From assembly GCA_029258375.1 (NCBI GenBank), contig JARHZA010000001.1, forward strand, positions 725,564 to 789,563: a stretch of DNA of 64,000 nucleotides, written 5' to 3'. Of this stretch, positions 1 through 64,000 are shown piece by piece. Positions within the stretch are counted from its first letter, which is position 1. Every line of letters starts with the position of its first letter. The notes under the pieces are model-generated. The model made no database searches, was not told the origin of the DNA, and saw only the letters and a program-made list of their open reading frames with translations. Source of the stretch: Eubacterium sp. Its GTDB lineage: Bacteria; Bacillota; Clostridia; Oscillospirales; Acutalibacteraceae. Both the position numbers and the translations under genes were made by a program.

Positions 1-843
1 AATAAAAGAAATTCTTATCAAAACAAAGATAAACATTATAATTTTAAATTTTTAGGCATAGTTATTTTAGTTGTATTTGCAGTTTGTTGCGCAGGTGTTA
101 TAGTCTATTTTTCATTTGACCATAATTACGAACCTGATATTATTGAAAATAAAACAGATAATTATAATAAAGAGTTGAGTTTTGATGAAAAATTGGATAA
201 ATTTGCAAAAAATAATGATATACAGCTTACTGAATGGAACCAAGAACATATACAAAAAGCAAAACTAAATCCTGAATTAGAAGATTTTGTTCTAAACTAT
301 CCTTTAAAAAAAGATGAAAGTCCAAAGATAGATCTTAGCGAATTAAAAAATTCTAAATCAGTTCCTCTTCTTATTCAATGGGACGAGCGTTGGGGTTATT
401 CAAAATATTCAGGAGACGTAATTGGATTTACCGGTTGCGGACCTACATGTCTTTCAATGGTAAGTATTTATCTTTTAAATGACACTAAATATAATCCTAA
501 ATATATTGCAGAATTTAGCGAAAAAAATGGTTATAGTTCTGCTGGTAATGGAAGTTCTTGGACACTTATTTCTGAAGGTGGAAAAAAATTAGGTCTTGAT
601 GTTAAAGAAATTCCACTTGTTGAAAAAAGAATTGTGGAAAATTTAAAAGTTGGCAATCCAATAATATGTGTTGTTGGACCTGGAGATTTTACAAGAAAAG
701 GTCACTTCATAGTTATGACCGGTTATGAAGATGGCAAAATAAAAGTTAATGATCCTAACAGCAAAATTCGTTCTCAAGAATTATGGGAATATGACAAAAT
801 AAAAGACCAAATTAAAAATCTTTGGGTTTGCAGAGCTAAGTAA
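1..843 (+). CDS. C39-like cysteine protease, membrane-anchored (5' partial)
   Basis: The reading frame is open from base 1, so the start lies outside the window. Codons about 16-39 form one hydrophobic segment (around FLGIVILVVFAVCCAGVIVY), and the rest reads as an extracytoplasmic domain. That domain carries the C39/papain-like triad: Cys in TGCGPTC (codon at 436), His in KGHFIVMTGY and Asp in VNDPNS. This matches the Peptidase_C39_2 family, which includes peptide-processing proteases and peptidoglycan-associated hydrolases. No ABC transporter domain follows, so it is not a classical bacteriocin exporter. The substrate is unknown. A TTG at 175 is an internal start only if the membrane segment is ignored, which I consider unlikely. 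A strong hairpin terminates it at 939. Confidence 0.85.
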   Translation, partial: NKRNSYQNKDKHYNFKFLGIVILVVFAVCCAGVIVYFSFDHNYEPDIIENKTDNYNKELSFDEKLDKFAKNNDIQLTEWNQEHIQKAKLNPELEDFVLNYPLKKDESPKIDLSELKNSKSVPLLIQWDERWGYSKYSGDVIGFTGCGPTCLSMVSIYLLNDTKYNPKYIAEFSEKNGYSSAGNGSSWTLISEGGKKLGLDVKEIPLVEKRIVENLKVGNPIICVVGPGDFTRKGHFIVMTGYEDGKIKVNDPNSKIRSQELWEYDKIKDQIKNLWVCRAK

Positions 844-938
844 ATTTATATGTAATTATTATATAAGTTAGTTTTACACCGTTTTTTTGTGTTTTGTTTA
901 AAATTAGTTTTAAAACTAAATATTAAAATAATAAAAAA

Positions 939-975
939 GAGAGTACAAGTTATAATACTAATGTACTCTCTTTTT
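939..975. terminator. Bidirectional Rho-independent terminator
   Basis: GAGAGTACA (939-947) pairs with TGTACTCTC (962-970), flanked by an A-run on the left and T5 on the right. It serves the C39 gene and the convergent AraC gene. Confidence 0.85.
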
Positions 976-981
976 ATTTAG

Positions 982-1839
982 CTATTTTTTGCTTTGTAAA
1001 AAGTCACTTGGACTTATGTGGTATTCAGACTTGAACGCTCTGTAAAAGTTTGCATAGTCGCCGAAACCACAAGATTCAGAGACATCGCCAGGAGCAATTC
1101 CTGCAAGTAACATTTCTCTTGCCTGCATAAGCCTTCTAAATATTATATATCTGTAAATACTTGTTCCAACTCTTTTTTTAAATTCGTGAGACAAGTAATA
1201 TTTGCTAACAAAAAATTCAGATGCAAGTTTTTCAAGTGTTAGGTTTTCTTGAAAATGATTACCAATGTATGACAAAACCTCTGCGATTAAATCTTGCTCT
1301 TTTTCAAGGTAAGGTACATCTTCGCTTTTACTTGCAAGTCTGTTAATTTCAATCATAAATTGAGTTAAAAGTGTTTCTGCATAAATTTTGCTATCAGGTT
1401 TATTGTCGTAATATTCTTTGTTAAGCTTTTCAAGTAAAGCGTGAAGATAGGTTCTTTGTAAATTATCAGGTCTAAGGAAGTTTGTGTGTTTTGGGCTATT
1501 TCTGTCAAAACACTCTGCAAGGTTAATACTATTTCCACCAAGTTGACTTAAATATTGGCAATCCATCCAAAGTACCATTCTTTCATAGATTTGCCCACGA
1601 TCAATTTGTGCTTGGTGAAGTTCAATAGGATTTATAAGCAAAATATCTCCTTTTTCCATAGAATAGCTGCTACTTTCAACACTATATTGAACTTTTCCAC
1701 CTAAAAAGAAATATAATTCATAAAAATTGTGATTGTGAACACCAATGTTTTCTGGCTTGTTATCACGATAGTGAAATATTTCAAACTTATTATTTTGCAT
1801 ACTTTGACGTATGTTAAAAAGTTGAACTCTATGTGCCAT
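982..1839 (-). CDS. AraC-family transcriptional regulator of the hexuronide operon
   Basis: This is a 285-residue protein with an N-terminal cupin-type sensing domain (around IGVHNHNFYELYFFLGG and GDILLINPIELHQ) and a C-terminal double helix-turn-helix (from about residue 198, ENLTLEKLASEFFVSKYYLS to the end). That is the AraC/XylS sugar-regulator layout. I chose the ATG at 1839 because AAGGAG lies 8 bases upstream. An in-frame GTG at 1848 overlaps that ribosome site. The gene is divergent from uxaC and shares its intergenic region, so it probably activates glucuronate catabolism and senses the sugar or an intermediate (inference from position). Its own -35 lies inside the repeated operator, suggesting autoregulation. 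Confidence 0.88.
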   Translation of the reverse strand: MAHRVQLFNIRQSMQNNKFEIFHYRDNKPENIGVHNHNFYELYFFLGGKVQYSVESSSYSMEKGDILLINPIELHQAQIDRGQIYERMVLWMDCQYLSQLGGNSINLAECFDRNSPKHTNFLRPDNLQRTYLHALLEKLNKEYYDNKPDSKIYAETLLTQFMIEINRLASKSEDVPYLEKEQDLIAEVLSYIGNHFQENLTLEKLASEFFVSKYYLSHEFKKRVGTSIYRYIIFRRLMQAREMLLAGIAPGDVSESCGFGDYANFYRAFKSEYHISPSDFLQSKK

Positions 1840-1862
1840 AAGTATCACTCCTTGTAATTTTA

Positions 1863-1891
1863 AATTTACAGCAAGAATCGCAATGTGTCAA
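1863..1891 (-). promoter_or_regulatory. Promoter of the araC-type gene
   Basis: On the minus strand TTGACA (1886-1891) and TAAATT (1863-1868) are separated by 17 bases. The -35 lies inside the first copy of the GCAA repeat, as expected for autoregulation. Confidence 0.55.
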
Positions 1892-1912
1892 GCAATATTT
1901 GCAATTTTTATT
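1871..1912 (+). promoter_or_regulatory. Tandem 21-bp direct repeat, AraC-type operator
   Basis: GCAA-N5-GCAAT occurs at 1871-1884 and again at 1892-1905. The pitch is exactly 21 bp (GCAA at 1871, 1880, 1892 and 1901). The two 21-mers agree at about 13 positions. AraC-family proteins bind direct repeats about two helical turns apart, next to the -35. Here the downstream copy ends at the -35 region of the uxaC promoter, whose own -35 is poor. Confidence 0.65.
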
Positions 1913-1933
1913 GTACTTTATTCGTGTTATACT
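1905..1933 (+). promoter_or_regulatory. Activator-dependent promoter of the uxaC operon
   Basis: A good -10, TATACT (1928-1933), has only TTTTTA at the 17-bp -35 position (1905-1910). The missing -35 and the abutting repeat suggest a promoter that needs the divergent AraC protein. Confidence 0.5.
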
Positions 1934-1961
1934 GAACATATTGACAAAAGGAGGGGACGTT

Positions 1962-3359
1962 TTGGTTTCATTTATTGGTAATAATTTTCTATTAAGCAAT
2001 CAAACTGCACAAAAACTTTATCACGAGTATGCAGCAGATATGCCTATTTATGACTATCATTGTCATATTGATCCTAAGGAAATTTTTGAAGATCGACGTT
2101 TTTCAAACATAACACAACTTTGGCTTGGCGGCGATCATTATAAATGGAGAATAATGCGTTCTAATGGCGTTCCAGAAGAATATATAACTGGTTCTGCTCC
2201 AGATAGAGAAAAGTTTCAAAAATTTGCAGAGACTTTGCCAAAAGCAATTGGCAATCCAATGTATCACTGGTGCCATTTAGAATTAAAAAATTATTTTGGT
2301 TACGAAGGAATATTAAATGGAGAAACTGCAGAAGAAGTTTGGAATTTAACAGAAAAGAAATTAGCAGACCCATCATTTAGTGCTCGTAACTTAATCAAAA
2401 AAAGTAACGTTGCAATGATCGGTACTACTGATGATCCATGCAGTGATCTTAAATATCACGATGAATTAGCAAAAATTGATTTTGAAACAAAAGTATGTCC
2501 AAGTTTTCGTCCTGATCCAGCTTTAAATATTCATAAAGCAGGTTTTGCAGAATATATTAAAAAACTTGAAAAAGTTGTTAATACTAATATTACAACAATA
2601 GATGATGTTGCAGATGCGTTATCAACACGTATAAGCTTTTTTGATTCAAAAGGTTGCAGAGCTGCAGACCATGGTTTGGATTATATAATGTTTAACGTTT
2701 TACCAAAAGAAGAACTCAATAATGCTTTTAAAAAAGCACTTTCTGGCGAAGCACTTACAAAAGAAGAAATTGAAGGCTATCAAACATATTTATTACTTCA
2801 TTGTGCAAGAGAATATCATAAATATGATTGGGTAATGCAGATTCATTTTAGTTGTGTTCGTAATCCTAACTCAAAGGCAATGAGCGTTTTAGGTCCAGAT
2901 ACAGGATATGACTGTATTGCTGCAACAGATAGTTGTGCTGCTTTGTATGCGCTTATGGATGCACTTGAAAAAGAAAGTAATTTACCTAAAACTATTTTAT
3001 ATAGCCTAAATCCAGCAGATAATGAGTGGATTGATACATTGATTGGTGCTTTTCAGGGTGATAATATTCCTGGCAAAATTCAGCACGGCTCAGCATGGTG
3101 GTTTAATGACCATAAAACTGGTATGCAAGATCAAATGATAAGTCTTGCAAATTTAAGTATACTTGGAAATTTTGTTGGTATGTTAACAGATTCAAGAAGC
3201 TTTTTAAGTTATGCACGCCATGAATATTTTAGACGTATTCTTTGTAATCTTTTAGGTACTTGGGTAGAAAATGGTGAATATCCAGCAGATATTGAATTTT
3301 TAGGTTCAATGGTTCAAGATATTTGTTCTAATAATGCAAAAAGATATTTCAATTTATAA
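1962..3359 (+). CDS. uxaC: Glucuronate (uronate) isomerase
   Basis: UxaC interconverts D-glucuronate and D-fructuronate (or galacturonate and tagaturonate), the first cytoplasmic step of hexuronate breakdown. The protein has 465 residues, close to the usual 466-470. The metal-binding HxH of this amidohydrolase-superfamily enzyme is at residues 33-35 (YDYHCHIDPKE), and the RNLIKKSNV and HGSAWWFNDHKTGM segments typical of UxaC follow. I chose TTG at 1962 because AAAGGAGGGG precedes it by about 6 bases. The frame is open further upstream to 1899, but that would run through the promoter. It is the first gene of a tightly spaced operon; uxuA follows after 27 bases. Confidence 0.95.
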   Translation: MVSFIGNNFLLSNQTAQKLYHEYAADMPIYDYHCHIDPKEIFEDRRFSNITQLWLGGDHYKWRIMRSNGVPEEYITGSAPDREKFQKFAETLPKAIGNPMYHWCHLELKNYFGYEGILNGETAEEVWNLTEKKLADPSFSARNLIKKSNVAMIGTTDDPCSDLKYHDELAKIDFETKVCPSFRPDPALNIHKAGFAEYIKKLEKVVNTNITTIDDVADALSTRISFFDSKGCRAADHGLDYIMFNVLPKEELNNAFKKALSGEALTKEEIEGYQTYLLLHCAREYHKYDWVMQIHFSCVRNPNSKAMSVLGPDTGYDCIAATDSCAALYALMDALEKESNLPKTILYSLNPADNEWIDTLIGAFQGDNIPGKIQHGSAWWFNDHKTGMQDQMISLANLSILGNFVGMLTDSRSFLSYARHEYFRRILCNLLGTWVENGEYPADIEFLGSMVQDICSNNAKRYFNL

Positions 3360-3386
3360 TATTAAATTTTTAGGAGGTAAACAATT

Positions 3387-4490
3387 ATGCCAATGCAAAT
3401 GGGTTTTCGCTGGTATGGTGTAGGAAACGACAATATTAAACTTTCTGACATCAAACAAATCCCTGGTGTAACAAGCATTGTGTGGGCACTACACCACAAA
3501 ATGCCTGGTGAAGTTTGGGAAATTGCGGAGATTGAAGAAGTTAAAAAGCAGTTGGACGAATACGGATTTAATATGGATGTTGTTGAATCAGTAAACGTTC
3601 ATGATGACATCAAGATAGGACTTCCTACAAGAGATCAGTACATCGAAAATTATAAACAAACAATTCGCAATTTATCTAAATTTGGCGTTAAAGTTATTTG
3701 CTATAATTTTATGCCAATTTTCGATTGGACACGATCTGATCTTTTCCATCCTGTAGGGGATGGCTCAACAGCTCTTTTCTATGAAAAGAATATGATTCAA
3801 GATGATTATAACGCTATGGCTAAATACATATTGGATTTCACAGAAAAATACAGTATGTCTTTCCCAGGTTGGGAACCAGAACGTATGGCAAAACTTGATG
3901 AGTTATTTAAAGCATACGAAGGTGTGGACCACGAAAAATTGTGGGCGAACCTAAAATATTTTCTTGAGGCTCTTATGCCAACTTGCCACGAATGTGATAT
4001 TAAAATGGCAATCCATATGGATGATCCACCATGGGATATATTTGGCTTACCAAGACTTTTGGTAGATGAAGCAAGTATTGATAAATTCCTAAAATTAGTA
4101 GATGATCCTTACAACTGTTTAACATTATGTTCAGGTTCACTTGGTGCAAATCCAGAAAACAATGTTGCAGATATTGTTCGTAAACATTGCGACAGAATCG
4201 CTTTTGCACATATTCGTAATGTTAAGCATTTTCCAAACGGCGATTTTTCAGAGGCTTCTCACCGTGATTGTGATGGCGATACAGGTATTTTAGAAATATT
4301 AAAAGCTTATCACGATTGTGGTTTTGAAGGATATATTCGTCCTGACCACGGCCGTCATTTATGGGGCGAAGGTCCTGGAAGTGTTCGTCCAGGATACGGG
4401 TTATATGACCGTGCACTTGGCATTATGTATATGCTTGGTGTTTGGGATATGCTCGATAGATTAGACGAAAAAGCAAATTCTAATAAATAA
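3387..4490 (+). CDS. uxuA: Mannonate dehydratase
   Basis: UxuA dehydrates D-mannonate to 2-keto-3-deoxygluconate (KDG). The protein has 367 residues, the length seen in Firmicutes (shorter than the 394 of E. coli). Family motifs are clear: CYNFMPIFDWTRSDL near 105-119, HMDDPPWDIFGLPR near 210, the CSGSLGANPENN segment near 248, and HIRNVKHF near 274, which hold the metal-binding His and Cys. TAGGAGGTA lies before the ATG. It is the second gene of the operon. The product of the SDR encoded next (mannonate) is its substrate. Confidence 0.96.
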   Translation: MPMQMGFRWYGVGNDNIKLSDIKQIPGVTSIVWALHHKMPGEVWEIAEIEEVKKQLDEYGFNMDVVESVNVHDDIKIGLPTRDQYIENYKQTIRNLSKFGVKVICYNFMPIFDWTRSDLFHPVGDGSTALFYEKNMIQDDYNAMAKYILDFTEKYSMSFPGWEPERMAKLDELFKAYEGVDHEKLWANLKYFLEALMPTCHECDIKMAIHMDDPPWDIFGLPRLLVDEASIDKFLKLVDDPYNCLTLCSGSLGANPENNVADIVRKHCDRIAFAHIRNVKHFPNGDFSEASHRDCDGDTGILEILKAYHDCGFEGYIRPDHGRHLWGEGPGSVRPGYGLYDRALGIMYMLGVWDMLDRLDEKANSNK

Positions 4491-4514
4491 ATTTAAAGAA
4501 AAGGGGTAATAACT

Positions 4515-5357
4515 ATGAATCTTCCACTTAATATTGATTTTACAAACAAAGTTGTTGTAATCACAGGTGCAGGCGGAGTTATCTGTGGAACAATGGCAAG
4601 AGCATTTGCTCAGTGTGGAGCAAAAGTTGCAGCTTTAGACCTTAATGAAGAAGCTGTCAATAAGTTAGCTGATGAACTTCAAGCAGAAGGCTATGTTTGT
4701 CGTGGCTATAAAGCAAACGTTCTTGATGCTGAAGAAATGGAAAATGTTCATCAGGCTGTTTTAAAAGATCTTGGTGCATGTGATATTCTTATTAACGGTG
4801 CAGGTGGTAATAACCCACGTGCAACAACAGATAATGAATACCAGCACGAAGCTAAAGAAGGCGGTAAATCATTTTTTGATTTAGATCCAAGCGGTGTTGA
4901 TTTTGTTTTCAAACTAAACTTCCAGGGCACATTATTACCAACACAAGCATTTGCTAAAGATTTAGTTGCAAAAGAAAATGGTTGTATTTTAAATATTTCT
5001 TCAATGAATGCTTACACACCACTTACAAAAATTCCAGCATATTCAGCTGCAAAAGCTGCTATTTCAAACTTTACACAATGGCTTTCAACTCACTTTGCTG
5101 GCACAAATATTCGTTGTAATGCAATCGCTCCAGGTTTCTTGATTTCTGCACAAAACCGTTCACTTCTCTTTAACGAAGATGGTACTCCAACTGCTCGTTC
5201 AAAGAAGATTTTAAATGGTACTCCTATGGGACGTTTTGTAGATGCAGATGAATTATTAGGTGCAACAATGTTCCTTTGTGATGATAAATCAGCATCAGCT
5301 ATTACCGGTGTTGTTTTACCAATAGACTGTGGTTTCGCAGCATATTCAGGTGTTTAA
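4515..5357 (+). CDS. uxuB: D-mannonate oxidoreductase (fructuronate reductase), SDR type
   Basis: A 280-residue short-chain dehydrogenase. It shows the nucleotide-binding TGAGGVICG near residue 18, the NGAGG motif near 95, and the catalytic Ser and Tyr-x3-Lys (SSMNAY, then YSAAK). In Bacillus subtilis the equivalent gene (YjmF) is an SDR, unlike the long-chain UxuB of E. coli. Placed between uxuA and eda it is expected to reduce fructuronate to mannonate with NAD(P)H, completing the pathway. The role is from family plus position. Other SDRs of this type act on gluconate, so substrate is slightly less certain than for uxaC and uxuA. Confidence 0.87.
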   Translation: MNLPLNIDFTNKVVVITGAGGVICGTMARAFAQCGAKVAALDLNEEAVNKLADELQAEGYVCRGYKANVLDAEEMENVHQAVLKDLGACDILINGAGGNNPRATTDNEYQHEAKEGGKSFFDLDPSGVDFVFKLNFQGTLLPTQAFAKDLVAKENGCILNISSMNAYTPLTKIPAYSAAKAAISNFTQWLSTHFAGTNIRCNAIAPGFLISAQNRSLLFNEDGTPTARSKKILNGTPMGRFVDADELLGATMFLCDDKSASAITGVVLPIDCGFAAYSGV

Positions 5358-5378
5358 TTTTAAGGAGGCACTATTATA

Positions 5379-6005
5379 ATGAATGTTTTAGATAGACTTG
5401 CTTCAGCAGGCGTTGTTCCTGTTGTAGTTCTTGAAAATGCAGACGATGCTGTTCCAACAGCACAAGCAATGTTAGCAGGTGGCGTAGACGTTATGGAAAT
5501 TACATTCCGTACAGATGCTGCTGCCGAATCAATTAAACGTGTATCAGAAAATTGCCCAGATATGATTGTTGGTGCTGGTACAGTTTTAAATCTTGAACAA
5601 TGTAAATTAGCAGTTGAAATGGGTGCTAAATTTATTGTTTCTCCAGGTTTCGACCACGATGTTGTTGCATGGTGTGTTGAAAATGATATAACTGTTGCTC
5701 CTGGTTGTGTTACACCAACAGAAATAATGGCAGCAATTGCCTTAGGTCTTAAAGTTGTTAAGTTCTTCCCAGCAAATGTTTATGGAGGACTTACAGCAAT
5801 GAAAGGTCTTTCAGCACCTTTTGTTGGAATCAAATTTATTCCAACAGGTGGAGTAAATACTCAAAATATTAGAGAATTTATTGATGCCCCATTTGTTCAT
5901 GCAGTTGGTGGTAGTTGGGTTTGCCCAAAATCAGATATTGCTGAAGGAAACTTCGCTCATATTACTGAACTCTGTTCAGAAGCACGTAGAGCTGCCTTCG
6001 ATTGA
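5379..6005 (+). CDS. eda: 2-keto-3-deoxy-6-phosphogluconate (KDPG) aldolase
   Basis: This class I aldolase cleaves KDPG to pyruvate and glyceraldehyde-3-phosphate. The protein has 208 residues, the normal length. The catalytic Glu is E40 (VMEITFRT) and the Schiff-base Lys is K128 in LKVVKFFPANVYGG. The phosphate-binding PTGGVN loop follows. A ribosome site AAGGAGG precedes the ATG. It is the last catabolic step of the operon, directly upstream of its kinase partner kdgK. Confidence 0.96.
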   Translation: MNVLDRLASAGVVPVVVLENADDAVPTAQAMLAGGVDVMEITFRTDAAAESIKRVSENCPDMIVGAGTVLNLEQCKLAVEMGAKFIVSPGFDHDVVAWCVENDITVAPGCVTPTEIMAAIALGLKVVKFFPANVYGGLTAMKGLSAPFVGIKFIPTGGVNTQNIREFIDAPFVHAVGGSWVCPKSDIAEGNFAHITELCSEARRAAFD

Positions 6006-6025
6006 TTAAATAAAGGAGTATATTA

Positions 6026-7054
6026 ATGAAAAAGATTGTTACTTTTGGCGAATTGATGCTTAGACTTCAACCTTATAATTATGAACGTTTTGTTCAATGC
6101 GACCATGTTGCATTTACTTTTGGTGGCGGCGAGGCAAACGTTGCAGTTTCTCTTGCTAACTATGGCTTAGATGCTGCATTTGTTACAAAACTTCCAGCTC
6201 ATTCAATCGGTCAGGCTGCTATTAATAGCTTACGTCGATATGGTGTAGATACAAGCAAGATCGTTCGTGGTGGCGATAGAGTAGGTATCTACTTCAACGA
6301 AAAAGGTGCATCACAACGTGGTTCAGTTTGCATTTATGACCGTGCGCATTCATCAATTCAAGAAGCTCAACCAGAAGATTTCAATTGGGATGAGATTTTT
6401 GAAGGTGCAGAATGGTTCCACTTTACAGGAATTACTCCAGCATTAGGCGAAAATGTTGTAGAAATCTGTAAGGAAGCTTGTAAAGCTGCAAAAGCAAAAG
6501 GAATTAAAATTTCTTGCGACCTTAACTATCGTGGAAAACTTTGGACTCGTGAAGAAGCAAGAAAGGCAATGACTGAATTATGCCAGTATGTTGATGTTTG
6601 CATCTCTAACGAAGAAGACGCAAAAGACGTTTTCGGAATCGAAGCAGAAGCAACAGATATCTATGGCGGTTCATTAAACCATGAAGGTTACAAGTCAGTT
6701 GCTAAACAACTTGCAGATAAATTTAATTTTGAAATGGTAGCAATTACTTTAAGAGAAAGTCATTCAGCATTTGACAATGGTTGGTCAGCTATGCTTTACA
6801 ATGTTGCAAAAGATGAATACTGTTTCTCTAAAAAGTATGATTTACACATAATTGACCGTGTTGGCGGTGGCGATTCATTTGGTGGCGGACTTATTTATAG
6901 TCTTGTTACAGGAAAAGATACTCAATCAGCAGTTGAATTTGCTGTTGCAGCATCTGCTCTTAAACATTCAATTGAAGGCGACTATAATATGGTTACTGTA
7001 TCCGAAGTTGAAAAACTTGCTGGCGGAGACGGATCAGGAAGAATTCAACGCTAA
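6026..7054 (+). CDS. kdgK: 2-keto-3-deoxygluconate kinase (PfkB family)
   Basis: This ribokinase-type sugar kinase has 342 residues. The N-terminal motif is FTFGGGEANVAVSLANYG, and the C-terminal signature is DRVGGGDSFGGGLIY with the catalytic base D283 (canonical form GAGDxF). It phosphorylates KDG from UxuA to KDPG for Eda. Substrate assignment rests on the operon: the gene lies between eda and the GH2 glycosidase in an otherwise complete hexuronate pathway. Spacing is 20 bases from eda. Confidence 0.92.
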   Translation: MKKIVTFGELMLRLQPYNYERFVQCDHVAFTFGGGEANVAVSLANYGLDAAFVTKLPAHSIGQAAINSLRRYGVDTSKIVRGGDRVGIYFNEKGASQRGSVCIYDRAHSSIQEAQPEDFNWDEIFEGAEWFHFTGITPALGENVVEICKEACKAAKAKGIKISCDLNYRGKLWTREEARKAMTELCQYVDVCISNEEDAKDVFGIEAEATDIYGGSLNHEGYKSVAKQLADKFNFEMVAITLRESHSAFDNGWSAMLYNVAKDEYCFSKKYDLHIIDRVGGGDSFGGGLIYSLVTGKDTQSAVEFAVAASALKHSIEGDYNMVTVSEVEKLAGGDGSGRIQR

Positions 7055-7106
7055 ACTATAAAATTTATTAAGTTTACTAAACGTGAACAAGGAAAGGATG
7101 ATACCC

Positions 7107-9317
7107 ATGCGAACAGAGACAATATTAAAAAATGCCCTATTTGCAAAGTCCGGTGAGGAAAAATGTAGGGTTAATTTACCACATACTTGGAATAATTTAG
7201 ACGGTCAAGACGGCGGAGATAATTACTGGCGTGGACACGGCATTTATGAAATTGAAATGCCTGCACCAACATCCGGCAAACGTCAATTTATACAGTTTGA
7301 AGGTGCAAACCATATTGCAACTGTTAGTTGTAATGGCACATTATTAGGAGAACACAAAGGTGGATTTTCTACTTTCAGATTTGATGTAACTGATTGTATG
7401 AAAGCAGAAAATAATATTTTAACAGTTGATGTTACAAACGAAGAATGTGATGTTTACCCACAACAAGCGGACTTTACATTCTTTGGCGGAATTTATAGAA
7501 ATGTAACTTTCATTGAAGTTGATGCAACTCATTTTGATTTATTAAAAGATGGAACAAATGGTGTTTTTGTAACTCCTCATGTTACAGGTACAACAAGAAT
7601 TGATGCATTCCCAGTAAACGCAGAAGGTTGTGAAGTTGCTGTTGAACTTTTAGATGCTGCTGGAAATGTTGTAGCATCTGCAGAAGCTTCAGCAGAAGAT
7701 CACACATCAATTGTATTAGATGTGAAAGAACCACATTTATGGAATGGTGTAGTTGATCCATATCTCTATACTGCAAAAATTGAACTTAAAAATGATAACG
7801 AAGTATTTGATACTATTACTGTTCGTTATGCATATCGTAGCTTCCATGTAGATCCAAATAATGGATTTTTCTTAAATGGTAAGTCTTATCCTCTTCATGG
7901 TGTTAGCCGTCACCAAGATAGATTAGATATGGGTTGGGCTATCACTCGTAAAGAGCACGAAGAAGATATGGAACTTATCAAGGAAGTTGGTGCAAACACA
8001 ATTCGTCTTGCTCACTATCAACATGATCAATATTTTTATGATCTTTGTGATGAAGCAGGTATGGTAGTTTGGGCAGAAATTCCATTTATTTCTGTATTCC
8101 GTGAAGGCGAAGATGCTAAACAAAATACTTTAGATCAAATGAAAGAACTTGTTGCTCAAAACTATAACCACTCATCAATTTGTTTCTGGGGTATTAGTAA
8201 TGAGATTACTATTGGTGGCGAAAGCGAGCCTCTTTATAGAAATCTTGGCGAATTAAATGCACTTACAAAAGCAATGGATCCAAGCCGTCTTACAACAATG
8301 GCTCAAGTAAGTATCGTTCCTATGGATTCTGAGCACGTTTATATTACAGATATTCAAAGCTTTAACCATTATTTTGGATGGTACGGCGGAGAAATTAAAG
8401 ATAACGCAGAATGGTTAGATGAATTCCACCGTAAAAATCCTGATAGAGCATTAGGTATTTCTGAATATGGTGCTGAAGCTATTTTAACATGGCATTCAGA
8501 AAGTCCAGAAAATCATGACTATACTGAAGAATATCAAGCACATTATCATCATGAAATGTTAAAGATATTTGCTACACGTCCATTTGTATGGTCAACACAC
8601 GTATGGAATATGTTTGATTTCGCAGCTGATGCTCGTGATGAGGGTGGCTGTAAAGGTAGAAACAATAAAGGTCTTGTTACATACGACCGTAAAACTAAGA
8701 AAGATAGTTTCTATCTATATAAAGCATATTGGACAAATGAACCTATGGTTCACGTTTGTGGCTCTCGTTTCACAGATAGAGCACCAGGTCAGAGAGATGT
8801 TATTGTTTACACAAACTGCCCTTCTGTTACTTTATATGTTAATAATCGTAGAGTTGGTAAGTGCAAAGCAGTAGATCATGCGTGTGTATTTAAAAATGTT
8901 CGTCTTAAACTTGGTGAAAACGCAGTTGTTGCAAAAGCACCAGGTGCAGAAAATGATGAAATTATGTTAAGAGGCGTTAAAGAAAAGAACGCTGATTACA
9001 TTCTTCCAGATGGTTTAGGAAATGCAGGAAACTGGTTTGATAGTGATGGAAATGAGCATAAGATGGAATTTCCAGAAGGTTGTTGTTCAATTCACGATAA
9101 ATTAGGCGATCTTTTAGAACATCCTGAAGCAGGACCTATGTTAAAACAAATGATTTCATCAATGGCAGACCAGGCTGGTATGGGTAAGAATATCAATGGA
9201 ATGCTTAGAATGATGCGTTCAATGCGTTTAGAAGACATCATTAAAATGGCTGGTAATAAATTACCAGAAGGTATGGCTTTCAAACTCAATGAAAAATTGA
9301 TCCAGTTTAAAAAATAA
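7107..9317 (+). CDS. Family GH2 glycoside hydrolase, probable beta-glucuronidase
   Basis: A 736-residue GH2 enzyme with sugar-binding jelly roll, Ig-like domain and TIM barrel. The acid/base is E366 (FWGISNEI) and the nucleophile E453 (LGISEYGAEA). The GRNNKGLVTYD segment has the N-x-K-G arrangement found in beta-glucuronidases, but similar N-D-K-G forms occur in beta-galactosidases, so this alone does not decide substrate. The operon context (glucuronate catabolism, GPH symporter) favours glucuronides. No signal peptide: it acts in the cytoplasm on imported glycosides. I chose ATG 7107, 9 bases after AAGGAAAGG; an in-frame GTG at 7083 overlaps the ribosome site. The last ~85 residues form an unusual Met-rich helical tail. 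Confidence 0.85.
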   Translation: MRTETILKNALFAKSGEEKCRVNLPHTWNNLDGQDGGDNYWRGHGIYEIEMPAPTSGKRQFIQFEGANHIATVSCNGTLLGEHKGGFSTFRFDVTDCMKAENNILTVDVTNEECDVYPQQADFTFFGGIYRNVTFIEVDATHFDLLKDGTNGVFVTPHVTGTTRIDAFPVNAEGCEVAVELLDAAGNVVASAEASAEDHTSIVLDVKEPHLWNGVVDPYLYTAKIELKNDNEVFDTITVRYAYRSFHVDPNNGFFLNGKSYPLHGVSRHQDRLDMGWAITRKEHEEDMELIKEVGANTIRLAHYQHDQYFYDLCDEAGMVVWAEIPFISVFREGEDAKQNTLDQMKELVAQNYNHSSICFWGISNEITIGGESEPLYRNLGELNALTKAMDPSRLTTMAQVSIVPMDSEHVYITDIQSFNHYFGWYGGEIKDNAEWLDEFHRKNPDRALGISEYGAEAILTWHSESPENHDYTEEYQAHYHHEMLKIFATRPFVWSTHVWNMFDFAADARDEGGCKGRNNKGLVTYDRKTKKDSFYLYKAYWTNEPMVHVCGSRFTDRAPGQRDVIVYTNCPSVTLYVNNRRVGKCKAVDHACVFKNVRLKLGENAVVAKAPGAENDEIMLRGVKEKNADYILPDGLGNAGNWFDSDGNEHKMEFPEGCCSIHDKLGDLLEHPEAGPMLKQMISSMADQAGMGKNINGMLRMMRSMRLEDIIKMAGNKLPEGMAFKLNEKLIQFKK

Positions 9318-9336
9318 AAGAAAGGAATAAAGATCA

Positions 9337-10761
9337 ATGTCTAAAAATTCTCAAACAGTGCGCCCTTTCGGTACAAGAGACAAGATAGGTTATTTATTTG
9401 GAGATCTTGCAAATGATTTCACTTTTATTTTTGCTTCTGGTTTCTTACTTAAGTTTTATACCGATGTATTAGGTGTTAATTCATACTGGGCAGGTATTTT
9501 ATTCTTAACTGCTCGTTGTGTAGATGCTTTTACTGATGTTGGTATGGGTAGAATTGTTGATACAATGCAGCCAACAAAGCAAGGCCGTTTCAGACCTTGG
9601 TTAAAGCGTATGGCTATTCCAATTTTTATTATCAACGTTTTAATGTATTTACACCCAGCAGCTAAACTTCCTATGACTGGAAGAATCATTTATATGTTTG
9701 TAACATATATCCTTTGGGGTAGTATTTTCTACACAGCAGCAAATATCCCTTATGGTTCTATGGCATCTGTAATTACAGAAGATCCTGGCGAACGTACAAG
9801 CCTTTCTACATTCCGTAGTGTAGGTGCTATGATCGCTGGTGGTAGTATCGGTGTTATTGCTCCATTAGTTCTTTTCAAAAAAGTTAATGGTCAATCAGAA
9901 TTAGTTCCAGAACGTTTCACATTATTAGCTATTGTTTTTGGTTTTCTTGCAATGGCTGCATACTTTGCTTGTTATAAGTTATGCCAAGAAAGAGTTCAAC
10001 TTCCAAGCAAAAAGAAAGAAAAAGGTGCTGGTTTCTTCCAGTTAACAAAAGCGTTAATTCACAACCGTGCACTTATGGCTATCATTGGTTCAGCAATTGC
10101 TATGTTACTTTGTCAATTACTTGGCACAGCAATGCTCACTTATGTATTCCAAGACTACTTTAATAATGCAGATCTTATGATTTTTGGTAGTGTTGCAGCA
10201 GCCCTTCCAACTCTTATTATGGCTCCATTTGCAACAAAATTATCAGAACGTTTTGGTAAAAAAGAATGTAGTATAGTAGGTTGTGCAATTGCTTCATTCT
10301 TCTATGGACTTCTTTTCATCGTTCATACACATAATCCAATCGTATATATCACATTGATGCTTCTTGGCTCAGTTGGTATGGGCTTCTTTAATATGGTTAT
10401 CTGGGCATTTATCACAGATATTATTGACTATCAAGAAGTTAAAACTGGAAATCGTGATGACGGAACAGTTTACGCTATCTATTCATTTAGCCGTAAATTA
10501 GGTCAAGCTATTGCTGGTGGTATCAGTGGTTTTGCTTTAACAATGGTTGGTTATGTAAGTTCTACTGCAGGTGAAGTTGTACAACAGTCTCAAAAAGCGT
10601 TAGATGGTATTTACAACATCTCTTCACTTGTTCCTTTCTTTGGATATTTAATCGTAATGTTACTCTTAATTTTTGTATACCCATTAAATAAAGAAAAAGT
10701 AAGAGAAAATGCTCGTATCCTTGCTGAACGTCATGCAACTAAAGCAAAGAACGAAGACTAA
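9337..10761 (+). CDS. Glycoside-pentoside-hexuronide (GPH) cation symporter
   Basis: A 474-residue, 12-helix carrier of the GPH branch of the major facilitator superfamily. The family's N-terminal pattern is present (GYLFGDLANDFTF, then ARCVDAFTDVGMGRIVD and RFRPWL), as is the mid-protein AFITDIIDYQE. UidB and XynB/YicJ belong here. As the last gene of the hexuronate operon, 19 bases after the GH2 gene, it most likely imports beta-glucuronides for cytoplasmic hydrolysis. It could also carry free glucuronate. A terminator follows at 10801. Confidence 0.9.
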   Translation: MSKNSQTVRPFGTRDKIGYLFGDLANDFTFIFASGFLLKFYTDVLGVNSYWAGILFLTARCVDAFTDVGMGRIVDTMQPTKQGRFRPWLKRMAIPIFIINVLMYLHPAAKLPMTGRIIYMFVTYILWGSIFYTAANIPYGSMASVITEDPGERTSLSTFRSVGAMIAGGSIGVIAPLVLFKKVNGQSELVPERFTLLAIVFGFLAMAAYFACYKLCQERVQLPSKKKEKGAGFFQLTKALIHNRALMAIIGSAIAMLLCQLLGTAMLTYVFQDYFNNADLMIFGSVAAALPTLIMAPFATKLSERFGKKECSIVGCAIASFFYGLLFIVHTHNPIVYITLMLLGSVGMGFFNMVIWAFITDIIDYQEVKTGNRDDGTVYAIYSFSRKLGQAIAGGISGFALTMVGYVSSTAGEVVQQSQKALDGIYNISSLVPFFGYLIVMLLLIFVYPLNKEKVRENARILAERHATKAKNED

Positions 10762-10800
10762 TATTGTAATCTATAAATTTATAGTATTATAAGTTGATAA

Positions 10801-10833
10801 AATATCCTCGTCTAAATTGATGAGGATATTTTT
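10801..10833 (+). terminator. Terminator of the hexuronide operon
   Basis: AATATCCTC (10801-10809) pairs with GAGGATATT (10822-10830), followed by a T-run. Confidence 0.85.
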
Positions 10834-10920
10834 ATATTAAATTGATTAACTACCAAATTATTTCAATTTAATTTTTAAAATCTGAGTACTTAAAAATAAA
10901 TATTACTTAATAATTACAAA

Positions 10921-10953
10921 AAAAGAGTAGGCATTTAAGCCTACTCTTTTTTA
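10921..10953. terminator. Bidirectional terminator, mainly for fucO
   Basis: A perfect 12-bp stem AAAAGAGTAGGC / GCCTACTCTTTT with loop ATTTAA. It is immediately 3' of fucO on the minus strand. The 10834-10920 stretch before it is plain AT-rich sequence. Confidence 0.88.
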
Positions 10954-10970
10954 TTTTGTTATAAATTAAA

Positions 10971-12119
10971 TTATAAAAGAGAACGATATAGTTCTTTGAT
11001 TTCTTCAACAGAAGTGTCACGTGGATTGCCTGGACGACAAGCATCATCAAATGCAGATTGAGAAAGGAAGTCAAGGTCTTCTTCTTTAACAATATCTTTT
11101 AAGTCAGCAGGAATGCCAACATCTTGTGATAATTGTTTAACTGCGTTTATAGCAGCTGTACGAGCATCTTCAATAGTCATATCATCAACATCTTTAACAC
11201 CCATAGCACGTGCAATTTCTCTGTATTTATCGCCAGTTGCAGGTGCATTGTATTCCATAACAGTTGGAAGAATAATTGCATTTGCAACGCCGTGAGGAGT
11301 GTCATATACAGCACCTAATGGGTGAGCCATTGAGTGAACAATACCTAAACCAACATTAGAAAATCCCATACCGGCAATGTATTGACCAAGAGCCATTCCT
11401 TCACGTCCTTCGTCTGTGTTTTCAACAGCACCACGAAGTGATTTTGAAATAATTTCAATAGCTTTAAGGTGGAACATATCACTCATTTCCCAAGCACCTT
11501 TTGTAATGTAACCTTCAATAGCATGGGTAAGTGCATCCATACCGGTTGCTGCTGTTAATCCCTTAGGCATAGATGCCATCATATCAGGGTCAACAACTGC
11601 AACAACAGGAATGTCGTGAACGTCTACACAAACCATTTTTCTTGATTTTTCAGCATCAGTAATAACGTAGTTAATTGTTACTTCAGCAGCAGTACCAGCA
11701 GTTGTAGGAACAGCAATGATTGGAACTGCTTTTTTAGTTGTTGGTGCAACACCTTCAAGGCTAATTACATCAGAAAAATCTGGATTTTCAATAATGATAC
11801 CAATTGCCTTTGCAGTGTCCATAGAAGAACCACCACCAATTGCTATAATGCAATCTGCACCAGATGCTTTAAATTCTTCAACACCGTGTTTAACGTTTTC
11901 AACTGTTGGGTTTGGTTTAATATCACTGTATAAAGTATATGAAATATTTGCATTATCAAGAACATCCGTAACTTTTTTTGTTACGCCAAACTTAATAAGG
12001 TCTGGATCTGAACATACAAAGCACTTTTTAAATGCTCTTGCTTTAACTTCAGTAGCAATTTCGTTTATTGCACCTTTTCCGTGATATGATGTTTCGTTTA
12101 ATACAAATCTGTTAGCCAT
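10971..12119 (-). CDS. fucO: Lactaldehyde reductase / iron-containing alcohol dehydrogenase
   Basis: A 382-residue group III (Fe-dependent) alcohol dehydrogenase. The N-terminus MANRFVLNETSYHGKGA, the NAD-binding GGGSSMDTAKAIG and the iron-ligand region (GMDALTHAIEGYITKGAW, then VHSMAHPLGAVYDTPHGVANA) track E. coli FucO closely along the whole length (383 aa there). FucO reduces L-lactaldehyde from fucose or rhamnose cleavage to 1,2-propanediol and regenerates NAD+. No fucose or rhamnose genes are next to it; it stands alone with its own promoter and terminator. It may also serve the aldehyde end of 5'-deoxysugar breakdown (speculative). Confidence 0.9.
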   Translation of the reverse strand: MANRFVLNETSYHGKGAINEIATEVKARAFKKCFVCSDPDLIKFGVTKKVTDVLDNANISYTLYSDIKPNPTVENVKHGVEEFKASGADCIIAIGGGSSMDTAKAIGIIIENPDFSDVISLEGVAPTTKKAVPIIAVPTTAGTAAEVTINYVITDAEKSRKMVCVDVHDIPVVAVVDPDMMASMPKGLTAATGMDALTHAIEGYITKGAWEMSDMFHLKAIEIISKSLRGAVENTDEGREGMALGQYIAGMGFSNVGLGIVHSMAHPLGAVYDTPHGVANAIILPTVMEYNAPATGDKYREIARAMGVKDVDDMTIEDARTAAINAVKQLSQDVGIPADLKDIVKEEDLDFLSQSAFDDACRPGNPRDTSVEEIKELYRSLL

Positions 12120-12156
12120 AATTAAATCTCCTTTGATTTATGTATTTTACAATTAC

Positions 12157-12184
12157 ATTATATACTTAATAATGCATATGTCAA
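12157..12184 (-). promoter_or_regulatory. fucO promoter
   Basis: On the minus strand TTGACA (12179-12184) and TATAAT (12157-12162) are separated by 16 bases, about 40 bases before the ATG; AAGGAG follows. The stretch 12185-12455 upstream holds nothing I can name. Confidence 0.7.
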
Positions 12185-12455
12185 TAAATTAACAAAAAAA
12201 TAATTACAAAAATATCAGTATGTAATATATATGAAAAACAATGCAATAAAATACAAACAAAAAACATAATAATGACAAAAAATTAACGAAACAATATGCT
12301 AAATTGATAATTTAATGTTAATTATATTTTTATTGTTATAATAACTTTGTTTTTATTAAATGAAAAACTTATTGTCATAATAAACAAACTTTTCATATTA
12401 CATTTTTGCATAATAACCAATACTCGTCAAATTGCAACAAAAGAATACACCGTTG

Positions 12456-12608
12456 TTGTACAATATTAACAAAATGAAATAACGCAATGAATTCTTTTTG
12501 TATAACTGTAAGGTAAAACTTATAAGAAAACGATTGTGCAATATGCACAAAATATATATTGATCGTTTGTACATAATCACTTGACTTTTTAAAAATTTTG
12601 AATATAAT
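12456..12608 (+). promoter_or_regulatory. Control region of small-gene cassette 1
   Basis: Three elements recur at the same spacing in the 20.0 kb cassette. Site A is TTGTACAATATTAACAA (12456-12472). Site B is TTGTGC-N5-GCACAA (12534-12550), a 17-bp inverted repeat. Site C is TTGTACATAA (12567-12576). They are followed by TTGACT (12581-12586), a 16-bp spacer and TATAAT (12603-12608). A and B both fit TTGT-N9-ACAA and are 78 bp apart in both cassettes. The regulator is unknown. Confidence 0.75.
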
Positions 12609-12643
12609 AAAGACATAAGATAAATGAAGGGAGGAAACAGAAT

Positions 12644-12766
12644 ATGTCAGATAAACTTAGAATGCAAAATGAACTTCTTAAAGAAATCGAAGAAGAAAAA
12701 GGTCTTTCTTGGGGTAAGTTCTTCAGAATGGTTAAGTTATATGCTCTTTGTAATGAGATGAACTAA
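12644..12766 (+). CDS. Small conserved protein, 40 aa (cassette 1)
   Basis: I do not recognise the family. The ATG follows AAGGGAGG by about 9 bases, and the 40-residue product starts MSDKLRMQNELLKEIEEEKG and ends LYALCNEMN. It aligns gap-free with the 41-residue product at 20217: 25 of 40 residues are identical, including EIEEEKG, SW, YALC and a penultimate Glu. Substitutions are conservative (L/I, M/L, K/E), as in a translated gene. It is charged, predicted amphipathic helix, with one Cys near the C-terminus, and no signal peptide or membrane span. It has its own strong promoter and terminator. It could be a small regulator, adaptor or peptide precursor; nothing decides this. Confidence 0.78.
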   Translation: MSDKLRMQNELLKEIEEEKGLSWGKFFRMVKLYALCNEMN

Positions 12767-12791
12767 ACCATTCTCTTTTTTTAAAAATAAT

Positions 12792-12829
12792 CCTTAAATT
12801 ACTGCATAGTGCTAATTCAGTAATTAAGG
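12792..12829 (+). repeat. Inverted repeat in the 3' UTR of cassette 1
   Basis: CCTTAAATTACTG (12792-12804) can pair with CAGTAATTAAGG (12818-12829) with one bulged A. The right arm and the following TTAAGGTTTA are also present in cassette 2 (near 20419), so the 3' UTR may be structured. Confidence 0.5.
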
Positions 12830-12854
12830 TTTACATATATATTTTCTTTTCGAG

Positions 12855-12881
12855 GTGTAACCAATGGGTTACGCTTTTTTT
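12855..12881 (+). terminator. Terminator of small-gene cassette 1
   Basis: GTGTAACC (12855-12862) pairs with GGTTACGC (12867-12874), one G-T pair included, followed by a T7 run. Confidence 0.8.
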
Positions 12882-12896
12882 ATTTTGTAAAATAAA

Positions 12897-12926
12897 TTAA
12901 CACATTTTAATTATTTGTGTTATAAT
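12897..12926 (+). promoter_or_regulatory. Promoter of the 12969 membrane-protein gene
   Basis: TTAACA (12897-12902), 18-bp spacer, TATAAT (12921-12926). Confidence 0.6.
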
Positions 12927-12968
12927 TCGCATATAAGTAAATTAAGTGTTTTGTTATAAAGAGGGCTT

Positions 12969-14153
12969 ATGAAAAATTTTGTAAAAAACTATTGGGGATT
13001 CTTTCCATTTGCAATATATCTTCTTTTGCAAGTTGTAGTTTCAAGTGTTAATAAAATCTGTGGATTTCAACTTCGCAATATGCTAGTTTTGTTTTTGTAT
13101 TGGTTTGCTGTTATCTCTATATTAGTGATTTTTTTGTGGGTTGCTTTATCAATTTACAAAGGAATCCGCAGTAAAAGAGTTAAAGGATATAATATTCTTG
13201 ATAAATTAGTGCTTGTTCTATTTGCTCTTATTGGTGTTTTTGTTGTTTTCTTTAGTGTTTTAATTTGTTCTTTTTTTAATACAGAGGAACGAATAGTTAC
13301 TAAAAACAATATCAAAATGGTTGCAAGTTATAACAATTTTAACGAAGAAAAAGTTAATTATTATGAATATAAAAATAGTTTTGTTTATGGTAAAAATTTG
13401 GGCTTTGAAATCTACTTAAATAGTGAACTTAAAAGTCCTTTGTCAGATGATTTTAATGAGAAACCAATTTCCTGGATTTTTTATGATTTAGATGGCAATG
13501 TTATTGATAGCAGTAATAATAAAAATAATAAATTTAAAAAGATAGATTTAGAAGTAAAAGAAAACAGAGAAAAAGAGTTAGTATTTAATTTTTCGATAGA
13601 TGATTTTATATATAATTATAATAAGTATTACTCAGACGATAAGGGTTCAATTTATCTAAAACCATCTTTAAATTGGCAAGTGAACCAGTTGGAAAAGGCA
13701 GTTCATTCAAAATATAAAATGGATGAATACAGATTTAAAGAAGACGAAAATAAATGGTCATTGCCAATTCTATCTGTTTATGTTCCAGAAAATAGTAATT
13801 ATGTAGAAGAAGTAATTGTTAATTTTGATGATCATGGTCATACAGAAGAAATGTATAATATTTACGAGGAAATATGTTTTTATACTTTAAAAGTCTTTTT
13901 CCCTGATTTGCCAAATGATAAGATAATTTCTCTTTATAAAGAAATTAACGAACTTGCTTATGAAAAAACATTTCCAAAGGAACAAGATTATGATGACGAT
14001 ATTGTGCCATATTCAGTTTATATAAAAGGCAATGTTGGTGTTTATCCTTATTATGCCGTTGGCGATTATGTGCGTCTTTGCATAATTCCTGTTAATGATG
14101 AAACTATAAAAGAATTTAAAGAAAAAGGCGTAAATATTTGCGAAATTCAATAA
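12969..14153 (+). CDS. Hypothetical membrane protein
   Basis: I do not recognise this 394-residue protein. Three hydrophobic segments occupy roughly residues 10-27, 38-62 and 79-105 (ending VFFSVLICSFF). The remaining ~290 residues are polar, rich in Asn, Lys, Glu and Tyr, and probably extracytoplasmic. No catalytic motif or Cys cluster is evident. It has its own promoter and GAGGG ribosome site and shares a convergent terminator with the kinase gene at 14203. It lies between a small-gene cassette and a peptide-response locus, but no link can be shown. Confidence 0.7.
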   Translation: MKNFVKNYWGFFPFAIYLLLQVVVSSVNKICGFQLRNMLVLFLYWFAVISILVIFLWVALSIYKGIRSKRVKGYNILDKLVLVLFALIGVFVVFFSVLICSFFNTEERIVTKNNIKMVASYNNFNEEKVNYYEYKNSFVYGKNLGFEIYLNSELKSPLSDDFNEKPISWIFYDLDGNVIDSSNNKNNKFKKIDLEVKENREKELVFNFSIDDFIYNYNKYYSDDKGSIYLKPSLNWQVNQLEKAVHSKYKMDEYRFKEDENKWSLPILSVYVPENSNYVEEVIVNFDDHGHTEEMYNIYEEICFYTLKVFFPDLPNDKIISLYKEINELAYEKTFPKEQDYDDDIVPYSVYIKGNVGVYPYYAVGDYVRLCIIPVNDETIKEFKEKGVNICEIQ

Positions 14154-14160
14154 AAATTAA

Positions 14161-14204
14161 AGCCGATAATTTGTAAGTAAATTTACAAGTTATCGGCTTT
14201 TTTT
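14161..14204. terminator. Bidirectional terminator
   Basis: A long stem: 14161-14176 (AGCCGATAATTTGTAA) pairs with 14183-14198, loop of 6, then a T-run. It separates the membrane protein from the convergent two-component operon. Confidence 0.88.
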
Positions 14205-15594
14205 ATGTTGTAGGCAGTGTGATTTCTACACAAAAACCATCATAAATGCTATGTTTAATTTCAATTGTACCATTGTGTGCAGATATAATCTGTTTTACTA
14301 TAAGTAACCCTAATCCGTGCCTCTGTTCTGTTGCGTTTTCATCACAAACCATATAATGTGGCGTGTTGTTCAACTTTTCAATTTCATCATCTGTTGCGCC
14401 AATTCCATTATCATAAACAATAATTTTACACTTGTTTGTTTCCTCAATAAGATCAACGTAAATTCTGCAACCATTATTGTTGTGATTTATGCTATTTTGA
14501 ATTAAATTGTTAATTGCTCTATAAATAAGAACTTTATCTGCTTTTATGTTGCATACTTTTAAATTATCATCAATAAGCCATTCAATTGGATAGCAGTTAT
14601 CAATATCAATATTTAAAAAATCTACAACAACTTGTCTTAAAATAGCAACAACGTTTACCTCTTTTTTATTTATTGGTTGCATATTGTATTCTAATTTTGA
14701 AGCAAGGTTTAAGTCATTGATTAAGTTTTTCATTTTTTCACTTTGCTTAACTATAATATCTGCCTTTTTTCGTTCGTCATTAGATATATTGTTATCATTT
14801 TTTAACTGGCTTGCATAACCCATAATCATTGATAAAGGTGTTCTAATATCGTGAGATACACCGGCAATCCAGTTAGCTCGTGCAGTTTCTTTTTTTCTAA
14901 GTTCAATCCTTTGATTTTCTAAAATTTCAGAAGTTTTATTTATGTTTAAAGATATTTCAGATAGTAAACCACTTTCTTTTAGCCTAACGTTTTTGCCATT
15001 GCCTAAATCTTGTATAGCATTTGTAATTGGCTTTATTGATTTTATGATTTTTGAATTGGTAACAATGTAAATTATAAAAATTAAAACTATGTTTACTATA
15101 AATAAACTTATAACTGTTTTAGGCAAATTCGCAATAAAATTGTAATCCCAACTTGGCCACATATGTTTCCAGTAACTGTCTTTTGGAAAACCTGTTACTA
15201 TAATGCCGTCGTCACGTTCGCCGGTAAATGTTGGGCAACCGTCTATATATCCTCTTGTAATGTTTGAAATGTCAGATAATGTATATGTGTTTTTTAAATT
15301 ATCAGGTGCATTATTTGTTTGCCATTTAATACTGTTTGTTTTGTTTTCAATAAATATTGCCCAAGCATTAGAATCTTTAAGTTCGTTTGCTATGTAGTCA
15401 TCTAATACGTAATCACCGTTACTTGTTATTTCAAGTTTATTTGCCACTTCTTCAGCAATTTTCCAAGGCCTGCCGTTTGAGTTTTGCTTAACAGCCAAAG
15501 CAGAAATAAATGCAAAATTTATTATGAATAACAAAATAATGGAAAGAAATAAAATTCCAATAAATCGCCTTATCAGTTTAGGTACACTTTTCAT
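14203..15594 (-). CDS. Sensor histidine kinase (Cpr/Nsr/Bce-neighbourhood type)
   Basis: A 463-residue membrane kinase. TM1 is near residues 10-32, followed by a ~120-residue extracytoplasmic domain, TM2 near 160-182, a HAMP-like linker, the H-box GVSHDIRTPLSM, the N-box NNLIQNSINHN and the ATP-lid boxes DNGIG and HGLGLLIVKQI. I chose ATG 15594 with GAGGG upstream; TTG 15612 would overlap the response regulator gene. It starts 1 base after the regulator's stop, so the two are co-expressed. With the divergent LanFEG-like transporter it probably senses a cationic peptide or lantibiotic (inference). Confidence 0.9.
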   Translation of the reverse strand: MKSVPKLIRRFIGILFLSIILLFIINFAFISALAVKQNSNGRPWKIAEEVANKLEITSNGDYVLDDYIANELKDSNAWAIFIENKTNSIKWQTNNAPDNLKNTYTLSDISNITRGYIDGCPTFTGERDDGIIVTGFPKDSYWKHMWPSWDYNFIANLPKTVISLFIVNIVLIFIIYIVTNSKIIKSIKPITNAIQDLGNGKNVRLKESGLLSEISLNINKTSEILENQRIELRKKETARANWIAGVSHDIRTPLSMIMGYASQLKNDNNISNDERKKADIIVKQSEKMKNLINDLNLASKLEYNMQPINKKEVNVVAILRQVVVDFLNIDIDNCYPIEWLIDDNLKVCNIKADKVLIYRAINNLIQNSINHNNNGCRIYVDLIEETNKCKIIVYDNGIGATDDEIEKLNNTPHYMVCDENATEQRHGLGLLIVKQIISAHNGTIEIKHSIYDGFCVEITLPTT

Positions 15595-15595
15595 A

Positions 15596-16300
15596 TTATT
15601 TTCCCTCAACAATCAGTTTATAACCAAGCCCTTTTATAGTTACAAGTGACTGTGGCTTTGACGGATTTAATTCTATCTTTTCTCTAATTCTTCTAATATG
15701 TGCCATAAGTGAATTTTCATAACCAAATGGATTATCGCCCCAAGCAGCTTGGCATAGTGCGTCTATTGTAACTATTCTGCCTGCATTGCGATAAAGAACC
15801 ATTAGCAGATCGTGCTCTTTTGCTGTAAGAGAAAATTGTTCGCCATTTTTTGTTACCTCTGCTTTAGAAAAATCAATAAAACTATTTTTTAATCTTACAA
15901 TTGAATTTTCTTCTTTATAACTTCTTTTTAAAATTGCAATTACTCTAAAAACAAGTTCTTTTGGTAAAAATGGTTTAACAATATAATCGTCTGCGCCAAT
16001 TGAAAACCCTTTAAATTTGTCTTCGTCTTCTCCTTTGGCAGTCAAAAAAAGAATAGGATATTCTCCTTTTTTCTTTAACTCCTTCATTAAAGTGAAACCA
16101 TCACCATCTGGTAACATTACATCAAGAATTGCAAATTCAGGTTTAATATCTTCTGCTAAATCAATTGCCATTTTTACATTTGTTGCAGTATAAATGTTGT
16201 AAAAACCTTCGTCTTTTAATATAGATTCAACCATATTTAATAATTCTTGTTCGTCATCAACAAGTAAAATTCGTTTACCTTTTAAGTATTCTATATCCAT
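15596..16300 (-). CDS. OmpR-family response regulator
   Basis: A 234-residue regulator: receiver domain with acidic pair DDE at 15-17, phospho-acceptor D60 (FAILDVMLPDGDG) and K in FLTAKGEDE, then a winged-helix DNA-binding domain (LTAKEHDLLMVLYRNAGRIV to GLGYKLI). I favour ATG 16300 because GGTG lies 6 bases upstream; an in-frame ATG at 16321 has no ribosome site. It partners the kinase encoded next. It likely binds the direct repeats at 16368-16425 and drives the transporter operon, as CprR does in Clostridioides difficile. Confidence 0.9.
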   Translation of the reverse strand: MDIEYLKGKRILLVDDEQELLNMVESILKDEGFYNIYTATNVKMAIDLAEDIKPEFAILDVMLPDGDGFTLMKELKKKGEYPILFLTAKGEDEDKFKGFSIGADDYIVKPFLPKELVFRVIAILKRSYKEENSIVRLKNSFIDFSKAEVTKNGEQFSLTAKEHDLLMVLYRNAGRIVTIDALCQAAWGDNPFGYENSLMAHIRRIREKIELNPSKPQSLVTIKGLGYKLIVEGK

Positions 16301-16367
16301 TATAAACACCAACTTTCGCATTTAAAATTATATCATAAAAATTTGTTGTTTTCTATTTTTACTCAAA

Positions 16368-16425
16368 ATGTAAGGAAGATGTAAGGTTAAGAGAATGTTT
16401 ATGCAAGGTTAGGGTTGTAAGATAT
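16368..16425 (+). promoter_or_regulatory. Direct repeats, likely response-regulator binding sites
   Basis: ATGTAAGG at 16368, ATGTAAGGTTA at 16379 and ATGCAAGGTTA at 16401, with a weaker TTGTAAGATA at 16415. Pitches are 11 and 22 bp, whole helical turns, typical of OmpR-family sites. They lie in the gap between the divergent regulator and transporter operons. Confidence 0.65.
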
Positions 16426-16451
16426 AGGTGCAATAAGAAAGGAGCAATTTT

Positions 16452-17207
16452 ATGAACATCATCGAAACAAAAGAATTAACAAAAACTTATGCAGATTTTA
16501 CTGCTGTTTCAAATGTAAATCTAAATATTAAAAAAGGAACTGTATATGGTTTTCTTGGTCCTAATGGTGCAGGTAAGTCAACCACAATGAAAATGTTTTT
16601 AGGATTAACAAAACCAACAAGTGGAACATTTACTATTAACGGAAAAAAGTTTCCAGAAAACAGAGTTGAAATTTTAAAAGAAATAGGTTCTTTCATAGAA
16701 GCACCTGCTTTTTATGGAAATCTTACAGGCGAAGAAAATCTTGATATTATTAGAAAAATTTTAGGGCTTCCAAAATCATCAGTTGATGAGGCATTAGAAA
16801 TAGTTGGTTTAACCCAGTTTAAAAATAGACTTGCAAAAAAATATTCATTAGGTATGAAACAACGTTTAGGTCTTGCAAGTGCATTGATAGGTAAACCACC
16901 AATTTTAATACTTGATGAACCTACAAATGGGCTTGATCCAGTAGGAATACACGAAATAAGAACTTTAATACGTTCGTTACCACAAAAATATGATTGTACC
17001 GTTTTGGTATCTTCTCATTTATTATCAGAAATCGAACTTATGGCAGATGATATAGGTATTTTAAATCATGGAAATTTGTTGTTTGAGGGAACACTTGAAG
17101 AATTGAAGCAAGATGCATTAGTAAAAGGATACCCAATAGAAAATTTGGAAGATACATTCCTTGCTCTTATTGATGAAGATAATATGCGAAGAGGTGTATC
17201 AAAATGA
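16452..17207 (+). CDS. Lantibiotic/antimicrobial-peptide protection ABC transporter, ATPase
   Basis: A 251-residue ABC ATPase of the BcrA/LanF group. Walker A is GPNGAGKST (36-44), the signature YSLGMKQR near 137, Walker B LILDEPTNGLDP near 157 and the H-loop SSHLLSE. Two permeases follow with 4-bp overlaps (ATGA), giving the LanF-E-G layout that exports or expels lantibiotics and related peptides from the membrane. Preceded by AAAGGAGC and by the repeats that the divergent regulator probably binds. Bacitracin-type substrates are possible too. Confidence 0.9.
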   Translation: MNIIETKELTKTYADFTAVSNVNLNIKKGTVYGFLGPNGAGKSTTMKMFLGLTKPTSGTFTINGKKFPENRVEILKEIGSFIEAPAFYGNLTGEENLDIIRKILGLPKSSVDEALEIVGLTQFKNRLAKKYSLGMKQRLGLASALIGKPPILILDEPTNGLDPVGIHEIRTLIRSLPQKYDCTVLVSSHLLSEIELMADDIGILNHGNLLFEGTLEELKQDALVKGYPIENLEDTFLALIDEDNMRRGVSK

Positions 17208-17926
17208 GTTTCATTTTAGAATGTAAAAAAGTAAAACGAACAGGGTTTGTATGGGCTTTTATTTGTTGTGGCGTATTATCTGCTTTTATCCCAATACTTA
17301 ATATGGTAGTGCGTTCAGATATGTTTTTATCGCAAAATGCAACACCTTTAGAAATTTTGTTTAATGCTAACTGGCAAATGATGTCTATGCTAAATATATT
17401 GCTTGTTGTAGCAGGCAGTTCAATTATTTATCATACTGAATATTCAGATAACGCAATTCAAAAAATGAAAACACTTCCTATTTTAGAGGAAAAAATATTT
17501 TTTAATAAATTTATTTTAATGGCAGTTATGACTTTTATCACGTTACTTATAGAAATGATTGGAATAGGGTTTTCTGCTTATCACTGGTTTGAATTTACAA
17601 GTAATACTTTTTTAGAATTAGTGAAAAATTTTGGCTATTGTTTTCTTTTAATGTTACCTGCTATTTTAACATCTATTTTAATTTCATCTGCTTTTAAAAA
17701 TATATGGTTATCACTTGGTGTAGGGGTTGTTTGTGTGTTTGTTGCAACTATGATACCAACAAGCAATTTTTATTTATCGCTTTTTCCTTATGCTATGGTA
17801 TTTCAAATTTTTTCATCAGCAAAAATCAGTATGATTACTAAATTTATAATAGCATCTTTAAGTGAAATATTGATTTTAATATTTTCAGAAATCGTTTTTG
17901 TAAAAGTAAGGAGGCGTTTTGAATGA
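17204..17926 (+). CDS. Lantibiotic-immunity ABC permease (LanE-like)
   Basis: A 240-residue integral membrane protein with about six hydrophobic segments, the usual size of LanE/MutE-type permeases. The N-terminus MSFILECKKVKRTGFVWAF and the YHTEYSDNAIQKMKTLPI loop fit this family, in which a short cytoplasmic loop follows TM2. The start overlaps the ATPase stop by 4 bases. It forms the membrane channel with the next gene. Confidence 0.85.
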   Translation: MSFILECKKVKRTGFVWAFICCGVLSAFIPILNMVVRSDMFLSQNATPLEILFNANWQMMSMLNILLVVAGSSIIYHTEYSDNAIQKMKTLPILEEKIFFNKFILMAVMTFITLLIEMIGIGFSAYHWFEFTSNTFLELVKNFGYCFLLMLPAILTSILISSAFKNIWLSLGVGVVCVFVATMIPTSNFYLSLFPYAMVFQIFSSAKISMITKFIIASLSEILILIFSEIVFVKVRRRFE

Positions 17927-18693
17927 ATTTTATATCGCTTGTTGGCGTTGAACTAAAAAAGATTAAGCGTTCTAAAATTATACTAATTTTGGCAGTTGCA
18001 ACTGTTATTTTATGGGTGCCATCTATTTTAAATGTAAATATGAATTTTAATATGCAGGCTGAGGGTATCTCTCCAGAAAATAATTTTTTTATACAGGGAT
18101 TTATGGGGCTTTCTTGGTTTATTTTTCCAGCAACTATGGTTGTCAGCACAGTTTTACTTAATATGACTGAAAGAAGTAACAAAGGCATATTAAAAATGTT
18201 ATCGCTACCGGTTAACAAAACAAAGTTATGCCTTGCAAAGTTTTCTGTTTTATTGATACTTGCATTTTTGCAAATTGCAATGAATGTTTTAATGTATTAT
18301 TTAAGTGCATTTATAGTTACAAATACGCAAAATTACGATTTTATATTGTCGCCTTTATTTGTGTTAAAAGAAGTTGGATTTATATTTATTTCATCAGTTC
18401 CAATGATTTCTATATTTTGGTTAATATCTGTTTGTGTAGCAACACCAATATTTTCTATTGGAATTGGTTTTGCATCAATAGTTCCATCTGTTTTAATGAT
18501 AAATACAAAATTTTGGTTTGCTTATCCAATGTCTTATCCATTTTTTGTAATAACATCAGAGTATGGAAAATTGGCAACAAATTTAACTACAAGTCAAGTT
18601 GAACTTGTGCCTTGGTTGCCAGTTGCATTTTGCATTACAGTTTTATCACTGTTTATTTCTTGTATTTGTTTTGGAGAAAGTGGAAGGGGATAA
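17923..18693 (+). CDS. Lantibiotic-immunity ABC permease (LanG-like)
   Basis: A 256-residue permease with six hydrophobic segments. The loop NMTERSNKGILKMLSLPVNK corresponds to that of its partner (YSDNAIQKMKTLPI), showing the two are paralogous halves. The start overlaps the previous stop by 4 bases. With the 16452 ATPase it makes a complete three-component transporter like CprABC or NisFEG. Confidence 0.85.
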   Translation: MNFISLVGVELKKIKRSKIILILAVATVILWVPSILNVNMNFNMQAEGISPENNFFIQGFMGLSWFIFPATMVVSTVLLNMTERSNKGILKMLSLPVNKTKLCLAKFSVLLILAFLQIAMNVLMYYLSAFIVTNTQNYDFILSPLFVLKEVGFIFISSVPMISIFWLISVCVATPIFSIGIGFASIVPSVLMINTKFWFAYPMSYPFFVITSEYGKLATNLTTSQVELVPWLPVAFCITVLSLFISCICFGESGRG

Positions 18694-18699
18694 CTTTTT

Positions 18700-18984
18700 A
18701 TGAAAAATAAAATGATAACATTTATTAGCACAATAATGATGATTGTGCCGTGGACAATATTTCTAATAAGAACTTTTGATTGGGCACTGCAATCGCCAGC
18801 AGCAGAAATAATTATTTCTTGTTACGCAGCTTTTATGATTATAAGTGGTATTTTTACAATTGTTTCTTATGTAAAACTAAAATTACAAAATAATTTAATG
18901 AAAATTTGTTTGCTCATTAACTCCATTTATGCGGTAGTTGGTGTTATGGCTATTGGAATGATGATTGTTCCAAAATTTATGTAA
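18700..18984 (+). CDS. Small membrane protein of the peptide-resistance operon
   Basis: A 94-residue protein made almost entirely of three hydrophobic segments (about residues 5-24, 34-56 and 66-91). The start is 6 bases after the LanG-like stop, so it is in the same transcript. I do not recognise the family; small membrane proteins of this kind often accompany LanFEG/Cpr operons, but its role is unknown. A strong terminator follows. Confidence 0.75.
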   Translation: MKNKMITFISTIMMIVPWTIFLIRTFDWALQSPAAEIIISCYAAFMIISGIFTIVSYVKLKLQNNLMKICLLINSIYAVVGVMAIGMMIVPKFM

Positions 18985-18993
18985 ACATTTTAA

Positions 18994-19027
18994 AATAATG
19001 CAACCTGTTTGGTTGCATTATTTTTTT
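18994..19027 (+). terminator. Terminator of the peptide-resistance operon
   Basis: AATAATGCAACC (18994-19005) pairs with GGTTGCATTATT (19011-19022), loop TGTTT, then T-run. Confidence 0.88.
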
Positions 19028-19030
19028 ATT

Positions 19031-19059
19031 TTAACAAAGTTCGAATATAAAAATATAAT
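19031..19059 (+). promoter_or_regulatory. Promoter of the amidase gene
   Basis: TTAACA (19031-19036), 17-bp spacer, TATAAT (19054-19059). Confidence 0.65.
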
Positions 19060-19104
19060 GATATATAAAGTTTTAAATTTTATAAATGAAAAGGAGGATG
19101 TGTT

Positions 19105-19902
19105 GTGAGCAAAATATTGTTTGCTGTTGGTCATGGCAAATCAAACAGCGGTGGTTATGATAGTGGCGCAACTTCAAATGGTTATCAAGAGTTTAAAATT
19201 GCAAGGGAAATTACAAAATATGCACAGGAATACTATAATGAAAACTATAATGAAAATTGCGATATAATGAATTATAATGGCAATTTATCATTAAAAGATA
19301 GAATAAACCTATTACAAGATGATACTTATGATCTTGTTGCAGAAATTCATCTTAATTCAGGCGGTGGTTTTGGCACGGAGTGTTATTATCATCATGAATC
19401 ACAAAGAGGTAAAGAACTTGCAGAAGAAATTACTAAAACAATTTCAAACGATATGGGCATTAAAAATAGAGGAGCAAAAATAAAGTTGAATTCAAATGGC
19501 GATGATTATTTTGGCATAATTAGAGAAACAAAGCCTTCTGCAATCCTCATTGAAACGATGTTTATAGATACTTCAGATGTTGAAAAAATAAATTCAGCAA
19601 GAGGTCAGAAAAAATGTGGAAAAGCCATTGCTAAAGCAGTGGCAAAAGTTAGAAATGTTAATGATAATAATAGCGATAATGGCAAAGGGGAGTATAACGT
19701 GACAAAAAAATATAAAAACGGCTCTACAAATGAAAATGTTTATGCAGATACTGAGTTTAAAAACAAAATTGGATCACTTGATAAATACGAAGAGTGTGAA
19801 TGTATTGATAAAGTAGACGGAAAATATGTGGTTAAATATAAAGTTAATGGCAAAGAGGCTTATAAAGTAGGCTTTGTGGAGTATAGCGGTGGATTAAGTT
19901 AA
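19105..19902 (+). CDS. N-acetylmuramoyl-L-alanine amidase with C-terminal SH3-like domain
   Basis: A 265-residue Amidase_3 enzyme that cleaves the amide bond between MurNAc and the stem peptide. Zinc ligands are H10 (FAVGHGKSNSG), E29 (YQEFKIARE) and H82 (AEIHLNSGGG); the catalytic Glu is E150 (AILIETMFID). Residues from about 195 form a small beta domain (YKNGSTNENVYADTEFKNKI) resembling SH3-type wall binding. The GTG start follows AAGGAGG. There is no signal peptide, so export is unexplained. That is the layout of phage endolysins, yet no holin or other phage gene is near. It could be a domesticated lysin or depend on cell lysis. Confidence 0.88.
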   Translation: MSKILFAVGHGKSNSGGYDSGATSNGYQEFKIAREITKYAQEYYNENYNENCDIMNYNGNLSLKDRINLLQDDTYDLVAEIHLNSGGGFGTECYYHHESQRGKELAEEITKTISNDMGIKNRGAKIKLNSNGDDYFGIIRETKPSAILIETMFIDTSDVEKINSARGQKKCGKAIAKAVAKVRNVNDNNSDNGKGEYNVTKKYKNGSTNENVYADTEFKNKIGSLDKYEECECIDKVDGKYVVKYKVNGKEAYKVGFVEYSGGLS

Positions 19903-19932
19903 AAGAAGAGTAGATGTTTCTACTCTTCTTTT
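19901..19932. terminator. Terminator of the amidase gene
   Basis: Perfect 13-bp stem AAAAGAAGAGTAG / CTACTCTTCTTTT with loop ATGTTT. Confidence 0.88.
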
Positions 19933-20028
19933 ATAATAAATTTTATGAAAAAATATACAAACTTTTTGAAGTGTAAATGATAATAATAGGCTTGTATGGT
20001 CATTGTGCTATAAAGATTATGTAATAAC

Positions 20029-20181
20029 TTGTGCAATATTAACAAAACAATAAATAGCTATAAATTGATTTTGTGAAAGTTAGAATTAAAATTGATAGTT
20101 TTGCAATTGTGCAAAGTGCACAATAAACATATAGAATAGTTGTGCACAATGCCTTGACATTTTAAAAAATTTGAATATAAT
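20029..20181 (+). promoter_or_regulatory. Control region of small-gene cassette 2
   Basis: Same elements and exact spacing as cassette 1: site A TTGTGCAATATTAACAA (20029-20045), site B TTGTGC-N5-GCACAA (20107-20123), site C TTGTGCACAA (20140-20149), then TTGACA (20154-20159), 16-bp spacer, TATAAT (20176-20181). The A-B (78 bp) and B to -35 (47 bp) distances are identical to the first copy. Confidence 0.75.
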
Positions 20182-20216
20182 AAAGACATAAGATAAATGA
20201 AGGGAGGAAATAGAAT

Positions 20217-20342
20217 ATGGCAGATGAAATCAGACTTCAAAACCAACTCATCAAAGAGATTGAAGAAGAAAAAGGTTTTTCATGGAAGAAAGTAATGAGA
20301 ATAGTTGAACTTTATGCTCTTTGCAGTGAATTTGCAAGATAA
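20217..20342 (+). CDS. Small conserved protein, 41 aa (cassette 2)
   Basis: Paralogue of the 40-residue product at 12644; family not recognised. It begins MADEIRLQNQLIKEIEEEKG, continues FSWKKVMRIVELYALCSEF and ends AR. The 44 bases from the -10 to the ATG differ from cassette 1 at only one position, more conserved than the coding part, so the 5' UTR may matter by itself. It has no signal peptide or membrane span, one Cys in YALCSE and helical, charge-rich character. It lies after the amidase gene and has its own promoter and terminator. Confidence 0.78.
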   Translation: MADEIRLQNQLIKEIEEEKGFSWKKVMRIVELYALCSEFAR

Positions 20343-20436
20343 AGTAACCTAACCCATTACTTTACTTTAAAAAATTAGTTCTTAATAAAATGATTATAAA
20401 AAATAGTTAATTAAAAAATTAAGGTTTATATATGAT

Positions 20437-20469
20437 ACGGTGTAGCCAGCAATGGCTATGCCGTTTTTT
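20437..20469 (+). terminator. Terminator of small-gene cassette 2
   Basis: ACGGTGTAGCC (20437-20447) pairs with GGCTATGCCGT (20454-20464) using two G-T pairs, then T-run. Its core resembles the cassette 1 terminator (GGTGTA-CC). Confidence 0.85.
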
Positions 20470-20490
20470 GCTTTGTAATGCAAAATTATA

Positions 20491-20534
20491 AAAAAAGCAC
20501 AGTTATAGCATAATTTGCATAACTGTGCTTTTTT
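20491..20534. terminator. Bidirectional terminator, 3' of the rpiR-type gene
   Basis: A 16-bp stem of AAAAAAGCACAGTTAT with its complement at 20519-20534. It terminates the minus-strand regulator gene. Confidence 0.88.
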
Positions 20535-21368
20535 CTATTCAAAGTTATCAACTTTATCTCCCTCAAGGGCTCTAAGTGTTGTGCCGTGAACAATTTCATT
20601 TTTAAATCTGTCTTGTTGTGCGTGGTATGAATAAATTATATCCATCATAACAAGAATTGGAAATTGAGGAGAAATTGAGTTTCCGTGGTTTAAATGGTTT
20701 AAAGAAGGTATTAAAACCACTTCGTCACAAAAATCAACAAAGTTTTCTCTGTTGTTTGCAGTTAATAGAACGGTTTTAGCACCACGTTTGTGGGCTTCAC
20801 GTAAAAAATAAAGAAGACCAGATTTTTCCCCACTAATACTAAATGCTAAAACAAGGCTGTTTTCATCTTGTAAAACTGCTTGCATTCTCATAATATCAGA
20901 ATCGTTAACTGCGTTAATATCAATTCCTAATCGCATAAATCTAAGCCAAACTTCGTTGGCAGCAAGTCCCGAACTACCTTTTCCACAAACAAAAACTCGT
21001 TTTGCCTCGTCAATGTATTGACTTATTCTTGCTATTTGTGATTCATCAACTAAACTATAAGTTCTGTTAAGTAGTTCTTGATATGCATTTAAAACTATTC
21101 TTGTGTTACCGGTCATAGATTCCCTTTTTTCAATAAATGTTTCTTCATATTGATATATGAATTCTCTATAACCTCTAAATCCACATTTTTTTGCAAATCT
21201 TGAAAGGGAAGCTTCTGAAATGAATAATTGCTCTGCAATAGCTTTTGCAGAAAAATCTTGTTTTTTTCTGTTGTGAATGAAAAAGTCAGCAATATTTTTT
21301 TCAACATTTGTTAGTTTGTTGTAATTTGACTCGATAATCGGAATTACAGACTTTTCATAGTATTCCAT
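20535..21368 (-). CDS. RpiR-family regulator of sialic acid catabolism
   Basis: A 277-residue protein with an N-terminal HTH_6 domain (about 15-75, with AIAEQLFISEASLSRFAKKCG as recognition region) and a C-terminal SIS sugar-phosphate-binding domain (VFVCGKGSSGLAANE, then AFSISGEKSG). RpiR-type NanR proteins repress nan genes in Clostridium perfringens and Staphylococcus aureus and respond to ManNAc-6-P. Position at the end of the nan operon supports that job here. It has its own promoter and lies behind a terminator, so it is partly uncoupled from nanQ. Confidence 0.9.
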   Translation of the reverse strand: MEYYEKSVIPIIESNYNKLTNVEKNIADFFIHNRKKQDFSAKAIAEQLFISEASLSRFAKKCGFRGYREFIYQYEETFIEKRESMTGNTRIVLNAYQELLNRTYSLVDESQIARISQYIDEAKRVFVCGKGSSGLAANEVWLRFMRLGIDINAVNDSDIMRMQAVLQDENSLVLAFSISGEKSGLLYFLREAHKRGAKTVLLTANNRENFVDFCDEVVLIPSLNHLNHGNSISPQFPILVMMDIIYSYHAQQDRFKNEIVHGTTLRALEGDKVDNFE

Positions 21369-21400
21369 AATCTACCTTCTTTATAAATTACTTCTTTTAC

Positions 21401-21430
21401 ATACTACCACTATTTTATTTTGTTTGTAAA
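21401..21430 (-). promoter_or_regulatory. Promoter of the rpiR-type gene
   Basis: Minus strand TTTACA (21425-21430), 18-bp spacer, TAGTAT (21401-21406). No ATTGAAA-N4-TTTCAAT operator is visible here, so strong autoregulation is not indicated. Confidence 0.55.
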
Positions 21431-21454
21431 GTGTATTTTAATTTTTATAAAAAC

Positions 21455-21484
21455 AAAAGGCAAACCAATAATGGCTTGCCTTTT
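21455..21484 (-). terminator. Terminator between nanQ and the rpiR-type gene
   Basis: AAAAGGCAAACCA (21455-21467) pairs with TGGCTTGCCTTTT (21472-21484) with one mismatch; a T-run follows on the minus strand. Confidence 0.8.
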
Positions 21485-21497
21485 AATAATTTATAAT

Positions 21498-21953
21498 TTA
21501 TTTTTGAATTTGAACTTTAAAAATTGCTTTTTTAATGTTCATAGGCTCGTTAACTTTAATAGCAGTTCTATGTGCATCGTTAGGGTAGCAAACTAAAAAG
21601 TCTCCTTCACTTAAACATACGTCGCTATTTTTTTCGCCATCCATTGGAAGAAAATCATCTTTTTTAACATATTCTTTTAATTCCATATTTTTAATGAAAT
21701 TAACGTCAATTTGTTCTTCACCACAAATCATAAAATGCACATCAAGATAGTCTTTGTGGGCTTCCCAAAAACGATTCTCTGGTGTTGTTGTTTCGTATTC
21801 AACTATGTTTACGAAAAGTCTTTCACCATCAATTTCATGGCAACCTTTTTCAAATGATTTCAAATCGTGAGTTTTAACGTAGTCAAAACACTCTTTTACA
21901 CTGTCTTCAAGAAAACTAAATTCTTCAATATTATCAATACTTCCAAAGATCAT
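21498..21953 (-). CDS. nanQ: N-acetylneuraminate anomerase, YhcH/NanQ family
   Basis: A 151-residue single-domain cupin-like protein of the YhcH/YjgK/YiaL (DUF386) family. The family motifs are here: RFWEAHKDYLDVHFMICGEE with the metal-binding His pair, and FLVCYPNDAHRTAI. NanQ speeds conversion of imported alpha-Neu5Ac to the open or beta form used by the lyase. It lies 24 bases after the symporter gene in the nan operon. Confidence 0.92.
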   Translation of the reverse strand: MIFGSIDNIEEFSFLEDSVKECFDYVKTHDLKSFEKGCHEIDGERLFVNIVEYETTTPENRFWEAHKDYLDVHFMICGEEQIDVNFIKNMELKEYVKKDDFLPMDGEKNSDVCLSEGDFLVCYPNDAHRTAIKVNEPMNIKKAIFKVQIQK

Positions 21954-21977
21954 TTTTATTTTCCTTTCTGAAAACTG

Positions 21978-23483
21978 TTATTTCTTATAAATTGTTGTGT
22001 TAGGTGCAGGAACAGTTTTTTCTCCCTTAATTTTACTCCAAATTAAGCTTGCAGGAATACCAACAACAAGTGAAACTGCAATTGAAATAATTGAGTAAGA
22101 CCAGATTGATACTGAACCAGCAGGAGCAAGATATTTAATGCAAATCATAACGATTGTTGCAGCACCAAATGCTAATGAAGCACCAAATGTGTTTGCACAC
22201 TTAGTAAATGCACCAAGTATAAATGTTCCAACTAAGATACCAAGAACAAGTCCCATAAATCCGTTGAACCATTCATAAGCAGATTTAACACCACCGTTTG
22301 CAAGAATCATAGCAACAGCGATTGAGAAGATACCAACAACAAGTGAAACGATTTGACCAATCTTAGTTTGAGTCTTAAAGCTAAGTTCTTTTTTAGATAA
22401 TCTTTCTTGAATATCTAATGTCCAGCTTGATGCAACAGAGTTCAAACCAGTTGAAAGTGTTGACTGAGCTGCTGCATAAATGGCTGCTAAAAGAAGACCG
22501 GTAACACCTACAGGAAGTTCGAATGCAATGTATGATGCAAAGATTTGGTCTTGTTCAGCTGCTGGAGGAAGTGCGTTTTGTTGATAGAAAACGTATAAAC
22601 CAGTTCCGATAAAGTAGAATACAGTTGCAATAAAGATTGATAACAAACCGTTTGTAAGCATCATTTTGTTTAACTTCTTTGTATCTGTAGTTGTTGTAAA
22701 ACGTTGAACAATATCTTGGCTTGATACATAAGAGCCAATTGTGTTGATACCAGCACCAACAATTAAAAGGAATACACTGTCTTTTAAGATGTTAATGTCA
22801 AAAATTGGTTGGTCTGCAGAAAGGAACTTGCCTTCTGTTGTAAATGCGTTGAATATTGAACCCATACCACCATCAAGATGAGCAATTAAGAATATAAACG
22901 CAAATGTTACACCAATTAAAAGAACAGAACCTTGAATGAAGTCTGTCCAAAGAACAGATTTTAAACCACCAGAATAAGAGTAAATAATAGCAATTACACC
23001 CATAATTATGATGAGTAAGTTAACATTTATACCTGTTAATTTACCAAGAACCATACAAGGTAAGTACATAATGATAGACATACGACCAATTTGGTAAATG
23101 ATAAACATTACAGCACCAAGAACACGTAAACCCTTGCTATTAAATCTTAATTCAAGATAATGATAAGCAGTGTCTATACCAAGTTTACTGTAAATAGGTA
23201 AAAAGAATTTGATTGTAATTGGAATAGCAAGAAGCATTCCGAGCTGAGCAAACCACATAATCCAAGTGCCTGAATATGAGTTACCAGCAAGTGATAAGAA
23301 TGAAATAGGGCTTAATAAAGTTGCGAAAATAGATACTGATGTTACCCACCAAGGAATAGTTCCGTCTCCTTTAAAATATTCCTTTCCTTGCATTTCTTTT
23401 TTAGAGAAATGAAGACCAGCGAATAATACAGCAGCGAGGTATACAATAAGAATAATTAAATCGATAGTAGTAAAACCTTGCAT
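21978..23483 (-). CDS. Sodium:solute symporter, probable sialic acid transporter
   Basis: A 501-residue SSS-family carrier with about 13 membrane segments. The SSS patterns are present: GKEYFKGDGTIPWW near 34, then SGGLKSVLWTDFIQG near 167 and AAIYAAAQSTLSTGLNS near 340. SSS-type SiaT proteins import Neu5Ac with sodium in several pathogens and gut bacteria. Between nanA and nanQ it is the only transporter of the operon, so sialic acid is the expected substrate. Confidence 0.9.
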   Translation of the reverse strand: MQGFTTIDLIILIVYLAAVLFAGLHFSKKEMQGKEYFKGDGTIPWWVTSVSIFATLLSPISFLSLAGNSYSGTWIMWFAQLGMLLAIPITIKFFLPIYSKLGIDTAYHYLELRFNSKGLRVLGAVMFIIYQIGRMSIIMYLPCMVLGKLTGINVNLLIIIMGVIAIIYSYSGGLKSVLWTDFIQGSVLLIGVTFAFIFLIAHLDGGMGSIFNAFTTEGKFLSADQPIFDINILKDSVFLLIVGAGINTIGSYVSSQDIVQRFTTTTDTKKLNKMMLTNGLLSIFIATVFYFIGTGLYVFYQQNALPPAAEQDQIFASYIAFELPVGVTGLLLAAIYAAAQSTLSTGLNSVASSWTLDIQERLSKKELSFKTQTKIGQIVSLVVGIFSIAVAMILANGGVKSAYEWFNGFMGLVLGILVGTFILGAFTKCANTFGASLAFGAATIVMICIKYLAPAGSVSIWSYSIISIAVSLVVGIPASLIWSKIKGEKTVPAPNTTIYKK

Positions 23484-23530
23484 AATGTTTTCTCCTTTAA
23501 CTCACAAATGTTTAGTGTTTTTTATTGAGT

Positions 23531-24451
23531 TTATGCCAAAAATTCTGCTTTTGCATCAAGAATCATCTTTGCTGCTTCTTCAACGATAGCCATATCGCTG
23601 TCAGCAAGTGATTCAAGTGGTTCTCTAACTCCACCAAGTTCTAATCCTTCGTTAATCTTAAGGATTGCTTTTATAACACCATACATATTACCGTGGGCAG
23701 AGCACATTTTATAAATTACTTCGTTAACTGCATATTGTAATTTTTGAGCAGTAGCCATATCGTTTGCCTTAACAAGTTCATCTAATTTAAGGAATAATTC
23801 TGGCATTACACCATAAGTGCCACCGATTCCAGCTTCAGCACCAATTACTCTACCACTGATGAATTGTTCGTCTGGACCATTGAAAATGATATAGTCTTCA
23901 CCGGCTGCTTGCTTAAACATTTGAATGTCTTGAACAGGCATTGATGAGTTTTTAACACCAATAACTCTTGGGTTCTTTCTCATTTCAGCAAATAAGCCTT
24001 GAGTTAATGCAACACCAGCAAGCTGTGGAATGTTGTAAATAACAAAGTCAGTGTTTGGAGCTGCTGAACTAATATCATTCCAGTATTTTGCAATTGAGTA
24101 TTCAGGTAAATGGAAGTAGATAGGAGGAATAGCTGCAATTGCATCTACTCCAAGACTTTCTGCGTGTCTTGCGAGTTCCATACTGTCTTTTGTATTGTTA
24201 CAAGCAACGTGAGCAATAACTGTTAATTTGCCTTCTGCTGCTTTCATTACGTTTTCAAGAACGATTTTTCTATCTTCAACGCTTTGGTAAATACATTCGC
24301 CTGAAGAACCGTTAACATAAACGCCTTTAACACCTTTTTCAACAAAATACTTTGTTAAAGCTTGAACACCTTCTGGGCTAATGTTTCCTTCTTTGTCATA
24401 GCAAGCGTAAAATGCAGGAATAACGCCTTTATATTTGTTTAAGTCTCTCAT
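23531..24451 (-). CDS. nanA: N-acetylneuraminate lyase
   Basis: A 306-residue DapA/NanA-superfamily TIM-barrel aldolase. Key residues: GSSGE (48-52) binding the keto-acid carboxylate, Y139 (VIYNIP) and Schiff-base K167 (IGVKNSS). It splits Neu5Ac into ManNAc and pyruvate. Operon context with NanE, NanQ and an RpiR regulator separates it from dihydrodipicolinate synthase, which has GTTGE in the loop. Located 39 bases after nanE. Confidence 0.93.
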   Translation of the reverse strand: MRDLNKYKGVIPAFYACYDKEGNISPEGVQALTKYFVEKGVKGVYVNGSSGECIYQSVEDRKIVLENVMKAAEGKLTVIAHVACNNTKDSMELARHAESLGVDAIAAIPPIYFHLPEYSIAKYWNDISSAAPNTDFVIYNIPQLAGVALTQGLFAEMRKNPRVIGVKNSSMPVQDIQMFKQAAGEDYIIFNGPDEQFISGRVIGAEAGIGGTYGVMPELFLKLDELVKANDMATAQKLQYAVNEVIYKMCSAHGNMYGVIKAILKINEGLELGGVREPLESLADSDMAIVEEAAKMILDAKAEFLA

Positions 24452-24490
24452 AATTTTTTTACCCTTTCTTTATATAATGTTTTTATTTAA

Positions 24491-25177
24491 TTACTTCAAC
24501 GCCGAAGCAAATTTTTTAGTAATAAGTTGTGGTCTTGTAATAATTGAACCAACAACAACACTGTATGCGCCAAGTTCAATTACTCTTTTTACTTTTTCAG
24601 GAGTGTCAATATTTCCCTCGGCAATAACTTTGTGCTTTGCCTTAGAAATGATAGTTCTTAATATTTCAAAGTCGTTTGCTTCAATTTTATCGTTTTTACT
24701 TTGTTCAGTATAACCAACCATAGTTGTACCAATAAAATCAAAACCTAATTCATCAGCATGAAGAGCTTCTTCAATTGTTGAACAGTCAGCCATTAAAAGT
24801 TGATCTGGATATTTTTCTTTAACTTGATGGAAGAAATCATATAAAGTAACACCGTTAGGTCTTAGTCTACCAGTTGCATCAAGTGCAATAATTTCTGGTT
24901 TAACCTCCATAAGTTCGTCAACTTCTTGCATAGTAGGGGTAATATAAACTTCGCAATTTTCAAAATCTCTTTTAACAATTCCAATGATAGGAAGGTCAAC
25001 CATTTTTTTGATTTCTGCAATGTCTTCTTTTGTGTTTGCTCTAATTCCAAAAGCACCACCTTGTTTTGCAGCTAAAGCCATTCTACCCATAATAAATGAT
25101 GAATGTAAAGGTTCATCAGGTAGTGCCTGGCATGAAACAATTAGCTTGCCTTTTAAACTTTCAATCTTTTCGTTCAC
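24491..25177 (-). CDS. nanE: N-acetylmannosamine-6-phosphate 2-epimerase
   Basis: A 228-residue TIM-barrel epimerase converting ManNAc-6-P to GlcNAc-6-P. Catalytic Lys K69 is in [11 protein letters not shown], and the catalytic Glu is in [11 protein letters not shown] near 183; the VVGSIITRP phosphate loop follows. The GTG start is preceded by AAGGAGG. It is the first gene of the operon. ManNAc kinase (nanK), nagA and nagB are not in the window, so they must be elsewhere. Confidence 0.95.
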
Positions 25178-25209
25178 GGTAGTTCCTCCTTTGAACTTTG
25201 TTTAACTTC

Positions 25210-25269
25210 ATTATACTTCTATTGAAATCAATTTCAATACATATCACAACTATTGAAAATACTTTCAAT
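25210..25269 (-). promoter_or_regulatory. nan promoter with two RpiR-type operators
   Basis: The minus-strand promoter is TTGAAA (25232-25237), 16-bp spacer, TATAAT (25210-25215). Two 18-bp palindromes of form ATTGAAA-N4-TTTCAAT lie at 25221-25238 and 25252-25269, 31 bp apart, three helical turns. The first covers the -35, as for a repressor. The half-site TGAAA/TTTCA agrees with RpiR-type NanR sites described in Firmicutes. Confidence 0.75.
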
Positions 25270-25436
25270 TCTTTCTACAAAAATTATAGCAAAGTATAAA
25301 AAAAACAGTTTGTTTTAGTTATTTTTCACAAGCTGCTGTTGTGTAAATTCTTATATTTGCACTAAATAATATTTGCATACTTTAATTTTTTATCAAATTC
25401 ACTTGTGTTACTAAATTGCAATAATTGTTAAAATAA

Positions 25437-25465
25437 AAAACGATGCATATAATTTGCATCGTTTT
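25437..25465. terminator. Terminator of the MATE gene
   Basis: AAAACGATGCA (25437-25447) pairs with TGCATCGTTTT (25455-25465). The stretch 25270-25436 contains only AT-rich sequence with nothing I can name. Confidence 0.85.
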
Positions 25466-25483
25466 ATAATTATTGTTGTTAAA

Positions 25484-26830
25484 TTATTGAACTTGGTTTT
25501 TGTCTATTTTAATGTTTTTATTTTCTTTTAAAAAACTTCTGTAAAATATTGCACCAATTAAAGAAGATATTATTTCTGTAACAGGAAACGTAATCCAAAA
25601 GTATGAAAGTCCGATTCTTGAAAATATATATCCAAGTGGCACAAATAAAACTACTGTTCTAAATATAGTTAGTAATGAACTTTTTAATGAATACCCAATT
25701 GCTTGAAAAAATACTGGGTAAATAAGAGAAGTTACTAATGGAATAAAACTTATTCCAATTATTCTAAATCCAATAGTTCCAATTTCGATTACTTGTAGGT
25801 CTGTTGAAAAAACGCTTATCATTTGAGCCGGAATAAGTTCAAAACATATAGTGCCTAAAAACATAAGAGCCATTCCGCTAATAATTGAAGTCTTTAAAGT
25901 TTGATTACAACGTTTATTATTTTTCATTGCATAGTTAAAACTAATTATAGGAACAATACAGGTTTGTAATGCACAAAGAGGAATAGAGAAAAATGTTTGC
26001 CATTTATAGTAAAGACCAAGTGCAGTAACCGCCTCATCTGAAAAAGTAGATAAAATTAAATTTAGACCTAAAATATATATAGTATATGCAGATTGCATTA
26101 AAATGTTTGGAAGACCTAAATTAAAGATTCTTGCTAAAATTTTAGGATACTTATTTAATTTTGGAGATTTGTTAAAAGCGTTTTTCATAACAATAAGTGC
26201 TGCTACAATTTGACCTGTTACTGTTGCAATGGCAGCACCAGCAATTCCAAGTTTAGGCAAACCAAACATACCAAAAATTAAAATTGCATCTAATAATATG
26301 TTTGTAATTGCACCAATTATTTGTGCAATAGTCGGCGTTTTCATATCTCCGTAAGACTGAAGAACTTTTGTCCATATACTTTCTAAAAATAGCCCAACAC
26401 TTGTTACACAAACTATTCTGCCATAAACTATAACATCATTTATAACAGTAGGTGAGTCTGTAGACATTTTTGCATAATATGGCATTAGAAAGTAACATAA
26501 AATTGCAAAAATAAACCACATTACAATTGCCAATGGTGTTCCAACTCCAGAAATTTGTTTTGCTTTATCATACTTTTTCAATCCAAGATTATATGATATG
26601 CTGGTGTTTATTCCAACACCAGTACCAACTGCAAAGGCAATCATAAGAAGCTGAAGTGGATATATAATAGAAAGTGCAGTTAAGCCACTGTCCGAGTATC
26701 TGCCAATAAAAAAACTGTCAACTATGTTGTAAAGCGCTTGAATTAGTTGAGCAAGCATTACAGGCGGTGCAATTTTTAATAAAATTTTACTTACTTTTTC
26801 TGTGCCAAAATAATTATTATCTGTTTCCAT
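25484..26830 (-). CDS. MATE-family efflux transporter
   Basis: A 448-residue, 12-helix multidrug/toxin extrusion protein. The first helix carries the family pattern (LLKIAPPVMLAQLIQALYNIVDSFFIGRYS), which recurs in the second half, as expected of the two-fold MATE repeat. It probably exports cationic compounds in exchange for sodium or protons. Single-gene unit; no regulator next to it. Substrate unknown. Confidence 0.9.
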   Translation of the reverse strand: METDNNYFGTEKVSKILLKIAPPVMLAQLIQALYNIVDSFFIGRYSDSGLTALSIIYPLQLLMIAFAVGTGVGINTSISYNLGLKKYDKAKQISGVGTPLAIVMWFIFAILCYFLMPYYAKMSTDSPTVINDVIVYGRIVCVTSVGLFLESIWTKVLQSYGDMKTPTIAQIIGAITNILLDAILIFGMFGLPKLGIAGAAIATVTGQIVAALIVMKNAFNKSPKLNKYPKILARIFNLGLPNILMQSAYTIYILGLNLILSTFSDEAVTALGLYYKWQTFFSIPLCALQTCIVPIISFNYAMKNNKRCNQTLKTSIISGMALMFLGTICFELIPAQMISVFSTDLQVIEIGTIGFRIIGISFIPLVTSLIYPVFFQAIGYSLKSSLLTIFRTVVLFVPLGYIFSRIGLSYFWITFPVTEIISSLIGAIFYRSFLKENKNIKIDKNQVQ

Positions 26831-26949
26831 TAAAACCTCAAAAGTTACTTTTATTTAAAACAAAATTATATAAACAAATTTTACAAACGGATTATATATG
26901 AACTGAAAAAATAAGTCAATAATATATATAAATTTGTTAATATAAAAAT

Positions 26950-26976
26950 AAGCGCCATACATAAAGTATGACGCTT
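26950..26976 (-). terminator. Terminator of the ECF S-component gene
   Basis: AAGCG-C-CATAC (26950-26960) pairs with GTATG-A-CGCTT (26966-26976) with one internal mismatch; the minus strand continues into T-rich sequence. Confidence 0.6.
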
Positions 26977-26996
26977 AGTTATATGTGATTTTATTA

Positions 26997-27566
26997 TTAG
27001 CTTTTTTTACCAAGGTTTATAAGTCTTAAAATTACTGGAGAAAGAATTGCATTTACAGCAAGTTCAAAAACAAAGTTAAGACTAACAAGGCCAACAATCA
27101 TAAACCTACCAACATCAGAACCAAAACCGGCAGCTTCAGCCATTTCTCTAATTTTATCCATAAAAAATACAGAACAACCAACAAGGAATAAACCAGTGTT
27201 AACGATAGGACAAACAACTGCAGAAGAAACAACTGCAAGATATTTGTTTTTCTTTTCAAAAGCCTTGTAAATTAATCCAGCGCAAAGACCAGCACAAGTA
27301 CCTTTAAGTAAAACAGTAACTACTGTTCCAAAAGGGTTAACTGCAAGAAACATTGATGCATCACCAGAAACAAGAACTGTTATACCAAATACAAGACCAA
27401 ATAAAGCACCTGCTTTATAGCCATAAAGAGCAGTTCCAACAACGATAGGTACAAGTACAAGTGAAATTGCAAACGGACCAAATCTAATAAATGTTCCTAA
27501 AAATTGCAAAACTACTACTATTGCTGTGAAAAGAGCAATTCCAACAAGTTTTTTTGTGTTTTTCAT
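26997..27566 (-). CDS. ECF transporter S component (substrate unknown)
   Basis: A 189-residue integral membrane protein with five to six helices and the S-component style (KKLVGIALFTAIVVVLQFLG, then a short acidic-free loop and GALFGLVFG). These proteins capture vitamins or precursors for a shared EcfA/A'/T module, which is not in the window. The sequence does not let me name the vitamin. A short structured leader precedes it, suggesting riboswitch control by the transported compound or its product. Confidence 0.85.
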   Translation of the reverse strand: MKNTKKLVGIALFTAIVVVLQFLGTFIRFGPFAISLVLVPIVVGTALYGYKAGALFGLVFGITVLVSGDASMFLAVNPFGTVVTVLLKGTCAGLCAGLIYKAFEKKNKYLAVVSSAVVCPIVNTGLFLVGCSVFFMDKIREMAEAAGFGSDVGRFMIVGLVSLNFVFELAVNAILSPVILRLINLGKKS

Positions 27567-27594
27567 ATTAAATTTTCCTTTCTGCTACTGTTCC

Positions 27595-27665
27595 ATAGGC
27601 GTTTGTTCAAAACACAAAGAACTTAAGCCCGAAGATATTATTTCTTCTACGGATACAATGCCCAT
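27595..27665 (-). ncRNA. Candidate structured 5' leader (three-helix junction)
   Basis: On the minus strand: P1 pairs 27660-27665 (AUGGGC) with 27595-27600 (GCCUAU). P2 is CCG-UA-GAAGA (27652-27643) with UCUUCGG (27635-27629). P3 pairs GUUC (27622-27619) with GAAC (27608-27605). The promoter places the transcript start at P1. It matches no riboswitch class I can recall. The ribosome site lies 15-20 bases downstream, so control could be translational. Confidence 0.4.
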
Positions 27666-27667
27666 AT

Positions 27668-27696
27668 ATTATATTCTTATAATAATAAAAAATCAA
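27668..27696 (-). promoter_or_regulatory. Promoter of the ECF S-component gene
   Basis: Minus strand TTGATT (27691-27696), 17-bp spacer, TATAAT (27668-27673). Confidence 0.65.
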
Positions 27697-27882
27697 CGTG
27701 TTTTTTTATTGTTAATTTTCAATTTTTTAATGTGTTTTTATCCTCTTATTTCAACATATTTTGAATTTTTTAATAGTATAATAAATTGGTTGAGTTTTAT
27801 GTGAAAAATAAACAAATATTGTTGCGTTTTTTATGAAATAAAGAGAAATACGTGATTATATTGTCAAAAAGGAACATAAAAA

Positions 27883-27911
27883 TTGACAAGTGTGGAAAAG
27901 TATTATACAAT
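27883..27911 (+). promoter_or_regulatory. Promoter of the EF-G-2 gene
   Basis: TTGACA (27883-27888), 17-bp spacer, TACAAT (27906-27911). The sequence between this and 27697 is AT-rich with no other feature seen. Confidence 0.65.
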
Positions 27912-27946
27912 ATTCACAAATAATATTCTTTTAAGAGGAAAAACTT

Positions 27947-29989
27947 ATGAAAAATTACGAAGAAAAAAATATAAGAAATGTCGCAATTGTCGGTCATGCC
28001 TCAAAAGGTAAAACAACTCTTGCTGAAGCACTCTTAAATGTTGCCGGTGCAACAGAAAGAATTGGTAAAATTTCAGAGGGTAATACTGTAACCGATTACG
28101 ACTCAGAAGAAAAAAAGAGAAAAGTGTCAATCTCTTGTGCTTTGGCACAAGCAGAATATAAAGATAAAAAAATCAATTTGCTTGATACCCCAGGTCTTTT
28201 TGATTTTGCAGAAGGTCAGGCAGAAGGCCTTCGTGCTGCCGAAACTGCACTTATTGTTGTTTCAGCACGTTCAGGTCTTGCCGTTGGTGCTGAAAAGGCG
28301 TTTAAAAATGCTGGTTCAAGAAGAATGGCAAGAATTATTGTTGCAAATAAAATGGATGACGAAAGAGCAGATTTCTATAAAACATTTAACGGTATAGTTG
28401 CAAAATTTGGAACTATTATCTGCCCAGTTGTTGTTCCAGTTATTACAAATGGAAAAGTTGTTTCATATTATAATATGATTGATGACAAAGCATATTCTTA
28501 TAACGGAACAAAGGCAACTGTTGTTGAAGCAGCACCTGATGACGAAGCACGTTTTGATGCAATAAAAGCAGTATTTTCAGAAGCTGTTGCAGGAACAGAT
28601 GAAGAAATTATGGAAAAATATTTTGGCGGTGAAGAACTGTCTAAAGAAGATAAATTAAGAGGATTGCAAATTGGTGTTGCAGATGGTTCAATTATCCCTG
28701 TATTTGCATTGAGTGGTATAGACGGAACTGCTTGCGATTTGTTGCTTGATTTTATTGCAGATGCTTGCCCAGCACCTAAGTCAGAATACGCAATTTGTAA
28801 TGATGAACCTGTTGAATTATTTCCTAATGAAAATGATCCTTTGGCAGCAATTTGTTTCAAAACCGTTGCAGATCCATTTATAGGTAAATTATCATTCTTT
28901 AAAGTTGTAAGTGGTAAACTTACTTCTAATATGACAGTTAAGAATGGTAATACCGGTAATGACGAAAAGGTTGGCAAAGTTGTTTCAATGTTTGGCTCAA
29001 AACAAATTGAGTGCAACGAAATAGTAGCCGGAGATATTGGTGCAGTTGTTAAGTTATCAGGATTTAACACAGGAGATACACTTTGTGCAGTTAACCAAGT
29101 TGTTAAACTTGATGGTGTATCAACTCCAAACCCTACATATTCAATGGCAGTTAATGCTCAAAGTAAGGGTGATGAAGAAAAAATTGCTTCCGGCCTTTCA
29201 AGACTTACAGAAGAGGATCCAAGCCTTGAATTTTACACAAATAATGAAACACACGAACAGATATTAAAAGGCCTTGGCGAACAACAGCTTGACGTTGCAG
29301 TTGCAAAACTTAAATCTAAATTCCAAGTAGATGTTACACTATCTGTTCCAAAAGTTGCATATAGAGAAACCATTACTATTAAAGTTTCAGCACAAGGAAG
29401 GCATAAAAAGCAAAGTGGTGGTCACGGTCAGTTTGGTGATGTATTTATTGAATTTGAACCTTGTGATTGTGAAAAACTTGAGTTTACAGAAAGAATTGTT
29501 GGTGGTGCAGTCCCTAAAAACTTCTTCCCAGCAGTAGAAAAAGGTCTTAATGAATGTATGGAAAAAGGTGTTCTTGCAGGCTATCCTATGGTTGGCGTTA
29601 AAGCAACATTATATGATGGTTCATATCACCCTGTAGATTCAAGTGAAATGAGCTTTAAAATGGCAGCTTCTATTGCTTATAAAGAGGGTATATCAAAAGC
29701 AAAACCAGTTATTCTTGAACCCGTATCGTCTTTAAAAGTTGTTTGTAATGATGATGCAATGGGCGATGTTATTGGCGATATAAATAAACGCAGAGGTAGA
29801 GTTCTTGGAATGAGCCCATCAGGTGATGGTATGCAAGAAATCATTGCAGAAGTTCCAGAAGCTGAATTAAATACATTTTCAACTGCTATTCGTCAATTCA
29901 CACAGGGCAGAGGTTCTTTTGAATCTACATTTGCAAGATATGAAAGTTGCCCTGAATATATTTCCCAGAAAATAATTGCAGAAAATTAA
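27947..29989 (+). CDS. EF-G-2-like translational GTPase
   Basis: A 680-residue protein with the full EF-G domain order (G, II, III, IV, V). The P-loop is GHASKGKTT (16-24) rather than GHVDAGKTT, G3 is DTPGLFDF (80-87) and G4 NKMD (134-137). The catalytic His after DTPG is replaced by Leu84. Non-His residues there, the GHAxxGKTTL P-loop and the TERIGKISEG region match the EF-G-2 family known from Thermus thermophilus (TTHA1498), not the housekeeping FusA. That family binds GTP and ribosomes weakly; its role is unclear. It is monocistronic with its own promoter, away from str-operon genes. Confidence 0.88.
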   Translation: MKNYEEKNIRNVAIVGHASKGKTTLAEALLNVAGATERIGKISEGNTVTDYDSEEKKRKVSISCALAQAEYKDKKINLLDTPGLFDFAEGQAEGLRAAETALIVVSARSGLAVGAEKAFKNAGSRRMARIIVANKMDDERADFYKTFNGIVAKFGTIICPVVVPVITNGKVVSYYNMIDDKAYSYNGTKATVVEAAPDDEARFDAIKAVFSEAVAGTDEEIMEKYFGGEELSKEDKLRGLQIGVADGSIIPVFALSGIDGTACDLLLDFIADACPAPKSEYAICNDEPVELFPNENDPLAAICFKTVADPFIGKLSFFKVVSGKLTSNMTVKNGNTGNDEKVGKVVSMFGSKQIECNEIVAGDIGAVVKLSGFNTGDTLCAVNQVVKLDGVSTPNPTYSMAVNAQSKGDEEKIASGLSRLTEEDPSLEFYTNNETHEQILKGLGEQQLDVAVAKLKSKFQVDVTLSVPKVAYRETITIKVSAQGRHKKQSGGHGQFGDVFIEFEPCDCEKLEFTERIVGGAVPKNFFPAVEKGLNECMEKGVLAGYPMVGVKATLYDGSYHPVDSSEMSFKMAASIAYKEGISKAKPVILEPVSSLKVVCNDDAMGDVIGDINKRRGRVLGMSPSGDGMQEIIAEVPEAELNTFSTAIRQFTQGRGSFESTFARYESCPEYISQKIIAEN

Positions 29990-30006
29990 ATATAATAGTA
30001 TAATAC

Positions 30007-30035
30007 GAAAGGGGCGGAGGTGATTCGTCCCTTTC
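30007..30035 (+). terminator. Weak terminator/hairpin after EF-G-2
   Basis: GAAAGGG (30007-30013) pairs with CCCTTTC (30029-30035). The T-run after it is interrupted, so read-through into the 30091 gene is possible. Confidence 0.5.
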
Positions 30036-30090
30036 TGCATTTTATGATTTATTTTAAATTATAAGGAATACTAAAAATGAAGGTGATTAA

Positions 30091-30690
30091 ATGAGAGAGA
30101 TTTTTCAGGAGATAAAAAAATATTCGCTAATTGTAATAGCAGTAACTGCAATACTTGGCATTTTTCTTGTTGCATTTCCAGGTCAAACAATAATGTATAC
30201 TTCACTTGTTATAGGTGGTTGCTTTATTTTATGTGGAATTGTTGCATTGATAAACTATGGTGTAAAAAAAGACACAAAAATCTCGTTAGTTCTTGGCACA
30301 ATAGCAATTATAGGTGGTGCAATTATTTGTTTTGCATACAAGCAAATTGTATCAGTTATGGTGTTTATGCTTGGCATATTCTTGCTTTTTGGTGGACTTA
30401 TAGATTTTTTCAACTCAATCGATGTAGCTATTAGGCATTTTCGCTCTTCAATTTTTACAATTATACTCTCTGTGGCATCAGTAGTTATTGGTATTCTTTC
30501 AATAGTTAATCCTTTCGATACTCAAAATAAAATAGTTCAGCTTATTGGTGCGGGTTTCATTGTGTTTGCAGTTCTTGATTTGTTAACTTATGTTCAGGTT
30601 AAAAAGGTTGCAAAGATTATTAAAGAAAATATTGAAGATGATGGAGTTAATGCAACAGAGGTTGATTTTAAAGAAGTAGATGACAAATAA
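30091..30690 (+). CDS. DUF308 / HdeD-family membrane protein
   Basis: A 199-residue protein with six hydrophobic segments in three pairs, the HdeD (DUF308) pattern, with typical short motifs (FPGQTIMYTSLVIGGCFILCGI, given here as positions 28-49, and IGILSIVNPF). Function is unknown in Firmicutes; the E. coli founder HdeD is linked to acid resistance. The C-terminal ~25 residues are acidic. Its last 11 bases overlap the start of cca, so the two are translationally coupled. Confidence 0.85.
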   Translation: MREIFQEIKKYSLIVIAVTAILGIFLVAFPGQTIMYTSLVIGGCFILCGIVALINYGVKKDTKISLVLGTIAIIGGAIICFAYKQIVSVMVFMLGIFLLFGGLIDFFNSIDVAIRHFRSSIFTIILSVASVVIGILSIVNPFDTQNKIVQLIGAGFIVFAVLDLLTYVQVKKVAKIIKENIEDDGVNATEVDFKEVDDK

Positions 30691-32029
30691 TATAGAAAAT
30701 ATAATTATTCCTAAAAATGCAGAAAAAATAATAAATCTTTTAAATTCAAAAGGCTATAAAGCATATGTAGTTGGTGGTTGTGTTCGTGATTATATTTTAG
30801 GTAAAAATGGTGGAGATGTTGATATTACGACTTCAGCAAAACCTATTGTAATAGAGCAAATACTAACAGAAAAAGGAATTAAAGTTGTTGAAACAGGTTT
30901 AAAGCACGGTACCGTTACTGCAATTATAGATTCAGAACAATACGAAATTACAACTTTTAGAAAAGACGGAGAATATGACGATAATCGTCATCCTCAAAAT
31001 GTTCTATTTGTTGATGATGTTAAAGAAGATTTAAGTAGGCGTGATTTTACAATTAACGCTATGGCATATAACTATAAAGACGGCATTGTTGATTTGTTTG
31101 GTGGCATAGAAGATATAAATAAAAGAGTTATCCGTGCTGTTGGTGATCCAAATAAAAGATTTAACGAAGATGCACTTCGCATAATGCGTGCGATAAGATT
31201 TTCGTCTGTTCTTGGTTTTGAAATTGAAGAAGAAACTAAAAAGGCAGTTTTCAACAACAAAGAATTGCTAAAAAATGTTTCGGTAGAACGACTATATGTT
31301 GAACTTATTAAGCTTCTCCTTGGCGATAATGTTTTAAATGTTCTTAGTGAGTATAAAGATGTTATTGCAGTTATAATTCCAGAATTAAAAGAAACTTTTA
31401 ATTGTGAACAAAACACATCTTGGCATATATATAATGTATATGACCATATTATAAATGCGGTTAACTATGCACCAAAAAACGAAGTTTTAAGATTAACAAT
31501 GCTTCTTCACGACATTGGTAAGCCGGTTGTTAAAACAACAGATTGCAATGGAATAGACCACTTTAAAACACATGCAGCAGCAGGCGCAGAAATTGCAAAA
31601 ACAGTTTTAAAAAGATTTAATGTTAGCAATAAAATTTATGATGAAGTAACAACACTTGTTTATTATCATCAAAGCATAGAAAATGTTGAAAAAGTTAATG
31701 TTAAACGTTGGATTTCTAAACTTGGAGAAGAGTATGCAAGAGATTTGTTTTTAGTTCGTATTGCAGATTTAAAAGCGCATAACGTAGAAAAAATAGATTT
31801 TGAAATAAAAATGATGTATTCTTTTCTTGAAGAACTTGAAGAAGTTATTGAAAGAGGCGATGCAGTAAAAATTTCTGACCTTGCAGTTAATGGAAATGAT
31901 ATAAAAAACCTTGGTTATAGTGGAATTGAAATTGGCAAAAAGTTAAACGAAATACTTTCACTTGTTGTGGATGATAAACTAATAAATAATAAGAATATTA
32001 TAATTAAATATATTATAAATAATAAGTAA
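30680..32029 (+). CDS. cca: CCA tRNA nucleotidyltransferase
   Basis: A 449-residue class II nucleotidyltransferase adding CCA to tRNA 3' ends. Seen: the GGCVRDYILG motif near 32, the catalytic acids in DVDITTSA near 46, RRDFTINAMAYN near 110, and EDALRIMRAIRF near 158. After about 240 there is an HD-type domain (MLLHDIGKP). The start overlaps the DUF308 gene. All three tRNA genes in this window encode CCA already, so the enzyme may work mostly in repair for those. Confidence 0.94.
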   Translation: MTNNIENIIIPKNAEKIINLLNSKGYKAYVVGGCVRDYILGKNGGDVDITTSAKPIVIEQILTEKGIKVVETGLKHGTVTAIIDSEQYEITTFRKDGEYDDNRHPQNVLFVDDVKEDLSRRDFTINAMAYNYKDGIVDLFGGIEDINKRVIRAVGDPNKRFNEDALRIMRAIRFSSVLGFEIEEETKKAVFNNKELLKNVSVERLYVELIKLLLGDNVLNVLSEYKDVIAVIIPELKETFNCEQNTSWHIYNVYDHIINAVNYAPKNEVLRLTMLLHDIGKPVVKTTDCNGIDHFKTHAAAGAEIAKTVLKRFNVSNKIYDEVTTLVYYHQSIENVEKVNVKRWISKLGEEYARDLFLVRIADLKAHNVEKIDFEIKMMYSFLEELEEVIERGDAVKISDLAVNGNDIKNLGYSGIEIGKKLNEILSLVVDDKLINNKNIIIKYIINNK

Positions 32030-32099
32030 CAAATTATATATAGTTTCAGTGTTGATTTCTTGTTATAAAATATATGGCATCTTGTTTTATTTAACGGTG

Positions 32100-32127
32100 T
32101 TGACAAATATAAAATAAAGACTATAAT
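32100..32127 (+). promoter_or_regulatory. htpG promoter
   Basis: TTGACA (32100-32105), 16-bp spacer, TATAAT (32122-32127), immediately upstream of the CIRCE element. Confidence 0.75.
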
Positions 32128-32132
32128 ATTAA

Positions 32133-32159
32133 TTAGCACTCGACAATAGAGAGTGCCAA
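32133..32159 (+). promoter_or_regulatory. CIRCE element (HrcA operator)
   Basis: TTAGCACTC (32133-32141), 9-bp spacer, GAGTGCCAA (32151-32159). One mismatch to the CIRCE consensus TTAGCACTC-N9-GAGTGCTAA. It covers the transcription start region of htpG, so HrcA should repress it. Confidence 0.92.
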
Positions 32160-32183
32160 TTACATAAAACAAGGTGATTTTTA

Positions 32184-34070
32184 ATGAGAAAAAAACAATT
32201 TAAGGCAGAATCTAAAAAACTTCTTGATATGATGATTAACTCTATTTACACAAATAAAGAAATCTTCATTAGAGAACTTATTTCTAACGCATCAGATGCT
32301 ATTGATAAGTTATACTTCAAATCTTTAACTGATGATTCAGTTGGCCTTTCTAAAAGTGATTTTAAAATTCAAATTGATACAAATAAAGATGAACGCACAA
32401 TTACAATAACAGATAATGGTATTGGTATGACTGCTGATGAACTTGAATCAAATCTTGGTACTATTGCAAAATCAGGTTCACTTAACTTCAAAAAAGATAA
32501 CGAAGAAGCAAAAGAAAATGATATTGAAGTTATCGGTCAGTTTGGTGTAGGTTTTTATTCTTCATTTATGGTTGCTTCAAAAGTTGAAGTTGTTACTAAA
32601 GCTTTTGGCGAAGATGTTGCACATAAATGGGTTTCAGAAGGTGTAGATGGCTATACTATTGAAGAATGTGAAAAAGAAAATGCTGGTTCAGTAATTACTC
32701 TTCATATTAAAGAGGATACCGATAATGAAGACTATAGCCAGTATTTAGAGCAGTACAGATTATCTGAACTTATTAAAAAGTATAGCGATTACATCCGTTA
32801 TCCAATTCAAATGGAAATGACTCATAGCGTTCCTGATAAAGATAATGAAGGCGAATATATCGAAGAGGTTTCTGTTGAAACACTTAACTCAATGATTCCA
32901 CTTTGGCGTAAAAATAAGAGCGAAATCACAGAGGATGAATATAACGAATTTTATAAAAACAAGTTTATGGACTTTGAAGATCCACTTGCCGTTATTCATT
33001 CAAAAACTGAAGGACAAGCAACATTTGATGCCCTTATGTATATTCCTTCAAATCCACCTTATGATTTCTATTCAAAAGAATATGAAAAGGGCCTTCAGCT
33101 TTACACAAATGGTGTTCTTATAATGGATAAGTGCCCAGATCTTTTACCAGATTATTTCAGTTTTGTAAAAGGTATTGTTGACTCAGCAGATTTAAGCCTT
33201 AATATTAGTAGAGAAGTTTTACAACAAGACTTCCAACTTAAAGTTATTGCAAAAGCAATAGATAAAAAAATTAAAAACGAACTTAAAAAGATGCTTAAAA
33301 ATGACAGAGAAAAATATGAAAAATTCTTCTCAGTTTTTGGTATTCAATTAAAGTGGGGCGTTTATTCTAACTATGGTGCTGAAAAAGACGGCTTAAAAGA
33401 TTTAATTATGTTTAAGTCTTCTAAAGAAAATAAATATGTTACACTTAGTGAATATATTGAATCAATGCCAGAAGAACAAGAATCAATTTATTATGCTTGT
33501 GGTGAAAGCCCAGAAAAGATTGCTCTTCTTCCACAAATTGAAGCAGTTAAAGCAAAAGGATACGATGTACTTTATTTCACAGATGATGTAGATGAGTTTG
33601 CAATTCAGATGTTAATGGAGTATAATGGTAAAAAGTTCGCAAATATCTGTAAAGACGAATTAAATCTTAATACAGAAGAAGAAAAGAAAGCACTTGATGA
33701 AAAGAATGAAGCATCAAAAGATATGCTCGACGAAATGAAATCATATCTTGATGATGAGGTATCTTCAATCAAGTTTACAAATTCAATTGGTTCTCACGCA
33801 GTGTGTCTTTCAGCAGAAGGATATGTTTCTCTTGAAATGGCAAAGGTGTTTAGCCAAATGCCTGGTGGCAATCAAGGTGTTAAAGCGCAACTTGTTCTTG
33901 AAATAAATTCAGAACACAAAGTTGCAGAAAAACTTTTTGAACTCTTTAAAGACGATAAAGAAAAATTAAAATCATATACAAAGATTTTATATAATGAGGC
34001 TCGTCTTATTAGCGGACTCGGTGTTGAAAATCCAACAGAGTTTGCAGATATGATTACCGATTTAATGTAA
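32184..34070 (+). CDS. htpG: Hsp90-family chaperone HtpG
   Basis: A 628-residue chaperone with the GHKL ATPase N-domain (ELISNASDAIDKL near 32, ITDNGIGM near 80, GQFGVGFYSSFM near 120), the middle domain (LNISREVLQQD near 333) and the dimerisation domain. It is normal length. It helps fold clients under stress in the cytoplasm. The CIRCE box in front indicates HrcA heat-shock control; in Bacillus subtilis htpG is not a CIRCE gene. The AAGGTG ribosome site precedes the ATG. Confidence 0.97.
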   Translation: MRKKQFKAESKKLLDMMINSIYTNKEIFIRELISNASDAIDKLYFKSLTDDSVGLSKSDFKIQIDTNKDERTITITDNGIGMTADELESNLGTIAKSGSLNFKKDNEEAKENDIEVIGQFGVGFYSSFMVASKVEVVTKAFGEDVAHKWVSEGVDGYTIEECEKENAGSVITLHIKEDTDNEDYSQYLEQYRLSELIKKYSDYIRYPIQMEMTHSVPDKDNEGEYIEEVSVETLNSMIPLWRKNKSEITEDEYNEFYKNKFMDFEDPLAVIHSKTEGQATFDALMYIPSNPPYDFYSKEYEKGLQLYTNGVLIMDKCPDLLPDYFSFVKGIVDSADLSLNISREVLQQDFQLKVIAKAIDKKIKNELKKMLKNDREKYEKFFSVFGIQLKWGVYSNYGAEKDGLKDLIMFKSSKENKYVTLSEYIESMPEEQESIYYACGESPEKIALLPQIEAVKAKGYDVLYFTDDVDEFAIQMLMEYNGKKFANICKDELNLNTEEEKKALDEKNEASKDMLDEMKSYLDDEVSSIKFTNSIGSHAVCLSAEGYVSLEMAKVFSQMPGGNQGVKAQLVLEINSEHKVAEKLFELFKDDKEKLKSYTKILYNEARLISGLGVENPTEFADMITDLM

Positions 34071-34116
34071 AATCTAAAAATTCATATAAACCCTGCAAGC
34101 AACGGAGGTATTTTTT

Positions 34117-34707
34117 ATGAAAAACAACATTATAACAATCAGTCGTGAATATGGTAGCGGCGGAAGATGTATCGGTGAAGAGGTTGCTAAAAGACTCGGA
34201 ATTGCTTATTATGACAAAGTAATCCTTGAAGAAGTTGCAAAAGAAACAGGTTTTGATAAGGAATTTGTAGAGAAAAAGGCAGAGTATTCTCCATTTAAAA
34301 GTGCATTTGCTTATGCCTTTGTTGGAAGAGATACTAACGGAGTTTCTGTTGATGATTACCTTTTCACAGTCCAAAGAAAAATTATTCTTGAATGTGCTGA
34401 AAAAGGTCCTTGTGTAATTGTCGGCAGATGTGCCGATGATATTTTATCAGACAGAGATGATTGCCTAAACATCTTTATTCATGGTAATTTAGATGCAAAA
34501 ATAAAGCGTATTATGGCTCGTCACGATGTTACAGAAAAAGAAGCAGCCAAAATGATGCGTGAAATTGATAAAAAACGTAGTATAAATTATAAGTATCATA
34601 CAGAAAAAGTATGGGGTCAAGCCAATAATTATGATATGTCATTAAATAGTAGCAGACTTGGCGAAGAAAAATGCATAGAACTTATAATGCAACTATATAA
34701 TTCATAA
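34117..34707 (+). CDS. Cytidylate kinase-like protein
   Basis: A 196-residue P-loop kinase. ITISREYGSGGRCIGEEVAKRLG at residues 6-28 is the start signature of the cytidylate-kinase-like (Cytidylate_kin2) family, with GRCADDIL near 104 and the R-rich lid KKRSINYKYHT near 150. Such proteins are common in Clostridia in addition to the housekeeping Cmk; their true substrate is unproven. It lies 46 bases after htpG and is closed by a terminator before the pyrimidine operon, so it is not co-transcribed with it. Confidence 0.85.
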   Translation: MKNNIITISREYGSGGRCIGEEVAKRLGIAYYDKVILEEVAKETGFDKEFVEKKAEYSPFKSAFAYAFVGRDTNGVSVDDYLFTVQRKIILECAEKGPCVIVGRCADDILSDRDDCLNIFIHGNLDAKIKRIMARHDVTEKEAAKMMREIDKKRSINYKYHTEKVWGQANNYDMSLNSSRLGEEKCIELIMQLYNS

Positions 34708-34715
34708 TTATAATT

Positions 34716-34752
34716 AAAAGCAGACTGAATATTTTTTCAGCCTGCTTTTTTA
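34716..34752 (+). terminator. Terminator after the cytidylate-kinase-like gene
   Basis: AAAAGCAG-A-CTGAA (34716-34729) pairs with TTCAG-C-CTGCTTTT (34736-34749), then T-run. Confidence 0.88.
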
Positions 34753-34894
34753 TGGGTAAAGATTAGTCTAAATAAATCTACAAAAATAATACTTAACAGT
34801 TAAAAAAATTTGTAATAAAAAACTTAATATTTTAATAGACAAAACCCAATAAAAAAATCTTGATAAAAAAGTTCATTTTGTAACTAAATTTTTA

Positions 34895-34923
34895 TTGACT
34901 TAGAGTAATCTTTACTATATAAT
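34895..34923 (+). promoter_or_regulatory. Promoter of the pyrimidine operon
   Basis: TTGACT (34895-34900), 17-bp spacer, TATAAT (34918-34923). Only about 30 bases separate the expected start from pyrC. No PyrR-binding anti-antiterminator or terminator hairpin fits there. 34753-34894 is AT-rich with no feature seen. Confidence 0.78.
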
Positions 34924-34961
34924 ACATTGAAATAGAAAATAGAGTAGAAAGGTGTGTGCAG

Positions 34962-36242
34962 TTGCGAATGGTATTGTTGCTAAAGAATGCCAATGTTTTT
35001 AAAGGCAATAAATTTCAAAAATTAGATGTTCTTATAAAAGATTCACAAATACACAGCCTTGGTAACTCCATTTCTTATAATGGAGCAGATCGTGTTTTTG
35101 ATTTTAAGGGTAAGTATTTTTTAATTCCGGGTTTTGTTGATGTTCACGTACATCTTCGAGAACCCGGTTTTTCTTATAAAGAGACCATTAAATCTGGAAC
35201 AATGGCTGCCGCAAAGGCTGGCTATACGGCAATATGCCCAATGCCAAACCTTAACCCAGCACCAGATTGTATGGAAAATCTTAAAGCACAAACCGATATT
35301 ATCAAGAGAGATGCTGTTATAGATGTTTTTCCTTTTGGTACTATAACAAAAGGCAGAATAGGCAGAGGAGAATGTGTTGATTTCTCTTCAATGAAAAATG
35401 ACGTAATCGGTTTTTCAGATGATGGAACAGGAGTTCAAACAGAAGAACTTATGAAAGAAGCAATGGAAAAATGCGCTTCGATAGGTTCAATAATTTCAGC
35501 GCACTGTGAAGTTAACGAACTTTTAAAAGGTGGCTATATTCACGATGGTGAGTACTGCAAAGCACATAACCACAAAGGTATTTGCAGTGAAAGTGAATGG
35601 GCTCAAATAGAACGTGATTGTAAACTTGCAGAAGAAACTGATTGCCAGTATCACGTTTGCCATATATCAACTAAAGAAAGTGTTGATATAATTAGAAAAG
35701 CAAAAGCAAGAGGAGTAAAAGTTACTTGCGAAACAGGTCCACATTATCTAACAATGTGTGATAAGGATTTGCAGGAAGATGGCAGATTTAAAATGAATCC
35801 TCCTCTTCGTTCAGAAGAAGATATGAAAGCACTTATTGAAGGCGTTTGCGACGGCACAATTGATGTTATCGCAACTGATCACGCACCGCACAGTGTTGAG
35901 GAAAAGTCAAAAGGGCTTGAAAAAAGTGCAATGGGTGTAGTAGGACTTGAAACTGCTTTTTCAGTTCTTTACACAAAACTTGTTAAAACGGGAATTATTT
36001 CCTTGGAAAAACTTGTTACAATGATGTCTGTAAGACCTCGTGAAATTTTTAATATCGAGGGTGGAATTATAGAAGAAGGGGCAGTCGCAGATTTATGTGT
36101 GCTTGACCTCGAAAAAGAATGGGTTGTAGATCCTGAAAAGTTTGTAACTATGGGCAGAGCAACACCATTTGAAGGTTGGAAATTACAAGGTGAAAACCTT
36201 TTAACAATATTGAGAGGAGAAATAAAATATGAATCAATTTAA
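34962..36242 (+). CDS. pyrC: Dihydroorotase
   Basis: A 426-residue class I dihydroorotase closing carbamoyl-aspartate to dihydroorotate. The metal site DVHVHLREPG and the carbamylatable Lys region are present, followed by NHKGICSESEWAQ, GPHYLT and the ATDHAPHSVEEK motif. I favour TTG 34962, 7 bases after AAAGGTG; ATG 34968 is the alternative, while GTG 34956 sits too close to the ribosome site. It is the first gene of the operon and its last 14 bases overlap carA. Confidence 0.94.
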   Translation: MRMVLLLKNANVFKGNKFQKLDVLIKDSQIHSLGNSISYNGADRVFDFKGKYFLIPGFVDVHVHLREPGFSYKETIKSGTMAAAKAGYTAICPMPNLNPAPDCMENLKAQTDIIKRDAVIDVFPFGTITKGRIGRGECVDFSSMKNDVIGFSDDGTGVQTEELMKEAMEKCASIGSIISAHCEVNELLKGGYIHDGEYCKAHNHKGICSESEWAQIERDCKLAEETDCQYHVCHISTKESVDIIRKAKARGVKVTCETGPHYLTMCDKDLQEDGRFKMNPPLRSEEDMKALIEGVCDGTIDVIATDHAPHSVEEKSKGLEKSAMGVVGLETAFSVLYTKLVKTGIISLEKLVTMMSVRPREIFNIEGGIIEEGAVADLCVLDLEKEWVVDPEKFVTMGRATPFEGWKLQGENLLTILRGEIKYESI

Positions 36243-37317
36243 CAAAAAAATTGTACTCGAAAACGGTCAGGAATTTTATGGCTACGGTTTCGGTGCAGAC
36301 AAAGAATCAATCAATGAATTAGTTTTTAACACTTCAATGATTGGTTATCAAGAAATTGTTTTAGATCCGACTTACACTGATCAAATGGTATGTATGACAT
36401 ATCCACTTATCGGTAACTACGGTATGACAGAAGAGGAGTATGAGATTAAATCTCCAACAGTTGGTGGCTTTATCGTAAGAGAATATAACGATTTACCTTC
36501 AAACTTCCGTTATACAAAAACACTCTCAGAAGTTCTTGAAGAATACGGTATTCCTGCTATTAGCGGTGTAGATACAAGAAAAATCACAAAAATTATTCGT
36601 GAAGAAGGCACACAAAAAGTTATGATTACTGATGCTTCAACTCCAGTTGAGGAAGCTATTGAAAAAATTAAGGCTTACAGTCTTTCAAAAGATATGGTTA
36701 GCCGTGTTAGCTCAACAAAGCGTTGGTATTCAAGAACACCAAATCATAAATATGATGTTGTTGCAATTGACTGCGGTATCAAACTTAATATCGTAAGACA
36801 ACTTAACGAAAAAGGTTGTAACGTGGCAATCGTACCTTACAACATTACTGCAAAAGAAATCTTAAAAATGGAACCAGACGGTGTGTTTATTTCAGATGGT
36901 CCTGGTAACCCAGAAGATGTAGAATCTGTAATCAATGTTGTTAAAGAACTTAAAGGCGAAGTTCCAATGTTTGGTATTTCACTTGGTCACCAAATTATCT
37001 CTCTTGCTCTTGGTGCAAAAACATATAAAATGAAATTTGGTCACAGAGGTTGTAACTACCCTGTAAAGAATTTAGAAACTGGTAAAATCGAAATCACAGC
37101 TCAAGACCATTCTTATGCTGTTGATGCTGATTCACTTGAAGGAACAGGTCTTAAATTAACTCACGTTAATATCATCGATAACACTGTTGAAGGTGTTGAA
37201 AGCGAAGAAAACAAGTTATTCTCAGTTCAATATCATCCAGAAAGTGTAGCACTTAAACAAGACGGAAAAAATCTTTTTGATAAATTTATTGATTTAATGG
37301 AAAAGGAGGCTGAGTAA
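36229..37317 (+). CDS. carA: Carbamoyl-phosphate synthase small subunit, glutaminase Cys replaced by Ser
   Basis: A 362-residue CarA with its N-terminal domain and a class I glutamine amidotransferase domain. The nucleophile elbow reads FGISLGHQ with Ser251 (codon TCA at 36979-36981) where other CarA proteins have Cys (GICLGHQ). His336 and Glu338 (QYHPES) are kept. In E. coli a Cys-to-Ser change at this site abolishes glutamine use but leaves ammonia-dependent synthesis. Mammalian CPS I, which uses ammonia, also lacks the Cys. This subunit may therefore be structural only. carB follows after 1 base. Confidence 0.93.
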
Positions 37318-37318
37318 T

Positions 37319-40300
37319 ATGCCAAAGCGTACTGATATTCATAAAATTCTTGTTATAGGTTCAGGTCCTATCGTTATTGGACAGGCTGCTGAATTTGACT
37401 ACTCAGGTACTCAAGCGTGTCTTTCTCTTCGTGAAGAAGGTTACGAAGTAGTTTTAATTAACTCAAACCCTGCAACTATTATGACTGATACTGATATTGC
37501 AGATAAAGTATATATGGAACCACTCAACCTTGAATATGTTGCAAGAATCATTCGTCATGAACGCCCAGATGCAATTCTTCCATCACTTGGTGGTCAAACA
37601 GGTCTTAACCTTGCAGTTCAACTTGCTAAAAAAGGTGTTCTTGAAGAATGTGATGTAGAAATCTTAGGAACAAGTTTTGATGCAATTGAACGTGCAGAAG
37701 ACAGAGAACTTTTCAAAGAATTATGTGAAAAATTAGGCGAACCAGTTTTACCTTCAGATATTTGTAACACTCTTGAAGAAGGTCTTGAAATTGCAAAGAA
37801 AATCGGTTATCCAGTAGTTCTTCGTCCAGCATTCACACTCGGTGGTACTGGCGGCGGTTTCGCAGATGATGAAGAAGAATGCCGTGAAATGCTTAAAAAT
37901 GCTCTTGCTCTTTCACCAGTTCATCAAGTTCTTGTTGAAAAAAGTATCAAGGGCTACAAAGAAATCGAATACGAAGTAATGCGTGACTCAAATGACACTG
38001 CAATTACAATTTGTAATATGGAAAATATTGACCCAGTTGGTATTCATACTGGTGACTCAATAGTTGTTTGCCCAACTCAAACTCTTACAAGCAAAGAACA
38101 CGTTATGCTTCGTGATTCAGCACTTCGTATTATTAGAGAACTTAAAATCGAAGGTGGATGTAACGTTCAGTTCGCACTTGACCCTCATTCATTCCAATAC
38201 TACCTTATCGAAGTTAACCCTCGTGTATCACGTTCATCAGCGCTTGCTTCAAAGGCATCAGGATTCCCAATCGCAAGAGTTTCTGCTAAAATCGCAGTTG
38301 GTATGCACCTCGACGAAATTAAAATCGCAAACACTCCTGCATCATTTGAACCAACAATTGACTATGTTGTTTCAAAGATTGCTCGTTTCCCATTCGATAA
38401 ATTTGCAGATGCAAACAATAGCCTTAACACACAGATGAAGGCAACTGGTGAAGTTATGTCTATCGGCAGAACAGTAGAAGAAAGTTTACTTAAAGCTATT
38501 CGTTCACTTGAAACCGGTGTTTGCCATATTTACAACAGCAAGTTTGATGATTATACAGTAAATGAACTTCTTGATTATATCAAGATCGGTACAGACGATA
38601 GACTTTATGCTATTGCACAGTTAATTAGACTTAATGTAGACTTAATTCACATTTATAACGCTACTAAGATAGATATGTTCTTTATTGAAAAATTAAAGAA
38701 TATCGTTGAATTTGAACAAGTTCTTAATGATAATCAAAAAGATGTTGAAATTCTTAAAGAAGCAAAGAAAATGGGTATTTCTGATAAGTTCATCGGTCAA
38801 GTATGGAGAATGAGCGAAGCAGAAGTTTTCCAAATGCGTAAAGAAAACAACATTTTCCCAGTTTATAAAATGATTGATACTTGTGCTGCTGAATACAAAT
38901 CAGATGTTGATTATCTTTACTCAACATACGAAGAAGAAAACGAAAGCATTGTATCAGATAAGAAAAAAATTATCGTTCTTGGTTCTGGTCCTATCCGTAT
39001 CGGTCAGGGTGTAGAATTTGACTATTCAACAGTACACGCAATCTGGTCAATTCGTGATGCAGGTTATGAAGCAATCATAATCAACAATAACCCAGAAACA
39101 GTTTCAACAGACTACACAACATCAGATAAACTCTATTTTGAACCTCTTACAGTAGAAGATGTTATGAATGTAATTGAACTCGAAAAACCATATGGTGTTA
39201 TCGTTTCACTTGGTGGTCAAACCGCAATCAACCTTGCTGAACCACTTGATGCTCTTGGAGTTCCAATTATTGGTACAGATGTTGCTGCTATTGATAAAGC
39301 AGAAAACAGAGATTTATTTGAAAAAGTAATGACAGAACTTGGCATTCCTCAGCCAACAGGTCTTGCAGTTACTGAAATTGAAGAAGGTATCAAAGTTGCA
39401 GAAAACATTGGTTATCCTGTACTTGTTCGCCCTTCATTCGTTCTTGGTGGTCGTGCAATGCAAATCGTTGCAAACGAAGAAAGCCTTCGCCACTATCTCC
39501 AAACTGCAGTTGAAATTAACACAAAACAACCTGTTCTTGTAGATAAATACATTATGGGACGTGAACTTGAAGTTGATGCTATCTGTGATGGCGAAGACGT
39601 ATTTGTTCCAGGTATTATGGAACACGTAGAAAAAACTGGTGTTCACAGTGGTGACTCAATTTCTGTTTATCCAACATTCAGTGCTTCACAAGCAGTGAAA
39701 GATAAGATTCTTGATTACACAGTTAAACTTGGTAAAGCAATCGGAATTAAAGGTCTTTACAACATTCAGTTCATCGCAGATGAAAACGATGACGTTTATG
39801 TAATCGAGGTTAACCCACGTTCTTCTCGTACAGTTCCATTCCTTTCAAAAGCAACTTCTATCCCAATGGCTCATATTGCAACTCAAGTAATGCTTGGCCA
39901 TAGCCTTAAGGAACAAGGTATTACAGAAGTTTATCCAGCAGAAAAAGATTGTTGGTATGTTAAAGCACCTGCTTTCTCATTCTCTAAACTTAAAGGTATG
40001 GATACCTATCTTTCACCTGAAATGAAATCAACTGGTGAAGCAATCGGTTATGATAAGTCAATCACAAGAGCACTTTATAAAGCAATTCAAGCAAGTGGTA
40101 TGAATGTTGCAAACTACGGTACAGTTCTTGTAACAATTGCAGATAAAGATAAGCCAGATGCACTTCCACTTATCAAACGTTTCTACGACTTAGGTTTCAA
40201 TATTGAAGCAACAGAAGGTACTGCTAAATTCCTTAAAAAGCACGGTATTAGAACAAGAGTTCGTGCAAAACTTACAGTTGATGGTAGTGATGAAATCATT

Positions 40301-40504
40301 AAGGCACTTCGTCAAGGACACATTGCATACGTTATTAACACAATCGATATCAGCCATGGCGACAGCCATTCAGACGGTTCAGAAATTCGTCGCACAGCAG
40401 TTGAAAACAACGTAACAATGTTTACATCACTTGACACAGTTAAAGTTCTTCTTGATGTTCTTGAAGAAATTACACTTGGTGTATCAACAATAGATGCGGA
40501 GTAA
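37319..40504 (+). CDS. carB: Carbamoyl-phosphate synthase large subunit
   Basis: A 1061-residue protein, near the normal length. Two homologous ATP-grasp halves are seen, each starting with a GSGPI(V/R)IGQ motif (near 14 and 560) and containing the EVNPR(V/S)SRS/T signature (near 298 and 835). The C-terminal ~140 residues are the MGS-like allosteric domain. It makes carbamoyl phosphate from bicarbonate, ATP and ammonia. Given the altered CarA, free ammonia is the likely nitrogen donor (inference). pyrK follows after 2 bases. Confidence 0.97.
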
Positions 40505-40506
40505 TT

Positions 40507-41235
40507 ATGTATAAAGAAGACGTATATGAAATTATATTTAATGCGCCTTTAACAAAAGATGTTTATAAAATGGTCTTAAAAGGGGATACACAGTATATTA
40601 CTGCCCCTGGCCAGTTTATAAATCTTAAATTAGAGGGCAAGTTCCTTCGTAGACCAATTTCAGTTTGTGATTTTGATAGCGAAACTATAACTATAATTTA
40701 CAAAGTTGTAGGCGAGGGAACAGAACAAATGTCTAATATGCAGTTAGGAGAAACAATAGACTGTTTAACAGGTCTTGGCAACGGTTATGATATTTCAAAT
40801 TCTAAAAAACCACTTGTAATTGGTGGTGGCGTTGGTGTTCCACCAATGTATCATTTAACTAAGTGCCTTATTAAAGACGGTCAAAAACCTACTGTAATTT
40901 TAGGCTTCAATACAAAAGATGAAATCTTCTATGAAGAAGAATTTAAAGCTCTTGGAGTTGATGTTGTAATTACAACAGTTGACGGCTCCTATGGGGTTAA
41001 AGGCTTTGTAACAGACGGTATGCCAGAAGATTACGATTATTTCTATACTTGTGGACCAATGCCAATGTTTAAAGCGATTAACGCTGCAACAAAAACATCT
41101 GGTCAGTTCAGTTTTGAAGAAAAAATGGGCTGTGGCTTTGGTGCTTGTATGGGTTGCAGTTGCAAAACAAAATATGGCAATAAACGTATTTGTAAAGACG
41201 GTCCAGTTCTTGTTAAGGAGGAAATTGTATGGTAG
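40507..41235 (+). CDS. pyrK: Dihydroorotate dehydrogenase electron-transfer subunit
   Basis: A 242-residue flavoprotein of the ferredoxin-reductase type. FAD-binding region LRRPISVCDF near 47, NAD-binding GGGVGVPPMYHL near 103, and a C-terminal 2Fe-2S site with Cys in MGCGFGACMGCSCK and RICKDGPV. It passes electrons from dihydroorotate oxidation at PyrDB to NAD+. It overlaps pyrD by 7 bases. Confidence 0.95.
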   Translation: MYKEDVYEIIFNAPLTKDVYKMVLKGDTQYITAPGQFINLKLEGKFLRRPISVCDFDSETITIIYKVVGEGTEQMSNMQLGETIDCLTGLGNGYDISNSKKPLVIGGGVGVPPMYHLTKCLIKDGQKPTVILGFNTKDEIFYEEEFKALGVDVVITTVDGSYGVKGFVTDGMPEDYDYFYTCGPMPMFKAINAATKTSGQFSFEEKMGCGFGACMGCSCKTKYGNKRICKDGPVLVKEEIVW

Positions 41236-42140
41236 ATTTATCAGTTAACCTCTGTGGTATGGAAATGGATAATCCAATTGTTCCTGCAAGTGGAACTTTT
41301 GGATACGGTAATGAGTTTAAAGATTTTTACGATATAAATATTCTTGGTTCATTCTCTTTTAAGGGAACTACTAAAGATGAACGTTTTGGTAACCCAACTC
41401 CAAGAATTGCAGAATGTAAAAATGGTATGATAAATGCCGTAGGTCTTCAAAATCCTGGAGTTCATCATGTAATTGAACACGAACTGCCAGAAATGAAAAA
41501 GTATTTCAATAAAAAAGTTATTGCAAATGTAGGTGGCTTTTCAATAGAAGATTATGCCTATACTTGCAGTTTGCTTGATAAAGAAGACCAAGTTGGTATT
41601 CTTGAAGTAAATATTAGTTGCCCAAATGTTCACGGTGGCGGAATGAGTTTTGGAACAGACCCAAAATGTGCTGCTGAAGTAACAAAGGCAGTTAAAGAAG
41701 TAACAACAAAACCAGTTGTTATTAAACTTTCACCAAATGTAACAGATATAGTTGCCATTGCAAAAGCGTGTGAAGAGGCTGGTGCAGATGGTATTTGCCT
41801 TATTAACACAATGCTTGGTATGAGAGTTGATATTAAACGCAGAAAGCCTGTTATTGCAAACACAATGGGTGGCTTTAGCGGAGATGCTATATTCCCAGTT
41901 GCAGTAAGAATGGTATACCAAGTTTCAAAAGCTTGTAATATTCCTGTTATTGGTTGTGGTGGTGTATCTACTGCCAAAGACGTTATTGAAATGATGATGG
42001 CAGGTGCAACGGCTGTTGAAGTTGGTGCAGCAAATTTAATTGATCCTTATGCTTGTAAAAACATTATTGAGTCATTGCCAGTAGAGTGCGAAAAACTTGG
42101 AATAGATAAAATTAGTGATATTATAGGAGTAGTAGAATAA
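41229..42140 (+). CDS. pyrD: Dihydroorotate dehydrogenase, class 1B catalytic subunit
   Basis: A 303-residue FMN-dependent TIM barrel oxidising dihydroorotate to orotate. The class 1 active-site Cys is in [17 protein letters not shown] near 130. The FMN-phosphate loops [10 protein letters not shown] near 238 and [11 protein letters not shown] follow. Pairing with pyrK shows the NAD-dependent 1B type, suited to anaerobes. Its stop overlaps the pyrF start by 1 base. Confidence 0.96.
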
Positions 42141-42838
42141 TGGGTAAAGATGTAATTATTGCTTGCGATTTTAGCAGTGCAAAAGATACTTTTGAATTTC
42201 TTGATAAATTTACAGAAGAAAAACCTTTTGTAAAAATTGGTATGGAACTTTTTTATGCAGAAGGTCCTTCAATTGTAAAAGAAATTAAAAAAAGAGGTCA
42301 TAAAATCTTCCTTGACTTGAAACTTCACGATATTCCTAATACAGTTAAAAAGTCAATGGCAGTTTTGTCATCACTTGATGTAGATATGACTAATCTCCAC
42401 GCAGCAGGCACTATTGATATGATGAAGGCTGCGGTAGAAGGTTTAACAAGAGAAGACGGCACACGCCCAATTCTTATTGCAGTAACACAACTTACTTCAA
42501 CAAGTGAAGAAAGAATGCAAAATGAACTTCTTATAAATGCATCAATTAACGATACAATCGTTAAATATGCAGAAAATGCAAAAGAAGCTGGTCTTGATGG
42601 TGTTGTTTGTTCTCCACTTGAAGCTGGTATGGTTAAGGATTCTTGTGGTAAAGAATTTATGACAGTTACACCAGGTGTTCGTTTTGCAGACGGCGAAGTT
42701 GGCGACCAAGTAAGAGTTACAACTCCTGAAAAGGCAAAAGAAATTGGTTCAGACTATATCGTAGTTGGTAGACCTATTACTCAAGCAGCAGATCCTGTTG
42801 CTGCATATCGCAGATGTTGCAAAGAATTTATAGGTTGA
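42140..42838 (+). CDS. pyrF: Orotidine-5'-phosphate decarboxylase
   Basis: A 232-residue class I OMP decarboxylase producing UMP. The hallmark Asp-Lys-x-x-Asp cluster is in [13 protein letters not shown] near 54-66, with the N-terminal IIACDFSS and the C-terminal TPGVRF and VVGRPIT phosphate motifs. It follows pyrD without a gap. Confidence 0.96.
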
Positions 42839-42866
42839 TATATAGATTAGATAAAGGAGATTTAAA

Positions 42867-43508
42867 ATGACAATTACAGAAGAAAAAATTGCAAAAGATT
42901 TACTTAGCATTCAAGCAGTATTTCTTAAACCAGATGATCCTTTTACTTGGGCATCAGGCATTAAAAGCCCAATTTATTGTGATAACCGCTTAACTCTTTC
43001 TGCTCCAGAAGTAAGAAAAGATGTTGAGGCTGGCCTTGCAGAAATCGTTAAAGAAAAATTCCCAGAAGCAGAAATTCTTATGGGTACTTCAACTGCTGGT
43101 ATCGCTCATGCAGCAATCACAGCAACAATTCTTGATATGCCAATGGGTTATGTTCGTTCAGGTCATAAAGACCACGGCAGACAAAATCAAATTGAAGGCA
43201 AACTTGAAAAAGGTCAAAAAGTTGTTGTTATCGAAGATTTAATCTCAACTGGTGGCTCAGTCCTTGAAGTTGTTGATGTTCTTCGTGAAGCAGGTGCAGA
43301 CGTTCTTGGTGTTGCATCAATCTTTACTTATGGAATGCAAAAGGGAATTGACAGACTTAAAGAAGCAAACGTTACTAATTATAGCCTTTCTAACTTTAAT
43401 ACACTTGTAGGCGTTGCGGCTGAAGAAGGCTATATTAAAGATAGTGATGTAAACAAACTTAAAACATTCATTAAGAATCCTTCAGATCCTGCTTGGATGG
43501 AACTCTAA
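42867..43508 (+). CDS. pyrE: Orotate phosphoribosyltransferase
   Basis: A 213-residue type I phosphoribosyltransferase. FTWASGIKSPIYCDNR near 20-35 binds orotate, the flexible RSGHKDHGRQNQIEG loop is near 96, and the PRPP loop is VVVIEDLISTGGSV near 118. It joins orotate and PRPP to OMP. Preceded by AAAGGAGA; 28 bases after pyrF. Confidence 0.96.
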   Translation: MTITEEKIAKDLLSIQAVFLKPDDPFTWASGIKSPIYCDNRLTLSAPEVRKDVEAGLAEIVKEKFPEAEILMGTSTAGIAHAAITATILDMPMGYVRSGHKDHGRQNQIEGKLEKGQKVVVIEDLISTGGSVLEVVDVLREAGADVLGVASIFTYGMQKGIDRLKEANVTNYSLSNFNTLVGVAAEEGYIKDSDVNKLKTFIKNPSDPAWMEL

Positions 43509-43553
43509 TCTATAACAAAATTAAAATAAATAATTAAATTTTCGAGGGATATT

Positions 43554-44636
43554 ATGCGTCATCTTTTAGATACAACAGATTTAACAGTAGAAGAAATAGA
43601 TCAAATTATTCATCTTGCAATGGATATTATTGAAAATAAAGAAAAATATGCTCACGTTTGTGACGGCAAAAAACTTGCAACACTTTTCTTTGAACCAAGC
43701 ACAAGAACACGCCTTTCATTTGAGGCTGCTATGATGGAACTTGGTGGTAACGTTCTTGGATTTTCAGAGGCGTCATCATCAAGTGCATCAAAAGGTGAAA
43801 CAGTTGCGGATACTGCAAAAATTGTTTCTTGCTATGCAGATATTATTGCAATGCGTCATCCTCGTGAAGGTGCACCTCGAAAGGCTATTACTAAATCTGA
43901 TGTTCCAGTAATAAATGCAGGAGACGGTGGACATAGTCATCCAACTCAAACAATGACAGACCTTCTCACAATTTATAGAGAAAAGGGAAGACTTGATAAT
44001 TTAACTATCGGCCTTTGTGGAGATTTAAAATTTGGTAGAACTGTTCATAGCCTTGTTAAGGCAATGTGCCGTTATAGCAATATCAAATTTGTTCTTATTT
44101 CTCCAAAAGAACTTGCAATGCCAGACTATGTTAAAACTCATTATCTTGAAGAAAATGGCATTGAGTATGTTGAAGTAGAAGATATGGATGACGTTATCGC
44201 AGACCTTGATATTCTCTATATGACAAGAGTTCAGGGCGAACGTTTTGCATCTCAAGAAGAATATATGAAACACAGAGATGCGTTTATCCTTGATTTAGAC
44301 AAACTTAAAACTGCTAAAGAAGATTTAACAATAATGCACCCACTTCCAAGAATTACAGAAATTACTTTAGAAGTAGATGACGATCCAAGAGCAAAATATT
44401 TTGAACAAGCACTTAACGGCAAATATGTTCGTATGGCAATTATTTTAACTCTTTTAAAATGGAAAGATGAGCCATACACAACTAATATTGATGAAAGTAA
44501 AGTTGTATCCGATGAATTAAAATGCTCAAACCCTCACTGTATTTCAAATTTTGAAACTGGTAAGCATAAATTTGTTTTAGCAGATGATAATGAAACTTAT
44601 CGTTGCATCTATTGCGAAACAAAAGCAGAAAGATAA
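43554..44636 (+). CDS. pyrB: Aspartate carbamoyltransferase catalytic chain with fused PyrI-type zinc ribbon
   Basis: Residues 1-~308 are a normal PyrB: carbamoyl-phosphate loop [13 protein letters not shown] near 49, [10 protein letters not shown] near 77, [12 protein letters not shown], and IMHPLPRI near 262. Instead of ending at ~310 the chain continues to 360 with C324-x4-C329 and C351-x2-C354. This matches the zinc domain of the regulatory chain PyrI (C-x4-C, C-x2-C, beginning CxNxxCIS). The nucleotide-binding N-domain of PyrI is missing, so CTP/ATP control through it is not expected. No separate pyrI is in the operon. Last gene before the terminator. Confidence 0.93.
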
Positions 44637-44648
44637 ATTTAATTAAAT

Positions 44649-44687
44649 AAAAGCCTATGATTACAATTAAGTAACCATAGGCTTTTT
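44649..44687. terminator. Bidirectional terminator, end of pyrimidine operon
   Basis: AAAAGCCTATG-A-TTAC pairs with GTAA-C-CATAGGCTTTTT; stem arms 44649-44664 and 44671-44686. It also serves the convergent ABC permease gene. Confidence 0.87.
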
Positions 44688-44700
44688 CTTTTGTAAACTA

Positions 44701-45321
44701 TTAAAACTCACGTTTTTCATAAACTTTTACAGAAATTAAATAAGATATAAAAATTAACGAAACTATAATTATAGGAAATACAAAATAAAATATGTTTGAT
44801 AAGTTCGATTTGAATTCTTGCATTTTAGTCAATAAGAATGAGTTTAAAAGTAAAGCGCTGAAACCACCAACAAAAGCAGCAATTATCATTGAAAGTATTC
44901 TTGATTTGCCGTAGCCTAATTTATAGTAAATTGGTAAGGTAACTGTTGGAATTATAAAACTTAACAATAATTGAACATAGAACAGATTTAAAGTATCAAT
45001 AAAATTCTTATTTATTATGTAATAAACAATGCAAGGAATTATTGGAGAGAAAAATAGGACAAGTGCTACTAATATATATTTTTCTTTTACTATTGTTTTT
45101 CGAGATACTGGAAGAATGCATTCTAAAATGTTCCACTTATATAAATCATCATAATATAATAGATTTATAAGTGATGATGTCAATAATAATACAGGGAATA
45201 TTAAAAGAAACATATTTGCTTTAGAAAATGCGAATAACACAATGAAGAAAAAATATACAATATAAACAAAATATAATTGCTTTTTCATCATATATAAGTC
45301 TTTTATAATTAAACCTTTCAT
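44701..45321 (-). CDS. ABC-2 type permease of a YtrA-regulated transporter
   Basis: A 206-residue membrane protein with six hydrophobic segments, the size of small ABC-2 permeases found behind YtrA-type regulators. The N-terminus MKGLIIKDLYMMKKQL is typical of that group. Its start overlaps the ATPase stop by 1 base. Substrate unknown; such operons often respond to cell-wall antibiotics. Confidence 0.82.
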   Translation of the reverse strand: MKGLIIKDLYMMKKQLYFVYIVYFFFIVLFAFSKANMFLLIFPVLLLTSSLINLLYYDDLYKWNILECILPVSRKTIVKEKYILVALVLFFSPIIPCIVYYIINKNFIDTLNLFYVQLLLSFIIPTVTLPIYYKLGYGKSRILSMIIAAFVGGFSALLLNSFLLTKMQEFKSNLSNIFYFVFPIIIVSLIFISYLISVKVYEKREF

Positions 45322-46154
45322 TATTTAGCCCCCTTAATCATAAATACAAATAAATCTTCAATGCTAATCTGACTAACATTTGCACCGTTTGGTGCAAATT
45401 CTTTCTTTATTACTGCACTAACACCATAGTCACTTTCTTTTTTGCCTATTATCGCTGTCTGGTCAAGTTTTGAAAGGTCTTCTTTAGAGCAGTGAATAAT
45501 TCCGTATTCATCAAGCAAAATATCTTTTTCTTCAAATAAAATAAGTTTGCCTTCGTGAATAAATGCTATGTAATCGCAAAGTTTTTCAAGGTCACTTACA
45601 ATGTGAGATGAAATTAAAATTGAGTGATTTTCATCTCTTGTAAATTCATTAAATATGTCAATAATTTCATTTCTAATAACTGGGTCAAGACCACTTGTTG
45701 GTTCATCAAGTATAAGAAGACTTGCGTTATGAGACAAAGCAACGGCTATAGAAAATTTCATTTTCATACCTTTTGAAAACTCTTTGAATTTTTTATTTAG
45801 TGGTAAATTGAATTTTTTAATATAATCAAAATATTGCTTTTCATCCCAGTTTTTATAAATATTTTTTAAAACGTTGCTAATTTCTTTTAAGTTAAAACAA
45901 TCTGGATAGCAACTTTCATCAAGCACAATTCCAATATCTTCTTTGTTGCATTCGGTGTGGTCTTTGCCAAGTATTTTAATATTGCCACTGTCTTTTTTTA
46001 TAGCGTTAAGCATTAGTTTAATTGTTGTTGTTTTTCCTGCTCCATTTTCACCAACAAGACCAATAATACAGCCTTGTGGCAAAGTTAAATTTATGTTTTC
46101 AAGGCTAAATGTTTTGTAGTGTTTTGAAAGATTAGTAATTTCTATTGCATTCAT
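45321..46154 (-). CDS. ABC transporter ATPase of a YtrA-regulated transporter
   Basis: A 277-residue ATPase. Walker A GENGAGKTT near 36-44, signature FSKGMKMKFS near 128, Walker B LLILDEPTSGLDP near 151 and H-loop SSHIVSD. A C-terminal extension of ~65 residues follows the ATPase core. The start overlaps the gntR stop by 4 bases (ATGA). It pairs with the 44701 permease. Confidence 0.9.
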   Translation of the reverse strand: MNAIEITNLSKHYKTFSLENINLTLPQGCIIGLVGENGAGKTTTIKLMLNAIKKDSGNIKILGKDHTECNKEDIGIVLDESCYPDCFNLKEISNVLKNIYKNWDEKQYFDYIKKFNLPLNKKFKEFSKGMKMKFSIAVALSHNASLLILDEPTSGLDPVIRNEIIDIFNEFTRDENHSILISSHIVSDLEKLCDYIAFIHEGKLILFEEKDILLDEYGIIHCSKEDLSKLDQTAIIGKKESDYGVSAVIKKEFAPNGANVSQISIEDLFVFMIKGAK

Positions 46155-46531
46155 AAAATATCCTCCTCATAAAAAAGATTAAACATATCAATAATATCGT
46201 CTTTATTTAAGTTGCAAGATGAAGAAAGTTTAATAATTTCTTCAATATGACTTTCAATTTGTTTTAAATTTTCTTCTTTTAATAGGTCTGTGTTCTTTTT
46301 GGAAACGAAAGATCCTTTTCCTTGAACAGTGTAAATAAAGCCTTCTTTTTCAAGTTCTTCATAAGCTCGTTTAGTTGTAATAACACTAATATGTAAGTCT
46401 TTTGCTAAATTTCTAATTGACGGTAATGGTGAATCCTCTTTAAGTGTTCCATTTATGATATTTGATTTAATTTGAGAATATATTTGGTCATAAATCGGTA
46501 TACCACTTTTATTATCTATAAGTATTAGCAC
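46151..46531 (-). CDS. GntR-family regulator, YtrA type
   Basis: A 126-residue short GntR regulator: winged helix (IYDQIYSQIKSNIINGTLKEDS to GKGSFVSKK) and a short helical tail, without the large effector domain of other GntR proteins. The GTG start has AAGGAGG upstream. It leads the ABC operon and likely represses its own promoter through the palindrome at 46553-46570. Confidence 0.9.
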   Translation of the reverse strand: MLILIDNKSGIPIYDQIYSQIKSNIINGTLKEDSPLPSIRNLAKDLHISVITTKRAYEELEKEGFIYTVQGKGSFVSKKNTDLLKEENLKQIESHIEEIIKLSSSCNLNKDDIIDMFNLFYEEDIL

Positions 46532-46552
46532 GGTTTACCTCCTTTGCGTTCT

Positions 46553-46595
46553 TACTGTATATAAACAGTATACACACAATAGATACAGTTGTCAA
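46553..46595 (-). promoter_or_regulatory. Promoter and GntR operator of the YtrA-like operon
   Basis: Minus strand TTGACA (46590-46595), 17-bp spacer, TATACT (46567-46572). The palindrome TACTGT-N6-ACAGTA (46553-46570) overlaps the -10, a position fit for repression by the first gene product. Confidence 0.75.
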
Positions 46596-46605
46596 TACAA
46601 AAAAT

Positions 46606-46637
46606 AAAACTCCTTTGAACTATAACAAAGGAGTTTT
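46606..46637. terminator. Terminator of the nucleoside salvage operon
   Basis: AAAACTCCTTTG (46606-46617) pairs with CAAAGGAGTTTT (46626-46637). Confidence 0.87.
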
Positions 46638-46671
46638 TTATAATTTATATATTATAATTTAATCAAATTCG

Positions 46672-47934
46672 TTAAGAATTTTTTATTCTGTCAGTAACTT
46701 TTTGGGCTTTTTTGTAAATTTCTTCAATATCTGCATCAATAAAATTGCCATTTTCATAAAGAATCTTACCATTTATCATTGTCATTTTTACATTTTCTTT
46801 TGAACCACTGTAAACAATGTTTTTAGTAATGTTGTTAATAGGTTGCATATTAGGTCTGTGTAAATCAATAACAATTAAGTCAGCAGTTTTTCCAACATCA
46901 ATTATATCACAGTCATTAAGTCCCATACATCTTGCACTGCCAACAGTTGCCATCTCAAGAATTTTATTAGCATCAGTTGATGCGGCATCTTTGTCATTAA
47001 GTTTTTGAGTTGCTGCAATAAGGAACATTTCTCTAAACATATCAAGTGCGTTGTTACTGCTTGGGCCGTCAGTACCAATTGCAAGATTAATGCCTTTATC
47101 TATCATTTTTGAAACAGGTGCAATTCCAGATGCAAGTTTACTGTTAGAACCGGCATTTATAACGGCATAAACACCACGTTTTTTATAGATTTCAAGGTCT
47201 TCATCATTAACCCAAACACTGTGGTATGCACCACCACCGTAGTTGAATAAACCAAGTTCTTCAAAAAGGGCAGTAGGTGTTTTGCCATATCGCTCTTTAC
47301 ATTCTAAAACTTCGCTCTCTGTTTCAGATGAATGCATAAATACAGGTGCTTTGTATTTTTCAGCAAGTTCTGCAATACCAGTCATAAGTTTTTTAGATGT
47401 TGTGTATTCTGCGTGAAAACCAAGAGTGTAACTTATAAGTTCATTATAGTTGTTGAATTTGTTATAGTATTCATCAAGTTTTTCAATGCTTTCTTGAAAG
47501 TTGTTAAGACCACAAGTCATAACAGTTCTAAAGCCTGCATCAACACTTGCTCTCGCCATATCTTCTGGAAAATAATACATATCAAAGCAGGCAGTAATAC
47601 CACTTGTAAGGTATTCAAGAAAAGCAAGTCTTGAAAGATCGTAAATATCTTCGCCTTTAAGTTTTGCTTCAAGAGGGAAGATGGTTTCAAAAAGCCAAGG
47701 CTGAAGAGGTAAGTCATCAGCAAGACTTCTTGCAAAAGTCATTGCAGAGTGAGTGTGAGCATTTTTGAATGAAGGCATTAACAAATTTCCGTTAAGGTCA
47801 ATTTCTCTGTCTGCCTTTTTATCATAGTTTTTACCAACAAAAACTATTTTAGAACCGTCAACCCACACTTCGTCATCAGTAATTTCTACACCGTTTTTAA
47901 AAGATAATACTTTTCCGTTAAAAAATCTAATCAT
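46672..47934 (-). CDS. mtaD: 5'-methylthioadenosine / S-adenosylhomocysteine (5'-deoxyadenosine) deaminase
   Basis: A 420-residue amidohydrolase of the MtaD/DadD group. Metal ligands: HxH in KNAHTHSAM near 60, His in LGFHAEYT, His/Glu in [10 protein letters not shown], and Asp in [11 protein letters not shown]. The family removes the 6-amino group of MTA, SAH or 5'-deoxyadenosine. The start overlaps mtnA by 4 bases (ATGA). Being cotranscribed with an oxopurine-type PNP and MtnA, it likely feeds a deaminated nucleoside to them. Confidence 0.88.
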
Positions 47935-48905
47935 TTAAGTAACTCCTTTAAATTAACATCAAATGGTGGGCGAACAATACCTTTGTCAGTAATAATTGCT
48001 GTTATAAGTTCGTGGTCTGTAACATCAAAAGCAGGATTAAAACATTTTGTTTCAGGAAGTGCCATTGGTTTTTCATAAAACATATTTTTTATCTCGTCGC
48101 TCTCACGTTCTTCAATAACAATATCGTCTCCAGTTTTTGTGTTAAAATCAATAGTTGAATATGGCCCTAATACATAAAAAGGAATATTATAGTGTTTAGC
48201 AAGTATAGCAACACCACTTGTTCCAATCTTGTTTGCAACGTCACCATTTGCAGCAACTCTGTCGCAACCAACAAGAACAGCATTTATAAGACCTTTTTTC
48301 ATAACAAGGCTTGCCATATTGTCACAAATTAGTGTAACATCTGTGCCACATTTTTCAAGTTCGTATGAAGTTAGTCTTGCACCTTGTAAAAGAGGTCTTG
48401 TTTCGTCTGTAAAAACTTGAAAAGTGTAGCCTTTTTCTTTTCCTAAAATTAAAGGTCCAAGTCCAGTTCCGTATTTTGAAGTAGCAAGTTCACCGGCATT
48501 GCAGTGAGTTAAAATACCGTCACCGTCTTTAAGAAGTGATAATCCGTATTCACTAATGTTACGGCACATTTCAATGTCTTCTTTGTGAATTGCTTTTGCC
48601 TCTTCAATTAAATCTTTACCTTCTTCAAATGCTTTAACAATTCTTGATGTTGCCCAAGTAAGATTAACTGCAGTAGGTCTTGAAGAGTCAAGATATTCCT
48701 TAGTTTTATAAATATCATTTCCGTGGAAAAGTGCAAGTGAGTATCCAGCAAAAATGCCAATAGCAGGAGCACCTCTAACTTCAAGAAGTTTAATTGCATT
48801 GTAGCAGTCCTCAATGCATTTCATTTCAATATATACTTCCTCATTTGGAAGTTTTGTTTGGTCTAAAATTAAAAGCTTGTTGTTATCTAAAATAATATTA
48901 TCCAT
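47931..48905 (-). CDS. mtnA: S-methyl-5-thioribose-1-phosphate isomerase
   Basis: A 324-residue aldose-ketose isomerase of the MtnA/eIF2B-related family. [18 protein letters not shown] near 41, the active-site Cys region [16 protein letters not shown] near 143, and the catalytic Asp region [18 protein letters not shown] near 225. It converts (methylthio- or deoxy-)ribose-1-P to the ribulose-1-P. I chose ATG 48905, which overlaps the PNP stop by 8 bases and has GAGAG upstream; TTG 48920 is possible. Confidence 0.93.
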
Positions 48906-49710
48906 TTGCAATTCTCTCAATCGATTTTATTACTAATTTTTTAAAACTTCCTGCAACTCTGTTTGCAGTTTCGTTAACTTCTTCACTTGTTATAGGACGG
49001 TCTGAAATACCACAAGCAAGGTTTGTTATGCAACTTATACCACAAACCTTAAAACCGCAGTAATTGCCAGCCTGTGCCTCTATAGCAGTGCTCATACCAA
49101 CTGCGTCAGCACCAAGTGTTTTGCACATTCTAATTTCAGCCTTAGTTTCAAACGCAGGTCCTCTTAGTTGAATATAAACACCTTTTTTTACATCAATGTT
49201 GTTTTCTTTAGCAGTGTCTTCGATTAGTTTGCAAAGATTACTATTATAAACATCACTCATATCTGGGAATCTCGTTCCAATAGAGTCATCATTTTTGCCA
49301 ATAAGTGCAGAAGGGATGAACGAAGAGATATGATCATCAATAATCATAAAATCACCAATAGAAAAATCCTTGTTAATTCCACCACTTGCGTTAGTTAAAA
49401 ATAAAACTTCAGCTCCAAGCTTTCTCATGAGAAAAATAGGGCTAACAACTTCTTTTGGTGTGTATCCTTCATACAGATGAACTCTTCCTTGCATAATAAC
49501 GACTTTTGCTTTTCCAATAAAGCCAAAAACAAATCTGCCTTTGTGTGAAGGCGCAGTCGATATTGGAAAACCTGGTATGTCTTTATAATCAATAGTTTTT
49601 ACTATATCAATTTCATCAGCAAGTGCACCAAGACCAGAGCCTAAAATTAGCGCCACTTGTGGTTTAAAATCAGTTATACTTCTAATATATTCTAATTGTT
49701 TTTGTAGCAT
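48898..49710 (-). CDS. Purine nucleoside phosphorylase (trimeric, 6-oxopurine type)
   Basis: A 270-residue trimeric PNP. GSGLG near 24-28 and RxH (QGRVHLYEG near 80) bind phosphate. The purine pocket carries Glu in [10 protein letters not shown] and Asn in CITNLACG. This Glu/Asn pair selects 6-oxopurines, whereas MTA phosphorylases differ at the Asn position. So it should cleave inosine-type nucleosides, fitting a deaminase encoded in the same operon. First gene of the operon, with GAGGTG ribosome site. Confidence 0.9.
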
Positions 49711-49728
49711 TTATTTCACCTCGTTTTT

Positions 49729-49757
49729 ATTATAATTCTTTTAAATACTTAAATCAA
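49729..49757 (-). promoter_or_regulatory. Promoter of the PNP-mtnA-deaminase operon
   Basis: Minus strand TTGATT (49752-49757), 17-bp spacer, TATAAT (49729-49734). Confidence 0.65.
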
Positions 49758-49780
49758 TTATAAATATAGAAAGGCAAAAT

Positions 49781-49815
49781 AAAAAAACTGTGGTCATTAT
49801 AACCACAGTTTATAA
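49781..49815. terminator. Hairpin terminator
   Basis: AAACTGTGGT (49785-49794) pairs with ACCACAGTTT (49802-49811), between the tRNA unit and the PNP operon; a second stop behind the tRNA terminator. Confidence 0.75.
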
Positions 49816-49840
49816 ATTTAAAAGCAATATAAAATAAATA

Positions 49841-49876
49841 AAAGCCTTGAAATCACTTTTGTGAAAATCAAGACTT
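49841..49876 (-). terminator. Terminator of the tRNA-Asp/tRNA-Thr unit
   Basis: On the minus strand AAGTCTTGA..CAC pairs with GTG..TCAAGGCTT with small internal mismatches, then TTTATTT. It starts 4 bases after the tRNA-Thr CCA end. Confidence 0.75.
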
Positions 49877-49880
49877 GTTA

Positions 49881-49956
<76 letters not shown>

Positions 49957-49971
49957 GATTAGTATAAAAAA

Positions 49972-50048
49972 TGGCGACCCGGAACGGACTCGAACCGTCG
50001 ACCTCCTGCGTGACAGGCAGGCGTTCTAACCAGCTGAACTACCGGGCC
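49972..50048 (-). tRNA. tRNA-Asp (anticodon GTC)
   Basis: Cloverleaf of 77 nt with acceptor GGCCCGG/CCGGGTC, anticodon arm CCTGC-CTGTCAC-GCAGG with anticodon GTC, T-arm GACGG-TTCGAGT-CCGTT, discriminator G and encoded CCA. Confidence 0.95.
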
Positions 50049-50148
50049 ATTGCTTTGATATTATACGAAAAAGATTGCCTGTTGTCAATAGTAGATTTGA
50101 AAAAATTTAAAAAAATATAAATAAATTCAAAACTAATTATTTTATAGT

Positions 50149-50181
50149 AAAAAAATAAAGGGTGAAATAACTTCACCCTTT
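50149..50181 (-). terminator. Terminator of gdhA
   Basis: AAAGGGTGAA (50157-50166) pairs with TTCACCCTTT (50172-50181); the minus strand then reads a T-rich tail. Confidence 0.85.
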
Positions 50182-50206
50182 AAATACTTTGTAAAATATT
50201 GTTTTA

Positions 50207-51562
<1,356 letters not shown>

Positions 51563-51778
51563 CTAAAATTTAAACTTATTAAAGTAGAACTTTAAAAGTT
51601 TTTTTATTCGTTAAATATTTTATCAAACCATTTAAAACAATACAATAATCAACTCTACAAAATTCATTAAAAATTTAAACAAAAATATATACAAATTTTA
51701 TATAATTTAAACTTGAAATTTTGATTACAGTTCAATTTTATTTGTAAATTATAGATTATATATTTTTAGAGAAATATA

Positions 51779-52306
51779 TTAAATACCGTATGTGTTAGTT
51801 GTAATGTCTTTAAAAAAAGGAATGAACGGAGGATAAAAAGTAAAAAGAAAAAATATAACAGAGATTATTATAAATGAAATAAACGAAATAAATTCTGTGT
51901 AATTTGTTTTATATTTTGGATTTGTAATTATCAAATAGCTTGTTACAAAAGCAACTAAAATTCCAAGTAAAAAAGTTAATATATCCATAAACATATAATT
52001 GTTTCCAACAATACCGCTATAAGTGTAATAAAATGCAATAATAAAAATATTTCCAAAAATTACACCAACTAATTTTGAAGTAAAAAAATTAAATGGTTTT
52101 TCAAGAATAAAATATTCAATAATTGTCCATAAAAGATAAGGAAAAAATAAAAGTTTAAGGTGTTCGAAAATACTTTCATTAACAGGGCAAAACATACCAA
52201 TAATCTTTGCATTGTTAAACCATTCGAACATAAAGTGGTTAATTGTTCCTAAAAAAGCAACAAAAACAAAGCCAACTGCTTCATAATTAAAAATTTTTTT
52301 GTTCAT
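51779..52306 (-). CDS. DUF6512-like membrane protein
   Basis: A 175-residue protein with about five hydrophobic segments. The NHFMFEW and NESIFEHLKLLFFPYLLW stretch near residues 22-60 looks like the DUF6512 family of Clostridia, whose function is unknown. I chose ATG 52306 with AAGGTGAT upstream; the frame is open upstream to 52429 but that would run into the tRNA-Ser promoter. Single gene, divergent from tRNA-Ser. Region 51554-51778 downstream is AT-rich with nothing recognised. Confidence 0.75.
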   Translation of the reverse strand: MNKKIFNYEAVGFVFVAFLGTINHFMFEWFNNAKIIGMFCPVNESIFEHLKLLFFPYLLWTIIEYFILEKPFNFFTSKLVGVIFGNIFIIAFYYTYSGIVGNNYMFMDILTFLLGILVAFVTSYLIITNPKYKTNYTEFISFISFIIISVIFFLFTFYPPFIPFFKDITTNTYGI

Positions 52307-52374
52307 AATATCACCTTTTTTATTGTATGTAGTAAAAATCCAGATAATAAATAAGTTTATATTAAAATTAAGTG

Positions 52375-52403
52375 TTGACATTTCGCTCAACTTTTGATAT
52401 ATT
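52375..52403 (+). promoter_or_regulatory. tRNA-Ser promoter
   Basis: TTGACA (52375-52380), 17-bp spacer, TATATT (52398-52403). Confidence 0.65.
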
Positions 52404-52459
52404 ATTAAAGCACCAATGTGGTGTAACAACTTGACAGTGTGTGTTAAAGTTACAGTTTT

Positions 52460-52550
52460 GCAGAAGTACTCAAGCTGGTGACGAGGCGCCCCTGCTAAGG
52501 GCGTAGGGTGGGTAACCGCCGCGAGAGTTCGAGTCTCTCCTTCTGCGCCA
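52460..52550 (+). tRNA. tRNA-Ser (anticodon GCT)
   Basis: A 91-nt class II tRNA with acceptor GCAGAAG/CTTCTGC, anticodon arm CGCCC-CTGCTAA-GGGCG with anticodon GCT, a long variable arm (TAGGGTGGGTAACCGCC region), T-arm GAGAG-TTCGAGT-CTCTC, discriminator G and encoded CCA. Confidence 0.96.
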
Positions 52551-52585
52551 AAAAAGGAACAGCAATTATGCTGTTCCTTTTTTTA
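52551..52585 (+). terminator. Terminator of tRNA-Ser
   Basis: Perfect 14-bp stem AAAAAGGAACAGCA / TGCTGTTCCTTTTT with loop ATTA, directly after the CCA. Confidence 0.92.
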
Positions 52586-52699
52586 TTGTTTTTATGTTTG
52601 TATCTTAATTGTTATTTGTTGATTGTTTTTATTTGTTATGATAAAATCAAACCGTGTCATTCTTATTGAAATATTTTAGAATGTAAAAGGGGAAATTTT

Positions 52700-53746
52700 A
52701 TGAAAGCAGGTAAAAATAAAACTTTAAGCAAAACAGCAAAGATAATAATATCAATCTTATTAGTAATTGCACTTGTTTTGGGAATTAGTGTTGCGGTAGT
52801 TGCAATACAGTCATCAAAAATAAAAAAAGATTCATTGGAACCACCAGCACAATTAAGTTCTTGGATGGATTTAATAGATGATGATGTGAAAATCAATAAA
52901 ATTGCTATACCAGGTAGTCACGATAGTGGAACTTATGGTATGAATCACACAGCTGAAACTCAAGATTGTTCTTTTGAAGAGCAATTAAAACGTGGTGTTC
53001 GCTATTTTGATGTTCGTGTGAATTATGTTGATGACGATTATGTTATATTCCATGGACCAATAAATGGTGCAAAATATGAACAAGTTTTAGATGATATCAA
53101 AAATTTTCTTGATGAAAATCCATCAGAGTTTTTAATTCTTGACTACCAAAAATTTAAAAATAACAGTCAACAAAATGTTTTTGATATGCTTGAAAATGCT
53201 GTTGGTATAGATAGAATCGTTATGAAAGTTAGTGATTGTAGCGACAGTGAATTTGTTGAAAATCTTACTCTTGGAGAGGTAAGAGGAAAATGCCTTGTTG
53301 TTTCAGGAATTGATTACGATAAACCTTATATTTTAGATAGGGGCGATGGTGAAAAAAGTGGAATGGCGCTTTATTCATATTATAATGGAATGGAGCACAG
53401 GGGAAATCGCATTAAGTTTATTGAAAATACTTTGCCGTCATATATCGAAAGATATGAAAATGAGGGTTCTGGTATTTTTGTTCTTCAAGGTCAGTTGACA
53501 GACTTGATTTTGTTAAGAGGACCACGTTTTCTTGAAGCAAATCATTATGAAGATATGAACGATTTTGTAAAAGAACTTAAAATGAATGGGGACTATGATA
53601 AAATCAATGTTATAATGCGAGACTTCGTTTCAAGTTATACATCTTCATTAACAATTGCGTTAAATAGGGATAAGGGAATTGTTAAAGACGAATGTAAAGG
53701 AACTTTTGATAAATTGATTTTAGATTCTGGATACGATACTTTATAA
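52700..53746 (+). CDS. Membrane-anchored phosphatidylinositol-specific phospholipase C-like protein
   Basis: A 348-residue protein with an N-terminal hydrophobic anchor (about 14-36) and a PI-PLC X domain. The two catalytic His are H74 (AIPGSHDSGTYG) and H118 (VIFHGPING), with the RYFDVRV Arg/Asp site near 101-107. Bacterial PI-PLCs cleave phosphatidylinositol or GPI anchors by intramolecular transfer; here the enzyme would sit on the outer face of the membrane. No calcium site is needed for this class. Single-gene unit with AAAAGGGG ribosome site. Natural substrate unknown. Confidence 0.87.
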   Translation: MKAGKNKTLSKTAKIIISILLVIALVLGISVAVVAIQSSKIKKDSLEPPAQLSSWMDLIDDDVKINKIAIPGSHDSGTYGMNHTAETQDCSFEEQLKRGVRYFDVRVNYVDDDYVIFHGPINGAKYEQVLDDIKNFLDENPSEFLILDYQKFKNNSQQNVFDMLENAVGIDRIVMKVSDCSDSEFVENLTLGEVRGKCLVVSGIDYDKPYILDRGDGEKSGMALYSYYNGMEHRGNRIKFIENTLPSYIERYENEGSGIFVLQGQLTDLILLRGPRFLEANHYEDMNDFVKELKMNGDYDKINVIMRDFVSSYTSSLTIALNRDKGIVKDECKGTFDKLILDSGYDTL

Positions 53747-53758
53747 ATAAAAATGGAA

Positions 53759-53783
53759 AAGCCACCGAAGGGTGGCTTTTTTT
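53759..53783 (+). terminator. Terminator of the PI-PLC gene
   Basis: AAGCCACC (53759-53766) pairs with GGTGGCTT (53771-53778), loop GAAG, T-run. Confidence 0.9.
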
Positions 53784-53842
53784 ATTGTTAATATTACCAA
53801 AAATCAACTAATATTTTTTACAAAATGACTTTTTGTGTATAG

Positions 53843-53893
53843 TTGAATATGATTAAAAGATGTGATATACTGACATAATAGATGTCAATATAT
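53843..53893 (+). promoter_or_regulatory. Promoter with 29-bp palindrome before the CDF operon
   Basis: TTGAAT (53843-53848), 17-bp spacer, TATACT (53866-53871). ATATACTGACAT (53865-53876) and ATGTCAATATAT (53882-53893) are inverted copies with one mismatch around AATAG. The palindrome covers the -10 and start site, where a repressor would act. Confidence 0.65.
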
Positions 53894-53963
53894 ACAAAAA
53901 TATAGTTATTATCATCAAAATTTTATTTATAACTTATATAGTTAGGTAGGTGAATTTGATTTA

Positions 53964-54809
53964 TTGAAAAATAAATATGGTTGGCCGTTACTATTAGCTG
54001 TTTTTGTTAACTTAGTGCTGTTTGTTGTAAAACTTTATGTTGGTCTTAGAACAAACAGTCTTTGTATTTATACAGATAGCATAAATAATCTATTAGATTC
54101 GTTATCAATTCTACTTGCTTTTTGCGGAATGTTTTTTGTTAAGAAATCAGCAACAGAAAAACATCCATTTGGTTTTGGCAGAATAGAGTATTTATTGGAA
54201 TTTGTAATGTCTGTAATAATTAGCGCAACAGGATTGTCTTTTGCTTATAATTCACTTGTTCGTTTAATGATGCCAACACCAGTTTGGTTTTATGAAAAAT
54301 ATGCTATTTTGATTTTTGCAACTTGTTTAATAAAGTTTATTCTTGCAATTTTCTTCTTATATAAGTATAAAAAAACAAAATCAGATATTATGAAAACTAT
54401 AATGTTAGATTCTTTTATGGATACTGGTGTAACATCTGTTGCACTCGTTTCATTTACATTAACCAATAGATTAGGTCTTGCAGTAGATGGTTTAATGGGC
54501 TTAATAATTAGTTTTTTTATTATCGTTTCAGGTGTAAAACTAATTTGTTCTTCTGTTTCTAAGTTGATTGGTAAAGAGGATTCACAAATAGTTGAATACG
54601 TTAAAAATACTATAAATAATTTGGGTGAAAAGGTTAGTCAAAAAAATATTTTAGTTTATGATTATGGAACAAATTCTAAATCAGTCCTTGTTGTTTTAGA
54701 AGATTCTAAAGAAGTAGATAAAAAAATTATTACTTCTAAAATTAAATCTAAAATTATAAATAATAATATTACAAATATTTATGTAGCTTGGGAGGATAAA
54801 AATGTCTAA
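53964..54809 (+). CDS. Cation diffusion facilitator (CDF) metal exporter
   Basis: A 281-residue CDF protein with six helices and a C-terminal cytoplasmic domain of ~80 residues. The KHPFGFGRIEYL motif (66-77) is diagnostic. The transport site reads N41-x3-D45 in TM2 and D149-x3-D153 in TM5, rather than H-x3-D typical of zinc exporters. N/D-x3-D with D-x3-D has been linked to manganese CDFs, so Mn or Fe is likelier than Zn (inference). TTG start with AGGTAGGTG about 11 bases upstream. It overlaps the next gene by 8 bases. Confidence 0.87.
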   Translation: MKNKYGWPLLLAVFVNLVLFVVKLYVGLRTNSLCIYTDSINNLLDSLSILLAFCGMFFVKKSATEKHPFGFGRIEYLLEFVMSVIISATGLSFAYNSLVRLMMPTPVWFYEKYAILIFATCLIKFILAIFFLYKYKKTKSDIMKTIMLDSFMDTGVTSVALVSFTLTNRLGLAVDGLMGLIISFFIIVSGVKLICSSVSKLIGKEDSQIVEYVKNTINNLGEKVSQKNILVYDYGTNSKSVLVVLEDSKEVDKKIITSKIKSKIINNNITNIYVAWEDKNV

Positions 54810-56127
54810 ATCAAAAGGTAAATCAAAAATGAAAAAAGCAGGGAAAGTTGTTTTATGGATTCTTTTATCTTTGCTTATAATTATTATGTTAACTGTTGCA
54901 ATTTTTTCAGTTTTAAATGTTGTAAGCGTAAAAGCCAATATGGAACTTGCATCTTCATTTGAAAAAATTGATAATCCAGACGCAGTAATTCCTGAAAAAT
55001 CAGAAAATGGTAACTGGGTGTTTAAAACTGACAGAGATTTAAAAATTTTACAACTAACAGATGTACATATTGGTGGTGGTTGTTTTTCATCTAAACAAGA
55101 TGCAATGGCTATAAATGCAGTTGCTTCTATGGTAAGTGAAGAAAAACCAGACCTTGTTGTAATAACAGGTGATATTGCATTTCCAGTTCCATATATTTCT
55201 GGCACAATAAACAATTTAAGGCCAGCAAAAATATTTGCAACACTTATGGATCAACTTGGTGTGCCATGGGTTCCTGTTTTTGGTAACCATGATACAGAAG
55301 TTTATAGTTTTTATTCTCGTGATGAAATGTCTGAGTTTTATGGAGGAGATACATTAAAACATTGTCTTTTCCAAAAGGGTAGCGAAGATGTAGACGGTTG
55401 TGGAAACAGTATAATAGAAGTTCAAAATAATGACGGCGTTGTTACCCAAGCTTTATTCCTACTTGATTCACATGCCTATACAGATGATGACGCACTTGGA
55501 ATTTTGTGGAGATATGACCATATTCACGATAATCAAATAGAATGGTATAAAAACAGTGTTTCATCAATCAATGAACGAAATCTTAATACAATAGATACTG
55601 TTTTTGCAAATGACGAACAAGAAAAGAATAAAATGCAAGATGAATTCGGAGAAGTAACATCTTTATTATTCTTCCATATTCCACTTCATGAATATCAAAA
55701 TGCTTGGAACGAATATGTTGCAAATGGTTATAATGACACAGATAATGTTAAATTGCATTATGGTACAGTTGGTGAAATTGGTAGCAGTATTTGCATAGCT
55801 CTTGAAGATGATGATTTGTTTGAAACAATGCAAACAATGCCTGGTAAAAAAGGTATTTTCTGTGGGCACGATCATTTGAATAACTTTTCGCTTGATTATA
55901 ATGGAGTTAGATTAACGTATGGCCATAGTATAGATTATCTTGCTTATAGTGGCATAGCAAAAATAGGAACTCAACGTGGATGTACAATTATTGATGCAAA
56001 AACAGACGGTTCATTTGATTGCAAGGGTTCTAACTATTATCAAGATAAATATCAAATGCTTTCAGAAAATGAAAAAGAAACAGTCCTTATGCAAGATATG
56101 GATGAGTGGGCAAAACAAGAAAAGTAA
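54802..56127 (+). CDS. Membrane-anchored calcineurin-like metallophosphoesterase
   Basis: A 441-residue protein. An N-terminal membrane anchor (about 14-40) precedes a two-metal phosphoesterase domain: D-x-H (LTDVHIGGG near 87), GD (VITGDIAF near 124), GNHD (FGNHDTE near 157), His in FFHIPLHE near 293 and GHDH (IFCGHDHLNN near 352). It should act outside the membrane on a phosphodiester or phosphomonoester; substrate unknown. GGAGG lies inside the CDF gene, so translation is coupled. Exporting a metal and making a metal-dependent surface enzyme together is notable. Confidence 0.87.
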   Translation: MSKSKGKSKMKKAGKVVLWILLSLLIIIMLTVAIFSVLNVVSVKANMELASSFEKIDNPDAVIPEKSENGNWVFKTDRDLKILQLTDVHIGGGCFSSKQDAMAINAVASMVSEEKPDLVVITGDIAFPVPYISGTINNLRPAKIFATLMDQLGVPWVPVFGNHDTEVYSFYSRDEMSEFYGGDTLKHCLFQKGSEDVDGCGNSIIEVQNNDGVVTQALFLLDSHAYTDDDALGILWRYDHIHDNQIEWYKNSVSSINERNLNTIDTVFANDEQEKNKMQDEFGEVTSLLFFHIPLHEYQNAWNEYVANGYNDTDNVKLHYGTVGEIGSSICIALEDDDLFETMQTMPGKKGIFCGHDHLNNFSLDYNGVRLTYGHSIDYLAYSGIAKIGTQRGCTIIDAKTDGSFDCKGSNYYQDKYQMLSENEKETVLMQDMDEWAKQEK

Positions 56128-56139
56128 ATATATGTTAAG

Positions 56140-56172
56140 AAAAGGAGTGTATCATTTCGATACACTCCTTTT
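56140..56172. terminator. Bidirectional terminator
   Basis: AAAAGGAGTGTATC (56140-56153) pairs with GATACACTCCTTTT (56159-56172), loop of 5. Shared by the phosphoesterase and the convergent NSS gene. Confidence 0.9.
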
Positions 56173-56214
56173 CATTTAAGTAAGTAATTACAATACACTA
56201 TTAAATTTGTTTAA

Positions 56215-57552
56215 TTAGAAAGATATTTTCATAAACACAGCTACAAGGCAAAGCAAAATTGTAAATGGAACGTAAACATATCTACCAATACTGTGCCAAA
56301 ATGTGCCTTGTTTCTTTTTACTACCTTTGTTAATTTCTTCAAGAAGAATATCTTTTTTCATAATCCAGAACCAAGAAACAGCACCAAGCATAGCACCAAC
56401 AGGAATGATGTAGATAGATACAAAATCCATCCAAGGGCCCCAAGAAGAAATTGCTTCCATATTAACACCAATGCCAAGACAAATAGCACAAATAATTGCT
56501 AAAACAACTTTTCTGTTAAGTTTAGGGAATTTATGAAGAAGTGATTCGCCAACAACTTCAAACATATTTTGTAAAGAACTAACACCAGCAAATATCATTG
56601 CAACATACAAAATAACTGCAAAGAAAGCACCGAGTGGAATATTTTGAAGTATTGTTGGTAATGTAACAAATAATTGTCCAGGGCCTGCATCAACAGGTAA
56701 ACCGTATGAGAAGCAAGCAGGAATAATAACTAATGCGGCAACAAGTGCAGCTAATGTATCAAAAATAGCAGTTCTGCGAGAAACTACAACAACGTCTTCA
56801 CTTTCATCTAAGTATGCACCATAAACTATCATACCACTACCGGTAATTGAAAGTGAGAAAAATGCTTGTCCCATAGCGCTAATCCAAACCATAGGATTCT
56901 TTAAAGCTTCCCAACGAGGAATAAGCATAAATAGGTAACCTTCAGCAGCATTAGGAAGAAAAGCAACTCTAATTGCTAAAATAACAAAAATTATGAAGAA
57001 TAGTGGCATCATAATTTTATTTGTTTTTTCAATACTTTTAGCACCTAAAAATAGAGTGAGAAGTGTGCAAACAACAACAATTATATGTTGTGGTGTTACT
57101 GAGTAATTTGAAAGTGCAAACCCTTCAAACCATTGGCTGGCATTTGTTTCCATTAAAACACCGTTTAACGAACTGCCCAATGCTTTAAGTACATAAGCAA
57201 CAATAACTGCGTAACCAATTGCAATACACATAGAACCCATTAAAGGTAGCCATGCTAATAAACCACCGGCTTTTGATGCTTTTTTGCTTCGTGTTTCCCA
57301 TGCGTTTGCATAAGAACCAAGAGTACCTGTTTTAGCACGTCGGCCAATTGCAAATTCAGCAGGTAAACCAACATAACTAAATATCCAAATAAATAATATG
57401 TATATAAGAAGAAATGCGCCACCGCCGTTTGTTCCCATTTTGTTAGGGAAACCCCAAACATTAGCCATACCAACAGCAGAGCCTACAGACGCAAGAATGA
57501 AACCCCAATGGCTTCTAAATTTTTTTTCATGTGTTTTAACGTTTTCTTTCAA
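56215..57552 (-). CDS. Neurotransmitter:sodium symporter (NSS) family transporter
   Basis: A 445-residue, 11-12-helix LeuT-fold carrier. TM1 has the sodium-site pattern GFILASVGSAVGMANVWGFP near 17-36, followed by NGGGAFLLIYILF; TM6 contains FFSLSITGSGMIVYG near 235. Bacterial members import amino acids with sodium; the exact amino acid is not readable here. The start is TTG 57552, with AGGGGG about 11 bases upstream. Divergent from GH89. Confidence 0.9.
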   Translation of the reverse strand: MKENVKTHEKKFRSHWGFILASVGSAVGMANVWGFPNKMGTNGGGAFLLIYILFIWIFSYVGLPAEFAIGRRAKTGTLGSYANAWETRSKKASKAGGLLAWLPLMGSMCIAIGYAVIVAYVLKALGSSLNGVLMETNASQWFEGFALSNYSVTPQHIIVVVCTLLTLFLGAKSIEKTNKIMMPLFFIIFVILAIRVAFLPNAAEGYLFMLIPRWEALKNPMVWISAMGQAFFSLSITGSGMIVYGAYLDESEDVVVVSRRTAIFDTLAALVAALVIIPACFSYGLPVDAGPGQLFVTLPTILQNIPLGAFFAVILYVAMIFAGVSSLQNMFEVVGESLLHKFPKLNRKVVLAIICAICLGIGVNMEAISSWGPWMDFVSIYIIPVGAMLGAVSWFWIMKKDILLEEINKGSKKKQGTFWHSIGRYVYVPFTILLCLVAVFMKISF

Positions 57553-57825
57553 TTAAGAAAAGCCCCCTTTAGATTTTTGAATTCTATGTAATAAATAACA
57601 AAAACATATAAATTGTTTTACGCTTTACAGTTATGCCACTTTACTGCGTTGTAGTAACTATTTTTCCATATTTGAACGTAAAAGTCAATAGCAAAATATA
57701 ACTTATTTTATATAATAAACAATTCTTTTGGCTTATTGTAAAAAACATATAGTCAAAAGTGTTAAAATGTAATATAATTTATATGTCATTGTTTAAGTCA
57801 AATATATATTTTGAGGTTCTTTATT

Positions 57826-59952
57826 ATGGATGAAGTTATAAAAGGCTTTTTAAATCGAAATGTTCCACAATTTGCAGACAAAATTGAAATAAAATTAACT
57901 GGTGTGAAAAAAGATAATTATTGTGTTACTTGTAAAGATGAAACAGTCTTTATCACAGCAAATAATTATGTTTCTGCTTTTTCTGGGTTTTATGATTATT
58001 TAAAAAAATATTGTAGGGTTCAACTTTCGTGGTGTGGAAATCGTGAAATTAAAATAGACAAACTTGTAATGTTTGATGGTGAACTAAAAAAAGAAATAGT
58101 TCAAAGATATAGAGTTTATCTAAATTATTGCACTTTTAATTACACAATGTCTTGGTGGAATTTTGATAAGTGGGAAAAAGAAATAGATTTTATGGCAATG
58201 AATGGTATCAATATGCCTCTTTGTATAGTTGGTACTGAAGCCGTATGGTATAATACACTACTTGAATTTGGATTTACTAAAGAAGAAGCACTTTCAACTG
58301 TTTCAGGTCCTGCATTTTGGGCATGGCATTTGATGACAAATATTGATAGTTATATTCCTCCAAAAGATGAAAGTTACATAACTGAACGTCTTGAACTTGG
58401 AAGGAAAATACTTAACAGATATTTAGAATTTGGAATGCAACCAATTCAACATGGCTTTTCTGGTCACGTTCCAATGAAATTAAAAGAAAAATATCCTAAT
58501 TCAAATATTCTTGCAAAAAATGGTTGGTGCAATTATCCTAAAACAGCGCAAATAGATCCTCTTGATCCATTGTTCCACGAAGTTGGAATGGTTTATCTTA
58601 AAAATTTAGAAAAACTTTTTGGCAACCATCATTTTCTTGCTTGTGATCCTTTTCACGAGGGTACACCACCAAAACGTTGGAGCTTTTATTTAAAAGCAGT
58701 TGGTAAGGCAATTAACAAACTATATGAAGATTTTGATAAAAAATCTGTTTGGGTTATGCAGGGCTGGACTCCTCGAAAGCAAATTATAAAAGCAGTTCCA
58801 AAAGAACGACTATTGATTTTAGATTTAAGTTCAGACCGTACACCAAAATTTAAAAACTTTTATGGCTATTTTGTTGTTGCGGGTATGTTGCACAATTTTG
58901 GTGGCAAAAATGCTATGCAAGGAAAAATTCGTCACCATTGTGATAATGCCTATAAACAGTTAAAAGAACGTGGTGCAAATATAATAGGCTCTGGTATGTT
59001 TATGGAAGGTGTTGAGCAAAACCCTGTTGTTTATGATTTGCAGTTTAATATGTTGACCGAATCAGATAAAATAGATTTTTCAGATTGGCTTGATGATTAT
59101 ATTGAACGCCGATATGGTAAATATAGTTCAATATTAAGAAAAGCATGGGATTTAATGATAGAAACTTGTTATAGCGATAATGGGTATGAAGAAAATGAAG
59201 TGGGTTCAACACTTGCATCAAGACCTCAACCTATGCCAGTTATGACAGGGCCTTGTTGTTATGCAAAAGTTTGGTATGATACAAAAAAACTTGAAAAAGC
59301 ACTCTCTCTTTTCGTTTCTGTTTGTGATAAATTTAAAGATTCAGACGGTTATCAGTATGATCTTTGTGATTTAGCAAGGCAGGTTTTAAGTAATCGTTTT
59401 CACGATAATCAAATTGAATTTTCAAAAAGTTATAAAAGTAAGAATTTAACAGAGATTAAAAAGATTGCAGATAAACAACTTGATTTGTTGCTTGATTTAG
59501 ATGAACTTGTTTCTCATCGTTCAGAAATGTGTTTGTCACGCTGGATTTGTGATAGCCATAAACTTGCTACAAGTGAAGAAGAACGAAAATATTTTGATAA
59601 AAATGCAAGAACACTTATAACTCTTTGGGGCGATATAAATGGAGATTGTTCATATCTTTATGATTATTCTTGGAGAGAGTGGAGTGGACTTATTAAAGAA
59701 TATTATTATGTTCGTTGGCAGATGTTCTATAATGAGGCAATAACTCATCTTGAAAATGGAACAAGATTAAATATTGCAACTGGTAATAATTATCTTGAAA
59801 GAAAAAGGTATCGTTCAACCGAATTTGGTAAATTATTAAACGAATTTGAACTTTCGTGGTGTAACACTTATTCAGAATATGATTACCCAGTTGATACAGA
59901 CGTAATTCCTTCTGTTCTTAAAGTAGTAGAAAAATGGAATATTCAAAAATAA
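57826..59952 (+). CDS. GH89 alpha-N-acetylglucosaminidase, cytoplasmic
   Basis: A 708-residue GH89 enzyme, like human NAGLU. Family landmarks: SWWNFDKWEKEIDFMAMNGI near 110, FSGHVP near 209, the acid/base E278 (CDPFHEGTPP), VWVMQGW, MLHNFGGKNAM, and the nucleophile E394 (GMFMEGVEQNPVVY). It releases terminal alpha-linked GlcNAc, as in GlcNAc-alpha-1,4-Gal caps of gastric mucin or heparan fragments. There is no signal peptide and no carbohydrate-binding module, unlike secreted clostridial GH89, so imported oligosaccharides are the expected substrates. ATG 57826 has GAGG 9 bases upstream. No transporter gene for glycans is adjacent. Confidence 0.93.
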   Translation: MDEVIKGFLNRNVPQFADKIEIKLTGVKKDNYCVTCKDETVFITANNYVSAFSGFYDYLKKYCRVQLSWCGNREIKIDKLVMFDGELKKEIVQRYRVYLNYCTFNYTMSWWNFDKWEKEIDFMAMNGINMPLCIVGTEAVWYNTLLEFGFTKEEALSTVSGPAFWAWHLMTNIDSYIPPKDESYITERLELGRKILNRYLEFGMQPIQHGFSGHVPMKLKEKYPNSNILAKNGWCNYPKTAQIDPLDPLFHEVGMVYLKNLEKLFGNHHFLACDPFHEGTPPKRWSFYLKAVGKAINKLYEDFDKKSVWVMQGWTPRKQIIKAVPKERLLILDLSSDRTPKFKNFYGYFVVAGMLHNFGGKNAMQGKIRHHCDNAYKQLKERGANIIGSGMFMEGVEQNPVVYDLQFNMLTESDKIDFSDWLDDYIERRYGKYSSILRKAWDLMIETCYSDNGYEENEVGSTLASRPQPMPVMTGPCCYAKVWYDTKKLEKALSLFVSVCDKFKDSDGYQYDLCDLARQVLSNRFHDNQIEFSKSYKSKNLTEIKKIADKQLDLLLDLDELVSHRSEMCLSRWICDSHKLATSEEERKYFDKNARTLITLWGDINGDCSYLYDYSWREWSGLIKEYYYVRWQMFYNEAITHLENGTRLNIATGNNYLERKRYRSTEFGKLLNEFELSWCNTYSEYDYPVDTDVIPSVLKVVEKWNIQK

Positions 59953-59972
59953 ATTTAATAAGACAAAAAATA

Positions 59973-60001
59973 AAAAGCACAAGGATTATCCTTGTGCTTT
60001 T
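59973..60001. terminator. Bidirectional terminator
   Basis: AAAAGCACAAGGA (59973-59985) pairs with TCCTTGTGCTTTT (59989-60001), loop TTA; between GH89 and the convergent amidohydrolase. Confidence 0.9.
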
Positions 60002-60006
60002 GCTTT

Positions 60007-61287
60007 TTATAAGAATTTATCAAGTTCTGTTTCAACTTTTTTCATCTTTTTAACTTTAGGGTTTCTAATAACTTTACCTCTTGAAACAACCATTGTAAGA
60101 TTGCGAAGAGCCTCAAGATTATCAAGAGGGTTTTCTTTAGTTGCAATAAAGTCTGCACATTTGCCTACCTCAATAGAACCTGTAACATCTCCAAGTCCAG
60201 CAATTTCAGCATTTTGCTTTGTTGCTGTATAAAGTGCAAATGCGTTTGAAACGCCACAGAATTTGTGGAAGAAGTTTAGTTCCCTCCACATATTGTAATG
60301 TGTTGAATAAGGGCAACCAGTGTCTGTTCCAAGACCTACTGGTATGCCTTCTTTAAGGCATGTTTTTGCACATTCTACAATTCCGTCAAACACTACTTTG
60401 CCGTTATAGTGTTCAACTTCAGTAACGTTGCTAATTGATCTGTCAAATAATGCAAATGGAAGAGCAGGAGAAAGTGTTGCAACAAGGCAAGATCCTGTTT
60501 CTTTAAATAAGTTAATCATTTCATCATCTGGCATTGCGCCGTGTTCAATAGTATCAACACCGTTAGCAAGTGCAACTTTAACACCTTCAGGGCTCTCAAC
60601 GTGTGCAGCAACTTTAAGTCCTAATTTATGAGCTTCATCACAAGATGCTTTTACAACTTCAGGTTGCATTTTAAGTTCGCCTGGTTCGCCCTTAACTTTT
60701 GCGTCAAGAACACCACCAGTAATCATAAGTTTTATTAAATCTGCATCACTATCTGCAATTTCTTTTACATAATTTCTTGCTTCTTCTTCATTATTTGCTA
60801 TGTATGCAAGTGAACCGGCCATATGACCTTCAGGAACAGAAACTGCCATATTTCCTGCTAAAATTCTTGGGCCAATGATTTCACCTTTGTTAACACGATC
60901 TCTAATAATTGCATCATAGTTTTCAACACCGCCAACTGTTCTAACAGTTGTGCAACCGCTTAAAAGTTCAGATTTAACAAATCCTTCACACATACTTTGC
61001 AAAACTTTTCTTAAAAGGTTGTTGCTTGTAACAAGTTTAACCATTTTGGTAGCATCTTTTTGCTTTTTAACAGGCTTACCACTTGAAGGAAGATGAATGT
61101 GCATATTTATAAGGCCAGGCATAATGTATTGACCTTGTAGATCAATTTCTTCATAACCACTTATGTCTGTTCCTTTTGGAACTATGTTTTCAATTTTTTC
61201 GCCATTAGTAAGAATAATAAAATCTTTTTTTGGTTTCATATCTTTAGAACCGTCAAGAATTATTCCGTTTGTGTATGCGTATTTCAT
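60007..61287 (-). CDS. Amidohydrolase, metal-dependent (imidazolonepropionase/prolidase-like)
   Basis: A 426-residue amidohydrolase. HxH in LINMHIHLPSSG near 62, the carboxylatable Lys in LIKLMITGGV near 186, His in KVAAHVES and TIEHGAMPD, and Asp in GLGTDTGCPYS near 323. This layout fits the Xaa-Pro dipeptidase/imidazolonepropionase-related group, which has broad reactions (dipeptides, cyclic amides), so the substrate cannot be called. No signal peptide. GAGGGG precedes the ATG. Single gene, divergent from the metal regulon. Confidence 0.85.
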   Translation of the reverse strand: MKYAYTNGIILDGSKDMKPKKDFIILTNGEKIENIVPKGTDISGYEEIDLQGQYIMPGLINMHIHLPSSGKPVKKQKDATKMVKLVTSNNLLRKVLQSMCEGFVKSELLSGCTTVRTVGGVENYDAIIRDRVNKGEIIGPRILAGNMAVSVPEGHMAGSLAYIANNEEEARNYVKEIADSDADLIKLMITGGVLDAKVKGEPGELKMQPEVVKASCDEAHKLGLKVAAHVESPEGVKVALANGVDTIEHGAMPDDEMINLFKETGSCLVATLSPALPFALFDRSISNVTEVEHYNGKVVFDGIVECAKTCLKEGIPVGLGTDTGCPYSTHYNMWRELNFFHKFCGVSNAFALYTATKQNAEIAGLGDVTGSIEVGKCADFIATKENPLDNLEALRNLTMVVSRGKVIRNPKVKKMKKVETELDKFL

Positions 61288-61405
61288 AAAACAAACCCCT
61301 CATTTCCTTATAATAATATAATTTTACTACAACTATTATGAAAAGTAAAATATAAAAATTTAAAGTTCGATTGTATTCAAATAACATGTTTGTATTTATA
61401 TTAAA

Positions 61406-61479
61406 TTGAGAATGATTATCAAATTCGTTGACACATTGATTTTTCTGTGTTAGTATACTAAATTGAAAATGATTATCAA
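61406..61479 (+). promoter_or_regulatory. Promoter flanked by two Fur-type boxes
   Basis: Box 1 TTGAGAATGATTATCAA (61406-61422) and box 2 TTGAAAATGATTATCAA (61463-61479) differ at one base and fit the 7-1-7 Fur consensus TGATAATNATTATCA at 14 of 15 positions. Between them lies TTGACA (61428-61433), 17-bp spacer, TAGTAT (61451-61456). Occupancy of both would block the promoter, so the first gene likely autoregulates. Confidence 0.85.
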
Positions 61480-61500
61480 ATTGTGTATGAGGTGAAAAAG

Positions 61501-61923
61501 TTGAGCCGTATAAATCAATATAAAACAAAGCAAAAGGATGAAATTCTTAATTATTTAAAATCTAATGCTAATGTTAGATTAACTGTAAATGACATCAGCG
61601 AACATTTTAAGCAAAGCAATGTTTCAGTTGGTATTGCAACAATATATCGTCATCTTGAGCAATTAGTTTTAGACGGAACCGTTAAGAAATATTATGTTGA
61701 TGGATTTTCAGGAGCATATTTTGAATATGTTGAAAACGAGTGCAACAATATTGAACAATGCTTTTATTTAAAATGTGAACATTGTGGAAAATTAGTTCAT
61801 TTTCACTGTCATGAGTTAGAAAATTTAAAACAACATTTTTTAAAAGATCATGGTTTTATTATAAATTCGCCTAAAACATTGTTTTATGGTATATGTAATG
61901 ATTGCTATAATGCAAAAAATTAG
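61501..61923 (+). CDS. Fur-family metal-responsive repressor (Zur or Fur)
   Basis: A 140-residue Fur-family protein: winged helix (YKTKQKDEILNYLKS to GIATIYRHLEQLVLDG) and dimerisation domain with CEHCGK and CNDCYN pairs forming the structural zinc site. The metal-sensing His cluster is HFHCHELENLKQH. I chose TTG 61501 after GAGGTG. The operon continues into znuA/znuC, pointing to zinc (Zur), but the boxes look like Fur rather than the Bacillus Zur site (TCGTAATNATTACGA). Both remain possible. Confidence 0.88.
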   Translation: MSRINQYKTKQKDEILNYLKSNANVRLTVNDISEHFKQSNVSVGIATIYRHLEQLVLDGTVKKYYVDGFSGAYFEYVENECNNIEQCFYLKCEHCGKLVHFHCHELENLKQHFLKDHGFIINSPKTLFYGICNDCYNAKN

Positions 61924-61959
61924 TTTTATGTAGATTATTATGAATTTGGAGGGATAGAC

Positions 61960-62259
61960 GTGAATAAAAAATCAAAACAAATTTTAGCTGTAATTTTATT
62001 ATTAAGTTTTGTTATTTTGTCTTTTTTCTCTGAATTCTATATTATTAAAGAATCAAACCACGAGTGTAGCGGAGATCACTGTGTGATTTGCTCTACAATT
62101 AACAGTGTTAAACATAATTTAGACCAAATTTTATTTGGTGGTATTACATCTTTTTTATTCGTTAATAAATTTGCTATTTTATTAACTGTTCTAATTTTTG
62201 CACAGTTTAATTTATTATATGTTACACTTGTTAATCAAAAAGTAAGAATGAATAATTAA
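61960..62259 (+). CDS. Small membrane protein with His/Cys metal-binding motif
   Basis: A 99-residue protein. One hydrophobic segment at about 8-28, then H34-x-C36-x3-H40-C41-x2-C44 (SNHECSGDHCVIC), then two more segments (about 57-68 and 70-92). The GTG start has GGAGG upstream. Located between the Fur-family regulator and znuA. Short proteins with an HxC..C..C box occur beside zinc-uptake genes in Clostridia, but I know of no assigned function. A role in metal capture or sensing is inference. Confidence 0.78.
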   Translation: MNKKSKQILAVILLLSFVILSFFSEFYIIKESNHECSGDHCVICSTINSVKHNLDQILFGGITSFLFVNKFAILLTVLIFAQFNLLYVTLVNQKVRMNN

Positions 62260-62262
62260 ATT

Positions 62263-62318
62263 AAAGCAAGGGGAATTATATCGTTTTTTGCGAGTACTTA
62301 ATGTACCCTTGCTTTTTT
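62263..62318 (+). terminator. Partial terminator/attenuator before znuA
   Basis: AAAGCAAGGG (62263-62272) pairs with CCCTTGCTTT (62306-62315), followed by T's, with a 33-nt loop. Inside the operon it would lower znuA readthrough relative to the regulator. Confidence 0.6.
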
Positions 62319-62351
62319 GCGCCCAAAAATATATGGAGGATTTATTTTTTT

Positions 62352-63314
62352 ATGAAAAAGAAACTATTTTGTTTACTTATTTTAGTAGTATTCATTCTTT
62401 CTTTAACTGCTTGTAGTACAGAAAATAATAAAAAAGAAAGTAACAATAAATTATCAATAGTCACAACTATATTTCCACAATATGATTTCGCAAGACAAAT
62501 TGTTGGCAATAGTGCAGATGTAAAAATGCTTTTAAAACCCGGTGCAGAAAGTCATTCCTATGAACCAACACCTCAAGATATAAAGACAATTCAAAATAGC
62601 GACTTGTTTATTTATGTTGGTGGAGAAAATGAAGTATGGGTAGATGATATTTTAAATTCTATGGGAGAAAAAAAGCCAGAAACATTAAAGTTAATAGACT
62701 GTGTTAACACTGTTAATGAAGAATTAGTAGATGGAATGGAACACGACCATGAACATGATCATGACCACGAAAACGAAGATGAAGAAGAAATTGATGAGCA
62801 CGTTTGGACATCACCAAAAGATGCAATAAAAATTGTTAACAGTATTTCTAATTTAATTTGCAGTAAAGACCTAAAAAACCAAGATAAATATATAAACAAT
62901 ACTAAAAATTATATTTCTGAATTAGAAAATTTAGATGCATCATTTACTGATTTAGTAAATAATTCAAATCGTAAAACTATAATTTTTGGGGATCGTTTTC
63001 CATTCCGTTATTTAGCAGAAGATTATGGTTTAAAATATTACGCTGCATTTTCAGGTTGTTCTTCAGAAACAGAGGCAAGTGCATCTACAATATCATTTTT
63101 AATTGATAAGGTTAAAGAAGAAAAATCACCAGTAGTTTTTACTATTGAATTTTCTAATGAAAAAATAGCAGATTCAATTTGTGAAGTTACAGGAGCAACA
63201 AAACTTAAATTAAATTCTTGCCATAATTTAACTAATGATGAAATGCAAGCAGGTGAAACTTATTTGTCACTTATGAAAAATAATGTTGAAAATTTAAGAA
63301 AAGCGTTAAATTAA
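62352..63314 (+). CDS. znuA: Zinc-binding lipoprotein of a ZnuABC-type transporter
   Basis: A 320-residue cluster A-I solute-binding lipoprotein. Signal peptide with lipobox LTAC (Cys near residue 21). Metal ligands: His in GAESHSYEPTPQD, His in DEHVWTSPKD, and His-equivalent and acidic residues further on. Just before the second ligand is a His/Asp/Glu-rich loop (EHDHEHDHDHENEDEEE), the mark of zinc-specific proteins. Start ATG 62352 with GGAGGA 11 bases upstream; the frame extends to 62301 but without a ribosome site. Notably FGDRFPFRYLAEDYG has Asp-Arg where many homologues have His. It delivers Zn to the znuC-containing ABC transporter. Confidence 0.92.
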   Translation: MKKKLFCLLILVVFILSLTACSTENNKKESNNKLSIVTTIFPQYDFARQIVGNSADVKMLLKPGAESHSYEPTPQDIKTIQNSDLFIYVGGENEVWVDDILNSMGEKKPETLKLIDCVNTVNEELVDGMEHDHEHDHDHENEDEEEIDEHVWTSPKDAIKIVNSISNLICSKDLKNQDKYINNTKNYISELENLDASFTDLVNNSNRKTIIFGDRFPFRYLAEDYGLKYYAAFSGCSSETEASASTISFLIDKVKEEKSPVVFTIEFSNEKIADSICEVTGATKLKLNSCHNLTNDEMQAGETYLSLMKNNVENLRKALN

Positions 63315-63322
63315 AAATAGAT

Positions 63323-63352
63323 AACAGTGGCAGTGAATTAACTGTCACTGTT
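63323..63352 (+). terminator. Hairpin between znuA and znuC
   Basis: AACAGTG-G-CAGT (63323-63334) pairs with ACTG-T-CACTGTT (63341-63352). No clear T-run follows, so it may stabilise the upstream message more than stop transcription. Confidence 0.5.
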
Positions 63353-63374
63353 GGTTGGTTTATTAGGAGAAAAT

Positions 63375-64000
63375 ATGGAACAAAGCAATTTGATTACTTG
63401 TAAAAATGTATCATTTGAATATGAGGGCAATTATGTTTTAAATAATCTCAATTTTTCAATTGAAAAAAATGATTATTTGTGTATTGTTGGAAAAAATGGA
63501 GCGGGAAAAAGCACACTAATTAAAGGTTTACTTAATATCAAACAACCTTCAAAAGGGAAAATAGTATTGGAAAATGGACTGATGCCAAATGAAATTGGTT
63601 ATCTTCCTCAGCAAACAGATTCACAAAAAGATTTTCCAGCAAGTGTTTATGAGGTAGTTCTTTCTGGTTGTTTAAATAGACTTGGAATAAAACCTTTTTA
63701 TACTAAAAAAGAAAAAAATATAGCACAACAAAATTTAGAAAAAATGGGCATAAGTAATTTAAAAAATAAATGCTATCGTGAACTTTCAGGGGGGCAGCAA
63801 CAACGTGTTTTATTAGCACGTGCTTTGTGTGCCACTAAGAAAATGATTTTGTTAGACGAACCAGTAGCAGGCCTTGATCCAATGGCTACCAAAGAATTAT
63901 ATTCACTTATTAAGATGATAAACGAAGAACTTTCAATAACTGTTGTTATGGTTTCACATGATATAAATACGGCTGTTAAAGATGCAAAACACATTTTACA
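63375..64000 (+). CDS. znuC: Zinc ABC transporter ATPase, 3' partial
   Basis: Frame open from ATG 63375 (TAGGAG upstream) to the window edge, 208 codons seen. Walker A GKNGAGKST near 37-45, Q-loop YLPQQTDSQ near 76, signature ELSGGQQQR near 136, Walker B MILLDEPVAGLDP near 158, H-loop VSHDI near 196. The cluster with znuA makes zinc import its likely role; the permease znuB is expected just beyond the window. About 30 to 40 residues of the C-terminus are missing. Confidence 0.92.
   Translation, partial: MEQSNLITCKNVSFEYEGNYVLNNLNFSIEKNDYLCIVGKNGAGKSTLIKGLLNIKQPSKGKIVLENGLMPNEIGYLPQQTDSQKDFPASVYEVVLSGCLNRLGIKPFYTKKEKNIAQQNLEKMGISNLKNKCYRELSGGQQQRVLLARALCATKKMILLDEPVAGLDPMATKELYSLIKMINEELSITVVMVSHDINTAVKDAKHIL

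Follow-up and report, generated by a model that had tools for sequence, protein, structure and literature searches.

Small proteins such as SinI and Sda dock on a partner protein and change its activity, and Rop is a hairpin dimer that binds RNA. Operators of the Lrp/AsnC type, for example those of Ss-LrpB, are odd-centred palindromes that occur several to a control region, about three helical turns apart. Boxes for the host regulator CtrA occur in alphaproteobacterial phages, according to an excerpt of PMC9437464.

Here we describe a small-gene cassette that is present twice in a 64,000-nucleotide stretch of Eubacterium sp. DNA (hereafter the window), together with the family to which it belongs. 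Like SinI, SlrA and Sda of the Bacilli, its product falls in the range of 40–60 aa, is predicted to form two helices, appears to be cytosolic and is encoded by a tightly controlled gene; by eye, it also resembles the SinI-type proteins in the S-x-(K/E)-(K/E)-(I/L) turn that leads into helix 2. The predicted models of the window copy and of the relative L085 both have the two-helix hairpin of the SinI family. SinI was absent from the 14 Pfam families matched at E ≤0.5 by 29 members, and no SinR-type gene was found among the scanned window neighbours, the HTH regulator beside cassette 2 being of the RpiR type; a partner of the SinR type may be encoded elsewhere. The mode of action of the protein may resemble that of SinI and other small hairpin regulators, without a match to the model of that family. 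The operators of the cassette share with those of the Lrp/AsnC type their odd-centred palindromes, their occurrence several to a control region and a distance of about three turns, but they are 17 bp long with TTGTGCA half-sites; to our knowledge, the consensus sequences of LexA, Rex, CRP/FNR, Spo0A, WalR, LysR and Lrp do not fit the box. Neither the literal operator strings nor the half-site combined with further terms occurred in the literature searched. As with the CtrA boxes, operators of host type appear to stand at promoters of unrelated phages, but in the case of CtrA the regulator is known and its binding has been shown (excerpt of PMC9437464), whereas the present box is a spaced pair recognised in sequence alone.

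The family has no match among the families, structures or RNAs in the libraries searched, which agrees with the initial annotation, where the protein had been called a family of no known identity. For the 29 of 36 members scanned (seven later additions lie outside this set), Pfam, NCBIfam, PHROGs and PADLOC gave no coherent match, the best E values of 0.0065 (HTH_SUN2, four members), 0.013, 0.026 and 0.023, respectively, being scattered and weak. The best PDB match by sequence had an E value of 0.23 over a 17-residue stretch, and the best by fold an E value of 8.3. No coherent match was obtained in plasmids and phages by tblastn with copy 1, or in viral_contigs with the two-copy alignment as query. 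Rfam returned nothing above its gathering score at the cassette in the window and 16 relatives, only tRNAs elsewhere and two chance-level cassette matches.

The window cassettes and the extent of the family

In cassette 1 the initial annotation had read a 17-bp inverted repeat TTGTGC-N5-GCACAA, a TTGT-N9-ACAA site 78 bp upstream, a near-consensus promoter, a 40-aa ORF, a 3′ inverted repeat and a terminator, and each of these elements is present (Table 1), the last as a terminator-like repeat. It had overlooked a third site lying on the -35 and a weak fourth one further upstream, in both cassettes. The identical spacing that it ascribed to the second copy holds through the ORF and breaks down in the 3′ parts, which differ by gaps.

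Table 1. Features of the two cassettes, with positions in the window.
Feature	Position	Strand	Remarks
Cassette 1	12456-12881	+	40-aa ORF behind multi-site promoter
O0 of cassette 1, weak fourth operator, CTCGTCAAATTGCAACA	12423..12439	+	33 bp above O1; fourth-best score with leave-one-out O2 matrix
O1 operator of cassette 1, TTGTACAATATTAACAA	12456..12472	+	78 bp upstream of O2
O2 operator of cassette 1, perfect palindrome TTGTGCAATATGCACAA	12534..12550	+	aligned across promoters
O3 of cassette 1, half-site TTGTACA	12567..12583	+	overlaps -35, 33 bp below O2; 20/21 fixed positions
Promoter of cassette 1	12581..12608	+	-35 TTGACT 12581-12586, 16 bp, -10 TATAAT 12603-12608; conserved in alignment
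ORF copy 1, 40-aa helical-hairpin protein (predicted fold)	12644..12766	+	
3′ RNA hairpin of cassette 1, then CATATATA	12785..12847	+	best match of RNA model R1 in 64 kb
3′ inverted repeat of cassette 1	12792-12829		within hairpin region
Terminator-like inverted repeat with T run, cassette 1	12853..12883	+	read in sequence
Cassette 2	20029-20470	+	second copy, 7573 bp further on
O0 position in cassette 2, ATGGTCATTGTGCTATA, very weak	19996..20012	+	third-best upstream site, negative score (-1.4)
O1 of cassette 2, TTGTGCAATATTAACAA	20029..20045	+	
O2 of cassette 2, TTGTGCAAAGTGCACAA	20107..20123	+	
O3 of cassette 2, TTGTGCACAATGCCTTG	20140..20156	+	overlaps -35; 21/21 fixed positions
Promoter of cassette 2	20154..20181	+	TTGACA, 16 bp, TATAAT
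ORF copy 2, 41-aa helical-hairpin protein (predicted fold)	20217..20342	+	
3′ region of cassette 2	20340..20470	+	weak hairpin, TTTATATATG, terminator-like repeat; missed by model R1

With seed 14 and minimum length 40, the only direct-repeat family reported for the 64 kb is the cassette pair, extending over 300 nt at 75% ungapped identity. Comparison of the two cassettes shows 39 of 40 identical bases in the stretch that runs from base 2 of the -10 up to the start codon, and 104/148 in the operator and spacer region (12456-12603). Counted by itself and with up to two mismatches, the O2 palindrome occurs four times in the window against a shuffle mean of 3.8, the two exact occurrences being those of the two cassettes; it is the combination of elements, rather than the palindrome alone, that is non-chance.

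The interval between the cassettes (12969-19902) encodes a 394-aa protein without a family, a histidine kinase with an OmpR-type regulator, an ABC transporter with two ABC-2 permeases, a DUF308-like protein (below the Pfam cut-off) and an Amidase_3 protein, and an Fe-ADH was also found among the scanned window neighbours. Just downstream of cassette 2, on the minus strand (20538-24451), lie genes for the RpiR-type regulator (HTH_6, SIS), a YhcH-type DUF386 protein, a sodium:solute symporter and a DHDPS-family protein, a cluster that, from its gene content, looks like one for sugar-acid (sialic acid?) uptake. An imperfect inverted repeat of 40 nt, its arms separated by 14 nt, lies at 908-1001 of the window.

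A profile search of genome_contigs returned at least two homologous loci, and the family as finally assembled has 36 members, mostly from one taxonomic family of Clostridia, so that the protein does have homologues; among 29 of them the mean pairwise protein identity is 35%. In the family of G428, the genome that carries L014, 25/299 genomes had a match and 24 were kept; in its order the figure was 11/394, of which G428 and six others were kept on promoter evidence. The set also takes in the genome of L013, the window copies, one member found by its promoter and two tandem second ORFs, which lie 3′ of the first gene without a promoter of their own (L091, 1779-1901; L105, 1646-1789) and are excluded from the promoter counts. 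Genome-wide, the organism of the window has two copies, two further matches (E 0.33 and 1.2, over 15 and 11 profile positions) not being credible. Among relatives the cassette was found in 0/59 other genomes, 36 of them of the same genus (0/36; 2-sequence profile), in the order of the window in 0/393 other genomes (4-sequence profile), and class-wide in 0/390 other genomes with a promoter pattern that 26/34 known promoters satisfy. The distribution of the cassette is patchy.

Conservation of the promoter and the protein

The operator consensus across the family is TTGTGCA-N3-TGCACAA (17 bp). In the promoter alignment O2 starts at -47 and O3 at -14 relative to the -35, a distance of 33 bp; two of the 28 rows, L103 and L106, are unplaced because they are one base shorter, and the start of L125 is set one base off, which affects the 5′ distance only. 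Upstream sites in these 28 promoters were scored with a matrix derived from O2, each promoter being left out in turn. O1 lies 74–79 bp above O2 in 24/28, where the best upstream site is at -121 to -126 from the -35, the exceptions being L088, L091, L093 and L106, and a weak O0 lies about 33 bp above O1 in 14/28 (-155 to -158 from the -35, among the best four sites). Perfect half-sites are frequent in the same 28 promoters: TTGTGCA occurs at -47 in 11, at -14 in 22, at -13 in two and at -126 to -122 in 10, and TGCACAA at -37 in 17.

Joining the O2 half-site, 16 unspecified bases, O3 and the -35 gives a composite pattern with 21 fixed positions, at least 17 of which are matched by 31/34 promoters; 27/34 reach at least 18/21 (up to three mismatches) and 26/34 have up to two mismatches. 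A scan of both strands in 33 sources, the entire window among them (314,008 positions), gave no match at ≥17/21 outside cassettes; five matches read a cassette in mirror image from the opposite strand. L103, L106 and L182 were retained despite a score of 14, since by eye they fit with one base fewer between O3 and the -35. Candidates left out of the member set comprise L177, member-like by protein yet with a best promoter score of 14/21, L180, L183 and L184, with long frames and without a promoter, and L108, whose match covers profile positions 17-39 inside a 544-codon frame.

The exact O3/-35 pattern occurs 19 times in 26 genomes, always at a cassette. Allowing a single mismatch adds 25 occurrences, five at cassettes and 20 elsewhere, against 10 matches in all for a reversed-pattern control. 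At the operator and -35 positions of 34 promoters the mean pairwise identity is 86%, compared with 35% for the protein in 29 members; as judged from these alignments, the promoter is the most conserved part of the cassette, above the protein that it drives, and can therefore be used to find members missed by protein search. One such case is L125, the second cassette of G437, which was first recognised by its promoter alone and encodes a diverged member.

As far as codon comparisons tell, the 40/41-aa protein itself is under purifying selection. Copies 1 and 2 differ with a dN of 0.217 and a dS of 1.6, giving a dN/dS of about 0.14 (Nei-Gojobori, 38 codons; dS is near saturation), with coding differences of 12/2/17 at the first, second and third codon position; random placement of the same changes gave so few nonsynonymous ones in 0.9% of 436 draws that were free of stops. 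In four other pairs the values were dN 0.21 and dS 0.97 for L084/L085, dN 0.09 and dS 0.96 for L104/L109, and dN 0.15 and 0.17 with saturated dS for L085/L087 and L084/L087. The argument that conservative substitutions mark a real protein is thus borne out by a ratio far below 1, and the description of a regulated small-protein family fits the 36 members, this ratio and a promoter more conserved than its product.

M1, K19 and L32 are conserved at ≥90% across the family, and there is a basic patch in which position 19 is K/R in 29/29 members, with K/R24 at 86%, K/R25 at 90% and K/R28 at 86%. AlphaFold predicts a two-helix hairpin for the window copy (helices 3-17 and 23-39, mean pLDDT 88) and for L085 (helices 4-17 and 23-39, mean pLDDT 91). 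Over 29 members the mean hydropathy is -0.40 and the best 19-residue window averages 0.45 with a maximum of 1.03, so that no hydrophobic membrane or signal segment was found by this measure. The peptide signal that had been suggested as one role for the protein is accordingly unlikely in a secreted form, because the protein is charged and lacks a strongly hydrophobic stretch; either of the other two suggested roles, adaptor or regulator, may apply.

Downstream of the stop codon L084-L087 share a hairpin in which 14/22 pairs covary (both sides changed in at least one sequence). The RNA model R1, built from these four relatives, ranks the 3′ region of cassette 1 first in the 64 kb with 22.9 bits and a rough E value of 0.01; it gave no match at cassette 2 and chance-level matches in other relatives. 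Within 160 nt past the stop, CATATA occurs in 15/36 members against a shuffle mean of 1.1 and maximum of 4, and (C/T)ATATA in 24/36 against a mean of 2.6 and maximum of 7, both motifs having been picked after looking.

The operator in cell-wall genes and phages

The exact O2 palindrome occurs in 13 places in 9/26 genomes, seven at cassettes and six outside, and no regulator gene stands behind it at any of these six. Two of the six are in terminator-like hairpins (L077, L144), one precedes a gene of unknown role (L149), and three precede G5/DUF348 cell-wall genes (L074 in G000, L142 in G443, L150 in G656). All of the latter promoters (3/3) have the start of the palindrome exactly 36 bp above the -35 TTGACA, without overlap, and a spacer to TATAAT of 17 bp as against 16 in the window cassettes. 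Pfam domains are DUF348 and G5 in L074 and DUF348, G5 and 3D in L150; L142 and L150 are 62% identical, so the three genes are not fully independent, and for L074 the identity is 28% over 282 aligned columns. Rfam gave no riboswitch in any of the three loci. This second recurring target of the operator thus encodes DUF348-G5(-3D) proteins of the type of the Firmicute Rpf-like YabE/Sps cell-wall proteins, as far as these are covered in an excerpt of PMC1084345; the link to the operator comes from the present analysis, not from that excerpt.

One spelling of O2 is found in 59 viral loci, several of which look like chance because one coding sequence is repeated among them. At least two palindromes are present in 12 of the 59 (not dereplicated), compared with 0.002 expected from base composition in all 59 together. 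An operator pair at 33 bp occurs in 29 viral contigs (27 distinct pairs), as against five contigs at 34 bp, one at 37 bp and none at 29 bp. Ten of the 27 distinct pairs have a -35-like hexamer (≤1 mismatch) 49–51 bp from the start of O2 (44–53 examined), compared with 47 in cassettes, followed 15–19 bp further on by a -10-like hexamer (≤2 mismatches); the other 17 have no such promoter by this hexamer test, these being raw counts. In the single-site phage promoters L016 and L038 the palindrome abuts TTGACA. No credible member of the protein family was found in the stretches taken from 87 operator-bearing viral loci (821,026 bases, with all 29 pair contigs represented and most contigs covered in part), one match at E 0.046 having been rejected.

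In three viral contigs of 13–14 kb the operator lies near both ends: L188 (14002 bp; positions 75, 128, 203, 255, 13870 and 13945), L072 (67 and 13735), which encodes a protein with a Podovirus Gp16 match, and L023 (61 and 13711). Around position 3249 of L035 the O2 palindrome adjoins two TGTTTCACGTGAAACA sequences, which we take to be parS-like.

Proposed regulation and its alternatives

The reading that we prefer, with a probability of roughly 0.45, is that a putative host regulator, probably of the activating kind, controls expression of a cytosolic adaptor with a hairpin fold, and that phages may use the same sites. Each cassette would consist of a single free-standing gene, and its product, about 40 residues long, would be a cytosolic protein folded as a two-helix hairpin; the regulator would bind the operators as cooperating dimers, with the hairpin protein as its main chromosomal output. 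We favour an adaptor as the role of the small protein: its hydrophobic faces and the conserved patch of basic residues (K19, K24, K25, K28) would let it dock on a partner protein and alter that protein's activity, possibly with feedback on the same host regulator. By placing the operator pair in front of promoters of their own, phages of several lineages would sense the same host state. The geometry relative to the -35 is fixed although the proteins have about one third of their residues in common, which argues for a conserved factor that binds DNA, and the presence of the operator core in viral DNA points to a putative host regulator. The comparison with CtrA (excerpt of PMC9437464) suggests phages that read such a regulator. 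Weighing against the preferred reading are the patchy occurrence of the cassette, the 20 single-mismatch O3/-35 matches outside cassettes and the 62% identity between two of the cell-wall genes.

Whether the sites activate or repress turns largely on their position. Counted from the first base of the -35, their centres lie 6 bp (O3), 28 bp (cell-wall site) and 39 bp (O2) upstream, in steps of 22 and 11 bp and hence roughly on one helical face, and an activator touching RNA polymerase fits this arrangement better than a repressor. The differing spacers, 16 bp in the cassettes and 17 bp in the cell-wall promoters, change the phase from the transcription start by one base, and the argument from phasing does not extend to the phage pairs, given their longer distance to the -35. 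The regulator might instead be a repressor: a dimer on O3 would block the -35, with O2 and a loop to O0/O1 as aids, and the small protein would be an anti-repressor whose synthesis follows derepression. In favour of such a repressor are the overlap between O3 and the -35 and the presence of an upstream pair: sharing bases with a near-consensus -35, here combined with a TATAAT -10, is classic for repressors, the O0/O1 and O2/O3 pairs have equal internal spacing and lie 111 bp apart, which suits looping, and at L016 and L038 the viral palindrome directly abuts the -35. The cell-wall site, clear of the -35 at the same distance in all three genes, and the 11- or 22-bp steps between site centres speak against it. 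We regard repression as a possibility to be taken seriously, if tentatively; from the arrangement of sites, activation appears only slightly likelier.

Three further explanations concern the small protein itself. It might bind the operators and control its own gene, since every exact O3/-35 match across the 26 genomes belongs to a cassette, one cassette having come to light through such a match, and the basic patch (K19, K/R24, K/R25, K/R28) is conserved; we consider this unlikely, as mean identity is down to about 35% in the protein against 86% at the operator positions, and the viral stretches examined, parts of most contigs, hold operators and no credible member. The predicted hairpin with its basic patch, the covarying 3′ hairpin in four members and the CATATA excess near the stop (a motif chosen after looking) would also suit an RNA-binding hairpin dimer that works like Rop and targets the 3′ hairpin of its own mRNA and possibly of other transcripts, but R1 misses copy 2 and does not confidently recover more distant members, and the 3′ hairpin may merely protect the mRNA end, which makes such a role quite improbable. 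A small ORF in a tightly controlled stand-alone gene is what a type I toxin or a secreted peptide signal would look like, and with the low hydropathy of the 29 members, in mean as in 19-residue maximum, we think either very improbable.

Returning to the preferred reading of a host regulator and its adaptor, a much stronger version would have a new host master regulator of gut Clostridia act through a spaced operator pair carried by several phage lineages, with 40-residue hairpins as its dedicated output and, in its boldest form, with the 40-residue protein as the operator-binding factor. We hold this to be doubtful. If the boldest form were true, the protein would rank among the smallest known gene regulators and would act on phage genes as well as its own. 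Annotation readily overlooks genes as short as 40 codons. Finding the regulator would allow direct tests of how growth state and phage development are controlled in gut Clostridia, which have been little studied.
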